Source: Candidatus Obscuribacterales bacterium (GTDB lineage Bacteria; Cyanobacteriota; Vampirovibrionia; Obscuribacterales; Obscuribacteraceae). From it: a DNA stretch of 64,000 bases. This document shows, piece after piece, positions 1 to 64,000 of this stretch. The position numbers and the translations under genes are program-made. Under the pieces are notes generated by a model. The model saw only the letters and a list, made by a program, of their open reading frames with translations. It was not told the origin of the DNA and ran no database searches. The stretch is from the NCBI GenBank assembly GCA_019744775.1, contig JAIETZ010000001.1, positions 62,001-126,000 of the forward strand, given 5' to 3'. The stretch's first letter is position 1. Every line of letters begins with the position of its first letter.

Positions 1-171
1 AACTACAGTATGTCCTCCAATTACAATCGCACAGGGCGTCCTGCCTGCGTGTTGGTCAAGGACGGAGTTGCCAACGTTATCATCGAACGGGAAAATGCCG
101 ACGATCTGTTAAGACAAGATCGCATTCCGGATTATTTAAGGGCAAAAAAGGCGAGAAATTGTGCCGTCTGA
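1..171 (+). CDS. lysA: Diaminopimelate decarboxylase, C-terminal end (partial)
   Basis: This frame is open from the first base and stops at TGA 169-171, leaving 56 residues. The tail has the pattern of the end of LysA: an N-Y-S/A-M-x-S-x-Y-N stretch, then R-P-A-x-V-L-V and a polar end with D-L-L-R-Q-D. LysA is a PLP enzyme that converts meso-diaminopimelate to lysine, the last step of the pathway. The catalytic barrel lies outside the window. The diadenylate cyclase gene follows 76 bases later on the same strand, a neighbourhood known from Cyanobacteria. The family call rests on the tail and the context only. Confidence 0.75.
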   Translation, partial: NYSMSSNYNRTGRPACVLVKDGVANVIIERENADDLLRQDRIPDYLRAKKARNCAV

Positions 172-247
172 GGCATATAATCGTTATGGTAGCCCTCATT
201 AGGAAACAACTTCCTTAATACGGGGCGGCAAGCGGGTAGGTGACAAA

Positions 248-1222
248 GTGAATCCTCTTAAAGAGCTCACAATTGATTTCAGCATCTTGCAGACGGCAAT
301 CTCGCATGCCGATTGGCTGTCCCTAGCTAGACTCTTTATCGAGCTTTTCATCATCTTTTACGCGATCGTATGGCTCTGGGGCCGCATAAGAGGCACACAA
401 GCCGAACGCTTAGTCAAAGGCTTGATGACACTAGTCGGCATTTGTATTGCCTCCTGGGCGCTAGGTTTCACATTAATTACATCGATTCTGCAATCCCTGA
501 TTCCCGTAGCTCTTCTGGGTATTCTCATTATTTTCCAGCCGGAGATTCGTCGAGGTTTAGGTTATTTAGGTCGCGGTAAAGCGTTTCGCATCGACCTTTC
601 ACTAAGAGACAGCGAAAAGCACAGATCACGAATGGTCATTCAAGAAATCATTGCTGCCGTTCGCGAACTTTCGCGCATCAAATGTGGTGCCCTCATTGTG
701 GTTGAGGAGCCGGAAGCCGAATGGGACTACTTAACACCAGGCACACCTGTAAACGCCGATGTATCGCATGATCTTCTTTTGAGCATTTTCCATACTGCTT
801 CTCCATTGCATGACGGTGCGGCAATTCTGCGCAAAGACAAAATTGTTGCAGCTGGGGTAATTCTTCCTATAACAGACAATCCTAAATTGAGTTATCGTTA
901 TGGCACACGTCATAGAGCAGCTTTGGGACTTTCCGAAATTTACGATGGGCTTTGCATTGTTGTTTCAGAAGAAACAGGAGCTATCTCTCTTGCCAGTCGC
1001 GGCATGCTTATGCGCCTCAATGACGCAGATGAATTGAATGACCCGCTTTCATACATGTACGATCACGAAAGCACAGATAGACCATCAAATCCTTTGCAAT
1101 TGTTTCTCTCTGTCTTTGGCAAACCAAGGCGCGGTCCAATTGGCTTCAAAGGACAGATGGGCAGAATTATCGAAGAAAAGCCTCAAGCTGAGTCTGAAGA
1201 GCCGGAAGGCGAACCAGTCTAG
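248..1222 (+). CDS. cdaA: Diadenylate cyclase CdaA (c-di-AMP synthase)
   Basis: CdaA condenses two ATP into the second messenger c-di-AMP at the inner membrane; the messenger controls potassium and osmotic balance and cell-wall homeostasis. The 324-residue protein has three N-terminal hydrophobic segments (about 31-45, 57-73, 76-96) followed by a DisA_N/DAC domain. Both signature motifs are present: D-G-A at 189-191 within L-H-D-G-A-A-I, and R-H-R at 221-223 within G-T-R-H-R-A-A-L. The start is GTG with a GTAGGTGA Shine-Dalgarno just upstream. The acidic C-terminal tail (about 300-324) is poorly conserved in the family. It lies downstream of lysA and ends convergently with pyrF, the two stop codons sharing one CTAG. 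Confidence 0.93.
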   Translation: MNPLKELTIDFSILQTAISHADWLSLARLFIELFIIFYAIVWLWGRIRGTQAERLVKGLMTLVGICIASWALGFTLITSILQSLIPVALLGILIIFQPEIRRGLGYLGRGKAFRIDLSLRDSEKHRSRMVIQEIIAAVRELSRIKCGALIVVEEPEAEWDYLTPGTPVNADVSHDLLLSIFHTASPLHDGAAILRKDKIVAAGVILPITDNPKLSYRYGTRHRAALGLSEIYDGLCIVVSEETGAISLASRGMLMRLNDADELNDPLSYMYDHESTDRPSNPLQLFLSVFGKPRRGPIGFKGQMGRIIEEKPQAESEEPEGEPV

Positions 1223-1929
1223 CCGGCCGACAAAAGCTCGTCCACGACACGCTTAGCAGCGTCTTTGCGATTTGCTGCTTTGACAATTGGACGTCCAACC
1301 ACAATGTAATGAGCACCATTAGCAATTGCGTCAGCTGGGGTTACAACCCGCACTTGATCATCCTGTCCAGCCCAAGTCGGGCGAATGCCTGGTGTAACAA
1401 TTACAAAATCCCGACCACAGGCTTCTGCTATAAGCGTTGCCTCGCTAGCAGATGCAACCACTCCATCAGCCCCGGCAGATTTAGCCAACAACGCCAGCTT
1501 CTTCACCTGACTTTCAACTTGTCCGGCAATGCCAATTTCATCGTTCATTACTTGCTGAGACATGCTGGTTAATACTGTTACAGCCAGAAGAATAGGCTTG
1601 GCTCCGTTTGCCTTCGCACAAGCTTCTACGGCAGCTCCTATCATTTTCGAGCCGCCGGCGGCGTGCACATTAAACATCTTCACGTTGTGAGCGACTACAG
1701 CGGCGCTTGCAGCAGCGACTGTGTTGGGAATATCGTGAAACTTGCCGTCAAAGAAGACCGGCAACGACTCCTGGGAAAACCAGGATAAAAGAGCAAGCCC
1801 TTCTCTGCTGTAAAGCTCAAGTCCTACTTTGAACATGCCGACTTCATTACGCAGCTCGTCAGCCAGCTTTTGCGCTTCAGCCAAAGTGGGCACATCCAGC
1901 GCAACAATCAAATTCTCTTTGCCAGCCAT
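1219..1929 (-). CDS. pyrF: Orotidine 5'-phosphate decarboxylase
   Basis: PyrF decarboxylates OMP to UMP, the last step of de novo pyrimidine synthesis, in the cytosol. The 236-residue length is typical of the short bacterial type. The catalytic D-x-K-x-x-D motif is present as D61, K63, D66 in F-F-D-G-K-F-H-D-I-P-N-T; most relatives have Leu where this protein has Gly62, but the charged tetrad is intact with D11 and K34. The C-terminal phosphate-binding region (V-T-P-G-I-R-P and V-G-R-P-I) is also seen. It probably follows rpmE in a small minus-strand unit (68-base gap). Its stop overlaps the stop of cdaA. Confidence 0.95.
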   Translation of the reverse strand: MAGKENLIVALDVPTLAEAQKLADELRNEVGMFKVGLELYSREGLALLSWFSQESLPVFFDGKFHDIPNTVAAASAAVVAHNVKMFNVHAAGGSKMIGAAVEACAKANGAKPILLAVTVLTSMSQQVMNDEIGIAGQVESQVKKLALLAKSAGADGVVASASEATLIAEACGRDFVIVTPGIRPTWAGQDDQVRVVTPADAIANGAHYIVVGRPIVKAANRKDAAKRVVDELLSAG

Positions 1930-1997
1930 GATTCAACCCACCAAAAATTAAGACGCGCTCATACTAGCACGCCAGGCAGGCTCGAGTGAGACTCGTA

Positions 1998-2213
1998 TTA
2001 CTTAGCGACTGCCTTATCGCGGTTATAACGCTTCTGGAAGCGATCTACGCGACCTTCCGTGTCGATGATTTTCTGCATGCCAGTGAAATATGGGTGGCAG
2101 TTGCTGCAAATTTCTACTCTAATATCCGAGCGTGTCGAACCAAGCTCGACTTTGCCACCGCAAACGCAAGTTGCGGTTATTTCGTGATACTGAGGATGGA
2201 TTCCTTCTTTCAT
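1998..2213 (-). CDS. rpmE: 50S ribosomal protein L31 (zinc-binding type)
   Basis: This is a 71-residue bL31 of the large ribosomal subunit. It starts with M-K-x-G-I-H-P, the family hallmark, and carries four cysteines (C16, C18, C36, C39) of the zinc-binding C+ form. Zinc-limited bacteria often carry a second, cysteine-free L31; none is seen here. An extended -10 promoter lies about 37 bases upstream of the start. pyrF follows on the same strand. Confidence 0.96.
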   Translation of the reverse strand: MKEGIHPQYHEITATCVCGGKVELGSTRSDIRVEICSNCHPYFTGMQKIIDTEGRVDRFQKRYNRDKAVAK

Positions 2214-2249
2214 CTTTACATCCCGGGAAAAATTAATCTAGAACGAAAT

Positions 2250-2258
2250 ATCATAGCA
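2250..2258 (-). promoter_or_regulatory. Extended -10 promoter candidate for rpmE
   Basis: Read on the minus strand, this site is TGCTATGAT, an extended -10 box (TGn-TATGAT), 37 bases before the rpmE ATG. The -35 position has no good match to TTGACA, as is common with extended -10 promoters. The same core, TATGATATTTC, recurs upstream of mnmA. Confidence 0.45.
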
Positions 2259-2337
2259 GACGCAAAGAGGGGTCGACCAGAAGAGAAACAACCTTTTAAG
2301 ATTTGCCCTGGCTACCTTTACGGGCTCTCATCAATGG

Positions 2338-3327
2338 CTATTCGCAGACCGAAAGGACCTTGGTCTTAATCTGGTGTTCTATACACTGCTCAAGCGATTG
2401 GCGCAGCGTAGTTTTTGCTTTCCAGGAAAAGACTTTGTCGATTTTGCTTACATCAGGAATACGCATACGTACATCATCGGCATAAACAGGCAAATGCTCG
2501 TAAGAGAGACTATAGCTTTGCGGCAATAGCTTGCGCTCTTTTGCTATTTGAACAATCAACTCTGTCAATTGCAAAATAGTGACCGGCTCCGGATTTCCAA
2601 TATTGAAGGTTTCATTCACTGCTTTTGCATCCAGCGAATAGGTCGCAATAGCTTCCGCTACATCAAAAATATTGGTAAAGCAACGAACTTGTTGCCCGTC
2701 ACCCAATACCTTCAATGGTTGTTGTTTTTCAACGATTATTTTACGAATCATGTCAGCGAAGACATGACTCACACCTTGATCTTCCGGTGACTCAAAGGGA
2801 GTGATGATGTTGAATGGACGCCAGATAGTGTACTTAGTATCGTATTGTTCGTGAAAAGACTTAACTACTCTTTCGCCTATGTATTTGGATAGTCCATAGG
2901 AAGTTGACATAACTTGTGAAAGATCGGCATCTTCCTCTTTGTGAGGAACAGTTTTTGATCTTTCGTAGACCATACTTGAAGAAAGATAGATAAAATGACG
3001 AATCTTGTCTGCACCATGCTTGAGTAAATTCATCGTCATCAAATTATTGTCGACGATAATATCGGCCGGTTTTTCATGAAAGCCAATTACGCCATAAACA
3101 AGTGCTGCTGCGTGAAACACAACATCAACTTGATGCTTGCTGAAAAGATCTTTTACGCTTGATGAATCAGTCAAATCCATTTGCATGAATTCGTAATTTC
3201 TCTTGCGATCAATGGTGCCGTACCTGGCAAAATTATCAACGCCGATAATGGAATGTCCAAGCTTTTGGAATTCCGGTATCACCATTTGTGCAAGCGATCC
3301 CTCGCTGCCGCTAATGAGCATTTTCAT
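2338..3327 (-). CDS. NAD-dependent epimerase/dehydratase (nucleotide-sugar, extended SDR)
   Basis: This 329-residue protein is an extended short-chain dehydrogenase of the nucleotide-sugar epimerase/dehydratase type. The N-terminal Rossmann motif is G7-x-x-G10-x-x-A13; the active site has S116-S117-S118 and the Y144-x-x-x-K148 pair. A later W-R-P-F-N motif is typical of UDP- or GDP-sugar epimerases. The exact substrate cannot be read from sequence. It is transcribed divergently from the nucleotide-sugar dehydrogenase and aminotransferase genes across a 143-base spacer. Together they suggest synthesis of an activated amino or uronic sugar for surface polysaccharide. Confidence 0.85.
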   Translation of the reverse strand: MKMLISGSEGSLAQMVIPEFQKLGHSIIGVDNFARYGTIDRKRNYEFMQMDLTDSSSVKDLFSKHQVDVVFHAAALVYGVIGFHEKPADIIVDNNLMTMNLLKHGADKIRHFIYLSSSMVYERSKTVPHKEEDADLSQVMSTSYGLSKYIGERVVKSFHEQYDTKYTIWRPFNIITPFESPEDQGVSHVFADMIRKIIVEKQQPLKVLGDGQQVRCFTNIFDVAEAIATYSLDAKAVNETFNIGNPEPVTILQLTELIVQIAKERKLLPQSYSLSYEHLPVYADDVRMRIPDVSKIDKVFSWKAKTTLRQSLEQCIEHQIKTKVLSVCE

Positions 3328-3470
3328 GCGATAAATCTCACAGTTCTTGTCTACCAGTCAGGCAGGTTTTAGAGTAGCACAATCCTGCTTTCTGGTGATG
3401 ACGAGCCCTGTTTGGGTGGTATTATTCCAATATATACACTTGCGCAGGCAGCTTGCCGTTAGGGCTTTTA

Positions 3471-4700
3471 ATGAGAAAACAGAAAATTGCCATACTCGGT
3501 GGTTGCGGGCACGTCGGCTTACCCTTTGGGGTGGTACTGGCGACTCTTGACGATCTTGAAGTCTTCCTTATAGACGTAGACAAAGACAAAATCGCTCTAG
3601 TTAATTCCGGACGGATGCCGTTTCTTGAAGAGAATATGGAACCAGTCTTGCAAAAGGTAATCGGCAAGACTCTCCAAGCAACAAATTCAATGGAAGAACT
3701 GGCTGATGCCGATATCGTCGTCGAAGTTATAGGTACACCGGTCGACAGCCACCTTAATCCTTTACTGAAAGAGTTATACAGTCATACCGATAATACAATT
3801 AAGCACATGAAGGATGGAGCCCTGCTCATCTTAAGAAGCACTATGTATCCAGGTGTTTCGAAGCTCATTTATGAAAGATTACAGTCACAGGGCAGAAAGA
3901 TTCACCTAGCTGTTTGTCCTGAGCGTATCGCTGAAGGAAAGGCCTTAGAAGAACTCCGAGACCTACCGCAGATAATTGGTGCTTTTGAAGAGGAAGCAGC
4001 GAAATTAGCCACAGATCTATTTACTCGTTTTGCTCCGTCAGTCATACGAATAGACCCCATTGAGGCCGAGCTAGGAAAATTATTCGTGAACAGTTGGCGG
4101 TATTTGAATTTTGCCGTGTCCAACCAATTTTTTATACTCTGCCAAAAATACAATATCGATTTTTACCGAATCTACGATGCGTTTTCCAAAGACTATCCGC
4201 GTATGAAGCCTTATCCAAAAGCAGGCTTTACCGCTGGTCCATGCTTGCTTAAAGATACGCTTCAGCTCTGCGCATTTTCCAACAACTTATTTTTCATGGG
4301 AAATGCAGCAATGGTAGTCAACGAATCCATTCCTAATTTCATCATTGAGCAATTAGAAAAACACGACTTGCCAAATCTACGTGTTGCCATCCTGGGCATG
4401 GCGTTTAAAGGTGATAGTGATGATATTCGAGACTCACTGGCATTCAAGCTAAAGAATCTCTTGGAAGTCTACGCCAAGGAAGTTTTCTGCACTGATCCGT
4501 TTATCAAAAATGACAATTTTATATCACTAGACAAAGCAATCGCTTCCGCTGACGTCATCATTCTTGGAGCTCCGCACAGCGCCTACAAAAACATTTCTCT
4601 GCCACCAAACAAATTAGTTATTGACGTATGGGGATTTTGGCCGATGAAAAACCCTGTTGTTGTGGTGGACAGTAAATCTCTCGTTTCGGAAAGGACATGA
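3471..4700 (+). CDS. UDP-glucose/GDP-mannose-type nucleotide-sugar 6-dehydrogenase
   Basis: The enzyme oxidises a nucleotide sugar at C6 to the uronic acid with two NAD+. The N-terminal Rossmann motif is I-L-G-G-C-G-H-V-G-L-P; the catalytic cysteine is C258 in G-P-C-L-L-K-D; a C-terminal NAD/UDP-binding domain holds G-M-A-F-K. The G-P-C form and the length (409 residues) are closer to the WecC/WbpA/TviB UDP-HexNAc dehydrogenases than to Ugd, but the substrate is inferred. I chose ATG 3471, with AGGG nine bases upstream, over an in-frame TTG at 3453. The next gene overlaps by four bases (ATGA), indicating coupling. Confidence 0.88.
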   Translation: MRKQKIAILGGCGHVGLPFGVVLATLDDLEVFLIDVDKDKIALVNSGRMPFLEENMEPVLQKVIGKTLQATNSMEELADADIVVEVIGTPVDSHLNPLLKELYSHTDNTIKHMKDGALLILRSTMYPGVSKLIYERLQSQGRKIHLAVCPERIAEGKALEELRDLPQIIGAFEEEAAKLATDLFTRFAPSVIRIDPIEAELGKLFVNSWRYLNFAVSNQFFILCQKYNIDFYRIYDAFSKDYPRMKPYPKAGFTAGPCLLKDTLQLCAFSNNLFFMGNAAMVVNESIPNFIIEQLEKHDLPNLRVAILGMAFKGDSDDIRDSLAFKLKNLLEVYAKEVFCTDPFIKNDNFISLDKAIASADVIILGAPHSAYKNISLPPNKLVIDVWGFWPMKNPVVVVDSKSLVSERT

Positions 4701-5821
4701 ACAAAGTGTCCAAGGAAACTAAACCCACAGCAACAAAAATAGACTGGTGGCAGCCGGTAATAGGCTCCAGCGAATATGACTTAACACATGAAGTGCTTAA
4801 GAGTGGTTTCCTCAATGACGGCAAAGTTACAGAACAGTTAGAGAAGGCTGTCGCTGACTTAATTGGTGCCGAATATGCAGTAGCTGTGACAAGCGGCACA
4901 GCTGCACTTTATTTAGCGCTCAAAGCATTTGATATCGGTCCCGGCGATGAGGTGATTGTTCCTGATACAACGTTTATCGCCACAGCCAATGCGGTCGTGA
5001 TGACAGGAGCAACTGCACGCTTGGTCGATATTGAGAAAGACACTCTCAATATCGATCCTCAGAAGATCAAATCGGCTATCACCAAGAAAACCAAAGCAAT
5101 AATTCCAGTGCATGTAAGCGGGCGACTAGCAGACATGCGGTCCATCATGAAAATTGCTGACGAACACAAACTGGTCGTTATCGAAGACGCAGCAGAAGCC
5201 TTTGGCTCAAAAAAAGACAATAGATCGGCAGGCACCTATGGTCAAATAGGCTGCTTCTCCTTTTCGCCTAATAAGACAATAACAACAGGGCAAGGCGGCA
5301 TGATTGTTACCGATGATCCAGAATTACACGGAAAGCTAAGACAGCTGAAGGATCAAGGGCGTCCCTACAGAGGTACAGGCGGCGACGACTTGCATCCGGC
5401 AATTGGTTATAACTTCAAGTTGACGAACCTGCAAGCAGCCGTAGGTATCGGTCAGATGCAAGACATACAAGGCAGGCTAAAGAAGCTCAGATCCTTTTAC
5501 GATACCTACAGGCATGAACTTAACGGTTTGAGTGGTATCAAGTTATTTCCGTTCAACACTGCCGATGGCGAAACGCCACAGTGGGTGGATGCTTATGTAA
5601 ATGATAGGGATGCACTTACAAAACACTTTGACGCAAATAATATCGGTTATCGCAGATTTTGGCATCCATTGCACCGACAAGATCCATACAGATTGCCGGA
5701 CAGCGATTTCCCAATAGCAAGCCATTCATCCGAACACGCAATTTGGATGCCTTCTTCGTTGCTATTAACAGAAGATGACATCAAAAGTGTTTGCAAAGAA
5801 ATTAAGTCCGTACTTAGTTAA
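4697..5821 (+). CDS. DegT/DnrJ/EryC1/StrS family sugar aminotransferase
   Basis: This is a PLP-dependent aminotransferase of the family that aminates keto-sugars on nucleotide carriers (perosamine-type and related). The 374-residue protein shows the D-A-A-E-A-F-G loop around D164 and the Schiff-base lysine K193 in F-S-P-N-K-T-I-T-T-G-x-G-G. It starts inside the stop of the preceding dehydrogenase (ATGA overlap), so the two are one unit. With the divergent epimerase this makes a three-enzyme amino-sugar set. Its stop overlaps the end of the convergent GerMN gene by eight bases. Confidence 0.88.
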   Translation: MNKVSKETKPTATKIDWWQPVIGSSEYDLTHEVLKSGFLNDGKVTEQLEKAVADLIGAEYAVAVTSGTAALYLALKAFDIGPGDEVIVPDTTFIATANAVVMTGATARLVDIEKDTLNIDPQKIKSAITKKTKAIIPVHVSGRLADMRSIMKIADEHKLVVIEDAAEAFGSKKDNRSAGTYGQIGCFSFSPNKTITTGQGGMIVTDDPELHGKLRQLKDQGRPYRGTGGDDLHPAIGYNFKLTNLQAAVGIGQMQDIQGRLKKLRSFYDTYRHELNGLSGIKLFPFNTADGETPQWVDAYVNDRDALTKHFDANNIGYRRFWHPLHRQDPYRLPDSDFPIASHSSEHAIWMPSSLLLTEDDIKSVCKEIKSVLS

Positions 5822-6338
5822 TAGGCTGTCTAACTTCGATGCCTTCGCCGGCAGCTGTTAGTAAGCGTTCGCCTTCAACATTCAGGTAGACCTTATGGAC
5901 ACCTGCTGCATCAGTTACAGTACGACGCAGCTGTTCTAATCTTGTCTCAATTGAATCGCTACCGCCACCCGATGAAAAACGGCGCGAGAGATTTAGCTCA
6001 ACATTATCACCAACATGCTTGAGGTCCAGCAAAATGGTGCCTCGTGGAATTTCACTGGCAAGACCCGTTTGTTCTTCTGCGGGCTCTGGTCCTCTAAGCA
6101 ACTCAGAGACAGCATCTTCCAATTTATCAGTCGAAGATGTGGCGCGAGAAACAGGCACCAGGGATGGTTGCCCGTTTTGATCAGTTTTGACGAACCAAAC
6201 ACGCACCTGGTGTTTAGAGTCGTCCATCATAGCGTTAGAGTTAGCATCGAGGTGATTTAGGAAATTTGTACAGGCAGATAATAATGCGATTGTGCCGATT
6301 GCTGCAACTGCATTTAGTATCAGTCTGGGTTTGTTCAT
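5814..6338 (-). CDS. GerMN-domain lipoprotein
   Basis: This 174-residue predicted lipoprotein has an N-terminal hydrophobic segment and an L-L-S-A-C lipobox. It then has one GerMN domain (about residues 45-170), with V-R-V-W-F-V at the start, A-V-x-x-L-L-x-G-P in the middle and Q-L-R-R-T-V near the end. GerMN domains occur in spore-germination proteins and in many non-sporulating bacteria, including Cyanobacteria, where they act in the envelope with uncertain roles. It overlaps the upstream DUF2993 gene by four bases, so the two are probably co-translated. Confidence 0.8.
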   Translation of the reverse strand: MNKPRLILNAVAAIGTIALLSACTNFLNHLDANSNAMMDDSKHQVRVWFVKTDQNGQPSLVPVSRATSSTDKLEDAVSELLRGPEPAEEQTGLASEIPRGTILLDLKHVGDNVELNLSRRFSSGGGSDSIETRLEQLRRTVTDAAGVHKVYLNVEGERLLTAAGEGIEVRQPIN

Positions 6339-7243
6339 CTCGTGATAGTCGCTTTCTGGGCTAACGCGGAGGTTGTTTTTCTCGGAGCCAAAATAAGCTT
6401 ACCATCGAAATTTATTTTTGCACCAGAAATTTTGAAATCATTCAAGCGAAATGCACGTTGTCCATTATCCATTCGGGAAAAATTGATCAACGGATTGAAT
6501 AATTCCGTCACAAACTGCGCAAATTCCGCGGGATTTTCAATCTCTGATGACTGAATGTCCATGTCTTTCAAATTGAGTTTGGCACCATCTTCGACAAGAT
6601 ACGGAACCGCGCTAACTGTAACAGGCACGCCGGTTTCCTTTTTGCCGCCTTTGGTGACAACTGTCGCTCTAATTTTTACTTTGCCGTTTTCGATTTTCAC
6701 ATCCGGCTCGAGAATTTCAAGTTGCTGATTTCCTAATCCAGGCAGATCAAGTTTCATGGTGCTCAAGGAAGAAGTTACTTGCGGATCTTTGAGAGCCGCT
6801 GTTATGTCCTTTTGAGAAACGCAACCATCAAGGCTAAGTGATACCGGTGTGTTGACACCAGTTGGTTCATCCTTGCGCTTACGATAACTAAACCAGAGAG
6901 GATTTTTTGCCGTGACATGCAGATAACCTAATTCGATGCCGCGCACTCTGGCATTTCTAAAAGTGAGTTCCAGCGATTTGACTTTGCCGGCAAGTAGGTC
7001 GGTAAAGCTGTAGGACTTGATTTTGGCTTTTACCTGACCACCCAGTCTCTTCTCCAAAGCTCTGGTTGCAGCCTTGCTGGCCACAAAAGCGCTCAAGGCA
7101 TTCACGCCGCTTATTTTCTGAATGAAACGACTAACCGAATGACCAACGGGAAATGGCGGCTCTTCGTCGGCAAAAGCCGGCTGAGCAACAAAAATCAGAC
7201 CTAGAACTAAGCATGAGGCTAAAAGGCGCTTCCGTTCGGACAT
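6335..7243 (-). CDS. LmeA-like (DUF2993) exported phospholipid-binding protein
   Basis: The 302-residue protein has a signal peptide (about 1-25, ending near A-F-A-D) and a domain resembling DUF2993/LmeA: amphipathic beta-strands in the order K-V-K-S-L-E-L-T-F-R-N-A-R-V-R-G-I, then repeated long beta-strands. LmeA-family proteins bind lipids and act in envelope lipid biology in Actinobacteria; the family is also common in Cyanobacteria. The assignment rests on pattern, not on catalytic residues. It is the first gene of a two-gene minus-strand unit with the GerMN lipoprotein. Confidence 0.6.
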   Translation of the reverse strand: MSERKRLLASCLVLGLIFVAQPAFADEEPPFPVGHSVSRFIQKISGVNALSAFVASKAATRALEKRLGGQVKAKIKSYSFTDLLAGKVKSLELTFRNARVRGIELGYLHVTAKNPLWFSYRKRKDEPTGVNTPVSLSLDGCVSQKDITAALKDPQVTSSLSTMKLDLPGLGNQQLEILEPDVKIENGKVKIRATVVTKGGKKETGVPVTVSAVPYLVEDGAKLNLKDMDIQSSEIENPAEFAQFVTELFNPLINFSRMDNGQRAFRLNDFKISGAKINFDGKLILAPRKTTSALAQKATITR

Positions 7244-7342
7244 TTGGGCATCCTCGTAAGTGTCCTGAAGAGCATATCAGACACAACTGCATGGCAAAAG
7301 TTATTCTGCCTTAAATCTATTGCCCGAACCCGGAAAGTGCCG

Positions 7343-8122
7343 TTACTGCTTGATTTTATCGCCCAAAGCTTCTTTTAAAACTTCGTTTTGTTTGAGCAGT
7401 GCCTTCAAGTGCTCGTTGGCTACAGCCAATTCCGCCTGCAATTCTGCAACTGTCTGTTCGTGCGAAACACCAGTTACCGGATCACGTGCCGGCATCTTCG
7501 GCAGAAGCACATAGCCTAATTGCACAGCCTTCAGAGCAGCAGCTGTTCTTGTCGGTACTTTCAATTTGGCAAGAATGCACTCAATGTGTTTTTCTACCGT
7601 GCGCAGCTTCATATCGAGCTCGTCGGCAATTTCTTTGTTGCGCAAATCCAGTCTGATAAGTACTTCAATTTCTCTGTCGGTCAGGTTACAGTTCGGCAAA
7701 GAAGTAGCTGGATTCTGCTTAACCAACTGGGTAATTTTTGGATCGCAATAGGGCAGTCCTCTGGTGACCTGCTCAATTGCTTCGAATAATGTTCTAGGTC
7801 CGGATGATTTCAGGCAGAAACCACGCGAGCCTGCACGCAACAATTGGTTGTGATACTTGGTTGCATGATATGAGTCAGTCAAGACTAAGACGTTCGAATT
7901 AGGCATCTCGTCATGCACGCGACGGCATACTTCAACACCGTTCAGCACGTCTAGATCAACATCGAGAATTACAAAATCAGGCTTCATGCGTCGGATAATT
8001 TCCACGCCTGTCATACCGTCTGCGGCTTCACCAACAACATCAACCACTTCGGTTATCACTCGCTTCAGCCCAAAGCGAATTAGTTCATGTCTTTCACAAA
8101 TTACCGTTCTGGGTCGGAACAC
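7343..8122 (-). CDS. NarL/FixJ-type response regulator with atypical acidic pocket
   Basis: The 259-residue protein has a receiver domain (about 5-120), a LuxR-type helix-turn-helix (about 147-203, with L-T-x-R-E-x-E-V-L and the N-K-E-I-A recognition region) and a charged C-terminal helix (about 220-259) likely to form a coiled coil. The phospho-acceptor is D54 (V-I-L-D-V-D) and the conserved Lys is K105. The usual Asp-Asp pair after strand 1 is Glu10-Arg11, so one magnesium ligand is replaced by Arg. It may be phosphorylated poorly or act independently of phosphorylation. No histidine kinase is adjacent. It faces away from the TPR-rpoB operon. Confidence 0.85.
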   Translation of the reverse strand: MFRPRTVICERHELIRFGLKRVITEVVDVVGEAADGMTGVEIIRRMKPDFVILDVDLDVLNGVEVCRRVHDEMPNSNVLVLTDSYHATKYHNQLLRAGSRGFCLKSSGPRTLFEAIEQVTRGLPYCDPKITQLVKQNPATSLPNCNLTDREIEVLIRLDLRNKEIADELDMKLRTVEKHIECILAKLKVPTRTAAALKAVQLGYVLLPKMPARDPVTGVSHEQTVAELQAELAVANEHLKALLKQNEVLKEALGDKIKQ

Positions 8123-8415
8123 TTTTGTCTCTCAATCCTTGAGGAGTCTGACTTTTAATTCTAGCAAGATTGCCCTTTGATATTGCCTTGAATGGATAGT
8201 TGTACCTACCATTCCGTCAAGTACATACCTTATTTAGTAAATATATAAACGCCTGACAGGCGATTGTTGCAAAAATCGGTCCCCTCTTGGCAAGCCTGGC
8301 TTGGCTTTTAGGGCATGGGAATACTACGGTCTCATTGGGAGAAACCCCAATAGACTACGGATTTTCAAATCGTTAAGCTGTGCTCATGTTATCGGCTCTA
8401 TCGGGCAGGCAAATT
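8123..8415 (+). promoter_or_regulatory. Leader region of the TPR-rpoB operon with three inverted repeats
   Basis: This spacer lies between the divergent response-regulator gene and the TPR-rpoB operon. An AT-rich stretch with TATATAA (about 8241-8247) could hold a -10 box. Just after it is the palindrome CGCCTG-A-CAGGCG (8250-8262). Next is CAAGCC-T-GGCTTG (8291-8303). Then comes a hairpin at 8329-8355, with arms GTCTCATTGGG and CCCAATAGAC, a one-base bulge and a six-base loop. The hairpin is bracketed by direct repeats CTACGG at 8324-8329 and 8355-8360. These could be operators or leader RNA structure; no T-run marks a terminator. Confidence 0.45.
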
Positions 8416-10242
8416 GTGAGCAAAGTCAGCCTAAATTCAACTCTATCGATAGCCCTGGCTCTAACCCTGGGCATTTTTGCTGCTTATAATGCAGACGCTC
8501 GCTCGGACCAGCAGGTCAAATACAAGCGCACCGGCAAAAGCTTTGATAGCGCCCAAGAGACAGTTTTAGACCCTTCTTTGTTCAAGCGCCGTCCGGGATA
8601 CCGCGAAATAGAAGCGCAGAAGAAAGAAGAAGAAGAAAAGGCAACGCAAAAAGCCATCGATGATGCCAAAAAGGCTCAATTGGATAAAGCCAACGCCGAA
8701 AAGGCACGCAAGCAAGGAGCGCTTGCCGCCAACAACCAGGGTGTGCAATTGGGTAAATCCGGACGCTGGGCAGAAGCTATTGCCGCCCACGAGAAAGCAG
8801 TTCAGCTAGAGCCGGAAAACAAACAGTTACGCATTAACTTGTCGGCTGCCTGTGTAGTTTATGGTCAAACAAAAATGGCTGCCGGTGACAACATGGCTGC
8901 CAGTGCCGCTTTCCGCAAAGCCTTGCTTGCCGCACCCGATAACGGACTTGCCGGAAAACTATTAGCAGATGCCACAAGAAAGCTCGGTCGCGATCCTGAA
9001 TCAGCCGAAGCACGTATGGAAATAGGCGATCAACTGCTTGCTGCCGGTGATGTGCAGTCAGCCGTCCTTGAGTACCAAGCAGCAATGCAGCTGGAAGATT
9101 CCGGACGCACCTATGCCAAAATGGGTGATCTTGCTTTGCGTGTAGGTCAAACACCGACAGCTCTTAACTGGTATCAGCAAGCTATCGTAAAAGATCCTGA
9201 TTGCGCGCAAGCTCACCGCCAATTAGGGTTGCTTTTGCTCAATCAAAAGGATTTGACAGGTGCTGTCACGTCCTTACGTAAAGCACTAATACTTAATCCG
9301 AATGATACAGCTGCAGGACAAGCACTAGTTGAACTTTGGCAAAGACAAATGGCTGCCAATCCATTACAGCCGGAAAACCACCTCGGTCTTGCCGGTGCTT
9401 ATCAGTTAACCGGCAACTTCGCCGGAGCCGCTCAAGAGTATGGCAAACTGGAAGCAATTGATCCACAAAACACAAGCCTTGCTGCCGGACGAGCAAGCTT
9501 AGAACGTGCTATGGCACATGCGAGATCGGAAAAGCACAGACTTGCTGCCGAGACTCTACTTTCACAAGGTCTTAGCCGCGAAGCGTTGATTGAAATCAAA
9601 CAAGCAGCAGGCGCTGAGCCGAAAAACGCTCGCTATCAATTTATGCTAGCTCAATGCTTAGAAGCAGTTAGCGATTTCAAAGGCGCACACCAAGCTTATT
9701 TGACCTGCGTATTAATTGATCCGGTCAACAACAAAAATGCCGCTGCCCGCTTGAAGCGCATGCAAGACAACATGAAAGTAATGGGCACAAGCTCAGCTGA
9801 ATTGACAGATCTTGCCAATCAATTAGCTAAGGAAATGTCTGCAACACCAGCTGCCGCGCAAGCTAAAGCTGCTGCTGCTGTTCCTGCAGCTGTACCGGCC
9901 GCAGCCCCACAAATTACTGCTCCTGCAAAAAGCGCAGCAACTACAGAAAATACTGTCGCTGACCCGGCAATGGTTCAAGTAGCTGCACTTGAAGCCCAAG
10001 GCAACTACAAAGCTGCTGCTCAGCTTTTGAATCAGCTGGTCACCAACAATATGAACAATGCCGAGTTGCACCACCGTTTAGCCGTCAACTTAAAAGCAGC
10101 TGGTCAACTTGGTGAAGCGTTGTCGGAATTCCGCATCGCTGCTGCTTTCGCTCCTGGCAATGCCGAATTCGCCAAGGATTTGAGCAATGCTGTGGCAGCT
10201 AACAAAGCAAATTTATTGAGTGAAGGAAAAAGAGGGCAATAA
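8416..10242 (+). CDS. Exported TPR-repeat protein, coupled to rpoB-like gene
   Basis: The protein (about 608 residues from this start) has a Sec-like signal peptide with hydrophobic core T-L-S-I-A-L-A-L-T-L-G-I-F-A-A. A Lys/Glu/Ala-rich charged helix follows, then many tetratricopeptide repeats (W-A-E-A-I-A-A-H-E-K-A and similar), an Ala/Pro linker about two thirds along, and a final TPR pair. GTG 8416 is preferred because of AGG seven bases upstream and a well-formed signal peptide; in-frame GTG 8380 and ATG 8386 are alternatives. TPRs are protein-binding scaffolds and no enzyme domain is seen. Its stop overlaps the rpoB-like start as TAATG, implying translational coupling, which is odd for an exported protein and an RNA polymerase subunit. 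Confidence 0.8.
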   Translation: MSKVSLNSTLSIALALTLGIFAAYNADARSDQQVKYKRTGKSFDSAQETVLDPSLFKRRPGYREIEAQKKEEEEKATQKAIDDAKKAQLDKANAEKARKQGALAANNQGVQLGKSGRWAEAIAAHEKAVQLEPENKQLRINLSAACVVYGQTKMAAGDNMAASAAFRKALLAAPDNGLAGKLLADATRKLGRDPESAEARMEIGDQLLAAGDVQSAVLEYQAAMQLEDSGRTYAKMGDLALRVGQTPTALNWYQQAIVKDPDCAQAHRQLGLLLLNQKDLTGAVTSLRKALILNPNDTAAGQALVELWQRQMAANPLQPENHLGLAGAYQLTGNFAGAAQEYGKLEAIDPQNTSLAAGRASLERAMAHARSEKHRLAAETLLSQGLSREALIEIKQAAGAEPKNARYQFMLAQCLEAVSDFKGAHQAYLTCVLIDPVNNKNAAARLKRMQDNMKVMGTSSAELTDLANQLAKEMSATPAAAQAKAAAAVPAAVPAAAPQITAPAKSAATTENTVADPAMVQVAALEAQGNYKAAAQLLNQLVTNNMNNAELHHRLAVNLKAAGQLGEALSEFRIAAAFAPGNAEFAKDLSNAVAANKANLLSEGKRGQ

Positions 10243-13200
10243 TGGCATTCTATTTCCAACCACCAGACTTAGCTGAATTCCCCAGGCGCTCCTACAGAAA
10301 ATTTCTGGAGTCGACCCTGGGTGATCTGTTTTCAGAGATCTCACCAATTGCCAGCGAATTCAATCCTCGTTATGAGCTGACCTTTGTTGGAACAGACGGA
10401 AAAGTTCACTGGCGTTTTGACGATTACGCACCGGACTCCGGTTATCCAACATCAGCAGAAGAAGCCCGCCGCGCTAACATGACCCATACCAAGAGACTGG
10501 TCATGGAAGTCTGGTTGCGCGACACGCAAACAGGCGAATTGCGCAAAACCAATGCTTATGTAGGCGATGTGCCTGTAATTACTGAAAGAGGGACTTTTGT
10601 AATCAACGGTTCTGAAAGAGTTGTTTTGAGCCAGTTGGTTAGAGCTCCCGGTATCTACTTCAACGGCGATGGTCAATTGCACTTCAAAGCCCTGCTTTTG
10701 CCGGAACTTGGATCGCCTATTAGTTTTGAACTTGTACTTAGCCCACCACATGGTGGAAAAGCCAGCCGCTCACGTTGCCGTATTAAATTGCCTAAGCGCG
10801 GTGCAGTTTCTGCAACTACCTTGCTGACAGCAATGGGTGTTGATGATCAAACAATTGAAAAACGTCTTGGACTTTGGCTCACCCGCAACCGCATTGACTG
10901 GAAACCTATTACCGAACAAGAAGCTTTATCTGTTGTTGGACGTGCCTTTAAACCAGATGGCGGCGGCGGTGCTTCCGCTGGTGCCCAAGCCCTTAAGGAA
11001 TTGACAGACAAGCGTCGTTATTCACTGGGCCAACTTGGTCGCCAGCGCGTCAATGGAAAACTCAATATTGAAATGGATTCCCTGCAATTGACTGCTGAGG
11101 ACTTCTTGGCTGCTGTTGAATATTTGATGGCTTTGCCACACGGACATGGTCATATAGACAACATCGACTCCTTAGAAAACAGGCACTTACGTGGCGTCGG
11201 CGAAATTCTAACAAGAGCGGTTCGTCCGGCTCTTGGTCAAATGGCTCGCTCTGTACGTACGCGTCTGGAACTCCATGAAGATGATGAAATTGGCAGCCCA
11301 ACAGACTTCGTTGATACGCGCGCATTTGTTAACGCCATCAACAAGTTCTTTGGCGGCAATCCGCTTGTACAGTATTTGGACCAACAAAACCCACTTTCAG
11401 AACTTTCGCATAGAAGAAGAATCACATCCTTTGGACCTGGTGGCATTGATCCAAACGCCGCTCCTGTCGAAATGCGCGACGTTCACCCCAGTCAAATTGG
11501 TCGTGTCTGCTTAGTTGAATCCCCGGAAGGCAAAAACTGCGGTATGGTTTCGTACCTGGCTACTTTCTGCCGTATCGATGACCATGGATTCATGACTGTG
11601 CCGTATAGACGTGTTGTTGAAGGCAAAGTCACGGATGAAATCTGCTACTTAACACCATCTGACGATAAGCGCTTCACGCTGGCACCACCGGATACCAGAG
11701 TGGACAATGATGAGATAGTCGGACCGCACGTCTCTGTTCGCCGCGGCGATCTCTTCTACACAGTTGCACCAAACGAAGTAGACATGATTGGTATCGCCCC
11801 GCAGGGATTTATCTCTGTTGGTTCGGCTCTAATTCCATTTCTAGAGCATGATGATGCTAACCGCGCACTTATGGGTGGCGGCATGATGCGCCAGACTTTG
11901 CCTCTTGTGCGCCCTGAGCGTCCACGCGTCGGCACAGGCATGGAAAAGACTGTTGCCCGTTCATCAGGTCACTCCGTAATTGCCAAACGTGCAGGAAAAG
12001 TAACCAAAGTCTCCGGCAAAAACGTCACAGTCAAGCAAGCCAGTGGCGAAGAAAGAAACTATCCTCTCATTCGTTTCGACAGAACCAACCAGAACACTAT
12101 TCTTGACCAAAGACCAATCGTCAAAGTTGGTGATGAAATTGAAACCGGTCAGATTATTGCTGATGGTCCAGGTATTGATCAAGGTGAATTGGCATTGGGC
12201 CGCAACCTGTTAATCGCCTTCTTATCCTGGAATGGCTATAACTTTGAAGATGCCATTGTTGTACGCCAAGGGCTGATTAAAGATCACAAGCTAAGCCACG
12301 TTGAAATTGAAAAGCATACAATTGGCGTCCACCAAACATTGCGTGGTCCGGAAATTCTTACACCGGAATTGCCAAACATTGCTTTAGCTGATCTTGAGCA
12401 CTTGGATGAACGCGGTATTGCCAAAATAGGCAGTCATGTCAAACCAGGCGACATTCTTATATCAAAGCTTTCGCCAAAAGAACAAAAAGCACTGTCGGCA
12501 GAAGATGAACTTCTGCAAGCAATTTTCGGCAAGGTTGCCGAAGAAATGGCTGACACATCGCTTCGCGTGCCACATGGTTCGGGTGGTCGCGTAATTGATG
12601 TGCGCATCTTCACACCGGAAACCACACCGGAATTGAAAGCCGGCTTAATCTGCGAAATAGAAGTCTTAATTGCACGCCTCTGCCCATTGGAAGTTGGCGA
12701 CAAACTAGCTGGACGCCATGGCAACAAAGGCATTGTGGCAACAATTGTGCCGGATCAAGACATGCCTTACATGCCGGATGGCACGCCTGTTGATCTTGTC
12801 TTGAATCCGTTGGGCGTTCCCAGCCGTATGAATGTCGGACAAGTATTCGATACGCAGCTTGGACTCTACGCCGATATTTTGAACCGCTATTACCGTATTC
12901 ACCAGTTTGACGAATCCATTGAAGCTGATGCTTCCCACAAACTAGTCACCCAAGCCCTTGCAGAAGTGCGCAAGACACCGGGTTATGAGTGGATGGGTCA
13001 CGACGGCAAAGTAACTTTGTACGATGGTCGCACAGGCGAAGCTTTTGATCGTCCAGTATTAGTTGGACGCCAGTACATTCTCAAACTCAATCAACTTGTC
13101 TTACACAAGATAAATGCCCGCTCCGGTCTTGGTGGCCCATACGCAGCTGTTACACAACAGCCGGTCGGCGGTAAAGCCAATCACGGCGGTCAAAGAGTCG

Positions 13201-13994
13201 GTGAAATGGAAGTCTGGGCAATTCAAGCTTACGGCTCAGCTCACTTGCTCAACGAAATGATGACAATCAAAGCTGATGATATTGAAGGTCGTCACCAAGC
13301 TTACGCCGACATCGTTCAAGGAAAGCCACTCACTCAAGCTGGTCGTACTGCCGCCTTCGACGGACTTTGTTGCGAATTGCGCGGTCTAGGCTTGGAAGTA
13401 AAACTTGGACGCGTCGTTGACTCGTTTGAACCTATACAAGACAAGTCCTGTGTTGGACAGAACAAAACATTAGAACAGGAATATGGCGTGTCTGCCGTAA
13501 ATCAAATGGAAGTAGACGGCGTAAAAATCCTGGAAATTCCAGCAGGCGATTATGTACCGGAGCTTCCACCGCAGTCAACGCCAATAATCACATCGTTGAC
13601 CAAAGGCAGGCACGGTGCTCCTTCACAGCTCGAAGTTTCGCAGGAGCCACTAATTGACGATATTGATCCGGAAGTTGACTTTGTTTCTTCCTTTATAGAT
13701 GAAGAGACCAAAGAACTATTACCGGAAGACCCAGCGACCGAGATTATAGAAACAAGTGAGATAACAGAAGTCACAGAGGAAACATCAATGCCAGAACAAG
13801 ACAACGTAATTACTGAAGATGTCGAATTAGAAACAGACGTCGACTCAGAAACAGATGAAGAATGCGAAATCACCGACGAGGACATTCTCGACTTTGAACC
13901 AATAAGTCAATTAACAATGTTCCTGGCAGAAGATTCGACCCAAACGACATCCACAGCAACTCAAGAACATGTAGTCACCAGCGACAAAGATTAA
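10242..13994 (+). CDS. Divergent DNA-directed RNA polymerase beta subunit (RpoB-like)
   Basis: This 1250-residue protein is an almost complete RpoB. It has the N-terminal G-D-x-P-x-I-T-E-x-G-T-F-V-I-N-G-x-E-R-V block, the rifampicin region (371-397), W-N-G-Y-N-F-E-D-A-I, V-G-D-K-x-A-G-R-H-G-N-K-G, G-V-P-S-R-M-N-V-G-Q and the C-terminal G-G-Q-R-x-G-E-M-E-V-W clamp region. The catalytic-centre lysines, the Glu-Asp pair and the RMN arginine are kept. Fork loop 2, normally L-T-R-E-R-A-G-F-E-V-R-D, is I402-D-P-N-A-A-P-V-E-M-R-D here, losing both arginines. T-P-E-G-P-N-I-G is S-P-E-G-K-N-C-G. A Glu/Asp/Thr/Ser-rich tail of about 190 residues follows the normal end. No rpoC, rplJ or rplL is adjacent. 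It may be a second, specialised beta subunit or a relocated sole rpoB; one window cannot decide. Confidence 0.9.
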   Translation: MAFYFQPPDLAEFPRRSYRKFLESTLGDLFSEISPIASEFNPRYELTFVGTDGKVHWRFDDYAPDSGYPTSAEEARRANMTHTKRLVMEVWLRDTQTGELRKTNAYVGDVPVITERGTFVINGSERVVLSQLVRAPGIYFNGDGQLHFKALLLPELGSPISFELVLSPPHGGKASRSRCRIKLPKRGAVSATTLLTAMGVDDQTIEKRLGLWLTRNRIDWKPITEQEALSVVGRAFKPDGGGGASAGAQALKELTDKRRYSLGQLGRQRVNGKLNIEMDSLQLTAEDFLAAVEYLMALPHGHGHIDNIDSLENRHLRGVGEILTRAVRPALGQMARSVRTRLELHEDDEIGSPTDFVDTRAFVNAINKFFGGNPLVQYLDQQNPLSELSHRRRITSFGPGGIDPNAAPVEMRDVHPSQIGRVCLVESPEGKNCGMVSYLATFCRIDDHGFMTVPYRRVVEGKVTDEICYLTPSDDKRFTLAPPDTRVDNDEIVGPHVSVRRGDLFYTVAPNEVDMIGIAPQGFISVGSALIPFLEHDDANRALMGGGMMRQTLPLVRPERPRVGTGMEKTVARSSGHSVIAKRAGKVTKVSGKNVTVKQASGEERNYPLIRFDRTNQNTILDQRPIVKVGDEIETGQIIADGPGIDQGELALGRNLLIAFLSWNGYNFEDAIVVRQGLIKDHKLSHVEIEKHTIGVHQTLRGPEILTPELPNIALADLEHLDERGIAKIGSHVKPGDILISKLSPKEQKALSAEDELLQAIFGKVAEEMADTSLRVPHGSGGRVIDVRIFTPETTPELKAGLICEIEVLIARLCPLEVGDKLAGRHGNKGIVATIVPDQDMPYMPDGTPVDLVLNPLGVPSRMNVGQVFDTQLGLYADILNRYYRIHQFDESIEADASHKLVTQALAEVRKTPGYEWMGHDGKVTLYDGRTGEAFDRPVLVGRQYILKLNQLVLHKINARSGLGGPYAAVTQQPVGGKANHGGQRVGEMEVWAIQAYGSAHLLNEMMTIKADDIEGRHQAYADIVQGKPLTQAGRTAAFDGLCCELRGLGLEVKLGRVVDSFEPIQDKSCVGQNKTLEQEYGVSAVNQMEVDGVKILEIPAGDYVPELPPQSTPIITSLTKGRHGAPSQLEVSQEPLIDDIDPEVDFVSSFIDEETKELLPEDPATEIIETSEITEVTEETSMPEQDNVITEDVELETDVDSETDEECEITDEDILDFEPISQLTMFLAEDSTQTTSTATQEHVVTSDKD

Positions 13995-14012
13995 GGACCC
14001 GGAGTAAGAATT

Positions 14013-15119
14013 ATGTCACTCACAACTAGAGCCAACGCAAGCCAAAGAAGAAGTGCAATCACGCTTCTAGCTTCCATTGCCTTGACGGCACTTGTAGGTC
14101 TCTGCCCATTCAGTGCTTCAGCTCAACAGCAACCACAAACTAGTGGCATGCCTGGCGGAGTTCCTGGATCTCCATCTGGTCCACAACCTTTAGGTATGCG
14201 CCAACCAGGCGTTTTGTACAGCCCTGTAAACAATCAACCAGTTCCGCTACCTCCAGGTGATGGACCACAGCCATGGCGCGTTGAACCAGGTGATGAGATT
14301 GCTCCGCTTCCTCCTCCGACAGGATCTGCCGACAAAGGACCGGGAACCGGTTTGTCGACATATCAAGCAAAGGACCGCACTGAAGTTATGGTCTACGTAA
14401 ACAACGCCATGGCGTTTGTTATCCGTCCGGATCAACTCTCAGCCTGGCAAGTTAATGAGATCAATAAGATCCTAAAGATAAACATGCTTTCCGGACAGCA
14501 ACAAATCAAGGTTGCAGCAAATGAGAAGCAGGTTGAAGAAATTCAAGAACGTGTTCTCAATCCGTATCCAAATTACAAGCTTGAATCCAAATCACGTCCT
14601 TTTGTTGAATACGATCCGACAACCGGACAATCAAGACTTGTATTCAAAAATGACCCGATGAAGGCTCTACCAATGCTTAGTGGCAAGAGCAAACAAAATT
14701 CCGCAATGCAAAATCCCGAGAAAGAAAGTCTCTACGATTTTGAAGGACCGTTGCCTGTAATTCGCCCATTGTGCCGCTGGCTAATTCTAGTCGGTGTCGT
14801 GGCCGCCACCATCTGGGTTGCAACCGGTGCTCTATCTGTTGTACTGGGTCACCCGCTTGCCGGCATCCGTGTAGCTCAAGCTTTCTTCGGTCTTGGTCTA
14901 CTGCTCTGTGCCTACACAATCTATAAGATAGTCATCTTGAACATGATGCACCGCAACAGCGACGTCATGAGCGCTCGCCTGCACAGACCATATGAGGCTC
15001 CGGTGCAAGATAGGTTTGTAACTCCATCAAGCTCTCCGCCTATCCCCTATCAAACACCGATAACACCAAACCGCCCAGGCATTCCTGTGGCACCTCTGGC
15101 TAAACCCTACAACCCGTAA
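14013..15119 (+). CDS. Exported Pro-rich protein with two C-terminal transmembrane helices, unknown function
   Basis: I do not recognise this 368-residue protein. It has an N-terminal signal segment (about 14-37), a Pro/Gly/Gln-rich low-complexity stretch (about 40-115), a mixed alpha/beta region (about 125-235), two closely spaced hydrophobic helices (about 251-309) and a Pro-rich tail. The paired helices with a short loop recall small membrane subunits of secretion systems such as VirB2/TrbC, but no diagnostic motif supports this. It starts 18 bases after the rpoB-like gene with GGAG upstream, so it is probably in the same operon. Confidence 0.7.
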   Translation: MSLTTRANASQRRSAITLLASIALTALVGLCPFSASAQQQPQTSGMPGGVPGSPSGPQPLGMRQPGVLYSPVNNQPVPLPPGDGPQPWRVEPGDEIAPLPPPTGSADKGPGTGLSTYQAKDRTEVMVYVNNAMAFVIRPDQLSAWQVNEINKILKINMLSGQQQIKVAANEKQVEEIQERVLNPYPNYKLESKSRPFVEYDPTTGQSRLVFKNDPMKALPMLSGKSKQNSAMQNPEKESLYDFEGPLPVIRPLCRWLILVGVVAATIWVATGALSVVLGHPLAGIRVAQAFFGLGLLLCAYTIYKIVILNMMHRNSDVMSARLHRPYEAPVQDRFVTPSSSPPIPYQTPITPNRPGIPVAPLAKPYNP

Positions 15120-15138
15120 CTAGAACAAGGTAACTAAT

Positions 15139-15780
15139 ATGAAAACGTTGACAAACAAATGGACACGAGGGCAAGTTGCAAAAGCAGCATCACTCGCCAT
15201 TGTCTTTGCCGTCTTTTCAGCATCGGCTGCTCATGCAGCACAACCAAAAAGCGATGTGTTTGCCCGCTCAACCAAAAAGACAGCGCAGGCAAAACCGGCA
15301 GTTAGATTCGCCACACCAACGCAATGGTTTGAAGCCGTTGATAACGCAGTGGTAAAACTAAGACCAACAGCGGCCGATGATGCCATCTTGAATCGCCCAT
15401 TTAATCAAGATCCTGAACGTGTTGAAAAATGGTGCGATACAGCCGCCAAAGTAGCCTCCAACTATCGTCAGTTGGCTCGCACCATTAGAACCTTGCCGCT
15501 ACCAAACGGGCTGGGCAGCGATGTTAAGGAATATCGCACCCTGGTATCAGACTGGTACGACGATGCGGCACTGGTCTTTGAAGATATGATTCGTCCACGA
15601 CCGCCGGCCAATTCAATGGAAGAACTGGAAACACAGTTGAACGATATCAAACAAAGGGGACAAGCACTTGCTAGAAGCAATACCGATTTAGCCAATCTAG
15701 ACAAGAGTCTGCGCAAAACATATAAGGTGCACCGAGCACACTACGATGATGCCCTAACCCAATATGTAAGCCGCAAATAA
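15139..15780 (+). CDS. Exported helical protein, unknown function
   Basis: The 213-residue protein has a twin-charged N-terminus, a hydrophobic core (about 15-30) and a likely cleavage after A-H-A-A, so it is probably exported. The rest is mainly helical and basic, with a W-F-E-A-V-D motif, two conserved-looking Trp positions and one Cys (W-C-D), and ends in a charged helix. I recognise no family. It sits 19 bases after the two-helix membrane protein on the same strand, which argues for a shared transcript and envelope location. Confidence 0.7.
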   Translation: MKTLTNKWTRGQVAKAASLAIVFAVFSASAAHAAQPKSDVFARSTKKTAQAKPAVRFATPTQWFEAVDNAVVKLRPTAADDAILNRPFNQDPERVEKWCDTAAKVASNYRQLARTIRTLPLPNGLGSDVKEYRTLVSDWYDDAALVFEDMIRPRPPANSMEELETQLNDIKQRGQALARSNTDLANLDKSLRKTYKVHRAHYDDALTQYVSRK

Positions 15781-15824
15781 CAAGTTTTATTCCAACTACT
15801 TAACTAACAAAAGAGGACAAACAA

Positions 15825-16640
15825 ATGGCAATCCAACTAAATGAAAGAGATCATCTGATCTTCAAATTCGTCGAAGAGCATAAGGTGCTCCTGGAAAAAC
15901 ATATTTCCTGGTTTATCGCTTGCGATGACAAACCGGTCTTAATTCGCGACCGTCTACGCAAATTATTCTACCTGGACTACTTGCTCTGCGAGCGTCATCG
16001 TGACACTTTGCCCTGGTGGACAACTCCCACCAAGCCGCTTGTCTACATGTTGTCTCCAATGACCAATGGCCTAGTTGGCGCAAGCGAAGATCTCGTTGAC
16101 CTTAATGATGCTTCTTTGCAAAGACACCTTCTGGAAGTAGCTAACTTGCGCATGCTTATGCTCATGGCCCAGAAAGACGCGCAAATAGACAATTTCGAAT
16201 GGACAACGAACACCAGAAACGTTGATACATCCAAGATGGAATTAGATGCAACGGTTGCGTTTGAACGTGGCGGTGTCAGCTACAAAGCCGGCATCATCAA
16301 CCACTCGCAAACGGAAGAAGAACTGGCTGGCTCAGCATCCCTCAAGGACAAAATAGAAACGACACTTGAAAGCTGCGGCGTGGACATGGTTTTTATCATA
16401 TCCAGAGATATAGTTCGTCAACAAATGGTGCAAAAAGCACTTAGTGACAAACTTTCCGAAAGCACAATGAACAAGGTTCTATTCGCCACACACCAGGAAA
16501 TCTACAAGTCAGGCATTGTGAAAAGCCGTTGGCAGAACGCCATGGAAAAGACAATTTCCTGCTTTGTCGAACCACTCAAAGAAAGCATGGCTACAGGTCG
16601 CATGTCTCAAATGGCATCAACCCAAGCAATTACAGCCTAG
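15825..16640 (+). CDS. Replication-relaxation-like winged-helix protein
   Basis: The 271-residue cytosolic protein begins with L-N-E-R-D-H-L-I-F-K-F-V-x-E-H-K-V-L, the pattern of the winged helix in the replication-relaxation family (Replic_Relax). It continues with R-D-R-L-R-K-L-F-Y-L-D-Y-L and an L-S-P-M-T-N-G-L step. The middle contains L-D-A-T-V-A-F-E-R-G-G-V-S-Y-K, like the D-A/E-V-D core of that family, and a V-D-M-V-F-I-I-S-R strand. The family is linked to plasmid and mobile-element biology. A general DNA-binding role is the safer reading. It closes the rpoB-like operon, and its stop codon shares CTAG with the convergent gene. Confidence 0.5.
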   Translation: MAIQLNERDHLIFKFVEEHKVLLEKHISWFIACDDKPVLIRDRLRKLFYLDYLLCERHRDTLPWWTTPTKPLVYMLSPMTNGLVGASEDLVDLNDASLQRHLLEVANLRMLMLMAQKDAQIDNFEWTTNTRNVDTSKMELDATVAFERGGVSYKAGIINHSQTEEELAGSASLKDKIETTLESCGVDMVFIISRDIVRQQMVQKALSDKLSESTMNKVLFATHQEIYKSGIVKSRWQNAMEKTISCFVEPLKESMATGRMSQMASTQAITA

Positions 16641-18307
16641 CTGCTTTTGAAGGTAAGTTTTACCTTACGTTTCATGTCGCCGCTAATCGACAATTGCCTG
16701 ATCGTCCTCTCATCGCAACTGCTTTCAGACGGCGGCAGAAAACGGAATGTATAAACACCTTCAGCCAGAGTCATTTGGCAAATTCCACTATGGTCAGTAA
16801 TGGCGGCGCCTTTGTTTAAGCTGGACTCTTCAATTGCGAAGAGTCCAAGCTGTCCTTCATGATGTCCATAAGGACCCCAGGCAATATGGCAGCCTGCAAC
16901 AGCTTCTTCATCTTCACCGACAACTTTTATACGAACTACACAAGCACCCTGGCAGACAAAGTCTGCATCAAGTCCGGAAATAGGCACTTGGATAGGTTCC
17001 ACTTTGTCTCGGTCATTGTTCAAACGAACCAAGTATCTACCTGGTTCAACCACTAAAAAATAGCTGCCGTCGGCCGCTGTGGTTGTGGCAGCCGGCTGCC
17101 TACCGCCGGCATTATCTGGTGTCATGGAAATTTTTACATCCGGACGTGCCTCGCCCTGCTTGTCTCTAATAAAGCCTTTGACGACAACTCCTTCTTTTAA
17201 CTGGAAGGCAATTTCTTGGTCGGCTTCGATAATTACTGTTTTGCTTTGCGGAGCAGGCAATTTGCCGGCGCCTTTTTCTTGAGGCAGTATGGAAATCTCA
17301 TAAATGCCTTGAGAAACGCTCAGTCTGAAATAACCCAAGTTATCCGTCGAGACAACAGAGGTTGATCGTCTCTCACTGCCGGCAATTTCAACTCGGCAAT
17401 TAGCAACTGGACGGTTTTCAAATTCTACTCGCCCAGTTAAGCGGTAGCCCTTATTCAAAATAAATGTCTTGGTGCTGCCGGCTGCCAAATAAACAGCTTC
17501 CTCATTGGTCTCAGCCAATGGCGCAAACTCCGGAGGCTCAATTGAAATATCGTACTCGGCAGGATCTATATTGAGTTCAAACTCGCCTATCTGACTTGAG
17601 CGGCACTTTGTCTGAACAGAAAATTGGTGAACCAAGTGATTGGCTTGATTAGCCGTCGGCTTCACGGTAACAATACCTGTTGCCACCGGATTGCCTTCAC
17701 CATCTTGCAAGCGACCTTTGAAGCGCGAAAGTGTCGTCAAATCAATTGGCAGATCGGCATCTCTTGTAAGTTCAACAGTGTCCACTTTGGTGGTTATTAG
17801 TCCATGGGATTTCAGCGCAGCACGCGACTCAGGATGGGCGCCGCAAGCCACTACGTAGTAGCGTCCTTTCGGCAACACCATGTTGTATCTGCCGTTTTTA
17901 TCCAACAACGCAGACTGACGACCCTCAGTTGGATCTATTCCTAAAGCAATTACTTGCACTTCTGAACTTTCAACTGACGGCGGTAAGGTCACTTTACCTT
18001 TGAGAATGACGCCTGTGACAAGAGCGATGTTGAGCATCGTGTTGGCACTGACGCTCACTCCTTCAAAAATACGCGGCACATAGCAAGTATTGGAATCTGG
18101 CACAACTATTAGTCCATAGTTGCCTGCCGTAACTGAGAAATTGAAATCTCCGCTGGTACCGGTCTTAAACTCTTCGACCAGGTCTCCATCGTAAGCGGAC
18201 TTACCCGCCGGGACATTTAACAGTTTGACCACGACGCCGGAGATAGGCAACCCCATATGGCGAATGCTACCGGCTAGTCTGTAAGTGACTTCGCTTGATG
18301 TCAACAT
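16637..18307 (-). CDS. Protein of tandem carboxypeptidase-regulatory-like beta-sandwich domains
   Basis: The 556-residue protein is made almost wholly of about six tandem beta-sandwich units of the carboxypeptidase-regulatory/Cna-B-like type. Each has a G-x-V/L-x-x-x-x-x-P-V-x-x-x-x-V core, a D-x-x-G-x-F/Y turn and a closing G-x-Y-x-x-x-V/I strand. Such domains usually decorate secreted or surface proteins, yet this protein has no signal peptide or anchor. The upstream gene ends 23 bases before the start, leaving no room for a longer N-terminus. It follows two DUF2207 genes on the same strand. Function unknown; binding or scaffolding is inferred from fold only. Confidence 0.7.
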   Translation of the reverse strand: MLTSSEVTYRLAGSIRHMGLPISGVVVKLLNVPAGKSAYDGDLVEEFKTGTSGDFNFSVTAGNYGLIVVPDSNTCYVPRIFEGVSVSANTMLNIALVTGVILKGKVTLPPSVESSEVQVIALGIDPTEGRQSALLDKNGRYNMVLPKGRYYVVACGAHPESRAALKSHGLITTKVDTVELTRDADLPIDLTTLSRFKGRLQDGEGNPVATGIVTVKPTANQANHLVHQFSVQTKCRSSQIGEFELNIDPAEYDISIEPPEFAPLAETNEEAVYLAAGSTKTFILNKGYRLTGRVEFENRPVANCRVEIAGSERRSTSVVSTDNLGYFRLSVSQGIYEISILPQEKGAGKLPAPQSKTVIIEADQEIAFQLKEGVVVKGFIRDKQGEARPDVKISMTPDNAGGRQPAATTTAADGSYFLVVEPGRYLVRLNNDRDKVEPIQVPISGLDADFVCQGACVVRIKVVGEDEEAVAGCHIAWGPYGHHEGQLGLFAIEESSLNKGAAITDHSGICQMTLAEGVYTFRFLPPSESSCDERTIRQLSISGDMKRKVKLTFKSS

Positions 18308-18330
18308 CTAGAACCCCAGGCTAAGTACAA

Positions 18331-20214
18331 TCAGCCTGATATTGTAGATGATTTCCCGGTTCCATTCACGCGTTTTGCGCCTAAAGTATTGGATACAAGA
18401 TAAATTGCCTGCCCAATACTATCCACCAATTCGCTAGTCGAGTACTTATATCCACGCACATAGTCCCACGGCTCGTACCAATCCGGAGGCTTAGATATGA
18501 GGTCTCTGAAATTCTCCGCCCAGCACTGTTCGGCATCAAGAACCATGGCATAAGGCAAAAGCTTGCTGAATATATTGGCATCATCCTGAGCCAATTTAGC
18601 TACTCTGTCCCGTTCAGACATTTCCACAAAGCGCTTAAATCCAAGGCAATCGCGAAGTACTTCTGTGCCGCTTACGGTTTTGGCGGACATAAACGGTGCC
18701 ATCACCAAAACAACGACCGTTGAGACAAACAGTCCCAAAGCAACAGGACCGTCCTTCACTACAAAGAAAACTCCCAGCAAACAAAGTAAAAGTGAAACCA
18801 GCATGTAGGAAATTCGCACGTTTTGCGGGCTGCCCTTAAAATACTTACGCTTAATAAGAGACTGGTAGACGCCATTGCCAATGTCAGGCAAGGATGTGGA
18901 AAAGTTTCCGCGCAAATCCGACAATTTAACAGAATCCAAATTTGGATAAAAAAGTCTTTGCATGAATTGCTGCTCGTGCACGGAAAGATTTGACTCCTTC
19001 TGAGCATTCGGCAACTTGATGAATTCGTAGTCGCGACTAGAAAGGAACTGGTAATCTTCCTTGCGCGCTTCGCGAATCTTGAAGTGTCCACGGCAGGCTA
19101 AATCAAAGAGCATCGAGACAACATCCTTGAGTTCGTAGCGTCCATGCACAAGTGCGCCGACTTCAGCTGGTGTTAAATCCTTTGGTGGAGTGCGCTGCGG
19201 CACGATTGTCTTGGATTGCTCAAGGCGACCGCCTGTCAGATACCACTGCCACAGCAACAAAACAAATGTGACAATGGGAATGATAAAGGCCATAGTCCAG
19301 GATTTGAACCACCAGACTATTTGGTTTAACGGTGAAGGTGGCGACACAAGTCCCTGGGGCAGGTAGGCATCCAATACAAGACCTTCTGCCGGCTCGAGAT
19401 TATCGCCAGTAATAACTATGCCATTGGGCAATACACTAACTGCTACTTGTTCACTGCCTGAACCTGATCCCTTTTTGCACGTGGCAATGATTCCATCTGT
19501 AGATGTTCCAGGCGGCGGATAGAACGACGCTTTCACGCGTTCAATTGGGAATGGCCATTCATTGCCTGTTAAGTTCCAATAGAGTTGCGGCTTTTTGCTG
19601 AAGAAGTTAACAGCGCGTCTAATTGTGTACTGAATTCTATATGTGTGAACGCCCCGCACCATACGGTCGCGATCACCGATACGGATAATTAAGTCTTTGC
19701 CTTGCGAGCTTACGTCATAAGGGTAAGCATCACCGAATTGGTCAGACACCGAATCAATGTCGACATCCATCGTAAAGGTGTTGCCGTATGAGTTGTATCG
19801 CGTTGGAATCATCCTGTAGATGCCGGCGCGCGAAATATTTCCAAAATCAATTACTATCCGCTCATTTATCTCAAGCGAGCAATCTTTGCGCAAACGAAGT
19901 GTAGTTTCAAAATATTGAATTTTTTCGCTGAAGGGAAGTTCAGGTGCTCGGGGCTTTTCCTCTTTTTTCCCCTTAGTCTCAGCGGTCTTTTCTTTGCCTT
20001 CTTCTTTTGGCTTAGCCGGTTTCTCAACCGGCTCGGCATCTGCGTCAGAAGTTTCAGTCTGGCTGTCTGCAGACGCTGCTTGCTTTTCTTGAACTTCCTC
20101 TTGAGCGCTTAACGGTTCTGAGAGCCCAAAAATCAACGGCATAAGCATTGCAATGACTAAAGCAATGCAATTAAACCTGCCAAAACATTTTAGGGTTCCC
20201 GGGTTTTTACTCAT
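18331..20214 (-). CDS. DUF2207 membrane protein with charged linker
   Basis: This 627-residue envelope protein has a signal segment (about 15-38), a Glu/Lys/Ala-rich linker (about 38-95), a large exported DUF2207 domain (about 97-295, with F-x-x-x-L-x-x-x-K-D-C-S-L-E-I-N-E and G-I-Y-R-M-I-P), one transmembrane helix (about 305-327), a cytosolic region, and a pair of C-terminal helices (about 485-530). DUF2207 proteins are predicted membrane proteins, often encoded near LemA; their biochemical role is unknown. It is a clear paralogue of the next gene upstream. It lacks the glycine-rich tail found there. Confidence 0.82.
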   Translation of the reverse strand: MSKNPGTLKCFGRFNCIALVIAMLMPLIFGLSEPLSAQEEVQEKQAASADSQTETSDADAEPVEKPAKPKEEGKEKTAETKGKKEEKPRAPELPFSEKIQYFETTLRLRKDCSLEINERIVIDFGNISRAGIYRMIPTRYNSYGNTFTMDVDIDSVSDQFGDAYPYDVSSQGKDLIIRIGDRDRMVRGVHTYRIQYTIRRAVNFFSKKPQLYWNLTGNEWPFPIERVKASFYPPPGTSTDGIIATCKKGSGSGSEQVAVSVLPNGIVITGDNLEPAEGLVLDAYLPQGLVSPPSPLNQIVWWFKSWTMAFIIPIVTFVLLLWQWYLTGGRLEQSKTIVPQRTPPKDLTPAEVGALVHGRYELKDVVSMLFDLACRGHFKIREARKEDYQFLSSRDYEFIKLPNAQKESNLSVHEQQFMQRLFYPNLDSVKLSDLRGNFSTSLPDIGNGVYQSLIKRKYFKGSPQNVRISYMLVSLLLCLLGVFFVVKDGPVALGLFVSTVVVLVMAPFMSAKTVSGTEVLRDCLGFKRFVEMSERDRVAKLAQDDANIFSKLLPYAMVLDAEQCWAENFRDLISKPPDWYEPWDYVRGYKYSTSELVDSIGQAIYLVSNTLGAKRVNGTGKSSTISG

Positions 20215-20254
20215 ACATTATCTGACGCGCTAGCTGCACTAGTACAATTAATAC

Positions 20255-22000
20255 CTACCACGAACCACCGCCACCACCACCAAAACCTCCTCCACTAAAT
20301 CCGCCGCCGGAGCTAAAACCTGAATTACCTGAACCGGCACTGCTATAGTCAGACGCCGGACGGGAAGCAAAAGTCTGGTCGGCAACAGACATTGTCTGAC
20401 CTAGACTCTGCACAAAGTAGCCAGTGTCAAAAAATTCGCCGGGTGTATAACCTGGGCCGTACTGATACCAATCGGGCGGCTCTGTAATTAGGTCGCGGAA
20501 TTTATCAGCCCAACGATCTCCAACCCCTAAAACCATGGCAAAAGGCAAAAGTCTGCCGAAAATAGTTGGATCTTCTTTGGCTAAAACTTCAATGCGCTCT
20601 TTTTCAGCCATTGAAACAAAACGCTTAAAAGCTAGACACTCAGCAGTTGCCTTAACTCCGGCACGCGTCCTTGCCGGCATAATATAAGACATTGAAAAGA
20701 CGATCATGGCTGCGACGAAAAAGCCCAATCCCACAGCTATCTGGTTGCTCATTACCCAGGCAAAAAATCCGGCAAAGAAAAACAAGGGCACCATAAACCG
20801 ATAGCCGTTACGAACTTTATCGGGATTCTCCTTAAAATAACCCCGGTGCTCAAGCCCTTCATAGATTTCTTCCCGAATCGACGGTAAGGAAATATAGAAA
20901 TGGTTCTTTAGTCCCGAGAGAGTAGCTACATCCGACGAACCTTGAGAGAACAACGAAGTTAGAAATGTCCTTTCGTAGTCTTTCAGCTCACTCATATCCT
21001 TAGGTGGATTGGGCTTTTTAAATTCATAATCGGTATTGCTAAAGAAAAGCAAATCCACCTTCGGTATTTGCCGTATCGTGTAATAGCCTCGGACAGCGAG
21101 GTCAATAAGCGTAGCTACGACGTCCTTATTGTCACAAACTTCATCCACGACTGTACCCACTTCTGCTGGTGACATTCCTTTTGGTGGATTCCATTCAACA
21201 GAAATGGCTTTCATCGATTCGTCATCACGACCTGTGCCTAACCAGAGGTAATACATCACCAAGAATGTTGCCGAAGGAATGACAAACAGTCCCCACCAAT
21301 CTCTAAGAAACCACACAAGCTCTTGAATTACCGACGGCTTCAATACGCTGCCTTGAGGGAGTCCAACGACGAAAGTCAGTCCTTGAGCTGGTTCAAGTGA
21401 TTGAGCTTCAAACTCAATGTGATCAGCAAATATTTTCGACTCAGCTGGATCTGTTGAACCTAAAGAACCACGAAAGCAGGCAACGTTGATGTTATCGGTG
21501 GAGACTCCTTCCGGAGGAAAGAATGAGGCAGTTGCCGACTCAATGGGAAATGCCCATTCATTGCCTGTGACGTTCCAGTAAATTTCAGGCTTGTTATCAA
21601 AGAAGTTGACTGCTCGGCGAACTGTGTAGTGAATTTTGTAAATATGACGGCCGGTAATCACTTTGTCGACATCACCTATGCGTATGTTCAAGTCGTGATC
21701 TTGGTTGGAAATTTCTCGATTGTATGCGTTACCGGATTCATCGGTAACGCTATCTACTTTTAACTCGACAGAATAATCATTGTCGTTTCGTCTATAGCGA
21801 ATCGGAATCATCCGATAAATGCCGTGCCGCTCGATAGAGCCAAAATCCATCTCGATTGTTTCCAGCACATCCAGAGAACAGTCCTTATGTAAATGAACAA
21901 CTTCATCAAACGATCGAATAACTTCCTGTTGTTCAGCTCGCACCTGAGGCGCCGCCGAAAGCATTGCCAGAAAAACCAGAAACAGAAGCTTTTTAAACAT
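20255..22000 (-). CDS. DUF2207 membrane protein with glycine-rich tail
   Basis: This 581-residue paralogue of the downstream gene has a signal peptide (about 1-22), an exported DUF2207 domain opening with F-D-E-V-V-H-L-H-K-D-C-S-L and holding G-I-Y-R-M-I-P, a transmembrane helix (about 240-260), a cytosolic region, two more hydrophobic helices (about 405-450) and a C-terminus of Gly/Ser/Phe repeats ending G-G-G-S-W. That tail is typical of DUF2207 proteins. It is transcribed divergently from lemA with a 91-base spacer; LemA and DUF2207 genes are commonly neighbours. Confidence 0.85.
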   Translation of the reverse strand: MFKKLLFLVFLAMLSAAPQVRAEQQEVIRSFDEVVHLHKDCSLDVLETIEMDFGSIERHGIYRMIPIRYRRNDNDYSVELKVDSVTDESGNAYNREISNQDHDLNIRIGDVDKVITGRHIYKIHYTVRRAVNFFDNKPEIYWNVTGNEWAFPIESATASFFPPEGVSTDNINVACFRGSLGSTDPAESKIFADHIEFEAQSLEPAQGLTFVVGLPQGSVLKPSVIQELVWFLRDWWGLFVIPSATFLVMYYLWLGTGRDDESMKAISVEWNPPKGMSPAEVGTVVDEVCDNKDVVATLIDLAVRGYYTIRQIPKVDLLFFSNTDYEFKKPNPPKDMSELKDYERTFLTSLFSQGSSDVATLSGLKNHFYISLPSIREEIYEGLEHRGYFKENPDKVRNGYRFMVPLFFFAGFFAWVMSNQIAVGLGFFVAAMIVFSMSYIMPARTRAGVKATAECLAFKRFVSMAEKERIEVLAKEDPTIFGRLLPFAMVLGVGDRWADKFRDLITEPPDWYQYGPGYTPGEFFDTGYFVQSLGQTMSVADQTFASRPASDYSSAGSGNSGFSSGGGFSGGGFGGGGGGSW

Positions 22001-22091
22001 GAACTACTTTGCATCCAATTAAGTTACAGCAAGACCAATATTCCCACGATGAGAGGCATAATAGTAGTTATCATTTGCGGAGATTTTCGGC

Positions 22092-22724
22092 ATGTCATCT
22101 ACCTTAGTAATTTTAGGAATCCTGGCACTTATCGTCGTCATGATGATTTCCATCTACAATCGCCTGGTTTACCTAAGGCAACAAACTAAGGAAGCCTGGT
22201 CAGCAATTGAAACAGAACTGCGCAGACGTTACGACCTTATCCCAAACTTAGTGCAAGTTGTCAGGGAGTATGCAGGGCACGAGCTAGGCACGCTGGAAGA
22301 AGTAATTCGCGCACGCAACAGTGCCGTATCAAATATTGAAAGTCCGGAAAACATCACAAAGAACGAACAGGTTTTAACTGGTGCACTCAAGCAAGTGTTT
22401 GCCTTGAGTGAAGCATATCCGCAATTAAAAGCAAACGAAAACTTTCAACAATTGCAGGAGCAACTGTCCGATACAGAAACAAGACTGTCCCAAGCCAGAC
22501 GCTTCTACAATGCAACTGTGCGCGAACTAAACACGGCAATTGAATCATTTCCATCTGTCCTAATTGCCGGACCAATGGGATTTACAGGCAGACCATATTT
22601 TGGTATCGATAATGCCGACGCCTATGAACCGGTACGCATTGCCGATTTACCCGGCAGCATTCCCAGCACAGGTGAAGGACAGACAATCAAGTTGAAGGAG
22701 ACGCAGAAGGAACTCGATTCGTAA
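22092..22724 (+). CDS. lemA: LemA family protein
   Basis: The 210-residue protein has one N-terminal transmembrane helix (about 4-22). The LemA coiled-helix domain follows, with the signature Y-N-x-L-V-x-L-R-Q-x-x-x-E-A-W-S-A-I-E-x-x-L-x-R-R-Y-D-L-I-P-N-L-V. LemA proteins are widespread envelope proteins with a short exposed N-terminus; their biochemical role is unknown. The divergent DUF2207 genes are its expected neighbours. The last 38 bases overlap the end of the convergent folC gene, an unusually long tail-to-tail overlap. Confidence 0.9.
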   Translation: MSSTLVILGILALIVVMMISIYNRLVYLRQQTKEAWSAIETELRRRYDLIPNLVQVVREYAGHELGTLEEVIRARNSAVSNIESPENITKNEQVLTGALKQVFALSEAYPQLKANENFQQLQEQLSDTETRLSQARRFYNATVRELNTAIESFPSVLIAGPMGFTGRPYFGIDNADAYEPVRIADLPGSIPSTGEGQTIKLKETQKELDS

Positions 22725-24006
22725 TTGACCTTCCGTCCTCGACTGAATTCCAACCTAAAGCAAGCATGCATTCCTTAACCACGTAAAAAGATCCAGTCGC
22801 TACTACGACATGATCTTTAGTGCATTGCTTAGAAGCAACCTGCAATGCTTTTTCCACATCGCTTACACACACGACGTCGCAACCAAATTGCTTCACCAAA
22901 TTAGCAATTTGCGAAGATGACATCACTTGCCTTTTCGCGGCAACTTCCGTGGCAATAACAAAATCATTCGGGCGCAAAAGATTTGAAAGCAATCCTTCAA
23001 CATCTTTATTGGCAAAAGCACCCAGTATAAAAATGCGTTGCTTGTCGGCAAAGTTTTGATCAAGGGCGGACCGCAGTGCCTTTGTTCCTGCCGGATTGTG
23101 AGCGCCATCCAAAATCAAATTACGTTCGGGCAAATACTGCAAACGACCTGCCCAATAAACATCTTTTAGTCCGGAAATAACAATTTCTTTTGTGAGAGAA
23201 GGCACTGCAAATCGCTTATCGTGCCTCGCTGCATCGATAACAGCTACTGCGACCAAAGCGTTTGTTCTTTGGTGTTTACCGACAAGAGACAGCTCATCTA
23301 AAGCCGATTCAATCCAGGGCATAGATGAAAGATCTTGAGGCAGCTTTGTAATCGGCGCATCTTTTGCACGGGCAGCAGACTCAATTTCTTTCAGCGCATC
23401 CCCAATTGCAGCAGTAACTATCGGCACAGCAGGCTTTATGATACCCGCCTTCTCGGAAGCAATTTGACTTACAGTGTCACCAAGTATTTGCGTGTGATCA
23501 AGATCAACGTTGGTAATTGCAGTTGCTACAGGCTTCGACAAAACATTTGTTGCGTCATAACGCCCGCCCAAACCAACTTCAAAAACAGCAACATCAACTT
23601 TGTTTTCCACGAAATAAATAAAGGCCATCGCTGTAAGAAACTCAAACCAAGTAAGCGGTCCCATCTCCGGATACTTGCTGCCGAAAGCTTCCGACTCAAG
23701 GCGCAATCTGGTTGCCAGTTCGGCAAATTCATCATCAGAAATAGCTTTGCCGTTTAAGTGAAATCTTTCATTCCAACGTAGTAAATGTGGGCCGGTAAAA
23801 CAACCAACTTTCAATCCGGATGCATGTAAAACACTTTCCAGAATTGCCGATGTTGAACCTTTACCATTGGTGCCACCAATATGTAGGCTGACTAGCTGGT
23901 CTTGAATATTTCCAGCGTCCTCCATGAATTTCTGCATGCGTTCCAAAAGAGGCCGCGTAGAGGCGGACAGGCTCTCAAGATAAACGACTGATTGCAGATA
24001 ATTCAT
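22687..24006 (-). CDS. folC: Bifunctional dihydrofolate synthase / folylpolyglutamate synthase
   Basis: FolC joins glutamate to dihydropteroate and extends folate polyglutamate chains, using ATP in the cytosol. The 439-residue length suits the family. The P-loop is G-G-T-N-G-K-G-S-T (about 44-52); the Mur-ligase-like core has T-N-V-D-L-D-H and later L-D-G-A-H-N-P-A-G, the FolC signature. The Ser/Pro-rich end overlaps lemA. It is divergent from the Nudix gene across 57 bases. Confidence 0.93.
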   Translation of the reverse strand: MNYLQSVVYLESLSASTRPLLERMQKFMEDAGNIQDQLVSLHIGGTNGKGSTSAILESVLHASGLKVGCFTGPHLLRWNERFHLNGKAISDDEFAELATRLRLESEAFGSKYPEMGPLTWFEFLTAMAFIYFVENKVDVAVFEVGLGGRYDATNVLSKPVATAITNVDLDHTQILGDTVSQIASEKAGIIKPAVPIVTAAIGDALKEIESAARAKDAPITKLPQDLSSMPWIESALDELSLVGKHQRTNALVAVAVIDAARHDKRFAVPSLTKEIVISGLKDVYWAGRLQYLPERNLILDGAHNPAGTKALRSALDQNFADKQRIFILGAFANKDVEGLLSNLLRPNDFVIATEVAAKRQVMSSSQIANLVKQFGCDVVCVSDVEKALQVASKQCTKDHVVVATGSFYVVKECMLALGWNSVEDGRSITNRVPSASPST

Positions 24007-24063
24007 AGATTCAGATTAGCACCGATATAAAATAATTGCTTCAAGACTTACTCATGAGGCGAT

Positions 24064-24594
24064 ATGGCTTTATACACCCGTGAAGATACGCAAACTTCCA
24101 AGCGCATTTATGAAGGCGCCATTATAAATCTACGTGAAGACACACTCAAGAACCCACACGGCAGTTGCGTGCGGGCAGTTGTTGAGCACAATGGCGGGGT
24201 CTTTATTGCCTGCCAACCTGAGCCTGACAAAGTAATTCTTATCAAGCAATATCGTTACTCTATAGATGAAGTGCTTATTGAGCTTCCAGCCGGTCGCATA
24301 GAAATAGGCGAAGACCCATTGCCCTGCGCGCAGCGAGAACTCATTGAAGAAACAGGCTACAAAGCATCTAACTGGCGTGAGCTTTCTCGCATGTTCACGG
24401 CACCTGGATTTTGCGACGAGATTTTGTATTTGTATCTTGCAACAGATATAACTTTTGTCGGCAAGAATCTTGATCACGATGAGGAAACAGAAGTAATGAT
24501 CGTGCCTGTCAAGGAGGCTTGGCAGTTGGTTACAGAGGGAAAAATTCGTGATGCCAAGACCATTGCCGGGCTTGGTATGTTGAGAGAATTTTAG
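24064..24594 (+). CDS. Nudix hydrolase, ADP-ribose pyrophosphatase type
   Basis: The 176-residue protein carries a perfect Nudix box (G-x5-E-x7-R-E-U-x-E-E-x-G-U) in A-G-R-I-E-I-G-E through R-E-L-I-E-E-T-G-Y, preceded by a beta-rich N-terminal half and Q-Y-R-Y. Overall it resembles NudF-like ADP-ribose pyrophosphatases, which split ADP-ribose to AMP and ribose-5-phosphate. Substrate preference is inferred from overall pattern. It stands alone between folC and a small membrane protein. Confidence 0.88.
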   Translation: MALYTREDTQTSKRIYEGAIINLREDTLKNPHGSCVRAVVEHNGGVFIACQPEPDKVILIKQYRYSIDEVLIELPAGRIEIGEDPLPCAQRELIEETGYKASNWRELSRMFTAPGFCDEILYLYLATDITFVGKNLDHDEETEVMIVPVKEAWQLVTEGKIRDAKTIAGLGMLREF

Positions 24595-24724
24595 TTTTTG
24601 ATTTGTTATACTTATCCGCTGTTATTGGGCTGACCCGTCTTGAATACGGTAAGCTGAAGCCGGATAACCAGTGCTAATCAAGAGCACTTACAAGCAGCGA
24701 CAGTAAAAGAGGAACACGGACACA

Positions 24725-24964
24725 ATGGACAAGAAGAACAACATAAACATGCCAATCGTTGGAATGTTGATTTTAGGAGTTCTCGGCGCAGTAATTACAT
24801 CTGCATCTTGTGCCGTCATTACTCACTGGCCATTGCCGGTTTCAGTAGTCCCTTACTTCGGCGGCGGACAAGGCTTCTGGTGGGGATTAGTTACAGGCTC
24901 AATCACCGGACTGATCATCGGCTACCTCGTCGACGAGAAGCACTTTAGCGATACAAAATACTAA
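24725..24964 (+). CDS. Small membrane protein with two transmembrane helices, unknown
   Basis: The 79-residue protein has two hydrophobic segments (about 11-30 and 48-66) joined by a W-P-L-P loop, with a Gly-rich helix face (G-x-V-T-G-S-I-T-G-L-I-I-G). No family is recognised. An AGAGGA motif lies upstream of the ATG and a strong inverted repeat follows the stop, both of which favour a real gene. Confidence 0.6.
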   Translation: MDKKNNINMPIVGMLILGVLGAVITSASCAVITHWPLPVSVVPYFGGGQGFWWGLVTGSITGLIIGYLVDEKHFSDTKY

Positions 24965-24980
24965 GTTTATTGTTCTAATC

Positions 24981-25014
24981 AAAGGAGGCAGTTGCTTAAG
25001 CAGCTGCCTCCTTT
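24981..25014. terminator. Strong inverted repeat, likely bidirectional terminator
   Basis: The arms AAAGGAGGCAGTTGCTT and AAGCAGCTGCCTCCTTT pair over 17 positions with one G-T mismatch and effectively a four-base loop. It lies between the + strand small membrane gene (stop 24964) and the minus-strand speD (stop 25038). The tail lacks a long T-run, so termination strength is uncertain. Confidence 0.65.
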
Positions 25015-25037
25015 GTCATTTATACAATGAGGGCTAA

Positions 25038-25430
25038 CTAGCCGCGTTCAATGTAGCGATGCTGGGTAGCTTCAGGTTTCAGTGCATCGACTAACACTGG
25101 CACACACTGGGTTGGATCACAGGTCGTGCCGCACGTGAAGCAATCAAAGAAGACTGTTCTAGACTCTGGATATGTGTGCAAACTTGCATGACTCTCAGCA
25201 AGTACGGCAAAAGCCGTGACACCTTGAGGTTCAAATTTTTGAGACTCTAGTTTCATGACTGTCGCACCACTGGCGACTGCTGCTTTGTTTATCAGCTTGC
25301 GCAGTTGTTCTTCGTCATTAAGGAGATCAGAAGCGCAATTAAACAACGTAAGCAACAGGTGCATGCCTTTTGCTTCGTGTACAACAGATGCGGCAACGGA
25401 TTGCGCAATGACGTTGTTTTCAACTACCAT
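25038..25430 (-). CDS. speD: S-adenosylmethionine decarboxylase proenzyme (SpeH type)
   Basis: The 130-residue proenzyme makes decarboxylated AdoMet, the aminopropyl donor for spermidine synthesis. It self-cleaves to form a pyruvoyl group: the site is E79-S80 in L-A-E-S-H-A-S-L-H-T-Y-P-E. H85 and C100 (F-T-C-G) match the catalytic His and Cys of the Thermotoga enzyme. It is the last gene of a minus-strand unit, two bases after the FemAB-like gene and downstream of a spermidine-synthase-like fusion. That supports a polyamine role for the unit. Confidence 0.93.
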   Translation of the reverse strand: MVVENNVIAQSVAASVVHEAKGMHLLLTLFNCASDLLNDEEQLRKLINKAAVASGATVMKLESQKFEPQGVTAFAVLAESHASLHTYPESRTVFFDCFTCGTTCDPTQCVPVLVDALKPEATQHRYIERG

Positions 25431-25432
25431 CG

Positions 25433-26476
25433 TTAAGTCCTCATTCCTGTTAAGTCAAGTTCGTTTACTGCTCTAACTACCACGTCTGCAAGACGGTCTA
25501 AGAAGTAATGGTCATGGGCACCGACAAATCTAATCGGCTGACCACCAAATTGGCTTTTGAATCGCGAGAATTTGGCATAGCTGTTTCTCGGTGCCATAAA
25601 CTGATCGTAGCCATAAAAATCATAGATAGAACTTCCGGCTGACCTCGCCTCAGTAATTGCCGCCCACTGCAATGCATAACCAGCCATAAGGTTGCGCTTC
25701 TTGTTAGTTATCCCGCCGTACAAATAAGTTGATCTCTGCCCATATGAAACAAGCATTAATGCACCAAGTGTTTCACCTTCATACTCGGCAAAAAGCAATT
25801 TGACCATACCAGTTGCAGCAAGTGAATCCCATAATGTGGTGAAAAACTTAAATGGTTCAATCAAGAATTGATCTCTCGATGCTGCTTCTTGCAAAACGGA
25901 GTAAAAACGGCGAATCGCTTCTGGTGAATTGTCTTCTTTTACGATAACGCCACGGCGATGCGACAAGCCGATGTTATAGCGAGCCTTCGGGTGCATTGCC
26001 TTTAAAATGTCTTCTGCCGCCCCTTCGATGTTTAAGTAAAGAGTTTCTCGCGGCACAAGATCCACAGGAGCGCGACCGAAGTCGGCAAATGTCACCGGTC
26101 CGGGAAATTGAACGCGCGGCTCTATGCGCACGGCCATAGTGTCAAAAGTTCCGGTGCTTGATTCTGCTGCTTTCAGAAGCAAACTCAATCCTTCTTGAGC
26201 ACGGCTTTTATCATTCCAAGGAAGCACAGGACCTTCCGGCGCCATAAAAAAACCCGCACCCTTGTTATGGTGAGACGTGTAAAAAATTGCCCCACCGACA
26301 AGGTCTTCGCCTTCTCTAAGTCCAAGGTGCAAATACCTCATACCTTGACGGCGTTTAAAATCCGCCCAAGCAAGACTCTGCATAAACCCACTTGCCGAGT
26401 TTACGCGCACGAGAGCCTCCCACTGCTGAGCAATGTCCCAAGAAGGGTCTAGATTATTTAGTCTTTCAACCTTCAT
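25433..26476 (-). CDS. FemAB/FemX-like peptidoglycan bridge aminoacyltransferase (GNAT fold)
   Basis: The 347-residue protein resembles FemABX: M-Q-S-L-A-W-A-D-F-K-R-R-Q-G near the start, a first acetyltransferase-like half, K-A-R-Y-N-I-G-L-S-H-R-R-G (the typical K-x-R-Y-x-I central motif) and a second half with G-A-L-M-L-V and Y-L-Y-G-G-I-x-N-K-x-R-N-L-M-A-G-Y-A-L-Q-W. Characterised members transfer amino acids from tRNA to lipid II cross-bridges. It lies between two polyamine genes with gaps of 11 and 2 bases, so its acceptor or donor might be polyamine-related. That is inference only. Confidence 0.85.
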   Translation of the reverse strand: MKVERLNNLDPSWDIAQQWEALVRVNSASGFMQSLAWADFKRRQGMRYLHLGLREGEDLVGGAIFYTSHHNKGAGFFMAPEGPVLPWNDKSRAQEGLSLLLKAAESSTGTFDTMAVRIEPRVQFPGPVTFADFGRAPVDLVPRETLYLNIEGAAEDILKAMHPKARYNIGLSHRRGVIVKEDNSPEAIRRFYSVLQEAASRDQFLIEPFKFFTTLWDSLAATGMVKLLFAEYEGETLGALMLVSYGQRSTYLYGGITNKKRNLMAGYALQWAAITEARSAGSSIYDFYGYDQFMAPRNSYAKFSRFKSQFGGQPIRFVGAHDHYFLDRLADVVVRAVNELDLTGMRT

Positions 26477-26487
26477 TGATGGACCAC

Positions 26488-29073
26488 TCAGCCTCCCATA
26501 CGAGCAAGCAATTTAGTAGCAGCTGCAACTTCTATAGGCATTTGTGTCAGTTGATTGTTAATGCCATCAAGACGGCGTTGTGTTCGCTTAATTGCGTTAT
26601 TTAGACGTCTTGTAGATTCACCTTGATCAAAGTTTTGTCCATTAATAGAAAACGATCCCGGACCAGTATTTACTTGGCTTAAACGCTCATTAAGCATTTG
26701 CAGTCGAGATTGTCCTTCCGCTTGATCTTGGAGCAAGCTATTTCTAGTTGCATCTGATTCTTTGACTAAAGTATTGAGATAACTCACAACCACAGCTTTG
26801 AATTTCTGCGGATATGGCGCTCTTAATTTTGTCTGTCCCTGATCGCTGTACCAACCTTGACCATCCATATAAATGATGGAGCCGTCTGTCCGCTTAAGTA
26901 CGAGGAAATTACCATCAGGCGTCAGCCAAGCGCTATTGAATAATTCCATTGCGCCAGTCACGGGAGCAGGCACTGGTGTCGGTGGTTGATCAGGAGCGGG
27001 AAAATTCTGCGCTGCCTTATTCAATAGAACAACAGCATCTTGAATGTTACCGACTTCGGTATTGGCATCATTTCTGTCCTGGTCGTTGAAACCAAGTTGC
27101 CCACCCATGCCGGCAGCAGACTGTTTTGATTGTCCGGCTGACTGTAGTCCCAGAGACTGCCTGCGAATTTCAGAAGCAATGTGATATGACATATAAGGAT
27201 CAGTAGCTAAGGAAATCATGGGCGTACCAGTTGCTTGATCAACAACTTGAGTGCCATTGCCTGATACTAAAAGGTACGCTTGATCGGTGAGACGCACTGC
27301 AACTTGTCCATTCGGCAAAATGTCGGCATCGTCACCTAAGCGATAATCAGACTGTGCAGACTGCGACGACTCAGCGGCACCTTGCGGCATCTCATTATCA
27401 TTGCCCCAGTTGTAGTTATTCACATAGGTATTTTGATAGTTATAGTTGCGCGCTGGATATTGCGAGCCTTCCTCATCAACTGCTTGTCCGGAATTGGCGC
27501 CAATATTTACGTTGAGAAAACCAGGACCGCCGGCATAGACAGGCACTCCCCAGCCACCCCATCCCCAACCACCCCAGCCCCAGCCTGGTCGTGCCCAACC
27601 GCCCCAAGCACCACCCCAGCGATGACCCCAGTGACCATAATGATCAAAGTGATGATCAAAATCATGATCGCCGTGGAATCCACGATCTCCAGCGCGACCT
27701 GCGCCGGCAGCACGTCCACCACGATCGCCGCCACCATCATGGGCGCCCTTACCATATGCAGTGTCGGGATAAATCAAATTGCCGATGATCACAACCAAAG
27801 TGACAATTGTCAGCACACGCATGCCGACACTAAGAAGAGCAGAATAGTCACCTGTCCATTCAACAAGTCGTTCTTTTAAATAGACAAGTTCCGACACTAA
27901 TTGCTTAGGAAGCTCAGCAGCTCTTGCCAGCAGTCTTTCTACTAGTCCTGCTAAATCAATTGATTCTAAAAAGCGAACCGGTTGAGCCAAGAAGTCGTTA
28001 ATCATGCTGCGCGTCTGAAAGCGCTGTAACGACGGCACTAATCCAACAACACGTTCGTATAAAGCATCAACTTGTAATTCGGCCTTCATTGGCTCGCCAC
28101 CATTAACCGTTAATGCGTAGCGAATCTCAGGCGAAAGAAGATTAGTGCTGTTATCAGCTTCCGGCAATGGCAGACTCAACAAATCAACATTCAATGAATC
28201 CCAAATTGGTCCTGAGAAATCGGTGAGCGTCTCTGCGTTAAATAAATAGTGCAGCAATATATCGCTGTTCTGACAAGCAGGCTTAGACTTGCTTTGATAT
28301 GTCGCCATTTGCTGCGGAAAATGGAAAAGTTTACGCAAATGTTCGACGTCTTTTAATGCTCGACGCGGCTTTGGTAACACCAACTTACGCTCAATTTCTG
28401 CCGGTGTGATTCTCACGGATGAGGCAAGCAAGAATCCCCAGTCGTGTCCGTAGCCTTGTTCAGCAAAGGAAGGCATTACAATTCGATAGGGACTGCAATT
28501 CAATCCACCAACTAACACACTATTGATAATCGACCAGTAAGCAGACGGAGTTGACGAAGGAGAAGCGGCATTGACTGCAAGCACTCCCTCAGTGGTCAAA
28601 AGCTTTTTGAGTTTGCCATACCACTCAACGCTATGGATGCGTGTCTCTGACGCCTTCTGCGGTACAGTCAGATCGCTAATGATCAAATCATAAGTGATAC
28701 CGCTCTCAATTGCTGCGTCAGCAAAATCCCAAGCATCTTGCACATGCACGCGCACACGAAAATCATCAAGGCTTGATCTGTTGAGAAACGCCCAGTCCTT
28801 ACGAGCCAAAGCTAAGACTTCTTTGTCGTAATCAACTAAATCAATTCGCGAAATCGTCTCCGACTTCAACAATTCCCGCGCAGTAAGTCCGTCGCCCCCA
28901 CCAATTACAAGCACGCGCAGATTTCCGTCATGTTTTCTTGATTCGGCTAAGCCAAGTGCAGGTAATGCCAAACATTCGTGATAGATGTGTTCGTCACGAC
29001 TATCAAACTGCAAATCACCATCGATAAAAAATGCCAGGGTGCCATCATTGCGACGTTCAAGTAGGACAGACAT
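26488..29073 (-). CDS. Spermidine-synthase-like domain fused to a membrane anchor and Gly/His/Trp-rich plus unknown C-terminal region
   Basis: The protein (861 residues from ATG 29073) starts with a spermidine-synthase-like methyltransferase fold: D-E-x-I-Y-H-E near the start, the AdoMet loop G-G-G-D-G at 58-62 and I-S-D-L-T-V-P around D134. The second catalytic-pocket Asp of SpeE (D-x-T-D-P) is V137 here. A transmembrane helix follows at about 415-435, then about 75 residues of Gly/His/Asp/Trp low complexity (443-519), then about 340 residues of unrecognised sequence ending in a coiled coil. I chose ATG 29073 because GGGAGG lies just upstream; an ATG 12 bases earlier lacks a site. It heads a unit with femAB-like and speD genes. 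Confidence 0.85.
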   Translation of the reverse strand: MSVLLERRNDGTLAFFIDGDLQFDSRDEHIYHECLALPALGLAESRKHDGNLRVLVIGGGDGLTARELLKSETISRIDLVDYDKEVLALARKDWAFLNRSSLDDFRVRVHVQDAWDFADAAIESGITYDLIISDLTVPQKASETRIHSVEWYGKLKKLLTTEGVLAVNAASPSSTPSAYWSIINSVLVGGLNCSPYRIVMPSFAEQGYGHDWGFLLASSVRITPAEIERKLVLPKPRRALKDVEHLRKLFHFPQQMATYQSKSKPACQNSDILLHYLFNAETLTDFSGPIWDSLNVDLLSLPLPEADNSTNLLSPEIRYALTVNGGEPMKAELQVDALYERVVGLVPSLQRFQTRSMINDFLAQPVRFLESIDLAGLVERLLARAAELPKQLVSELVYLKERLVEWTGDYSALLSVGMRVLTIVTLVVIIGNLIYPDTAYGKGAHDGGGDRGGRAAGAGRAGDRGFHGDHDFDHHFDHYGHWGHRWGGAWGGWARPGWGWGGWGWGGWGVPVYAGGPGFLNVNIGANSGQAVDEEGSQYPARNYNYQNTYVNNYNWGNDNEMPQGAAESSQSAQSDYRLGDDADILPNGQVAVRLTDQAYLLVSGNGTQVVDQATGTPMISLATDPYMSYHIASEIRRQSLGLQSAGQSKQSAAGMGGQLGFNDQDRNDANTEVGNIQDAVVLLNKAAQNFPAPDQPPTPVPAPVTGAMELFNSAWLTPDGNFLVLKRTDGSIIYMDGQGWYSDQGQTKLRAPYPQKFKAVVVSYLNTLVKESDATRNSLLQDQAEGQSRLQMLNERLSQVNTGPGSFSINGQNFDQGESTRRLNNAIKRTQRRLDGINNQLTQMPIEVAAATKLLARMGG

Positions 29074-29160
29074 TGCGCCTCCCATAGGTAAGCCGATGCC
29101 TACATTGTACGTATTTAATGATTGCGAAGAACTGTTGACAGCTCAATTGTACTAAGAGCG

Positions 29161-29697
29161 TTACGATTGAGTTTTCTTCTTGCCGACTTGCACTTTTTTG
29201 TGTGACCGAAATGCAAAGTAGATGATCACGACGACTGAAGATGACCAGACAAAATTGAAAAAACCCTCGTAGAATTCCTTCCACATAAATACCTTGGCAA
29301 TTTCAGGCAAGAAAGAATTTCCATAGTTTTCCGGACTGTATCTCACTACGACTGCTCTTCCCGGTTTGAAAGTCTTGGGAAATTCATACCAGAATTCCGG
29401 ATTAAGTGCCGACATGTGCAGCGGCTCTTGAACGCTGCCGTGATAAAGAGTGCCGTCGGCAGTATAGGTGTAGCCGATAAAGCACGCACGATAAGGAGAT
29501 GCTTCAGGTTGCTCCGTCGCACCCAACTCCTGAGTAAAGGCCGCTTCTATCTGCGTGGATTCGATTACACCTTCAGTACCAGGCCAATCGTGTATTTGCA
29601 GACCCTGCCAAGCCCACCAGGCAGTCGGCGTAAAACAGATGACGAAGATAAACACGCCAACGATGGCAAGAATAATTCGATTCCAATGTCTGCGCAT
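29161..29697 (-). CDS. DUF3592 membrane protein
   Basis: The 178-residue protein has an N-terminal transmembrane helix (about 8-30), an exported domain (about 40-140) with W-P-G-T-E-G-V-I-E-S-T and P-G-x-x-V-V-V-R-Y-x-P-E-N (both typical of DUF3592), and a C-terminal helix (about 148-162) with a Lys-rich end. The function of DUF3592 is unknown. It lies 87 bases upstream of the SpeE-like fusion on the same strand and might be co-transcribed with it. Confidence 0.75.
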   Translation of the reverse strand: MRRHWNRIILAIVGVFIFVICFTPTAWWAWQGLQIHDWPGTEGVIESTQIEAAFTQELGATEQPEASPYRACFIGYTYTADGTLYHGSVQEPLHMSALNPEFWYEFPKTFKPGRAVVVRYSPENYGNSFLPEIAKVFMWKEFYEGFFNFVWSSSVVVIIYFAFRSHKKVQVGKKKTQS

Positions 29698-29931
29698 GCA
29701 ATCTCACCTCTACCTACTAGGACTTTACCAAAATATAGGCTTGCTCGATAGCAATGCTTTCAATCTGCTGCCGAAATCGGAAACTTTTTTCTACAATTGG
29801 TTATCAAGAGAATTAACTCCAACCCCTCAAGCTTAAGCCTACTCAAGGCATCGGAGTCCATGAGCGGTTAAACTACCTCCTCGAGCTTCTTGATAAGACA
29901 AGCTTGGACAAATTTTTTGGAGGATCTCCCA

Positions 29932-31728
29932 ATGAAGGTGGAAACGCCACAGAAAAAGGAAACGGCCGTGACAGAACACGAAAAACATCCTAAGGCGCCC
30001 AAGCAGGAAATCATCAAGAAATTTCCGGTCAAGGTCAATCTAGAAAATTACGAAGAAGCTTATGCCAATTTTGACTGGGCAGATGCGAAAAAAGAACTCT
30101 CCTATTTTGCCGGCGGCAAAATAAACGCCGCCTACAACGCTGTCGACAGACACATGCACGACGGTCGTCGCAACAAAGTTGCCCTCTACTGCATCGACGC
30201 CAAAAACAAGCTCGAGAAATACACCTTCCAAGACATCTACCACTTGTCCAATCGCATGGGCAATGCATTGAAAGATCTCGGAGTCAAAAAGGGCGACAGA
30301 GTATTTGTATTCTTGCCCCGCATACTTGAACTCTACGTTGCCACTATTGGTATTGCCAAAGTCGGTGGTGTAGTAGGTCCTCTATTTTCGGCATTCGGTC
30401 CGGATGCCTTGCGCGACAGACTGCAAGACAGCCAAGCTAAAGTGCTCATCACCACTCCTGAACTCAAAGGCAAGATTGACGGCATCAAAGATCAATTGCC
30501 GGATTTGGAATACGTCGTCGTTGTTGGTGCAGAGCAAAGTAAACTTGGCCCAGGTGAATTGAGTTTTGATGCATTGATGAAAGAAGCATCCCCTGAACTC
30601 AAATGCGAACAGCTTGATCCAGAGCATCCGCTCTATTTGCTTTACACCTCAGGTACAACCGGCAAACCAAAAGGCGTTTTACACGTACATAACGACATCA
30701 TCGGACATCACATGACGTCCAAATGGGTGCTTGATCTTCGCGATGATGATGTTTACTGGTGCACGGCTGATCCAGGTTGGGTAACTGGGACTGTATACGG
30801 CATTTTTGGACCTTGGTCCAATGGCGCATCCGTTGTTACCTACGAAGGTCGCTTCGATGCTCAAAGCTGGTACGAAGTAATTGACCGCATGCGCGTTACC
30901 GTCTGGTACACAGCACCAACGGCCTTGCGCATGTTGATGAAAGCAGGCGATGAAATTGTTTATCAAAACAGTCTCAATAGCTTGCGTCATATCTTGAGCG
31001 TTGGCGAACCATTAAACCCCGAAGTTGTACGTTGGGGCATGAAAGTTTACGGACTGCCAATTCACGACAACTGGTGGCAAACAGAAACCGGCATGCAACT
31101 AATTGCTAATTTGCCTTGTATGCCGATTAAGCCAGGCTCAATGGGCAAGCCATTGCCGGGCGTAGAAGCCAACGTCGTCGACGACGAGGGAAATCCAGTC
31201 GAGCCCGGTCAATTAGGACGCTTAGTTGTCAGACCAGGCTGGCCCTCTATGCTGCGTGAAGTCTGGCGCAACGAAGAGAAGTTCAACGAATATTTCCGCA
31301 TTAAAGGCTGGTACTTCTCCGGCGACAATGCTTGGATCGATGAAGAAGGTTATTTCTGGTTTGTCGGTCGTGCCGACGATGTGATCAACACGGCAGGGCA
31401 TAGAGTCGGGCCATTCGAAGTTGAATCCGCACTAGTTGAACACCCGGCAGTAGCCGAAGCCGGCGTTATTGGTAAACCGGACAAAGAGCGCGGCGAAATT
31501 ATCAAAGCCTTTGTTGTCCTCGCCAATGGTTTTTCAGAATCATCAGATCTTCTAGACGAGATCAAGGAATTCACAAAGAAGAACCTCGCTGCTCACGCTT
31601 ATCCTCGCGAAATTGAAATCCGTGACACACTGCCCAAGACTCGTTCCGGCAAAATTATGCGACGCTTATTGAAGGCGTGGGAATTAGGGCTGCCGACAGG
31701 CGATACATCTTCACTGGAAGAAGACTAA
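29932..31728 (+). CDS. acsA: Acetyl-CoA synthetase (AMP-forming)
   Basis: The enzyme activates acetate to acetyl-CoA through acetyl-AMP in the cytosol. The 598-residue protein carries the adenylation motif L-Y-T-S-G-T-T-G-K-P-K-G, the acetate/acyl pocket W-C-T-A-D-P-G-W-V-T-G-T, the W-W-Q-T-E-T-G motif, the hinge around G-R-A-D-D-V-I, and the C-terminal regulatory lysine in K-T-R-S-G-K-I-M-R-R, a known acetylation target. I chose ATG 29932 because GGAGG lies eight bases upstream, not the in-frame TTG/ATG farther upstream. The length is closer to the AcsA (Bacillus-like) type than to E. coli Acs. Confidence 0.93.
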   Translation: MKVETPQKKETAVTEHEKHPKAPKQEIIKKFPVKVNLENYEEAYANFDWADAKKELSYFAGGKINAAYNAVDRHMHDGRRNKVALYCIDAKNKLEKYTFQDIYHLSNRMGNALKDLGVKKGDRVFVFLPRILELYVATIGIAKVGGVVGPLFSAFGPDALRDRLQDSQAKVLITTPELKGKIDGIKDQLPDLEYVVVVGAEQSKLGPGELSFDALMKEASPELKCEQLDPEHPLYLLYTSGTTGKPKGVLHVHNDIIGHHMTSKWVLDLRDDDVYWCTADPGWVTGTVYGIFGPWSNGASVVTYEGRFDAQSWYEVIDRMRVTVWYTAPTALRMLMKAGDEIVYQNSLNSLRHILSVGEPLNPEVVRWGMKVYGLPIHDNWWQTETGMQLIANLPCMPIKPGSMGKPLPGVEANVVDDEGNPVEPGQLGRLVVRPGWPSMLREVWRNEEKFNEYFRIKGWYFSGDNAWIDEEGYFWFVGRADDVINTAGHRVGPFEVESALVEHPAVAEAGVIGKPDKERGEIIKAFVVLANGFSESSDLLDEIKEFTKKNLAAHAYPREIEIRDTLPKTRSGKIMRRLLKAWELGLPTGDTSSLEED

Positions 31729-31743
31729 GTCTCAGAGGTCAGC

Positions 31744-32205
31744 TTGCGAATTTGGGTTGACGCTGATGCTTGTCCAACAGCAGTAAGAGACGTTATCGCA
31801 GTTGCTGCGCACAAACACGGCGTGGCTACAGTTTATGTCGCCAACAAAAAGCTCGCGGTGCCGGTTTCGCCTCATATCAGTTTCGTTCAGGTAGCGCCAG
31901 CTTCCGATGCAGCAGATGTCTACATTCAAGACAATGCTGAAAAGTTCGACTTAGTCGTGACCCAGGACATTCCCTTAGCACATGCTGTCGTCACTAAAGG
32001 TGCGGTTGCCATAAGTCCGCATGGTGAAAAATTCACACCAGACAATATTGGTGAGCGCATATCAATGCGCAACCTCATGCAAGACTTGCGCGACAGCGGA
32101 ACCATAACGGGCGGTCCCAAACAATTTTCTGAGAGAGACAAACGCGAGTTTGCCAATACATTCAACAATGAATTGGTCAAACTGCTTCGGATGACATCCA
32201 AGTAA
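31744..32205 (+). CDS. YaiI/YqxD family (UPF0178, DUF188) protein
   Basis: The 153-residue cytosolic protein begins R-I-W-V-D-A-D-A-C-P, the hallmark of the YaiI/YqxD family, and contains V-V-T-Q-D-I-P-L-A and a C-terminal G-G-P-K-x-F-S-x-x-D-R/K-x-x-F. The family has a PIN-like fold and no settled function. The start codon is TTG with AGAGGT upstream. It follows acsA by 15 bases and precedes an SDR gene by 12, so the three form one unit. Confidence 0.9.
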   Translation: MRIWVDADACPTAVRDVIAVAAHKHGVATVYVANKKLAVPVSPHISFVQVAPASDAADVYIQDNAEKFDLVVTQDIPLAHAVVTKGAVAISPHGEKFTPDNIGERISMRNLMQDLRDSGTITGGPKQFSERDKREFANTFNNELVKLLRMTSK

Positions 32206-32217
32206 AGGAGAATAACA

Positions 32218-32967
32218 GTGACGACAAAATTGGGAGGTAAAGTAGCCCTAATTACTGGAGCCTCTTCAGGGATAGGCGAGGCAACAGCCCTGGCTCTCTC
32301 AGCAGAAGGCGCCGATATTTCATTGGTTGCCCGTCGAACACACAGACTGGAATCAGTTGCACAAACAATTTCCACCAACAAGGGCAAATCGCTGACCATT
32401 GCTGCAGACATAACGGATCCCAAAGAAGCGCTGCGAGCAGTGAATGAAACAAGAGAACATTTCGGACGCGTGGACATTCTGGTTAATAATGCCGGCATCA
32501 TGCTGCTTGGACCAATTGACGGAGCCAATATTGAAGATTGGCAGCGCATGGTGAATATCAACATCATGGGGCTTATGTATTGCACCCATGCCGCTTTGCC
32601 CATCATGAAACAGCAAGGCGAAGGTCACATCATCAACATGTCATCAGTAGCCGGGCGCATAATTACCGGCGGCTCGGCTGTATACAACGCCACCAAATGG
32701 TACGTGAACACTTTCAGCGAGGCTCTCCGCCAAGAAGTTTACCAAGACAAAATACGAGTGACGAGCATCGAACCTGGCGCTGTAGCAACAGAGTTAACCG
32801 ACCATATTACGGTGCCTGAAGTAAAAGACCGCATCAAGAAATGGATAGGCTCAATGCGCGCACTAACCGCCAAAGACATCGCCGACACGGTTGTCTTTGC
32901 TGCAACGCAACCACCACACGTCAGTATCAATGAAATTCTCGTCCGCCCAACCGACCAGAGTCTATAA
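32218..32967 (+). CDS. SDR family oxidoreductase (YdfG/classical type)
   Basis: The 249-residue classical short-chain dehydrogenase has T-G-A-S-S-G-I-G-E-A-T near the N-terminus, N-N-A-G, the catalytic Ser in M-S-S-V-A-G and Y-N-A-T-K. R-R after the second strand suggests NADPH preference. Clade-level similarity is to 3-hydroxy acid/serine dehydrogenases of the YdfG type; the substrate is unknown. The start is GTG with AAAGGAG upstream. It ends three bases from the convergent GH13 gene. Confidence 0.88.
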   Translation: MTTKLGGKVALITGASSGIGEATALALSAEGADISLVARRTHRLESVAQTISTNKGKSLTIAADITDPKEALRAVNETREHFGRVDILVNNAGIMLLGPIDGANIEDWQRMVNINIMGLMYCTHAALPIMKQQGEGHIINMSSVAGRIITGGSAVYNATKWYVNTFSEALRQEVYQDKIRVTSIEPGAVATELTDHITVPEVKDRIKKWIGSMRALTAKDIADTVVFAATQPPHVSINEILVRPTDQSL

Positions 32968-32970
32968 CGG

Positions 32971-34695
32971 TTATTGAAGTTCCCAGATGTATGAACCAAA
33001 TGGTTCCAAGGACACTTCCTTGCTTAAATCTGGCGAATCCGCTGACGAAACATTCGAAGCAATTAGATTGCCTTTCTTCTTTGTTATGGCTTTAGGCAAG
33101 TCAAGCTTTATCTTTTGAGGCGCGTTACTCATATTGAGTGTTACCAGCACATTGCTTGAATCTTTTGTTCGCAGGTAAGCCAGAATATTTTTGTCGGTGG
33201 TATTAAGTGGTATATAAGCACCATCGCGCAAGGCCGGGTTTGTGCGTCTTGCTTGAATCAGCTTTTTGTAATAACTGAGTATCGAATTAGGATCTTTTTC
33301 TTCAACCGCTACATTGTGAGTCTTGTACTTAGCTGTTACGGGTAGCCACGGCTTAGCCTGACTGAATCCTGCATTTGCTTCAGCAGTCCACTGCATAGGC
33401 GTCCGTTCGCCATCCCGTCCTTTTTCTTTGGGCCAGCCGATTTTTCCGATTGGATCGTAGACTTCTTCGACCGTTTGCGGATCGCGATTTTCCATACCCA
33501 ACTCCTCTCCGTAATAAAGAATTGGCGTGCCTCTCAAGGTAAGTAACATCGTCGCCATTAGCTTAGCGATTTGGTCGTTATGAATGCCATCACCATATCG
33601 AACATAGCTGCGTTTAGTATCGTGATTATTGAATAGATAGACGGGCCATCCTTGTGCCGGATTAGTGTCCCATTCTTTAATACGCGCGCGGAAATCCGGT
33701 GCGGACAACTTATTGATGTATGCAAACTGGAAATTCATCGGCAATTGAATTTCATCCCCATTTTTACCGTACATCAAGCACAAATCAGCCAAATCCTTTC
33801 CGAAAGTTTCGCCTACAAGCACGCGATCATCAGGATAACTATTGAGAAGCGTACGCAAATCACGCAACACATCGTGTATTTCCAGTGAATGGTCATTATT
33901 CTCATTAGCCATATTAGGGTCGCCATAAGCGTTTTTACCCGGTAAAACCTTATTGTCTTTCAGATTCGGATCTTCATACAGCGTGGTAATGGCATCGAGA
34001 CGAAATCCGGCGACGCCTCTGTCGAGCCAGAAGCGCACAGCATCAAACATTGCCTTTTTCACTTCAGGATTACGCCAATTGAGATCTGGCTGTTCTGGAT
34101 AGAAGAAGTGGTAATAATACTGCTTAGTTGCCGGATCAAGAGTCCAGGCAGAGTGCCCAAAGATAGACTGCCAATTATTCGGTGGCTGACCATTTTTTCC
34201 ATCACGCCAAATATACCAGTCACGTTTGGAATTTGTTTTTGACGAGCGCGACTCAACAAACCACTTATGCTCATCCGAAGTATGATTCATCACTAAGTCC
34301 ATGATGATTTTGATGTTACGCGCTTTAGCCTCTTTGATGAGTTCATCAAAGTCAGCCAGAGTCCCATATTCAGGCGCAATATTTTCGTAGTCGGAAATGT
34401 CATAGCCAAAATCGACTTGCGGAGATGGATAGCACGGTGTAATCCAGATGGCATCAACACCAAGATCTTTCAAATAGTCGAGCTTTGATACAATCCCTTT
34501 GATGTTTCCCACACCGGCATTTTTGGCATCAGCAAAACTGCGAGGATAGATCTCATAGAAGACAGCATGCTTCCACCAAGGTTCCTGACTAACCGGCGTC
34601 GTAACGGCAACTTGCGAATCGGCGCTTGCCGCAGTTGAAAAACACAGCGTGGCTGCCACCGGGATAAGCAGTGACTTCAATAGACTATTCTTCAT
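32971..34695 (-). CDS. Exported GH13 alpha-glucosidase / oligo-1,6-glucosidase-like enzyme
   Basis: The 574-residue enzyme has a signal peptide (about 1-25, ending A-S-A-D) followed by a GH13 barrel. The catalytic residues are D234 (G-F-R-L-D-A-I), E296 (L-V-G-E-T-F-G) and D359 (N-N-H-D). Region I is D-L-V-M-N-H-T-S. The Y-E-I-Y-P-R-S-F opening and the overall layout match alpha-glucosidases and oligo-1,6-glucosidases acting on short alpha-glucans. An exported form suggests use of external oligosaccharides. It follows the DUF2807 lipoprotein gene by 15 bases on the same strand. Confidence 0.9.
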   Translation of the reverse strand: MKNSLLKSLLIPVAATLCFSTAASADSQVAVTTPVSQEPWWKHAVFYEIYPRSFADAKNAGVGNIKGIVSKLDYLKDLGVDAIWITPCYPSPQVDFGYDISDYENIAPEYGTLADFDELIKEAKARNIKIIMDLVMNHTSDEHKWFVESRSSKTNSKRDWYIWRDGKNGQPPNNWQSIFGHSAWTLDPATKQYYYHFFYPEQPDLNWRNPEVKKAMFDAVRFWLDRGVAGFRLDAITTLYEDPNLKDNKVLPGKNAYGDPNMANENNDHSLEIHDVLRDLRTLLNSYPDDRVLVGETFGKDLADLCLMYGKNGDEIQLPMNFQFAYINKLSAPDFRARIKEWDTNPAQGWPVYLFNNHDTKRSYVRYGDGIHNDQIAKLMATMLLTLRGTPILYYGEELGMENRDPQTVEEVYDPIGKIGWPKEKGRDGERTPMQWTAEANAGFSQAKPWLPVTAKYKTHNVAVEEKDPNSILSYYKKLIQARRTNPALRDGAYIPLNTTDKNILAYLRTKDSSNVLVTLNMSNAPQKIKLDLPKAITKKKGNLIASNVSSADSPDLSKEVSLEPFGSYIWELQ

Positions 34696-34710
34696 TTACT
34701 CTTCTCTCTT

Positions 34711-35343
34711 TTACAGTTTCTGTATAGTGCCGGAGCCGGAAATTTGTTGGTTAACCTTTGCCGGATTGCCATGAATCTTTATCGATCCTGCTCCGGAAAT
34801 ATTTGCATCAACTGACTGATTGGCAAAGATATTGGCATTGCCGGAACCTGAAATTGTTATGTCACAATTCTTGCTTTTGAGTTCAGTCAATTCAACATTT
34901 GAAGAGCCGGACAATTCCATGTCCAAATCATCCACCTCACCTTGAGCTTTGACTTTGGATGATCCAGCTGTATCGAGCTCAAACGATTTAGAACTGACAC
35001 CAGCAACTACCGCATTGGTTGATCCATTGAGTTCTAGTGACTCCAGTTTCGGCACGACAATGTGCACAGATAAATGAGTAGGCTTAGCATCGTCTTCGAC
35101 AGAAATTGTCAGCTCATTGTCATTTACAACCGAATCCACATCAGCCATGCTGTCTTTGTTGCATTCGATGGTCACGCTCTGTGGCGAACCCACTTTGATG
35201 TCCATTTCCAGTGCACCACCTGCTGTAATTTTGGAGAAATCAGGCAGTTTTCGTTGCTCAGTGACAACATCCGAGCGATCTTCAGACGAACATGCCGTAC
35301 AAGCTAGAACACATGCTGCAACTGTTAGTAAGCGAAGTACCAC
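34711..35343 (-). CDS. DUF2807 (GIN-domain) lipoprotein
   Basis: The 210-residue predicted lipoprotein has a lipobox (C-T-A-C) followed by a DUF2807 head-domain beta-helix, with regular strands such as L-E-L-N-G-S-T, F-E-L-D-T-A-G-S-S-K and D-I-T-I-S-G-S-G-N-A. These putative adhesin-like domains are common in envelope lipoproteins of many phyla. No enzymatic role is expected. It sits upstream of the GH13 enzyme in a likely two-gene unit. Confidence 0.85.
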   Translation of the reverse strand: MVLRLLTVAACVLACTACSSEDRSDVVTEQRKLPDFSKITAGGALEMDIKVGSPQSVTIECNKDSMADVDSVVNDNELTISVEDDAKPTHLSVHIVVPKLESLELNGSTNAVVAGVSSKSFELDTAGSSKVKAQGEVDDLDMELSGSSNVELTELKSKNCDITISGSGNANIFANQSVDANISGAGSIKIHGNPAKVNQQISGSGTIQKL

Positions 35344-35461
35344 GACTTATCTCCTTGATAATTCACAAAAGATGCCCTGTCCCAGAATATCGGCTAATTA
35401 GCCTTATACAAATATGATTATGTTAATACTGGTAGTATCAGTTCAGCAGCTACTCACGAAT

Positions 35462-35491
35462 GAAGGAAACAACGTGACCATTGTTTCCTTC
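35462..35491 (-). terminator. Stem-loop downstream of the small exported protein gene
   Basis: The arms GAAGGAAACAA and TTGTTTCCTTC (11 bp, eight-base loop) lie 20 bases downstream of the minus-strand gene ending at 35512. There is only a weak T-rich tail, so it may be a terminator or an mRNA 3'-end stabiliser. Confidence 0.5.
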
Positions 35492-35511
35492 AAAATCTCC
35501 CGTCGTGCTAA

Positions 35512-35841
35512 CTACCAAATAGGTAGAAAGTTAGCGACTCCATGTCTGCGGTTACGACGCATTTGCTCCAGATACCAAAGCTGCTGAGCTTGGGCATTGA
35601 ATCCTGGAGCGAATCCTGAAGGCGCTGCGTCCATACGTCCGCCGAACTGTCCTAGCGCGTGGACAGGTACTGTGCCTTTGATGGTTCCTGTGGCATCATA
35701 AAATTCGCCGTTTGTGCTTTGTAGCCAAACTGGGCCCTGCCATCGTGGATCCCATGACGGATATGATTGTGCGAAACTAGGAATGGCACTTCCTGCCGTG
35801 ATTGCCAAACATAGAATCAAAGCTGGATTAATAATTTTCAT
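35512..35841 (-). CDS. Small exported protein, unknown function
   Basis: The 109-residue protein has a clear signal peptide (about 1-24, ending S-F-A-Q). The mature part is rich in Trp, Gln, Gly and Pro, with W-D-P-R-W-Q-G-P-V-W near its start and an Arg-rich R-R-N-R-R-H segment near the end. No family is recognised. A stem-loop follows the stop, and 373 bases without a clear gene precede it. Confidence 0.65.
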   Translation of the reverse strand: MKIINPALILCLAITAGSAIPSFAQSYPSWDPRWQGPVWLQSTNGEFYDATGTIKGTVPVHALGQFGGRMDAAPSGFAPGFNAQAQQLWYLEQMRRNRRHGVANFLPIW

Positions 35842-36214
35842 AGATTTGACCTCTAGTCTTGAGTGCGGCTCCTATGTACCTAGATGGTCAGCCGCCGCTC
35901 ATGGTTCCATGAGGCGGGGAAAATTCGTAGAAACTTAAGAAGTTAGGCAAGACGTTTTTTGCGACGAATGCGGATGTACTCTCTGAAGTAGTTATCCGAA
36001 CAACTTAACTGACTTAAACTTACCTTCGGTCTCGGGATCCTTTATCCTATACACATCGTAGAAGCATACTCATTACATCGACTTAGTTGGGTCCACCCCG
36101 GCTTGCAAGGATGTGTTTTGTAGAGCTTTCTAAATTTGATCAACTTGACTTCTCTAAAATTTGAACTTTTTGATGGGGTCAAACGTCTATATATAAAGGG
36201 GACAGGGTGTAACC
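35842..36214. other. Intergenic region upstream of dnaB
   Basis: The spacer has no convincing gene. The last 60 bases before dnaB are AT-rich, with TATATATAAAGGGG just upstream of the start, a possible promoter/ribosome-site area. On the minus strand at about 35947-36045 two short adjacent frames encode a basic peptide ending R-I-R-R-K-K-R-L-A, but no single frame has a start codon and stop-free length. It could be a decayed small gene or chance. Confidence 0.5.
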
Positions 36215-38866
36215 ATGAGCGTAGACATAACAGTCTCAGACGATCAAATTGAACGCTTACCACCACAGTCGGTTGAAGCCGAGCAGGCGGTCTTAGGTGC
36301 CCTGCTGGTAATGGGCGATGCCATTACCCGTGTTCTTGATATCCTTCATCCCGAATACTTCTATCGCAAGACTCACCAAGTTATCTATGCGGTGATGCTC
36401 GACCTCTTTGAACGCAATGAACCAATTGACATCGTAACGACCTCTCAGGAGCTGAAAGACCAGGGCAAGCTTGAGACAGTTGGTGGTCGTCAATTCTTAG
36501 CTGATTTGGCGATGTCGGTTGCCACTACAGCCAATTTAGAATATTACGCGCACTTAGTGCACGACAAAGCCATGCTGCGCAATCTAATCAAAGCCGGCAC
36601 GGAAATTGTCACCACAAGCTATGAAGAAACAGATGCCGACGCTGCTATCGATAAAGCAGAGCGCCTGATCTTTTCACTTGCTGAAAATCGCGACATGAAA
36701 CAGCTTGTGCCGATTGGTGACATCGTTGGTGATTCATTTGCCAAAATCGAAGAGCGCTATACCAATCGCGATCAACTAGCGGGAGCACCGTCTGGTTTTT
36801 ACGACCTAGATGCGATGACTTCCGGATTCCAAAATTCTGATCTCGTCATCTTGGCAGCCAGGCCTTCAATGGGAAAAACCGCATTCGTCTTAAATATTGC
36901 GCAGTACGTGGCTCTGGAAAAGAATTTGCCAGTCGCTATCTTCTCTCTCGAAATGTCGAAAGAGCAGCTAGTTCAGCGTATGCTTTGTAGTGAAGCTGGA
37001 ATTGATGCCACTAGACTCCGTACCGGCAATTTACAAAACAACGACTGGACTCGCTTGTCGATGGCAATGGGCAGACTTGGCGAAGCCCCGATGTATATCG
37101 ACGACTCAGCTGTCGTAACCGCCCTCGAAATTCGCGCAAAATGCCGCAGACTTAAAGCGGAGCAGAAGAATCTCGGCATGATCATCATCGACTATATTCA
37201 GTTGATGCAGGGACGTAAAGCTACAGACAATCGCGTGCAGGAAGTATCGGAAATTTCACGCAGCTTGAAGACGCTTGCACGTGAATTAGAAGTGCCTGTA
37301 ATTGCCTTGTCTCAGCTATCTCGCGCGGTTGAAGCAAGACAGAATAAGCGTCCGATGCTTTCAGACTTGAGAGAATCTGGTTGTCTAACTGGTGACACTC
37401 TCATCTACCTTCCAACAACAGGAAATTACAAGAGAATCGACGAACTAGTTGGAACAAAAGGATTTAGCGTCTTAGCAATCAACACCGATACTTGGAAGCT
37501 CGAACGGCGGAAAGTATTGAATGCATTCTCTACAGGCACAAAACCAGTGTACAAGCTCACAACAAAGCTCGGACGTACCATTAGAGCAACGGCAAATCAC
37601 AAATTCCTGACGATCGATGGATGGCACCGCTTAGATGAGCTCAGTTTGGGATCTAAGTTGAGCCTGCCGAGAACTCTGCCTTCTCCTAGTACTGCGTCCA
37701 TTACTCTTGATGAACTCGCATTGCTGGGATATTTAATTGGAGATGGCTGCACGTTAGCCAACCACTCTATTCAATACACAAGCGCTGATCTCGATTTAGC
37801 AGAAGATGCATCTCGTGTAGCCACCGCAATATTTGGCAATAGCCTTTCACCGAGAATAAAGAAAGAGAGAAATTGGTATCAAGTATACCTGTCGTCAGCT
37901 GAGCGCTTAACGCACGGAAAACGCAATCCAGTGGCTAAATGGCTCGATCAGCTCGGCATATTCAATCTTCGCTCCTACGAAAAGCGGGTTCCATCAGTCG
38001 TCTTTTCACAACCAGCTGAACACATTGCCCATTTCATCAGACATCTATGGGCAACAGACGGAACGATCTTCATTTCGGAAACAAGACCAATACCAACGCT
38101 GTTCTATGCGACCAGCAGTAACTTATTGGCGTATGACTTGCAAGCTCTATTGCTTAGACTGAACATAAATGCAATCATCCGAAAAGTTCCGCAAATTGGA
38201 AAAGGACGGGATCAGTATCACCTGGATATAAGCGGCAAACAAGATATAGAGCGATTCCTAGAGGTAATTGGAATCGCTGGTCAACGCAAACAAGAAATGG
38301 TATCACGTGTAGTTACTCACCTGGAAAATAGATTCGCAAATACGAATCGAGACGTCATTCCCAAAGAGGCTTGGAAGTTATTAGTCGAGCCAGCCAGACA
38401 AGTCGTCGGCATGAGTAGTCGGCAAATGCAAGCAGCTATTGATACAGCATACTGTGGCACAAGCTTATACAAATCAGCACTCAGCAGAGCTAGAGCTGAG
38501 CGGGTTGCCCAAGCTGTTGGCTCCGATCAATTACATAAACTGGCAACGAGTGATGTTTATTGGGATGAGATTACATCTATCATTCCTGATGGCGAAGAAG
38601 AAGTATATGATCTAACAGTCGAAGGACTGCACAATTTTGTTGCAAACAACATCATCGTTCATAACAGTATTGAGCAAGATGCGGATATCGTTATGTTCAT
38701 CTATCGTGACGAATACTACAACCAAGAATCGGACAAACGCGGCGAAGCTGAAATTATCATAGCTAAACAACGTAACGGCCCGACTGGCACGGTAGACCTG
38801 CTCTTCCAATCGACAATTACGCGCTTCTTGAACAAAGTGCATAATTCCGGTTACAGCGAAGTCTAG
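36215..38866 (+). CDS. dnaB: Replicative DNA helicase DnaB with intein
   Basis: DnaB unwinds DNA at the replication fork as a hexamer. The 883-residue precursor contains the N-terminal DnaB domain (about 15-120), the RecA-like helicase domain with Walker A A-R-P-S-M-G-K-T around K221, D-Y-I-Q-L-M (Walker B) and S-D-L-R-E-S-G. A 428-residue intein (390-817) is inserted between R-E-S-G and S-I-E-Q-D-A-D. Splicing gives a mature helicase of about 455 residues, a normal DnaB length. The region before it has a purine-rich AAAGGGGACAGGG ribosome-site area. Its stop shares CTAG with the convergent beta-propeller gene. Confidence 0.96.
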   Translation: MSVDITVSDDQIERLPPQSVEAEQAVLGALLVMGDAITRVLDILHPEYFYRKTHQVIYAVMLDLFERNEPIDIVTTSQELKDQGKLETVGGRQFLADLAMSVATTANLEYYAHLVHDKAMLRNLIKAGTEIVTTSYEETDADAAIDKAERLIFSLAENRDMKQLVPIGDIVGDSFAKIEERYTNRDQLAGAPSGFYDLDAMTSGFQNSDLVILAARPSMGKTAFVLNIAQYVALEKNLPVAIFSLEMSKEQLVQRMLCSEAGIDATRLRTGNLQNNDWTRLSMAMGRLGEAPMYIDDSAVVTALEIRAKCRRLKAEQKNLGMIIIDYIQLMQGRKATDNRVQEVSEISRSLKTLARELEVPVIALSQLSRAVEARQNKRPMLSDLRESGCLTGDTLIYLPTTGNYKRIDELVGTKGFSVLAINTDTWKLERRKVLNAFSTGTKPVYKLTTKLGRTIRATANHKFLTIDGWHRLDELSLGSKLSLPRTLPSPSTASITLDELALLGYLIGDGCTLANHSIQYTSADLDLAEDASRVATAIFGNSLSPRIKKERNWYQVYLSSAERLTHGKRNPVAKWLDQLGIFNLRSYEKRVPSVVFSQPAEHIAHFIRHLWATDGTIFISETRPIPTLFYATSSNLLAYDLQALLLRLNINAIIRKVPQIGKGRDQYHLDISGKQDIERFLEVIGIAGQRKQEMVSRVVTHLENRFANTNRDVIPKEAWKLLVEPARQVVGMSSRQMQAAIDTAYCGTSLYKSALSRARAERVAQAVGSDQLHKLATSDVYWDEITSIIPDGEEEVYDLTVEGLHNFVANNIIVHNSIEQDADIVMFIYRDEYYNQESDKRGEAEIIIAKQRNGPTGTVDLLFQSTITRFLNKVHNSGYSEV
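37382..38665 (+). mobile_element. DnaB intein with LAGLIDADG homing endonuclease domain
   Basis: In-frame intein inside dnaB, residues 390-817. It begins with Cys (C-L-T-G-D-T) and ends V-H-N before the extein Ser. Block B has T-A-N-H (about 459-462). The N-terminal splicing half (G-R-T-I-R-A-T-A-N-H and T-I-D-G-W-H-R-L-D-E-L-S-L) and the C-terminal end (E-V-Y-D-L-T-V-x-G-x-H-N-F-V-A-N) closely match the known Synechocystis DnaB intein at the same site. The middle has two LAGLIDADG-like motifs, L-G-Y-L-I-G-D-G (about 504-511) and H-L-W-A-T-D-G (about 605-611), so a homing endonuclease is present, possibly active. Confidence 0.95.
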
Positions 38867-40305
38867 TTAACAGGCACCCAGATGATATCGTGACTCGTAT
38901 GTCCCAGATGCGACTGCGTGTCAAATGTCAGGCTGTCTAAATCCATAAGACCGAGTGCGTCTGCTGCTTCGCTCGTTACAAAAAGCTTTTTACCATCGGG
39001 AGTAAGTTCCAGATTGCCCGGAAATTCCAAGTCCAGCGGCAGACGGACATCGCTTAACTTCTGATTGGTTTTCAAATCAAAAATACTAATGGAGTTATCG
39101 CGAGCACAAGCAACGAATAGTCTCTCATTATCACGACTCAAAGCAAGTCCTGTGGGTGCATTGCCTGTTTGCAGCGTCGCCAGAACTTGCTTGGTGCCTA
39201 AATCTACGATAGACAACGTATTAGAAAGTCGATTGGTTATATAAACGCGCTTGCTGTCATTACTAATCGCCATCGCAGTAGGCATACCACCGACTTTCAC
39301 AGTTCCATTAACAGACTGGTTACCGGTCGAAAGTATAGTCAACTGTCCGGAAGCGGCGTTCAAAACCAGCAAGTAATAGCCATTGGGTGTAACAGCTAAA
39401 CGACCCGGACCAGGCGGTACTTTTGTACGCAGCAAAACCTTCTTGGAAGCAGCTTCAATAATAGCTATGTCGTTAGTGCCACTCTCCGCTACATAAATAA
39501 GTTGTCCATTGGGCAGAGTAGCTATGCCTTTAGGAGCACTTTTAGGTTCGAGATCTATTTGACCAACAAATTCCCTCTTGCTGGGATCTAGAATAAGCAC
39601 ACGTGCTTTTGCTTGATCTGAAATATACAGGTGATTGCCGATAGCAACCATTTGCGAAAGCGTTCCTTCCGTTGGAAACTCAGTTAGCTTATTCAACTTA
39701 TGATCATCAAGGAGGGTGAGAGTGCCCGAGTGAAGCGAATTTACAACGTAGACACCATGATCTGAAATTGGTGTTTTTGCGTGATGGATAGTTACCGGTC
39801 CTGATTCAAGCTTTGTCAGTTCAGCCTCATCGACAACCTTAATCTGCAAGTCACCAATAAGCTCCTTGTACTCTTTGGGCAATACAAAATTCTCAGGTAC
39901 TATCAAGTCAGATGGGAAATTGCCTGTAAAAATGCGTTTGCGAGTTTTTTCAGTCAAACTTGGCGGCAAAACAAAAGTATTTACATGCCCCTTCTTAACA
40001 ACTTTGAGGTAGCACCAACCATTGGTGTAAACGACCAATTCGGGTTTTGTCTTATCAGGATAAGTAAATTCCTCTTGTGGTTTCGACCACTTAGGAACAT
40101 TGATGCCGCCAGGTATAACGGGCAACATCAGGTCACCGTTCTTCAACTCAATCGCCCCATCAAGGCGAATTTTGGAACCCGGAAAATCCTGCTCCACCAG
40201 CTGTTTGAAATCAGCTGATAGTCTTGTCGCATTCGCCGCATTAGCCAGAATGGCAATTAGGGGAATGGCCGACAACAGAGCAAAAATTCGTCTTTCAAAC
40301 ATCAA
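38863..40305 (-). CDS. Exported YVTN-type beta-propeller protein
   Basis: The 480-residue protein has a signal peptide (about 1-26), a distinct N-terminal domain (about 30-180) and then a seven-bladed-like propeller of repeats such as P-N-G-Q-L-I-Y-V-A-E-S-G-T-N-D-I and D-S-K-R-V-Y-I-T-N-R-L-S-N-T-L-S-I-V-D. YVTN propellers are secreted binding modules. It follows dnaJ by eight bases on the same strand, so it may be co-transcribed with grpE-dnaJ, an odd partner for cytosolic chaperones. Its end overlaps dnaB by CTAG. Confidence 0.82.
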   Translation of the reverse strand: MMFERRIFALLSAIPLIAILANAANATRLSADFKQLVEQDFPGSKIRLDGAIELKNGDLMLPVIPGGINVPKWSKPQEEFTYPDKTKPELVVYTNGWCYLKVVKKGHVNTFVLPPSLTEKTRKRIFTGNFPSDLIVPENFVLPKEYKELIGDLQIKVVDEAELTKLESGPVTIHHAKTPISDHGVYVVNSLHSGTLTLLDDHKLNKLTEFPTEGTLSQMVAIGNHLYISDQAKARVLILDPSKREFVGQIDLEPKSAPKGIATLPNGQLIYVAESGTNDIAIIEAASKKVLLRTKVPPGPGRLAVTPNGYYLLVLNAASGQLTILSTGNQSVNGTVKVGGMPTAMAISNDSKRVYITNRLSNTLSIVDLGTKQVLATLQTGNAPTGLALSRDNERLFVACARDNSISIFDLKTNQKLSDVRLPLDLEFPGNLELTPDGKKLFVTSEAADALGLMDLDSLTFDTQSHLGHTSHDIIWVPVN

Positions 40306-40313
40306 TCAGGTCT

Positions 40314-41561
40314 TTATTCCGAACTTCTTTTTTCAGAACCACTGTCTGAATCATCCCTCGTGCGGAAAACATCAGCCAGTTTATCTATTATAGAAGGGTC
40401 CTTCTGTTTTTTATTTTTGAAGCTCTTTTGCTTAGGAGCTTCACTCTTTTCTGGCATAGGTGCCTTTTCTTCTTTCTCAAGATTCAATTTGTCACCACGC
40501 AGCTCGGCAAGTTGTTCTAAAAGTCGTCTCTCAACTGCAGAAAGCTTAGTCGGTGTTTCTACAATTACATGCACCAACTGATCACCTCTAACGGTTGGGC
40601 TATTCAGATTCGGCACGCCGAGTTCCTTCATAACAAGCACCGTGCCTGTTTGAGTTCCGGCAGCTATCTTGAGTGTCTTAGCACCTTCCACACTGGGCAC
40701 CAGTATTTCACAACCGAGGGCAGCTTGTGAAAAGCTTACCGGCTGGCGCACATGAATTGTTGTACCTTCGCGAATAAAGTCTTGATGTTCCTCTACGCTG
40801 ACAACAACATAGACATCACCAGGTGGTCCATTACGTTTGCCAAAGTCACCGGCATTTGGTACGCGTAAGCGCAAACCACTATCAATACCAGCTGGAATAT
40901 TCAATTCAATTTCGCAAGACTTGCGTACTTGTGCTCGGCCCTTGCATCCGGTACAAGGCTTCTCAACGCGCATGCCTTCGCCCTGGCAATTTGGACAGGT
41001 AATAATTTGCGTGAACTGTCCCAAAAATGTCGATGTCGCTTGTCTTATTTGACCAACGCCTGCACAAGTAACACATTTAACAGGTGTATGTCCTGCCGCG
41101 GCTCCTGTGCCTGAGCAAGCCGTGCAATTTTCCAGGCGCTTTATCGTAATTGTTTTCTTGACGCCAAAAACAGCTTCCAAAAAGTCCAGATGCAGTTCGA
41201 CTTTTAAATCCGAGCCGCGTTCAACAGTACTCCTTCTGCCGCCGCGAGCGGTGCCGCCAAAAAACTGGCTGAATATTTCGCTCAGGTCGGCAAATGCCCC
41301 TAAGTCGACGCCATCAAAGCCACCCATACCGCCGGACAATCCTTCATGTCCATAACGATCATAAAGAGAACGCTTATTATCGTCCGACAAAACTTCGTAA
41401 GCAGCAGCAAGCTCCTTGAAGGCAGCTTCGTCCCCACTATCCATGTTGTCCGGATGGAGGTGTCTGGCTTTGTTGCGGAACGCTTTCTTGATTTGATCAG
41501 AGCTTGCGTTCTTAGACACGCCGAGAATTTCGTACAGGTCACGATTGGTCATGATAGCCAT
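40314..41561 (-). CDS. dnaJ: Molecular chaperone DnaJ
   Basis: The 415-residue Hsp40 has a J-domain with H-P-D (about 36-38), a Gly-rich linker, four C-x-x-C-x-G-x-G zinc-finger repeats in the middle and the C-terminal peptide-binding domains, ending in a Lys/Glu/Ser-rich extension longer than usual. It stimulates DnaK ATPase. ATG 41561 is used; an ATG three codons later is possible. It lies 12 bases after grpE. No dnaK is between or beside them, unlike the common grpE-dnaK-dnaJ order. Confidence 0.95.
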   Translation of the reverse strand: MAIMTNRDLYEILGVSKNASSDQIKKAFRNKARHLHPDNMDSGDEAAFKELAAAYEVLSDDNKRSLYDRYGHEGLSGGMGGFDGVDLGAFADLSEIFSQFFGGTARGGRRSTVERGSDLKVELHLDFLEAVFGVKKTITIKRLENCTACSGTGAAAGHTPVKCVTCAGVGQIRQATSTFLGQFTQIITCPNCQGEGMRVEKPCTGCKGRAQVRKSCEIELNIPAGIDSGLRLRVPNAGDFGKRNGPPGDVYVVVSVEEHQDFIREGTTIHVRQPVSFSQAALGCEILVPSVEGAKTLKIAAGTQTGTVLVMKELGVPNLNSPTVRGDQLVHVIVETPTKLSAVERRLLEQLAELRGDKLNLEKEEKAPMPEKSEAPKQKSFKNKKQKDPSIIDKLADVFRTRDDSDSGSEKRSSE

Positions 41562-41573
41562 AGATTACCGCAA

Positions 41574-42440
41574 TTATGTTGAGCTTGTGTCGTCGAGTTT
41601 TTCTAAATAGTCATTAACGGCCTGTTCAGAAGATGCATCTGCTTCATCCAGACTGTAAACACCACTGTCTCTCAACTCATCCGAAGGTTCTTCCGAAGAC
41701 GCATTTTGCTGTTCTTGCAATTCAGCCAATTGGCGTGCTTGCTGTTCTTCAGCACTTGCCCTGTTACTTGCTACGTTAACCAAAGCCGGTCTGACTACCT
41801 TATCGCCCAGAACATAGCCACGACGAAGTTCCTGCATCACATAACCGTCAGGAAATTCTGTGGTTTCAATTTGTTGAACTGGCTCATGCAAGCGTGGATC
41901 AAAAGGCTGACCAACAGGCTCCATGGCCTTAATGCCTGCTTGATCCAAACAACGACCCAAGCTATTGAAGACAACTTTCAAGCTATCCAAAATCTTATCG
42001 GCAGGCATGGAATCATTAAGACTCATCTGCGCGCGATCGACATCATCCAAAGCCGGCATTAATGCCTCAACCATTTTCTTGACGCCCATGGTTTCCAATT
42101 CATGACGATCTCTATCCGAACGGCGTCTGTAATTTTCAAAATCGGCAGCCATACGCTTGTAGTGAGTATCGGTTTCGCTTAGCTTTTCACGCAAGTGCTG
42201 CACTTCAGTGGCCAGTTGCTCGCAACTTGGGCAAGCAGTAGCAGCGTGCATTCCAGATTCGGCTGTCTTCATTTCCATCTCCGAGGGGTTTGACTCAACT
42301 CCGGCATTTAATGCTCGGAAAAAGGCTTTCGCGTCGTTCATGCGCGAACCGCCAGCGGAGGGTGATTCTTGAGCCGAATCTTCCATCGGTGCGGAAGACT
42401 CTTCTTCAGGTAGCTCTTGATTTTTGTTGGTATCGGTCAT
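41574..42440 (-). CDS. grpE: Nucleotide exchange factor GrpE
   Basis: The 288-residue protein is a GrpE with extended ends. The coiled-coil dimerisation region (about 75-130) and the core D-F-E-N-Y-R-R-R-x-x-R-D and L-x-x-A-L-D-D-V-D-R-A are clear, as is the beta-domain motif G-Q-P-F-D-P-R-L-H-E-P-V and V-L-G-D-K-V-V-R-P-A-L-V-N-V-A. An acidic N-terminal extension of about 70 residues with C-P-S-C, and an acidic C-terminal extension of about 50, exceed the usual length. GrpE releases ADP from DnaK. No CIRCE operator was seen upstream. Confidence 0.93.
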   Translation of the reverse strand: MTDTNKNQELPEEESSAPMEDSAQESPSAGGSRMNDAKAFFRALNAGVESNPSEMEMKTAESGMHAATACPSCEQLATEVQHLREKLSETDTHYKRMAADFENYRRRSDRDRHELETMGVKKMVEALMPALDDVDRAQMSLNDSMPADKILDSLKVVFNSLGRCLDQAGIKAMEPVGQPFDPRLHEPVQQIETTEFPDGYVMQELRRGYVLGDKVVRPALVNVASNRASAEEQQARQLAELQEQQNASSEEPSDELRDSGVYSLDEADASSEQAVNDYLEKLDDTSST

Positions 42441-42641
42441 CGAACGCCAACTTGCCTCCGTTTCATCTATAATTTTATGTCCGATTAGCAGTATTTTTCC
42501 CTAGCTTTATCTTTTACCAGCTTTGTACTTCTAATTAATTAGGTGAGAAACACTTGTAAACAATCACTCGATAGCTCACCAGTGCCTGCCAAGGCATAGT
42601 GGAAGGCTTGTCCAGCATACGTCCGAGAGGAACATTAGAAT

Positions 42642-43727
42642 ATGTTAAGTGTTGAGTCCAGGCATGTCCAAACCTATTACAGCCAAACTGCCCGCCTGGT
42701 TATATACGCCCAAGGCGAACTAACTAAAGGCAAGGCGAAGACAGCCGAAGGCGTCCTGCGCTATGCCAAAAATCCTGTCGTGGCGGTAATCGACAGCAAA
42801 GAAGCCGGTAAAAAAGTGGGGGATATCACCTGGATATCCGATTCACAAGTACCAATAGTCAGCTCCGTCAAAGAATCACTTGCCTACAAACCCGATGCTC
42901 TTCTAATAGGTGTTGCCTGGTCGGGTGGCAGATTGCCCTCAGAATGGCGCGCCGACATCATGGAAGCACTGAAGTCCGGCATGGATGTAATAAACGGACT
43001 GCATGACTTTTTATCCGATGACGAAGAAATTGCCAAAGTAGCAAGAGAAAACGGCCGCAACCTTATAGATGTGCGACGTCCGCCGGAAAATTTGCCAATT
43101 GGAACAGGCAAAGCTATAAACACAAAAGCAATGACGGTATTAACCGTCGGCTCTGATTGCTCAACAGGCAAAATGACTGTTTCTCTAGAGCTCGATGCCT
43201 TAGCAAAGACTCGCGGCTATAAATCGCAATTTGTAGCTACAGGACAAACAGGCATAATGATTCATGGCTGGGGAATTCCTCTTGATCGCGTAATCGGCGA
43301 TTTCATGGCTGGAGCCATTGAGGAATTGGTTGTTGAAGCCGGCAAAGACAACGAATTTGTTTTCGTTGAAGGTCAAGGCTCAATAGTAAACGCCAGTTTT
43401 TCCGGCGTGACGCTTTCGCTTTTGCATGGAAGTTGCCCAAAAGCAATGATTCTCTGCCACAAACCAACACGCTCAGAAGACACTGCAGGATTCAAGTTGT
43501 GGAGTCTATCCAAACTGATACCACTTTATGAACAAATGGCTGCCTGCATGCGACCATCAAAAGTTGTCGGCATTGCCTTAAACACATACGGCATGGACGA
43601 CAAAGCAGCTGCTAAGGCAATTGAGGATGCAGAAAAGGAAACTGGCTTGCCTACAACTGATCCTGTGCGATTTGGATCGGACAAACTATTAGACGCTATC
43701 CTAAAACACCGGGAGAAAGTATCGTGA
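42642..43727 (+). CDS. DUF1611 P-loop protein, DgcN-like D-glutamate N-acetyltransferase
   Basis: The 361-residue protein matches DUF1611: an N-terminal Rossmann-like half (about 18-150) and a C-terminal P-loop half with G170-S-D-C-S-T-G-K177-M-T and E-G-Q-G-S-I. Members paired with an enolase-family epimerase have been described as DgcN (D-glutamate N-acetyltransferase) with DgcA (N-acetyl-D-glutamate racemase). Here the epimerase gene overlaps by four bases, which supports that reading. Substrate is inferred from pairing, not from residues. Confidence 0.78.
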   Translation: MLSVESRHVQTYYSQTARLVIYAQGELTKGKAKTAEGVLRYAKNPVVAVIDSKEAGKKVGDITWISDSQVPIVSSVKESLAYKPDALLIGVAWSGGRLPSEWRADIMEALKSGMDVINGLHDFLSDDEEIAKVARENGRNLIDVRRPPENLPIGTGKAINTKAMTVLTVGSDCSTGKMTVSLELDALAKTRGYKSQFVATGQTGIMIHGWGIPLDRVIGDFMAGAIEELVVEAGKDNEFVFVEGQGSIVNASFSGVTLSLLHGSCPKAMILCHKPTRSEDTAGFKLWSLSKLIPLYEQMAACMRPSKVVGIALNTYGMDDKAAAKAIEDAEKETGLPTTDPVRFGSDKLLDAILKHREKVS

Positions 43728-44773
43728 AGACTATGGTTTCAAGCATAGAACTTAAATTCGAACCACTGATTTTGGAAACAGCTCATCCATTTGGTATTTC
43801 TTATGGAACATCCAAAACAACAGAAAATATTCTCGTTCGTTTGCGCTGGCAGGAATTCGAAGGTCTAGGTGAAGCAGCTCCCGTCTCGTACCACAATGAG
43901 AGTCTGGCAACTGTCAATGCTGTTTTAAAAACCTGGCAAGACGCAGATATCTTAGGCAATGATCCGTTTGCTATTGCCGACATTGCTCAGCGTCTGGATA
44001 AATCAATCGCCGGCAATGCTTCAGCTAAAGCAGCTGTAGAAATGGCCATGCATGATCTAGCCGGCAAGATAGCCGGACAGCCTATATATAAGATGCTTGG
44101 ACTTTCCCAATTGAAAGCACCGATGACTGATTTCACAATTGGAATCGACAGCTTGGATGTTGTGGAAAAGAAAACAGCCGAAGCCGTTGAAGCGGGCTAT
44201 AAAATGCTCAAAGTTAAACAAGGCACTGATTACGACAAAGAGATAATCAAGCGCGTACGCAAGTTGGCGCCCAATTTACCGTTACGAGTAGACGCCAATG
44301 GTGCCTGGACGGTAAAACAAGCTATTCACATGTCGCATTTTCTTGCCGAGCACAATATCCAGTTCATTGAACAACCACTACCCAAGTACGCGCCTGTTGA
44401 AGAGTTTCGCCTAGTGCGCGAAAACTCGCCTGTTCCAATCTTTTCAGACGAGAGTATTTGCCGCGCCAATGATGTTGCTCGCTTTGCCGGTGCAATCGAT
44501 GGCGTAGTTGTGAAATTGGCCAAAACAGGCGGTCTTTTAGAAGCGCTGAAAGTTATCCATACGGCACGCGCTCATTCAATGCAAATCATGTTTGGTTGCA
44601 TGATCGAATCATCAATTGGTGTAACAGCAGCGGCTCAACTTGCCGGACTTGTTGATTATCTCGATCTCGATGGTGCACTCTTGTTGGCTCACGATCCTTA
44701 TCTAGGAGCTGAGTATTGCGATGGTTACCTGAAACTATCCGACAGACCCGGACTTGGTGTAATTCCTCGCTAA
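43724..44773 (+). CDS. Enolase-superfamily epimerase/racemase (DgcA- or YcjG/YkfB-like)
   Basis: The 349-residue enzyme has the muconate-lactonizing-type barrel with K163-x-K165, the metal ligands D190, E216, D242 and the second base K264 (K-L-A-K-T-G-G). This is the full set of the L-Ala-D/L-Glu epimerase and N-acyl amino-acid racemase group. Beside DUF1611, N-acetyl-D-glutamate racemase (DgcA) is the likelier function; dipeptide epimerisation in peptidoglycan recycling is the alternative. It starts with GTG in the four-base overlap; ATG at 43733 is another option. Confidence 0.85.
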   Translation: MKTMVSSIELKFEPLILETAHPFGISYGTSKTTENILVRLRWQEFEGLGEAAPVSYHNESLATVNAVLKTWQDADILGNDPFAIADIAQRLDKSIAGNASAKAAVEMAMHDLAGKIAGQPIYKMLGLSQLKAPMTDFTIGIDSLDVVEKKTAEAVEAGYKMLKVKQGTDYDKEIIKRVRKLAPNLPLRVDANGAWTVKQAIHMSHFLAEHNIQFIEQPLPKYAPVEEFRLVRENSPVPIFSDESICRANDVARFAGAIDGVVVKLAKTGGLLEALKVIHTARAHSMQIMFGCMIESSIGVTAAAQLAGLVDYLDLDGALLLAHDPYLGAEYCDGYLKLSDRPGLGVIPR

Positions 44774-44775
44774 AA

Positions 44776-44797
44776 GGCGCATGCACCACCCCTACAA
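44776..44797 (+). repeat. Degenerate copy of a GGCGCAT...CCCCTACAA repeat
   Basis: GGCGCAT followed by GCACCACCCCTACAA begins two bases after the epimerase stop. It resembles the intact hairpin repeat at 53119-53144, which carries a perfect palindrome before the same CCCCTACAA end, but here the right arm is broken. Confidence 0.4.
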
Positions 44798-44824
44798 ACA
44801 AACATTTTGCTGTAAAGGAAAAAC

Positions 44825-45319
44825 ATGTCTAAAAAACCGGCTCTTATCATAGGCATACTCTGCATCATTGTCGGGGTAATCGGGGTAGTCATCCAAATAT
44901 TTGGCGACTCAGGTCATGGACCAGAAATGGGACACATGCAGACTGAGGGCAAGGACTTAGTGCAATGGCAGACTCCGGAGACTTTTGCAAAAATGTCCGG
45001 CACACCGGTAAAGCCAGTTTTGTATGATTTCTCGGCAGTTTGGTGCGGACCATGCAAGAGGCTAGCAAATGATGTCTTCGGTGATGCGGAAACCGCCACT
45101 TTCATCAATAACAACTTCACGCCGGTGCAAGTAATGGAACCAGATGGTTTTGCTCCGCAATCAGTCAAAGATATGCAGAACAAATTCGGCATCACAGGAT
45201 TTCCCACACTTATCGTGCAAGGCAAAAGCAAAGATCAAATGCGTTCGATTGTCGGCTATCCAGGTAAATATGCCACGATAGACTTTCTCAAGCAGTCGCT
45301 GACAGAAGTACAACAGTAA
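44825..45319 (+). CDS. Membrane-anchored thioredoxin-like protein
   Basis: The 164-residue protein has an N-terminal transmembrane helix (about 6-26), then a thioredoxin fold with W-C-G-P-C-K (C74, C77) and the cis-Pro in G-F-P-T-L. The active site faces the exterior. It probably reduces or shuffles disulfides of exported proteins, like DsbD-tail or TlpA-type proteins; no partner is adjacent except a secreted parvulin on the other strand. Confidence 0.88.
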   Translation: MSKKPALIIGILCIIVGVIGVVIQIFGDSGHGPEMGHMQTEGKDLVQWQTPETFAKMSGTPVKPVLYDFSAVWCGPCKRLANDVFGDAETATFINNNFTPVQVMEPDGFAPQSVKDMQNKFGITGFPTLIVQGKSKDQMRSIVGYPGKYATIDFLKQSLTEVQQ

Positions 45320-45327
45320 GGAAGTTT

Positions 45328-46752
45328 CTATTGCGGATTTGGCACTGCCTGCTCTGTGGCAGGGATTGGACCAGTCGGTGCAACTGTTGACGTTTCGCCA
45401 GGCTTTGCACCCGGTGGCAGCGCGCCTAATTTCGTCTGATCAGCAAGTAGTGCCTGGAACTCAGGTGCAAATTCAATTTTTGCTGTCTTGCGCTGATCTT
45501 CCAACCATTTGGTTACGTATTCGCCACCTTTTGCCATGACGATATTTGCTTTCAAGTATTCGCGCACATCAGCCATTGGTGCCGGTCCTGCCGGTTCGTG
45601 ACCTGTAACCTTCATGATGTGAAAACCAATAGGATCTTGCAACATCTGCGGCATTACTTCTCCGGCTTTCATTTTCCAGAGGATGTCGGCGATTTCTTTC
45701 GGCAACTGTGACTTTTGACGATAGCCAATGTCACCACCTGAACGTGTCTTTTGCGCACGGGGATCATTTGCATTGGCCAACTGGGCAAAACTTGCGCCGG
45801 ATTTTGCCTGCACCATTACCGTCTCCGCCTTAGACTTTTGCTGCTGAAGCACTTGCGCCGCACCTTGCTCGACTTGAGCTTCCGTCCAAGTCGGCTGCGC
45901 ACGCTTCACTTGTGTCTTCAGGCTCATGATAGGACCATTGTCCTGCATCGGGGCCGGAATAATAATTTCACTCAAGCGAATGCGCTCAGGCATTTGAAAC
46001 ACTTTTAGATTCTTGTTGTAGAGCTCACGAATCTCATCGTTGCTTACTGGCGCTTTCTGACGCAAGCGATCGATGTACAAGGTAATCACTTCTTGCTTGA
46101 GAAGTTCTTTGTTCAATTCGTCTTTCGTAAAGCCCGTCAATTGCGCAATTTGATTGTAATTCGGCGTTTTCTTAAACTGGCTGAATTGATTATTCGCCTT
46201 GCGCACTAATCCGGCATTACGCCCTGCATCATAAAGCATCTGACGATTGACCAACTCATTGAAAAATGTTTGCTGCAAAACTATTTCAGCAGCTTTGAAT
46301 GCCAAACCCACATCAAGAATTTGTTTATCGAAATCAGCTTGCGTTAGTTTGTTTTCGCGCAAATAACGCTCAAACGATTTTGCATCAGCTGCTTTATTCT
46401 GACGAGCAAGAGAAATAAGTCTTGTCTTTTCGCCCTCTGTAAGAGTCAATCCATTCTTCTTGGCGCTCTCAAGCAAGCCCGCGCGCATCTGTGGATTGGA
46501 CGAGACTGCCGCTTGCAACTGAATCTCTTCCAACTTAAATCCACGGCGATAATCGTCCACAGTAATTGGCGAACCAGCTACTTTGCAGATAAGTGTCGTG
46601 CCGGACATCTTTGCCAGATCCAATTTGGGAGTCGCAGTCGCTGCCGCTTTCTTTTCCTCAACAGGTTTAGCTGTTTTCTCAGGGGCTTTCGAGCAACTGG
46701 TCAAGGAGACCAAACAAAGAGAAATGGCAAGCAAAGCTACGTGTCGTTTCAT
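45328..46752 (-). CDS. Parvulin-type peptidyl-prolyl isomerase lipoprotein (PrsA/SurA-like)
   Basis: The 474-residue lipoprotein has a lipobox (L-T-S-C) and a long helical SurA_N-like chaperone region (about 50-250). A parvulin domain follows (about 330-420), with S-x-D/G-G-D-I-G-Y, L-P-K-E-I-A-D-I-L-W and G-F-H-I-M-K-V. The C-terminal tail is Ala/Pro-rich. It likely folds exported proteins at the membrane surface. It is convergent with the thioredoxin-like gene. Confidence 0.88.
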   Translation of the reverse strand: MKRHVALLAISLCLVSLTSCSKAPEKTAKPVEEKKAAATATPKLDLAKMSGTTLICKVAGSPITVDDYRRGFKLEEIQLQAAVSSNPQMRAGLLESAKKNGLTLTEGEKTRLISLARQNKAADAKSFERYLRENKLTQADFDKQILDVGLAFKAAEIVLQQTFFNELVNRQMLYDAGRNAGLVRKANNQFSQFKKTPNYNQIAQLTGFTKDELNKELLKQEVITLYIDRLRQKAPVSNDEIRELYNKNLKVFQMPERIRLSEIIIPAPMQDNGPIMSLKTQVKRAQPTWTEAQVEQGAAQVLQQQKSKAETVMVQAKSGASFAQLANANDPRAQKTRSGGDIGYRQKSQLPKEIADILWKMKAGEVMPQMLQDPIGFHIMKVTGHEPAGPAPMADVREYLKANIVMAKGGEYVTKWLEDQRKTAKIEFAPEFQALLADQTKLGALPPGAKPGETSTVAPTGPIPATEQAVPNPQ

Positions 46753-46782
46753 TCCAGTATCCTAGAGTAGTAAATCCGGCAT

Positions 46783-49700
46783 TTACGCCGCAGACGGCGA
46801 ACTATGCCCAACCATAGCACTTAATAGTTCTTCTAGCAAATCCAGCTGTTCAGCAGGCGTCATATCTTGTGTGCGGACCAAAATATATGGCGAAGAACCA
46901 TGACCACCTGCCGAACCAGGTTTATAAGTGGTGCGCGTTGCCAGGTGCTTGGGCAAGCGATTTTGAATTGCCAGCCATGCTTGCAAGCGGAAATCAACAG
47001 CCAGACGCGAGCCCGAACCCATAGGATCAGGTTTGACTGAACTTACATTAGCCTTGCTTGCCTTGAGACGAAGCCTGACAACTGCTACCAGCTGTTGCGT
47101 TTCAACAGGCAATGCACCAAATCTATCTCGCCATTCTTCAGTGAGTATGACGAGCTCACGCTCAGATTTCACGTCGGCCAGACGCTTGTACTCAATAATC
47201 TTTTGGTCAGCATCAGCCATGTACGATTCCGGAATAAAGGCTGTGACGTTGATATCAATTTGAGTATCCAGATCGCCTGCGGTTTCTTCGCCCTTCAATT
47301 CAGCAACCGACTCTTCAAGCATCTTGCAATACAAATCGAAACCGATTGCCACCATGTGACCATGTTGCTCAGCGCCGAGGATATTTCCCACACCGCGAAT
47401 TTCCATGTCTCGCAAGGCAATTTGATAACCGGATCCTAAATGGGTCAGCTCACGAATAGCTTTCAATCTGCTTTGAGCAGTTTCGGAAAGTACTTTGTTC
47501 CCTCTGAAAAGACAATAAGCATAAGCCTGTACATCTGATCTGCCGACACGTCCACGCAACTGGTACATCTGCGCCAGTCCTAGTTTGTCGGCTTCATCAA
47601 CGATGATTGTATTGACGTTAGGAATATCCAATCCGGATTCAATAATTGTCGTACAAACAAGAATGTCCGTTTGATGCGCGTAAAAATCAAGCATCACCGC
47701 CTCCAGATCGCGCTCATTCATTTGTCCATGACCAATAGCAATTCGTGCTTCCGGAACAAGTTCTTTAACTTCCAGTGCAACATTTTCAATTGTCTCAACT
47801 CTATTGTGGACAACATAGACCTGCCCGCCTCTTTCCAATTCGTGAAGAATAGCAGTGCGCAATAATGCCGGTTTGTATTCACCGACAAATGTCTTAATCG
47901 GCGCTCTATTTACAGGTGGCGTGTGAATGAGCGACATATCGCGCGCACCGGATAGGGCCATATACAGAGTTCTTGGAATTGGCGTTGCCGACATGGTCAA
48001 GACATCAACCATGACGCGCAAATGCTTGAGCTTTTCTTTGTGGGCAACACCAAAACGCTGTTCTTCATCGATGACCACAAGACCGAGATCTTTGAAAGCA
48101 ATATCTTTTTGCAACAGTCTATGTGTGCCGACAACCACATCGCACTCACCGACAGCCAGGCGCTGAATTACTTCACGCTGTTCTTTTGCCGTGCGGAATC
48201 GGCTGAGCAAACCAACCTTTATTGGATAAGCCGCAAATCTTTCTACAAGAGTATTGAAGTGTTGTTGCGCCAGAATTGTCGTCGGCACAAGCACTGCCGC
48301 TTGCTTGCCGGACATTACCATCTTGAAGATTGCCCGAACGGCAACTTCTGTCTTGCCGAAGCCGACATCTCCACAGATCAGGCGATCCATTGGTTTGTTG
48401 GATTCGAGATCCTTTTTACTGTCGACAATTGCTTGCCATTGATCAGGTGTTTCCTCAAATGGAAATGCTTCTTCCATTTCATACTGCCAGGGCGTATCCG
48501 GCGGGCAAGCGAAGCCTTCTTGCTTGGCGCGTACCGCATACAGGTTGGTCAAGTCCTCAGCAACCTGCTTAATTGAACGCTTAACGCGTCTCTTGGTTGA
48601 TTCCCACTCGGCACCACCCATTCTCGATAAACGAGGCGCAACGCCGCCTGCTCCACGATAACGGGAAAGCAAGTTGACTTGATCAACAGGCACATAAAGT
48701 CTGTCGTCACCAGCGTATTGAATAGAGAGAAACTCACGCTCTTGTCCATCGAGAGAAACTCTTTCAATGCCGACAAACTCGCCTATGCCCTGCTTAGCAT
48801 GCACCACAAAATCGCCGACTTTTAAGTCAGTGACTGAGTAAAAACGTTCATGAGTTTTGTCGGCAACCGGCCGTCTATAGGTTGTTGGTTTTCTCTTGAC
48901 GCCAAACAACTCTGCTTCTGTTACAGAGACAATTTTTACATCGTCTAAACGAAACGCACCAACAAAGCCTTGTCGTGTTACCCACACTTCATTTTGGTCA
49001 ACAACATAGGGAGTGCCTAACGAATCTACTTTAGGCTCTTGTGGCGCTTCTAATTTGCCGTTGCCGTCACCGGATTCAAAAGCACTCTTGCCGTCATGGC
49101 TTAAATCATGACCGGCCACGTAAGAGGCAGGACAATCCCACTCTTTCAATAAACCAAGCACCCGCTGAGCTTGATCGGAAGTGACAATTACGCGATATCC
49201 CTCACGGCGCCAATGACGCACCTTTTCTACAAACTGCGGAATCTGCCCGTTGAAACGCTCAATGCCGTGACAAGCAAAATTAACCGAGTCAACTTGTTCA
49301 CCATCTTCACCAAATGTCGGCATCGAACTTATGAAGGCTCTTTGCTGAGCCTTGAAAGTCTCTACTATCTCATTGACCTTAGGATGCAACAAACGCGGCA
49401 ACGGCAATAATCTGCCGGCGGCAAGTCCCTCATCAAGCGCATCTTCAAGCTTTTGTTCATAGCTCAACAACGACTGAGAAACAGTTTCCCATTCATCGGT
49501 AAAGACAAGCGCATCTTCAGGAACATAATCGAGGATAGTAGCAAAATGTTCATGGATAAAAGGCGCGTAGTATTCAGTGCCTTCCGTGTATTGTCCAGCT
49601 TCAATGGCCAATACGTCGTTTTCAACTACAGTACGCAAAGTATCGAACGCTTCGTCAGACAAAGTCTCGCCGGCCTTGTCGACTGCCTTTCGCAAAACAG

Positions 49701-50436
49701 CTGCAATATTTTCATTGTCGGACAAAACAACCCACCAGCGCGGCGGTACCAGTACTGATTGCAATTCATCATGCGAACGTTGGCTTTCAACATTGAATGT
49801 ACGAATTGATTCAACTTCGTCACCAAACAACTCAATTCTTACAGGCGATCCAAATGACGGAAAAATATCTACGATGTCGCCACGAACGCTAAATTCACCA
49901 CGAACACTAACCAGATGCTCTCTGGTATAGCCAAGCTTCACTAAATGTTCGGCTAATTTCTGAGACTCAATGCTCAATCCAACATTTAGAGAAAGTGTTT
50001 CTCTGGACAAAGTGTCCTTATCAAGCACTCTCTGCATAAGTGCTCTGGCAGGCAATACAACAAATGATGTTTTATCTTCACTGCGCAACAAGTGCTGCAA
50101 CACTTCCATCTGTTGAGCTGTAGTATCCGGGCTGCTGGCTACTTGTTCATAAGGCGAAATTTCCGACGCCGGATAGAAGTAGACAGGATATCGGCTAAAG
50201 TTACTTAATTCTTGATAGTAGCGAGCCGCTTCATGGTTGTCTGATGTCACTAAAAAGAACGGACGCTTAATCTGGTTGTGCAAAAGCGCCAGAACCAAAG
50301 ACTTCGCAGAATCAGTTAAACCGGTAATTGTCAGTTCCGCCATCGCCTTTCTAGCAGTGCGCGCAATTAGTCGCGCATACTGGCTGGAATCAGTAAAACG
50401 TTGCCTGAGTGAGTTAGATAGAAGGCTTTCTGTCAT
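46783..50436 (-). CDS. mfd: Transcription-repair coupling factor Mfd
   Basis: Mfd removes RNA polymerase stalled at DNA damage and recruits UvrABC. The 1217-residue protein has UvrB-like N-terminal domains, the RNA polymerase-interacting domain (with V-G-D-F-V-V-H-x-K-Q-G-I-G-x-F) and the superfamily 2 translocase core: Walker A G-D-V-G-F-G-K-T, D-E-E-Q-R-F-G, and the RecG-like G-R-V-G-R-S. A TRCF C-terminal domain completes it. The length is slightly above the usual 1150. It is divergent from a TPR gene across 151 bases that contain two short hairpins (50468-50482 and 50506-50519). Confidence 0.96.
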   Translation of the reverse strand: MTESLLSNSLRQRFTDSSQYARLIARTARKAMAELTITGLTDSAKSLVLALLHNQIKRPFFLVTSDNHEAARYYQELSNFSRYPVYFYPASEISPYEQVASSPDTTAQQMEVLQHLLRSEDKTSFVVLPARALMQRVLDKDTLSRETLSLNVGLSIESQKLAEHLVKLGYTREHLVSVRGEFSVRGDIVDIFPSFGSPVRIELFGDEVESIRTFNVESQRSHDELQSVLVPPRWWVVLSDNENIAAVLRKAVDKAGETLSDEAFDTLRTVVENDVLAIEAGQYTEGTEYYAPFIHEHFATILDYVPEDALVFTDEWETVSQSLLSYEQKLEDALDEGLAAGRLLPLPRLLHPKVNEIVETFKAQQRAFISSMPTFGEDGEQVDSVNFACHGIERFNGQIPQFVEKVRHWRREGYRVIVTSDQAQRVLGLLKEWDCPASYVAGHDLSHDGKSAFESGDGNGKLEAPQEPKVDSLGTPYVVDQNEVWVTRQGFVGAFRLDDVKIVSVTEAELFGVKRKPTTYRRPVADKTHERFYSVTDLKVGDFVVHAKQGIGEFVGIERVSLDGQEREFLSIQYAGDDRLYVPVDQVNLLSRYRGAGGVAPRLSRMGGAEWESTKRRVKRSIKQVAEDLTNLYAVRAKQEGFACPPDTPWQYEMEEAFPFEETPDQWQAIVDSKKDLESNKPMDRLICGDVGFGKTEVAVRAIFKMVMSGKQAAVLVPTTILAQQHFNTLVERFAAYPIKVGLLSRFRTAKEQREVIQRLAVGECDVVVGTHRLLQKDIAFKDLGLVVIDEEQRFGVAHKEKLKHLRVMVDVLTMSATPIPRTLYMALSGARDMSLIHTPPVNRAPIKTFVGEYKPALLRTAILHELERGGQVYVVHNRVETIENVALEVKELVPEARIAIGHGQMNERDLEAVMLDFYAHQTDILVCTTIIESGLDIPNVNTIIVDEADKLGLAQMYQLRGRVGRSDVQAYAYCLFRGNKVLSETAQSRLKAIRELTHLGSGYQIALRDMEIRGVGNILGAEQHGHMVAIGFDLYCKMLEESVAELKGEETAGDLDTQIDINVTAFIPESYMADADQKIIEYKRLADVKSERELVILTEEWRDRFGALPVETQQLVAVVRLRLKASKANVSSVKPDPMGSGSRLAVDFRLQAWLAIQNRLPKHLATRTTYKPGSAGGHGSSPYILVRTQDMTPAEQLDLLEELLSAMVGHSSPSAA

Positions 50437-50587
50437 CAGTTGGAATTAAAGGACACAAATCCCCCACCTCGGATAGACCGAGCCGGTAGGTATTATTGGT
50501 TTAGCCCCGAAAAATCGGGATCTTATGATCCTAGCACAGCCCATCACCCTCTTCCACAGCTGTTAAGCAAGCTGTTAAGATAGAGCC

Positions 50588-51907
50588 GTGAATAGGGCTT
50601 CCTTACTAGTTTTAAGTCTCATAGTTTCCAGCTCATATTGTTCGGTATGGGCTGGCGAATATTCACCGGAAGTAGCCCGTTTTCTAAACGAAGGGGACGC
50701 TCTGTTGCGCCAAGGCAAGATAGGCGCTGCTCGCCAGGATTTTGAAGATGCTCTTAAGGCAAATCCAAATTGCCCTGAAGCCCACGACGGCATAGGACGC
50801 TGTTTTTTAAGAGATGGTACCCTGGACAGAGCGGCTACCGAATTCCGTGCGGCGCTCAAACTTGATCCATTGAATGTGCCCAGTTTAAATAACTTGGCTA
50901 ACGTTCTTTATCATCAGTCCAAATACGACGAAGCTATCGTGTTTTACGAACAAGCACTGAAAATCTGTCATAACAATGATCCGGAAATTTTGACTAATCT
51001 AGCCAATGCTCAGAGATCAAAAGGCAATAATACTGAGGCTATCGCCAACTATCGATTGGCTATTAAGAACAGACCCGATTTTCTTGACGCATACAACAAT
51101 CTTGCCTTGGCTCTATACGACGAAGGCAAATACCCGGATGCATTGGCAGCAATTCGACAAGCGTTGAAAATAGACGGACAATGCGCTGACGCTTATTACA
51201 ATCTGGCACTAATTCATCGCGCCACAGGCAATTTCACTGCCGCGCGTGAAGCAGCAAATGAATCTTTGAAGTACGAGAAAAATCCGGAATTTGCTGAAAG
51301 CACAAAGCAATTGGTAGACAAACTCAATCAGGTAGAAGTTGCCTACGGAAATTTGGAAAAAGGTACAGGACATATTCGTCAGGGACAGTGGGACAAAGCA
51401 GAAGAGTCTCTCAAAGCCGCTTCGCCGTTGCCCGAAAGACAAAAGACAATAGCCTTAAACAATTTGGGCATCGCTCTCTTTCGCCAACATTTGTTCAAGG
51501 ATGCCGCCCAGACATTTGAACGAGCAATTGCTGCAGGGCACGGCAATAAGGCACAAGCAAACTTCAACCTGGGACAAGCGCGTCTCTATGACGGCAACAA
51601 AGCCGGTGCTAAAGCAGCTTTTCAAAAGGCGATTGCCGAATCAAACGGGAAGCACGCCCTTGCCCATAATTTACTGGGTGTGATGTATAAACACGAAAAC
51701 AATCTGCAAGCGGCAATTAAAGAATACGAAACGGCATTGGCGGTTGGCGCACCACCTGTGGTGCATTACAATCTCGGTCTCGCTCTTCAACAAGCAGGCG
51801 TCTACAGTGAGGCAATTAAGCACTACGAGGCTTACCTGAAAAAGGCGCCCCACGGTCTCAATGCCGCCTCGGCCAGGCAGGAAATTCAGATTATTGAATC
51901 TCAATGA
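50588..51907 (+). CDS. Exported TPR-repeat protein
   Basis: The 439-residue protein has a signal peptide (about 1-22) and about ten tetratricopeptide repeats of regular 34-residue spacing (A-x-x-x-x-x-A-L-K-x-x-P/N-x-x-x-x-x-x-x-N-L-A). TPRs bind other proteins; no other domain is visible. It is one of three large exported TPR genes in this window. A separate partner cannot be named from context. Confidence 0.85.
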   Translation: MNRASLLVLSLIVSSSYCSVWAGEYSPEVARFLNEGDALLRQGKIGAARQDFEDALKANPNCPEAHDGIGRCFLRDGTLDRAATEFRAALKLDPLNVPSLNNLANVLYHQSKYDEAIVFYEQALKICHNNDPEILTNLANAQRSKGNNTEAIANYRLAIKNRPDFLDAYNNLALALYDEGKYPDALAAIRQALKIDGQCADAYYNLALIHRATGNFTAAREAANESLKYEKNPEFAESTKQLVDKLNQVEVAYGNLEKGTGHIRQGQWDKAEESLKAASPLPERQKTIALNNLGIALFRQHLFKDAAQTFERAIAAGHGNKAQANFNLGQARLYDGNKAGAKAAFQKAIAESNGKHALAHNLLGVMYKHENNLQAAIKEYETALAVGAPPVVHYNLGLALQQAGVYSEAIKHYEAYLKKAPHGLNAASARQEIQIIESQ

Positions 51908-51930
51908 AGCCGTTTAGCCGCCTGTGTCCG

Positions 51931-51939
51931 TGTTATGAT
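51931..51939 (+). promoter_or_regulatory. Extended -10 promoter candidate for mnmA
   Basis: TGTTATGAT (TGn-TATGAT) lies 44 bases before the mnmA start, in the same TATGATATTTC context as the rpmE promoter candidate. No clear -35 box is seen. Confidence 0.5.
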
Positions 51940-51982
51940 ATTTCCCTTGATAACCTCCCGCTAATCTGGCGGGGACAACAGC

Positions 51983-53116
51983 ATGGACACAAATCCCGAA
52001 ATAGCCCAAGTTCTCGAAGAATACTGCCAGGTTGCTAAAACAAAGCAGCCGTCCAAGCCTGCGCCCGGCAAAAAGCGGGTAGCTGTCTGTATGTCCGGCG
52101 GCGTCGATTCTTCAGCAACGGCACTTTTGCTGCAACAGGCAGGCTACGACGTAGTGGGAATGACCGGCTGGCTTATTAAGTCCGGCAGTCGCTGCTGCGA
52201 CACAGGCATGATTGATGCTGCTCGTGTTTGCGAGCAAATTGGTGTCGAACACCACGCAGTCGACTTGCGCGAATTGTTTAAGTCCCAAATTCTAGATGAA
52301 TTCCCTAAGTCTTATGCCGAAGGAAGGACACCTCTTCCCTGCAGTGTCTGCAACACAGTAATTAAATGGGGAGCCTTATACAACTACGGCAAAAAAATTC
52401 TGGGAGCAGATTACATAGCGACAGGACATTACGCAAGAATTGTCGAGACTGAATCAGGTGCAGCCCTTGCTCGCGCCAAAGATCCAAGCAAAGATCAGTC
52501 TTATGTATTGTGGGAATTAACCCCTGAACAATTGGCGAGTACTCTTCTACCTTTGGGCGAATATACAAAGGAAGAGATCCGCAAAATTGCCCAAGGATAT
52601 GGTTTAGCCTCGGCAAATCGCCCTGATAGCCAGGATCTTTGTTTCATCCCGGTAAATTCCACCATTCAAGAATATCTGAGCAATTTCCTGCCCGAGTCTC
52701 CTGGTCCAATCATTCACGCAGTAAGCGGAGCCAAACTGGGTGAACACAAAGGCACGCACAATTACACGATAGGACAACGACGCGGCTTGGGTATCTCGTC
52801 ACCTGATCCTCTTTATGTGACCAAAGTGGACCCAGCCAATAAAACAGTTTTTGTCGGTCCAAAAGAATGCCTTTTGGACTCAGAGCTGACTGCCTCCAAA
52901 GTTAACTGGATAGGCAAGTCACCAGATGAACCAATTGAAGCTCTAGTGAAGATTCGCTACAACAGCCCAACCGTCAAAGCAACAGTTCACCCCTTGACTT
53001 CTTCGCAAGTCCGGGTAATCTTTGCCGAACCTCAGCCGGCAGTCACGCCAGGGCAGGTTTTAGGCATTTACGATTTGAGCGATACCTATGTATTGGGCGG
53101 CGGTTGGATAGACTAA
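51983..53116 (+). CDS. mnmA: tRNA-specific 2-thiouridylase MnmA
   Basis: MnmA adds sulphur to U34 of tRNAs for Glu, Gln and Lys, using ATP. The 377-residue protein has S-G-G-V-D-S-S (about 38-44), the first catalytic Cys in C-S-V-C-N-T-V-I-K-W, and the second Cys in D-L-C-F-I. The N-terminus is about 30 residues longer than in E. coli. A palindromic repeat follows two bases after the stop. Confidence 0.94.
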   Translation: MDTNPEIAQVLEEYCQVAKTKQPSKPAPGKKRVAVCMSGGVDSSATALLLQQAGYDVVGMTGWLIKSGSRCCDTGMIDAARVCEQIGVEHHAVDLRELFKSQILDEFPKSYAEGRTPLPCSVCNTVIKWGALYNYGKKILGADYIATGHYARIVETESGAALARAKDPSKDQSYVLWELTPEQLASTLLPLGEYTKEEIRKIAQGYGLASANRPDSQDLCFIPVNSTIQEYLSNFLPESPGPIIHAVSGAKLGEHKGTHNYTIGQRRGLGISSPDPLYVTKVDPANKTVFVGPKECLLDSELTASKVNWIGKSPDEPIEALVKIRYNSPTVKATVHPLTSSQVRVIFAEPQPAVTPGQVLGIYDLSDTYVLGGGWID

Positions 53117-53118
53117 CC

Positions 53119-53144
53119 GGGCGCATACAATGCGCCCCTACAAC
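53119..53144 (+). repeat. Palindromic GGGCGCAT-ATGCGCCC repeat with CCCCTACAA end
   Basis: GGGCGCAT-ACA-ATGCGCCC (perfect 8-bp stem, three-base loop), followed by CTACAAC, begins two bases after the mnmA stop. It resembles hairpin repeats ending CCCCTAC found between genes in many bacteria. No T-run follows, so a terminator is unlikely. Confidence 0.55.
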
Positions 53145-53240
53145 GACTAAGAATCCGTGGATTAGATCACGCGGTTGTAAAGTTGCTCGCGCGTTATTAA
53201 GCCGATATAATCGAATTAGGGTCGGTTTTTGAGGCTGCAA

Positions 53241-54518
53241 GTGCGGATGGGATTTAGGCAACCAATAGTTATCTTTATGTCGATAACAATGGTTGTGCTC
53301 GCCTGCCTTTACGTGTCAACTGATTCTGCTGATGCTCGCGTGCAGAGTAAGTCCAGCCGTTCAAAAACCAAACATACCGTCACCATGTACAGCGGCAAGA
53401 AAAAACGCACAGTTGCAGTTGCCGGCAGTCGCAGCAGAACAAGAAGCAGAGGCAAACAGGGTCGCAAGCGGCATGTAATTGCCACTCCTAAAGTGCGCTA
53501 CGCATACCCGATAACCATGTTTCTCTGGAGCGCACCGCATTTTGATCACACACCTGTCGATGATGCACTCAAGCAAAAGATTCGTTATGCATTTCTAGCC
53601 GGTACCGCAGAGAAGTTTCCAGCTCGCAGTTTAGTCAGAGCCGAGTTGGTCGAACACTATCCTCTGCGCGGCGGAATTTTCTATAGACGCGAAGCTGTTA
53701 AATATGTAGTTATACATTCAACCGAAACCGGAATTCCAATGGGCGGAAAGCGCGTCATTGATAGCTGGAGTTCTGTCGGACGCCGACACGCCGGAGCGCA
53801 ATATGTCGTCGATCGTGATGGCATGATATACCAAGCAGTTGATCCGGATTTAGCAACAGTACACGTCAACATATTTAAGACTTTACCGGGAATAAACAAC
53901 GACAACAGCATCGGGATTGAAATGGTGCACACCGGAGCACAGACTTACACACCGGAGCAGAAAGCATCTGTCATTCGTTTGGTTTCGTACTTACAAGATC
54001 GCTACAAAGTCACAGACGAAAACGTCATTACTCACCGTTACGCTCAGCAAGGCGACCATACAGACCCAGTGGCATTTGATTGGGATCGCTTCTTACGCGA
54101 CAAAGCCGGTTTTAGAAGACAGGCAGTTGTAGCTAAGATGAATGAAATGGTAGACGAAGCCGGTAAGTGGTGGAACCAGAACGTGCCGGGAGCACCCATT
54201 TATCAACACCTCGAAAAAATGCTACCCATTCCAACCAGCAGCCAGAAACCAACGCAACCTTCTAACGCACCTATTCCAGGCCCGTTATTGCCACCAGTTT
54301 CGGCGTCCACACTGCGCGGACCGATTGAGGTTGATCCCGATATTCTTAACATGGAAGGCGACGTCATCCAGCAATGCGCAACGGGCATGGAAGCTGATGG
54401 CGGCGGTTTAGTCAAAGAAGTGAAACCAGCAAATAGCAACGCTGTGCAGAATAATTCTGTCCCCAACAACACGCAACAAGCGCCGACGCCGGGGCATCCT
54501 CTATTCGGCATACCCTAA
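53241..54518 (+). CDS. Exported N-acetylmuramoyl-L-alanine amidase (Amidase_2)
   Basis: The protein (about 425 residues) has a signal segment and a basic Ser/Arg-rich stretch (about 40-75). An amidase_2 domain follows (about 150-275), with V-V-I-H-S-T-E-T (zinc His), G-A-Q-Y-V-V-D-R-D-G and H-R-Y then G-D-H-T-D-P. The C-terminal part is Pro/Asn-rich. It cuts the bond between muramic acid and the stem peptide. I chose GTG 53241, six bases after GAGG; TTG 53229 and ATG 53247 are alternatives. Its end overlaps thpR by 18 bases. Confidence 0.85.
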   Translation: MRMGFRQPIVIFMSITMVVLACLYVSTDSADARVQSKSSRSKTKHTVTMYSGKKKRTVAVAGSRSRTRSRGKQGRKRHVIATPKVRYAYPITMFLWSAPHFDHTPVDDALKQKIRYAFLAGTAEKFPARSLVRAELVEHYPLRGGIFYRREAVKYVVIHSTETGIPMGGKRVIDSWSSVGRRHAGAQYVVDRDGMIYQAVDPDLATVHVNIFKTLPGINNDNSIGIEMVHTGAQTYTPEQKASVIRLVSYLQDRYKVTDENVITHRYAQQGDHTDPVAFDWDRFLRDKAGFRRQAVVAKMNEMVDEAGKWWNQNVPGAPIYQHLEKMLPIPTSSQKPTQPSNAPIPGPLLPPVSASTLRGPIEVDPDILNMEGDVIQQCATGMEADGGGLVKEVKPANSNAVQNNSVPNNTQQAPTPGHPLFGIP

Positions 54519-55100
54519 CTCGAAACTCAGAAGCGATGCGTATTCGTCGCCTCCGCATCCAAGTTCACTTTCAATCAATTCTATCTTTTCAATTTGCTGT
54601 GTCAAAGGAACGCATTTTGAAACAAGCCAATCGGGCAATTCGACTGCATTAGCTTTTACCGACTCACGCTCCAGCCTAGCAAGAGTTATGTGGGGACGAT
54701 ACTCACGATGTCCAGGTTTGCTCACATAGGGCTTTAATTGTGTTTGAATCTCAGCGGCAATTTCCATTACTCGATCGGGAATTACACTCGGTGTCATCAC
54801 AACCATGCGCGGGCGCTTAGCAGAGGGCCAAAATTCTACCTGATCAAAGTTTATTGAAAGCTTGCTGAACTTCGACACCGTTGATTGAAGCTTAGCCGTG
54901 ATCTCGTCCAGTTTGCCTTCAACATCGCCGAGAAACAGCCAAGTCAAATGCAACTTAATTGGTTTTACGATACGTGCACGACAATGCCATTGCTTCTCTA
55001 GTTCAGCCTTGCGTTCTGAAAGATATCCTAAAACTTCTTGCTGAGCAGGACTTAAATAAGTCCCGACAAACAGACGCCTTGTCTTGTTCTCAGGACTCAT
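54501..55100 (-). CDS. thpR: RNA 2',3'-cyclic phosphodiesterase (LigT/ThpR)
   Basis: The protein has the two H-x-T motifs of the 2H phosphoesterase superfamily, H-L-T (about residue 51) and H-I-T (about 137), with R-L-F-V-G-T-Y-L near the start and about 199 residues, as usual for ThpR. It hydrolyses 2',3'-cyclic RNA ends and related substrates. I use ATG 55100, eleven bases inside the end of the fadB-like gene; an in-frame start farther upstream would lengthen the overlap. Confidence 0.88.
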   Translation of the reverse strand: MSPENKTRRLFVGTYLSPAQQEVLGYLSERKAELEKQWHCRARIVKPIKLHLTWLFLGDVEGKLDEITAKLQSTVSKFSKLSINFDQVEFWPSAKRPRMVVMTPSVIPDRVMEIAAEIQTQLKPYVSKPGHREYRPHITLARLERESVKANAVELPDWLVSKCVPLTQQIEKIELIESELGCGGDEYASLLSFELGYAE

Positions 55101-57270
55101 CGGCACCGACGCGGCCGTAGAAGCCGCGATCTTCAGCGACAAGCTTATGAATGTACTGGCTGACAGAGCGTTTGCCAAATGTACTGGCGTAGATTTCTTG
55201 CAATCGATCTCTTACATACGGCAAACCAACTTTGTCGGCATAACGCAATAGCCCACCTCTAAATGGGGGGAAGCCCAAACCAAAGACGGTTGCCACATCA
55301 ACCTCGCGAGCGCGCAAAACAATTTTTTCTTCCAGGCAACGCGCTGCTTCATCGATCATCGGCAGAATTAGACGCTCTTGAAGTTCCAAGCATTTTTCCG
55401 GAGAAACTTTATCGGGCGATATTACAACTTTGAAATTGCGCTCAAGATCAGGGTTGTAGCCTTTCTTCCTGCCTGATTCATCCCAGACAAATATGCCGAT
55501 TCCATCGCGCTTGCTGCGCAAACCAGCCTTCACTGAATCATACATTTTCGGAGGTGGAGTCATGCGCTCACCCAGTCCGGCATGAAGTGCATCAGCAATA
55601 GCAATTACTAAATACCAACCAATTTCATCCAACAATTCAAACGGTGCAATTGGCATTCCAAATGCCAATGCTGCTTCATCGATCCAATTGAGCGGAACAT
55701 TTTCCTGCGTAAAGCGAGCCACTTCTTCAAGGTATGTTCCAAGAATTCTATTTGCTAGAAATCCTGGTGTGTCTTTTACGGAAAGCGGTATCTTGCCCAA
55801 ACCAGCGACAAATGTTGAGGCCGCACTGACAGCATCTTTATTTGCTTGCGGGTGTGAGACGACTTCAACCAGCTGCATGCGATCGACAGGCTGGAAGAAG
55901 TGCAAGCCTATAAATCTGCTGGCATCAGCTGCTGGGGGTATTGTCGAAGCAACCGACAGTGCCGATGTATTGGTAGCTAATACACACTTGTCCGAGACAA
56001 CTTTCAGAACGTCTTGGAAAACAGCTTTCTTTACTTCAACATCTTCAAGACTGGCTTCTATGATCAGGTCACAAAGGGCCAAGTCCTGCGAATTGACCGT
56101 GCCGCGCAATTTGCCTTCATGCGCGCTTGTATTTGTCGCACGCTCTCTTTTTCGTGCTTGTGACGCTTTGATTTTCTCGACAGATTCATCAACACGACTT
56201 TGATCGCGGCCTTTAAGGCTAACATCATAGCCATGTGCATAAGCCAATTCTGCAATTGCCGTGCCCATAGTACCGCTGCCGACTACACCAACAGTGGCGA
56301 TAGGAGGAAGCGCAGACTTCTTCGATTGGGACAAAGCGCTTGCTTTATAAAATTCTGCTGCAAGCATAATGGACATCAAATTATGCGTAGTCTCACTGGT
56401 ACATAACTCGGCAAATGCTTTTGCTTCCATCTCCAGCCCAGCCGCCATCCCTTGCGCTAAGCCGTCCTTCATTACCTCGACAGCTTTTGGAGGTGCTGGA
56501 TAATGCCCTTTTGTAGTAATACGCAATGAGCGTTCGGTTATAGCAAATAAGGTTTTTACTTTGTCGGCATTATAATCAGCCGGCAATTCTTCTGTTTTGG
56601 CAACTAACGGCTTCAATGCATTTAGTCCGCCACCGGCCAACTCAAGAGCCAACTCTTCACCGCGAGCCATAAGCTCATCACTAGCAACAATTTCGTCAAT
56701 CAAGCCAATTTCCAACGCACGACTGGAATCAAATGGCTCACTGCCGAGAATGACTTCTAAAGCTGTTTTTGGTCCAAGCAACCGAGACAAACGCTGCGTA
56801 CCACCCAAGCCTGGGATAAGGCCAAGACGCACTTCGGGCATGGCAAATACTGTGATTTGATCATTGGTTGCTATGCGTTTGTGGGAGCTCAAGATAAGCT
56901 CAACGCCGCCACCCAAGCAAGCACCATTGATCGCAGCAACCAGTGGTTTTTGCAAATTCCTGGACTTGTTCAACATGGCTTGACCCATACGGCAAAGCTT
57001 CATTGCTGCTGCAGCATCTGCAAACCGGCGCACTTCGCCAAGATCGGCACCCGACAAAAATGTATCGGCTTTGCCGGACATAAAGACAACCGCTTTTATA
57101 TCATCATCAGCGGCAGCATGATCAACGGCAGCTTCCAACTCTTCCAGCACAGATGCGTTCAAAACATTTGAACGTCCAGGACAATCCAACAAAAGAATTG
57201 CCACGCCGGATTTTTTCTTAGTCAGGGTTACTTGCTGCCTAACTTGCGTCACTGATTTACCTTGCGTCAT
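55090..57270 (-). CDS. FadB/FadJ-like enoyl-CoA hydratase / 3-hydroxyacyl-CoA dehydrogenase
   Basis: The 726-residue bifunctional beta-oxidation enzyme has an N-terminal crotonase domain (about 15-200) with both acid residues E124 (G-G-G-V-E) and E146 (M-P-E-V-R-L-G). A 3-hydroxyacyl-CoA dehydrogenase part follows, with G-S-G-T-M-G (331-336), H-F-F-x-P-V and a C-terminal dehydrogenase domain. The thiolase partner is not in the window. It follows a small membrane protein gene by 18 bases and overlaps thpR. Confidence 0.93.
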   Translation of the reverse strand: MTQGKSVTQVRQQVTLTKKKSGVAILLLDCPGRSNVLNASVLEELEAAVDHAAADDDIKAVVFMSGKADTFLSGADLGEVRRFADAAAAMKLCRMGQAMLNKSRNLQKPLVAAINGACLGGGVELILSSHKRIATNDQITVFAMPEVRLGLIPGLGGTQRLSRLLGPKTALEVILGSEPFDSSRALEIGLIDEIVASDELMARGEELALELAGGGLNALKPLVAKTEELPADYNADKVKTLFAITERSLRITTKGHYPAPPKAVEVMKDGLAQGMAAGLEMEAKAFAELCTSETTHNLMSIMLAAEFYKASALSQSKKSALPPIATVGVVGSGTMGTAIAELAYAHGYDVSLKGRDQSRVDESVEKIKASQARKRERATNTSAHEGKLRGTVNSQDLALCDLIIEASLEDVEVKKAVFQDVLKVVSDKCVLATNTSALSVASTIPPAADASRFIGLHFFQPVDRMQLVEVVSHPQANKDAVSAASTFVAGLGKIPLSVKDTPGFLANRILGTYLEEVARFTQENVPLNWIDEAALAFGMPIAPFELLDEIGWYLVIAIADALHAGLGERMTPPPKMYDSVKAGLRSKRDGIGIFVWDESGRKKGYNPDLERNFKVVISPDKVSPEKCLELQERLILPMIDEAARCLEEKIVLRAREVDVATVFGLGFPPFRGGLLRYADKVGLPYVRDRLQEIYASTFGKRSVSQYIHKLVAEDRGFYGRVGADES

Positions 57271-57288
57271 TTAAAAACAGAACTCCTG

Positions 57289-57789
57289 CTACTTATCCGA
57301 TTTCGCGGACAAGCCCTTCATCAACATTGCCACTCCTAATGCCAGCGGCAAAAGCATCATGATCAACCCCAAGAAACTTATAGTCGGGAAAGTCATTACC
57401 AATTGAGACAGCACAGCAAAGAATATCAATGCACAACTTGCAGCAGTGACTATCCAACCGACCTTTGATTTTGAGTTGTAGAAAATTAGTCCCAAACCAA
57501 TGAGCAGGGGAATTACTACAAGCCCAAACCCTTGTCCGCCAAAACCCAACCAGGACAACCAGCCCGATCCCACCTTGACATGATTGAAAAACATCAAAAC
57601 ACTGGTCAGCAGTAGACCCAAACCAATAAAAATGTTTAATTCAGAGCCAATGCCTGTGGTACTCAACTGAGTGCTTTCCGGCACTTTCAAAACCGTCTTA
57701 GCCTCGTCTTCATTGGTTGAATAATCCAGGGAGGCTTCCAGTTCGTTCAGCTTGCGCTGAATTTCGTCATCTTGTCTGCCCATTGGCAC
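57289..57789 (-). CDS. Small multi-pass membrane protein, unknown function
   Basis: The 166-residue protein has a charged N-terminal region with a possible coiled coil (about 5-40) and four hydrophobic helices between about 50 and 160. No family is recognised. The start could be ATG 57789 or the next ATG two codons later. It is between nadE (86-base gap) and the fadB-like gene (18-base gap) on the same strand. Confidence 0.65.
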   Translation of the reverse strand: MPMGRQDDEIQRKLNELEASLDYSTNEDEAKTVLKVPESTQLSTTGIGSELNIFIGLGLLLTSVLMFFNHVKVGSGWLSWLGFGGQGFGLVVIPLLIGLGLIFYNSKSKVGWIVTAASCALIFFAVLSQLVMTFPTISFLGLIMMLLPLALGVAMLMKGLSAKSDK

Positions 57790-57875
57790 CTCTGTCTCGA
57801 TTGGGGAATTTTATCAGATTCCATATTGTTCCGGTTTCGGCTTTAGCCTTCACCCTGCTCATCGCAGCTCTTGCC

Positions 57876-59546
57876 TCACTTCTGAGGATCAGCGGGCAAC
57901 ATACAAACTTCACGAAATCTTTGGGCAATGGGCATGCGCCAACCGGAGCCAAATGACTGTGCTGTAACCTTTAAGCCAGGCGCTGCTTGGTTACGCTTGT
58001 ACTCATTGCCGTTTATTCGATTGACAACATCGAGAACTACTTCTTCTTTGTAGCCCAATTTGACTATTTCCTCGATGCTGCGCTTCTGTTCAACATAGGC
58101 GTTGATAATGCCATCTAACACCACATATGGTGGCAAGGAATCCTGGTCCAATTGTCCGGGCCGCAATTCGGCAGAAGGCGGCTTCTCGATGGTGGACAGA
58201 GGAATGATTTCCTTATTGGCTGCTTCATTTATGTAGCGCGCGACATCATAAACCATCATTTTCGGCAAATCGGAAATGACCGCCAAGCCACCGCACATAT
58301 CGCCATACAAAGTGCAATAACCAACAGCAAGTTCTGACTTATTGCCTGTTGTTAAAACTAGATAACCAAATTTATTCGAGATAGACATGAGAATCATGCC
58401 CCTAATTCGTGCTTGAATATTTTCTTCCGTCACATCCTTTTTCGTCTGCGCAAAGGTTGGCTGCATGATTTTGTCGAACGCAGTCATTGGCTCAGCAATT
58501 GGGATAGTTTGAAATTCAATTCCCAGATTCATCGCCAGATCACGTGCATCACTTACGCTATGCTCGGAGGAATACGGAGACGGCATAGCAACGCCAAGAA
58601 TATTCTGCGGTCCGATTGCAGCAGCAGCAATTGCTGCCGTTACCGCCGAATCAATGCCGCCGGACAAGCCAATAACGGCTTTTTTAAATCCGCACTTGCG
58701 CATGTAATCAGCAGTCCCCAGAACAAGCGCTTTGTAAATATTGACCGTCTTATCTTCCGGAGAATCTTTTATTTCACTTTTGCCCGCGCCAATATCGACC
58801 AGCAATAAGTCTTCTTCAAAAGCAGCCGCGCGCGCGATCAAATCACCATCGGCATTAACAACAATCGAACGACCATCAAAAATGAGTTCATCATTGCCGC
58901 CGACTTGATTGACATAAACAACAGGAATTCCCCAGCGCATAGCTTGCGCGCGCACCAATTCGTGACGGATGTGTTCTTTGCCGGCCGTAAACGGCGAAGC
59001 GGAAATGTTGACCAACAATTCCGGTTTTTCCTGACAGACCTTTTCAATTGGATCTATTAAGTAACGTGGTTTGGGAAACAGCTCGCGGTAGTTCCAGATG
59101 TCTTCGCAAATGGACATGGCCATTTTTTTGCCTTCAATTTCACACGTGCAATATTTAGATGCCGGCTCGAAATATCTGTCTTCGTCAAAAACATCATATG
59201 TAGGAAGCAAAGACTTGTGTTGCACGCACTTGACTCTGCCTTCTTTGATAAAAGCACAAGCATTATGAACAGGACGCCCGTTACCGGGATTGGGATCAAC
59301 AAATCCAACAAGAACGGCGATGTCGGCCAATTCCTCAGCAATACGTTTGAGCCCTTCCAGATTGGACTTAATAAAGTTGGATTTTAAAAGGAGGTCTTTC
59401 GGCGGATAGCCGGTAATTGCCAACTCAGGAAAAATGACCAAGTCGGCACCCTTAAGTTTTGCCTGGTGCCCAAAGGAGATGATCTTTTCAACGTTGCCGC
59501 TGATGTCACCGACGGTGGGGTTAATTTGGGCTAGGGCTATCTTCAT
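57876..59546 (-). CDS. nadE: Glutamine-dependent NAD+ synthetase
   Basis: The 556-residue enzyme makes NAD+ from deamido-NAD+ with ammonia from its own glutaminase. The N-terminal nitrilase-type domain has F-P-E-L-A-I-T-G-Y-P-P (catalytic Glu), K-x-L-L-P-T-Y and the Cys in S-I-C-E-D-I-W. The C-terminal synthetase has G-L-S-G-G-I-D-S-A-V (ATP pyrophosphatase loop) and T-G-N-K-S-E. The length is typical of the fused form. Confidence 0.95.
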   Translation of the reverse strand: MKIALAQINPTVGDISGNVEKIISFGHQAKLKGADLVIFPELAITGYPPKDLLLKSNFIKSNLEGLKRIAEELADIAVLVGFVDPNPGNGRPVHNACAFIKEGRVKCVQHKSLLPTYDVFDEDRYFEPASKYCTCEIEGKKMAMSICEDIWNYRELFPKPRYLIDPIEKVCQEKPELLVNISASPFTAGKEHIRHELVRAQAMRWGIPVVYVNQVGGNDELIFDGRSIVVNADGDLIARAAAFEEDLLLVDIGAGKSEIKDSPEDKTVNIYKALVLGTADYMRKCGFKKAVIGLSGGIDSAVTAAIAAAAIGPQNILGVAMPSPYSSEHSVSDARDLAMNLGIEFQTIPIAEPMTAFDKIMQPTFAQTKKDVTEENIQARIRGMILMSISNKFGYLVLTTGNKSELAVGYCTLYGDMCGGLAVISDLPKMMVYDVARYINEAANKEIIPLSTIEKPPSAELRPGQLDQDSLPPYVVLDGIINAYVEQKRSIEEIVKLGYKEEVVLDVVNRINGNEYKRNQAAPGLKVTAQSFGSGWRMPIAQRFREVCMLPADPQK

Positions 59547-59576
59547 GTCGTTATTGTAAACAGGAATTTGGGAATG

Positions 59577-59600
59577 AAGTTTCCAAGAACCGGGAAACTT
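59577..59600 (+). promoter_or_regulatory. Inverted repeat overlapping a -35 box (operator candidate)
   Basis: AAGTTTCC and GGAAACTT (8-bp arms, eight-base spacer) lie 31 bases upstream of the divergent nadE start. The right arm ends on the TT of the -35 box of the next promoter. A dimeric repressor site is a plausible reading. Confidence 0.45.
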
Positions 59601-59626
59601 GTCTCCTGGCTCCTCATGACTATAAT
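59599..59626 (+). promoter_or_regulatory. Sigma-70 type promoter
   Basis: TTGTCT (-35), 16-base spacer, perfect TATAAT (-10), 38 bases before the ATG of the TIM-barrel-like exported protein. The -35 overlaps an inverted repeat. Confidence 0.6.
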
Positions 59627-59663
59627 GGATTTATTGGCACCTGCGGCTGGAGACCAACAATAG

Positions 59664-60998
59664 ATGAAGAAAATCTTCCTGCTACCAGTCGTGGCAGCTT
59701 ACATCTCGTTTTTGACGATGTTTTTACCAGTCCTGGCTGAGCCGATTAAGGCACCCGGACTGGCATCGGGAGCCGGGCTTTGGGTTAATCTTTGGAATTA
59801 TCCCGACGGCGATGTGGACGGTTATTTTGCCCATTTACATGCTCATGGTGTGCGCAACTACTTCATTCAGACTTCGCGCAGCAATACCGAAGCTCTTCGT
59901 GAGCCGTCAAAATTTGCCGCCATTATCGATGCCTGTCACAAAAACAATATTCGAGTAATCGCCTGGTCGTTTTCCGAGTTACACAGCCCTATCACGGATG
60001 CCGACAAACTTATTTATGTAGCCAACTTTGTGACACCAAGCGGTCAAAGAATTGATGCTGTTGGTGCCGACATGGAGTCTAATGTCAGCTCCGCAAACAT
60101 AGAGACATATGTACAACGAATTCGTCAGGCTTTAGGACATGACTATCCCATAGTGGCTATTGTCTACAGCCCTTTAAATAGAGCGCAACAAGCCGGTATC
60201 ACTCCCTGGAAAACAATCGCCAATAACTTCAATGTAATTGCGCCTATGACTTATTGGTCCGGCAAAATGAATACAGTTGATCCATATACATATGCAATCA
60301 ACAGCATCGCCAAAATTCGTCAGTTGAGCGGTCGCTCCGATGTTGATATTCATATGATTGGCGACGGCATGGGCACTGATTTGCAGCAAATTCTGCAATT
60401 CCTCAAAGGTTGCCAGGCAGCCGAAGCCACCAGCGCCAGTCTTTATCCCAACCAGAAGGTTACAGATGATCAACTCCTGGCGCTTCACAAATACACTGAT
60501 TACATCCAGCCAAATACACGTTTCCGCCTCAAGTGTCTTAAGTCACTAAAAACTTCAGCATCTATTGTCGAGCCGTTTAATTCAGACCCGACGCTGCCTA
60601 TTTCGCGGTCTGATTTCTACAAATTAGTTGTAACAAGACTGCACATGTTTGCAGGCGCAGAGTCGGTGCAATCAGGCTTTGATGCCTATCAATTCCTCAA
60701 GAAAATAGGACACCTGCCCGGATCATTTGCCGCCATGCCGACGCCTGAGTTTTTAAGCCAGCCTGTTTACCCGCGAGAGGCATATGCACTTTTAGCTATG
60801 GCAGTTGAACAGAACTTTAGGGCAGCCGCCCAGGGTACTGCTATTACCAACCAGCCAAAAAAGGCGCCCAAACGTTTGGACAGCATTTTCACCCAACCAG
60901 CTCAAGCCGCAGGCATTCTTAAACCAATCAATTATTTAGATGCCGCCCAAATGGTTGTCGAGGCCCGTTCAGGGCTCAAGGCTGCCCGCAGGCCTTAA
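59664..60998 (+). CDS. Exported TIM-barrel-like protein, possible glycosidase
   Basis: The 444-residue protein has a signal peptide (about 1-25). The domain from about 35 to 290 looks like a TIM barrel: alternating strands such as G-L-W-V-N-L-W, N-Y-F-I-Q-T, R-V-I-A-W-S-F, D-A-V-G-A-D-M-E, I-V-A-I-V-Y-S and F-N-V-I-A-P-M-T-Y-W. The acidic pair in D-A-V-G-A-D-M-E at a strand end resembles GH catalytic sites (GH18/25-like), but I cannot name the family. The C-terminal third is helical. A well-formed promoter precedes it. Confidence 0.7.
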   Translation: MKKIFLLPVVAAYISFLTMFLPVLAEPIKAPGLASGAGLWVNLWNYPDGDVDGYFAHLHAHGVRNYFIQTSRSNTEALREPSKFAAIIDACHKNNIRVIAWSFSELHSPITDADKLIYVANFVTPSGQRIDAVGADMESNVSSANIETYVQRIRQALGHDYPIVAIVYSPLNRAQQAGITPWKTIANNFNVIAPMTYWSGKMNTVDPYTYAINSIAKIRQLSGRSDVDIHMIGDGMGTDLQQILQFLKGCQAAEATSASLYPNQKVTDDQLLALHKYTDYIQPNTRFRLKCLKSLKTSASIVEPFNSDPTLPISRSDFYKLVVTRLHMFAGAESVQSGFDAYQFLKKIGHLPGSFAAMPTPEFLSQPVYPREAYALLAMAVEQNFRAAAQGTAITNQPKKAPKRLDSIFTQPAQAAGILKPINYLDAAQMVVEARSGLKAARRP

Positions 60999-61204
60999 TT
61001 TCCAAGGCAAAATAAGTCGGAAATATAAGTCAACAATCGAAGACACTTGCTGGTAAAAAGCCTCTATCAGGGGGTAGATTGGAAGTATGAGAGCCATAAA
61101 CAAATCGAGTCTGCCTATGGAAAACTCCAGGACAGACTATTTTTGTTTATTGACATATCTCTGTTTTATATCCTCCCCACAAAAAGAAGACTGGAGGTGT
61201 GACG

Positions 61205-61789
61205 ATGGAAGTCACGGTCACCGGAAGAAATATCGAACTAACAAATGCACTAAAGGACTATTTAAAGGACAAACTGGGCAGAGCTCAGAAGCACTTTGAT
61301 CACCCGCTGGATGTAACAGCACTTTTAAGTGTGGCAAAAAATCCATCCATCCCGGATAACCAAACAGCTGAAATCACAATCAAAGTAAACGGTTCAATAA
61401 TTAGAGGACAAGAGTCCACCGAAAATATGTACGCCTCAATTGACCTTGTCGCCGACAAGATTGAGCGTCAATTGCGTAAGTTCAAGACCCGCTACTACCA
61501 TAAAGGCAACAAGATTCGCGATACCGAAATTCACGAAGAAAACGATGTCTCCGGCTTGCCGGACAACGACGAAGTAGTGAAAAAGGAAATTGCTTTTGAG
61601 GAGATAAAACCTCGCATTGTCCGCTCTAAGAAGTTTCCACTTAAGCCGATGTCTCCGGAAGAGGCATGCAGCCAGATGGACCTTCTGGGACACGACTTTT
61701 TTATGTTCATCAACTCCGATACCGGTCACGTAAACACGGTATATCACCGTCGTGACAAAAATTACGGGCTGATTGAACCTAAAGCGTAA
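61205..61789 (+). CDS. hpf: Long-form ribosome hibernation promoting factor
   Basis: Long HPF dimerises 70S ribosomes into inactive 100S particles in slow growth. The 194-residue protein has an N-terminal S30AE domain (about 1-100: E-V-T-V-T-G-R-N-I-E-L-T through L-R-K-F-K) and a C-terminal dimerisation domain (about 135-194, with A-x-x-Q-M-D-L-L-G-H-D-F-F-M-F-x-N and Y-R-R-x-D-x-x-Y-G-L-I). ATG 61205 is chosen because GGAGG (61193-61197) is spaced seven bases away. Confidence 0.95.
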   Translation: MEVTVTGRNIELTNALKDYLKDKLGRAQKHFDHPLDVTALLSVAKNPSIPDNQTAEITIKVNGSIIRGQESTENMYASIDLVADKIERQLRKFKTRYYHKGNKIRDTEIHEENDVSGLPDNDEVVKKEIAFEEIKPRIVRSKKFPLKPMSPEEACSQMDLLGHDFFMFINSDTGHVNTVYHRRDKNYGLIEPKA

Positions 61790-61863
61790 CCAGGGGCTAA
61801 TCCTAAAGCACAGTTAGGAATAACCCTAGATAAATAGGGCACGGTTAATGCCATAATTCAGAG

Positions 61864-61882
61864 CCTGATAAAAATTATCAGG
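61864..61882 (+). terminator. Stem-loop downstream of hpf, weak terminator candidate
   Basis: CCTGATAA-AAA-TTATCAGG (8-bp stem) 75 bases after the hpf stop, followed by a short T-rich stretch. Two weaker hairpins precede it in the same 218-base spacer (around 61810-61845). No other feature is seen in that spacer. Confidence 0.4.
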
Positions 61883-62007
61883 AACATTTTCTTGCGATCT
61901 ATATTCTGAAACAATATGGTTTTCAGCAGAAATATTATGGCTAAAATCCATTATTGGGGCATATCGGAAGTACGGACGTCAAAGGCAATCCCCCGAAAGC
62001 AAGACTC

Positions 62008-64000
62008 ATGCACAAACGAATTCTATTGCTGGCAATTTCGGCAAGCTTACTTTTAGCTGGACCCTTATCCACAAGTCCAATGGTTTTCGCCGCCAGCGAC
62101 CCACGCCTGGTCGAATTGAACAACGAGGGAGTGCGCGCCCTTAATAACAACAACTACCAGTTGGCGATTCAAAAGTTTGAAGAAGCTCTCAAGATAGACA
62201 AGGACTACAGCAAAGCCAAGGAAAACCTGGCTATTGCTTATAACAATTACGGTTTGTCTTTGATGAGCAATCCAAAAGAAGCAATTAAGCTCTTTCACAA
62301 AGCACTTTACCTGTCACCGGGAAATTCAACGTCTATGAATAACCTGGACGGTATTATCGGATATTTGAACAAAAACCCTAACTCGGCAAAAGATAGAGAA
62401 GCTCTAGGTGATGCCGCGCGCCTTGCCGGAGACTTCCAAGGTGCAGCTGTTGAATTTGAAGCTGCCGCACGCATTCAAGCAAATCCCAAAGTTTACTCCA
62501 AACTGGGCGATACCTATCGGGTACTGGGAGATTCAGATAGATCCGTGCAAGCCTATCAGAATGCTTCACGCTCGGGAGACAGCGCCGATGTACAAGTAAA
62601 ACTTGGGCAAGCTTTTCAGGCTAAAAAAGACTTACCTAGTGCTCTTGCCGCTTACGACAAAGCACTGCGCTTAAAACCGGATGATCCGGATGTCTTAGAT
62701 GCATTAGTCACTGGATGGGAAGAAGCACTTAGAGCGGATCCTATGTCTGCATCCAACCACATCGGCTTGGGTCAAGCTTTGCAGTACCGTGGCGATTTTG
62801 ATCAGGCTGCGGCCGAATATCAGCAAGCTTTGCGTTTTGACAAACAGAATGCTCTGGCAAATCGCTTGTTGGGCGAATTGGATTCAGCCAAAAAGCGCGC
62901 AGCTCTGCAGAAACACATAAACGCCGGAGTGGACTTACAGACACGACAACTCTATGACCAGGCACTTGAAGAATACAAACGAGCCTTGGAAATGGATCCA
63001 CGCAATGCCAATGTCTACGTCAACATCGGTACTGTTTATCAAGCAAGAGAAGATTTTGAGAAAGCAACGGAAGCCTATAACAAGGCTATGGCTATTGATC
63101 CCAATAGCGTGCCGGCACAACAAGGCTTAAAGGCAGCGCAGGAACAATTGCAGCGCAAGAAGATAGCCAACGATGTTAAAGAAGCACTCGACTTGTACAA
63201 AGCCGGTAAATACGATGAAGCTATCAACAGATACGAAGCGTTGCTGCGCATCAACCCAAAAGATCCTGTCGCGCACTTTAACCTTGGTGCAACGTATCAA
63301 GCAAAAAAAGACATAGATCAAGCCATTGCTGAATACAAGCAAGCAATGAATTTCGATTCCAAAAACGACGACTACAAAAAGGCTTTGGAAACCGCTCTTG
63401 AATTGAAAGCGCTGCCAATCGAAGAAGCTGCAGAGAAAAAGCACACGGCAAAAGACTACAGAGGGGCAATCGAACTATACAATCAAGCTATAACCATTCG
63501 CCCGAAAAACGCCCCGTGGTGGTACAACCTTGCCGGCGCGCAATACGCTTTTGAAGACTACCCTGCTGCCAAAGAGTCTTACAAAAAAGCTCTTGAACTA
63601 GATCCAGTCGGACAGGCAGACAACGCCTATCGTATCGCCATCATTGACGAACACTTGGGTGCCGGCGCCTTGGCTTTAGCAGCATATCGCAAATATGCCG
63701 CAGAGCATCCAACGGGTCAATTTGCCACCCTAGCGAAAGAACGCATGAAGGCTTTGTCGGCAAATATTCAAGACACGGTAAAGATCAAAGGCGAGCGCGA
63801 ACTGGCTATGATCAAAGATGCCGAGGAGGCTTATCAAAAAGCTGTTGATCTAACTAAACAAAAGAATTTTGACGAAGCCCAAACACTGTTTCAAAAGGCA
63901 ATTCAATTGCAACCAAAAGAAGCAGCATATGTCTCCGGCTTAGGCTCAATGTATCAAGAGAAAGGTGACATTGACGAAGCAATTAAATATTATCAACAAG
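62008..64000 (+). CDS. Exported TPR-repeat protein (3' partial)
   Basis: The frame is open from ATG 62008 to the window edge (664 residues seen). It has a signal peptide (about 1-28, ending V-F-A-A) and many tetratricopeptide repeats, with W/Y-x-x-L-G-x-x-Y/A-Q-A and A-L-x-x-D/N-P at regular spacing and short helical spacers. It is the third large exported TPR protein of the window and the longest. The function is unknown. Its C-terminus is not visible. Confidence 0.88.
   Translation, partial: MHKRILLLAISASLLLAGPLSTSPMVFAASDPRLVELNNEGVRALNNNNYQLAIQKFEEALKIDKDYSKAKENLAIAYNNYGLSLMSNPKEAIKLFHKALYLSPGNSTSMNNLDGIIGYLNKNPNSAKDREALGDAARLAGDFQGAAVEFEAAARIQANPKVYSKLGDTYRVLGDSDRSVQAYQNASRSGDSADVQVKLGQAFQAKKDLPSALAAYDKALRLKPDDPDVLDALVTGWEEALRADPMSASNHIGLGQALQYRGDFDQAAAEYQQALRFDKQNALANRLLGELDSAKKRAALQKHINAGVDLQTRQLYDQALEEYKRALEMDPRNANVYVNIGTVYQAREDFEKATEAYNKAMAIDPNSVPAQQGLKAAQEQLQRKKIANDVKEALDLYKAGKYDEAINRYEALLRINPKDPVAHFNLGATYQAKKDIDQAIAEYKQAMNFDSKNDDYKKALETALELKALPIEEAAEKKHTAKDYRGAIELYNQAITIRPKNAPWWYNLAGAQYAFEDYPAAKESYKKALELDPVGQADNAYRIAIIDEHLGAGALALAAYRKYAAEHPTGQFATLAKERMKALSANIQDTVKIKGERELAMIKDAEEAYQKAVDLTKQKNFDEAQTLFQKAIQLQPKEAAYVSGLGSMYQEKGDIDEAIKYYQQ

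Follow-up and report, generated by a model that had tools for sequence, protein, structure and literature searches.

A membrane-anchored SpeE-like protein kept together with a FemAB-family ligase in Cyanobacteriota: a possible aminopropyltransferase for an envelope acceptor

What does a spermidine-synthase-like enzyme do when it is fused to a membrane helix and to a long C-terminal part of no recognised family, and is followed by genes for a FemAB-family ligase and an AdoMet decarboxylase? The question is raised by a gene on the minus strand of the window, that is, the whole stretch of 64,000 nucleotides that was analysed, which belongs to a genome (G000) of 4.1 Mb in 13 contigs. The open reading frame at 26488-29085 comprises 865 uninterrupted codons, and an alternative start at 29073 (Met5), with which the start of most relatives' proteins aligns, may be the true start of the fused gene.

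Residues 5-245 (28351-29073, minus strand, as are all parts of the gene given below) make up a SpeE/spermidine-synthase-like catalytic domain, which was matched by PF01564 (Spermine_synth) over residues 32-213 with an E-value of 2.5e-24 and by PDB entry 7xif with 1e-27, or 4.7e-17 in Foldseek. The AlphaFold model was reliable for this domain only, and the best PDB matches of the domain were aminopropyltransferases. It is followed by a domain (residues 250-415, 27841-28338) containing stretches such as FLxxPxxFLxxIDLxxLVxxLLxRAxELP, which is conserved in alignment A1 of the SpeE-TM core and was modelled as helical with low confidence (mostly pLDDT <50). A single strongly hydrophobic segment then forms the predicted transmembrane helix (residues 416-438, 27772-27840), the Kyte-Doolittle maximum being 2.44 at about 416-438 and every 19-residue window elsewhere reaching at most 1.6. 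After the helix come a predicted signal-peptidase-I-like site, T-A-Y-G/K (27748-27762), and a Gly/His/Asp/Trp-rich stretch that is variable among relatives (residues 446-530, 27496-27750); residues 446-555 consist of 28% G, 7% H, 8% W and 7% D, compared with 10, 2, 2 and 7% in the whole protein. The C-terminal ectodomain occupies residues 599-865 (26491-27291), and for the last ~270-330 residues no Pfam, NCBIfam or PDB family was matched, with weak coiled-coil matches only. A sequence-only reading had described the same succession of SpeE-like part, single helix, low-complexity stretch and orphan C-terminal domain, and all four elements were borne out; absent from it were the conserved helical domain that precedes the helix and the FemAB and SpeD genes downstream.

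That reading had also named a way in which the fusion could be false, namely that relatives encode the two parts as separate genes and that the fused gene is an assembly join. A join of a SpeE gene with the gene of an unrelated secreted protein would fit the low-complexity junction, at which contigs of other MAGs break, and the finding that genome G003 has a separate gene for the C-terminal domain. However, when 60 genomes were searched the same full-length fusion was found in mid-contig in G008, G010 (with one TAG within the matched frame), G012, G016, G017, G027 and G028, which represent several genera of the window's family, and downstream of its C-terminal end the conserved FemAB gene comes next. 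Compared with a 97-98% identical relative, the ratio of synonymous to non-synonymous codon differences was 100:12 for residues 1-494 and 56:6 for residues 530-865, the frame being kept, and this synonymous excess indicated that the coding is real and that strong purifying selection acts on the sequence before as well as after the junction. The split matches in relatives are accounted for by the many MAG contigs that end inside the Gly/Trp-rich stretch (G001, G002, G023, G035 and others). The named condition was seen in part, in that G003 encodes the C-terminal domain alone and the short relatives are without it. The fusion is nonetheless genuine, and the assembly join was rejected, its probability being practically nil.

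The tail behind the helix ranged from about 50 to about 490 residues in relatives, the short forms ending about 50 residues past the helix, and in photosynthetic Cyanobacteria the place of the Gly-rich stretch is taken by a short Gly/Ser loop, to which a second helix is attached. The ectodomain is a lineage-specific addition of the window's family. The stand-alone version in G003 (L069:5488-6789), a genome in which the search gave no core, has a signal-peptide-like start followed by a Gly-rich stretch (MPNLRRRALVSIALLALTISILPEPADARGGRGGGG...), and because of this start the predicted exported location of the C-terminal part is well founded. This supports the earlier view of a SpeE-like enzyme at the membrane with its C-terminal part outside, an architecture without an assigned role, and the fusion has the appearance of a SpeE core to which an exported Gly-rich protein was added. 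The motif after the helix resembles a signal peptidase site, with A or V at -3, A or G at -1 and then K in 43/43 relatives that could be scored, and it has a parallel in the stand-alone G003 protein; cleavage is not certain, given that the cyanobacterial forms keep the motif yet have a second helix shortly after it. The proposal of a metal- or polymer-binding linker did not hold as a general role, since the stretch varies greatly and several relatives are nearly without His or Trp, and metal binding in particular found no support as a general role because this content is not conserved. Structure prediction of the C-terminal part, which had been suggested as a check, was run with three close sequences as input and gave a model with a mean pLDDT of 50, too low to rely on.

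The active site of the SpeE-like domain was compared with structures of Arabidopsis spermidine synthase, in which Asp131 binds the amine of decarboxylated AdoMet, Asp201 deprotonates the acceptor, Asp204 hydrogen-bonds the substrate amine and an N-terminal hairpin closes and floors the polyamine tunnel (PMC6514230). On the donor side, Asp65 of the GGGDG motif (residues 62-66, 28888-28902), which corresponds to AtSPDS1 Asp131, and the catalytic Asp138, which is equivalent to Asp201 and lies in the sequence D-L-T-V (residues 138-141, 28663-28674), were invariant in A1 and in all core rows. On the acceptor side, the second Asp of DxxD (AtSPDS1 Asp204) was kept in 0/52 cores, its place being taken by V, A, Y, F, C, S, L or W. 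None keeps the VVxQ Gln either, Asn standing there in 52/52 (Asn172 in the window's protein, 28570-28572). In the comparison rows, which comprised canonical and 7TM/MFS-type SpeE, Gln was present in all and D or N stood at the second-Asp site in nearly all. The DExxYHE motif (residues 31-37, 28975-28995) is preceded by only about 26 residues when counted from the start that relatives usually have, as against 57-63 in most canonical SpeE, so that the polyamine-tunnel hairpin is absent from the core. Furthermore, the core has a 5-6 residue insertion after PSF, and its ribose-binding Glu is replaced by Asp and the Gln of YQE by His, as in thermospermine synthase. By these alignments the donor side is preserved and the acceptor side has been opened up and altered consistently. 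The core shares with SpeE (PF01564; TIGR00417, NF002956) the fold, the donor-binding motifs and the catalytic Asp and differs from it in the acceptor site, in the N-terminal hairpin and in scoring below the equivalog cut-offs, with 91 bits against 249.55 for TIGR00417, 211 against 472 for NF002956, 110 against 260 for NF002010 and 156 against 537 for NF002435.

The fused gene is the first of a tight core-FemAB-SpeD operon. The FemAB-family (FemX-like) aminoacyl transferase (25433-26476, minus strand; PF02388, 2.3e-31) lies 11 nt downstream of it, the AdoMet decarboxylase SpeD (25038-25430, minus strand; TIGR03330, 115.7 bits against an equivalog cut-off of 75.65) follows 2 nt after femAB, and a 16-bp hairpin after speD (24980-25015) is the likely operon end. 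All FemAB matches in G000 were pieces of this one gene and no other FemAB was found in the genome, nor were DUF350 and DUF4178. About 75 nt upstream of the fused gene a DUF3592 membrane protein is encoded (29161-29697, minus strand), at a position kept in the same-genus genome G001, and this gene may belong to the operon. Elsewhere in the window, at 20255-22724, there is a divergent pair encoding a DUF2207 membrane protein with a Gly-rich tail and LemA. A second SpeD gene of G000, at L113:5474-7954 on contig C12, stands beside an agmatinase (above cut-off) and a homospermidine/deoxyhypusine-synthase-like gene. From its gene content this appears to be a compact alternative polyamine locus, whose SpeD may act on AdoMet or on another substrate. 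Given that ordinary polyamine synthesis seems to have its own locus there, the operon's SpeD would be free for the core.

A profile (A1) built from the SpeE-TM core was run against 390 genomes of photosynthetic Cyanobacteria, where the core was present without the ectodomain, in the gene order DUF4178-core-FemAB-DUF350 and often with SpeD nearby. The core was present in 31/390 genomes and the operon-type FemAB in 32/390, and 31/31 core genomes carried FemAB, these being related genomes of 12 genera and not 31 independent events. In the 32nd FemAB genome (G479) the core adjoins FemAB but scored under the cut-off. FemAB was adjacent to 42/52 cores, and 7/52 run off a contig end; at L100 FemAB is located elsewhere in the same genome, at L082 a FemAB frame on the same strand overlaps the open frame, and L062 (G034), with the core followed by SpeD and FemAB missing, is the sole relative whose core appears to do without FemAB. 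SpeD is not always adjacent to the core. Window-family relatives without the core were mostly without FemAB too (60 relatives). The core and FemAB are kept together across a deep split. A plasmid search gave partial SpeE-type matches only, all of them over less than 80% of the query.

The 52 cores formed one clade with an SH-aLRT value of 99 in a tree built from 85 SpeE domains (quick method, midpoint root), where the 7TM/MFS-SpdSyn type was their sister group and canonical SpeE lay further off; by this tree the core shares ancestry with the 7TM/MFS-SpdSyn family. Systems that combine a 7TM/MFS-SpdSyn fusion with AdoMetDC and DUF350 were reportedly described by Li et al. in 2019 in Biochem J. 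The best reading of the core-FemAB system is as a variant of these AdoMetDC/SpdSyn-like/DUF350 membrane systems, some of which also include DUF4178, and it shares with them a SpeE-like enzyme within a membrane protein, a proposed aminopropylation of something other than putrescine and a linked SpeD, as well as linked DUF350 and DUF4178 in the cyanobacterial clusters. The two differ in that the known systems have an N-terminal 7TM/MFS domain, whereas the core has a C-terminal helix and a short leader before DExxYHE, a FemAB partner, a lost second Asp and Gln and, in the window's family, a large ectodomain; in G000, moreover, the search for DUF350 and DUF4178 found neither. Related DUF350/DUF4178 operons with a 7TM-SpeE fusion were described by Ravi et al. 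2024 (PMC11237479), who mentioned aminopropylation of other substrates, and operons of this kind also occur in the window's family (L106, L107, L109, L110 and L114), in the order band-7/SHOCT-DUF4178-DUF4178-(DUF350)-7TM-SpeE-amine oxidase and in some with SpeD a few kb off. The PspA-linked GspS-like ATP-grasp/SpeD/DUF350 operons in the same paper likewise place a ligase that forms amide bonds together with DUF350 and genes of polyamine type, the ligase being an ATP-grasp enzyme there and a FemAB-fold enzyme here. In a literature search that covered few subscription papers, no paper naming both an aminopropyltransferase and FemAB was found.

The FemAB profile matched FemX and the S. aureus lipid II:glycine glycyltransferase, and the partner matches known FemABX enzymes (Weissella viridescens FemX, 1NE9/4II9; S. 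aureus FemX, 6SNR) over most of its length. Its F306-K307, equivalent to the essential Phe-Lys pair F304 and K305 of FemX, was invariant in 49 FemAB sequences. In FemX, K36, R211 and Y215 bind UDP-MurNAc-pentapeptide, and R211 is needed for binding (PMC4964394). The K36 position was K or R in 49/49 sequences, whereas the R211 position was Glu in 49/49 (E207 in the window's FemAB) and the Y215 position Phe in 44/49, in a stretch of the alignment without gaps. The partner is further set apart from known FemABX enzymes by being tied to a SpeE-like core in Cyanobacteria. The change of R211 to Glu argues against the standard UDP-MurNAc acceptor for FemAB and makes any substrate shared with the core uncertain. 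Judged by these residues, FemAB is probably a ligase active on a different, perhaps cationic, acceptor.

The best explanation, with chances that we regard as evenly balanced, is that the core is a membrane-anchored, SpeE-derived aminopropyltransferase with a non-polyamine substrate, acting together with FemAB on an envelope acceptor. The SpeD of the operon would make decarboxylated AdoMet, and the cytoplasmic SpeE-like domain, tethered at the inner face of the membrane by its C-terminal helix, would move the aminopropyl group onto an amine of an envelope building block, to which the FemX-like partner would add an amino acid from aminoacyl-tRNA. An envelope component, which may be a peptidoglycan precursor or a lipid-linked one, would thereby receive a cationic aminoacyl group that is aminopropylated. 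The window's family has a secreted Gly-rich protein joined on behind the helix, and the polypeptide would thus also reach the outside, or the ectodomain would be released if signal peptidase cuts. The parts of this explanation differ in strength: aminopropyl chemistry of the core is fairly likely, an envelope acceptor might equally be right or wrong, a peptidoglycan precursor in particular is doubtful, and the order of the aminopropyl and aminoacyl steps is presumed. We propose only tentatively that Cyanobacteriota have an undescribed pathway in which a FemX-like ligase and a membrane aminopropyltransferase put an aminopropylated aminoacyl group on a wall or lipid precursor, with decarboxylated AdoMet used outside polyamine synthesis and, in the window's family, with an exported ectodomain. 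For the SpdSyn-like membrane proteins that occur linked to AdoMetDC and DUF350 no acceptor has been established, and a clade that travels with FemAB and has its acceptor site rebuilt in a fixed way points to the kind of molecule that is modified. The core and FemAB constitute a two-gene system testable in photosynthetic cyanobacteria, and an aminopropylated wall or lipid precursor, if found, would mean that decarboxylated AdoMet has a new use and that the envelope can gain positive charge by a new route.

Because no SpeE homologue other than the fused gene was found in G000, a polyamine role is possible for the core, which would then be an ordinary aminopropyltransferase, membrane-tethered and making spermidine or a longer polyamine, with FemAB as a co-regulated but separate wall enzyme. 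The score of the operon's SpeD above the AdoMetDC equivalog cut-off would suit this, as would the intact donor site and catalytic Asp. We nevertheless consider it unlikely, given scores of 91-211 bits against speE/polyamine aminopropyltransferase cut-offs of 249-537, the loss of the acceptor Asp and Gln in every core, the missing tunnel hairpin, the many relatives that also have SpeE proteins with the usual motifs and the near-perfect co-occurrence with FemAB.

Still less probable is a non-catalytic sensor, in which the SpeE-like domain would bind decarboxylated AdoMet, AdoMet or MTA and signal the metabolic state across the membrane to the ectodomain or to FemAB/DUF350. The fusion to a variable ectodomain and the occurrence of related systems in band-7 and PspA-type contexts are compatible with sensing, but a pure sensor would not need Asp138 and the donor-site residues that are invariant in A1, and the cyanobacterial forms have no ectodomain. 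The sequence-only reading had also considered methyl transfer, and weak matches to general methyltransferase models were obtained; that the core is a methyltransferase or another AdoMet-dependent enzyme that has abandoned aminopropyl transfer is nonetheless improbable, since the Asp of GGGDG that recognises the amine of decarboxylated AdoMet is invariant and SpeD is adjacent or nearby in many members.

The fusion of core and ectodomain was also observed in two genomes assigned to other families, with 7-9% contamination (L081 in G108 and L082 in G099), nested among the window-family sequences, which reflects either transfer or contamination. A record titled Chloroflexi bacterium (L033, SBAT01000123.1) contains the same FemAB and a C-terminal part with 84% identity and is probably a mislabelled bin.
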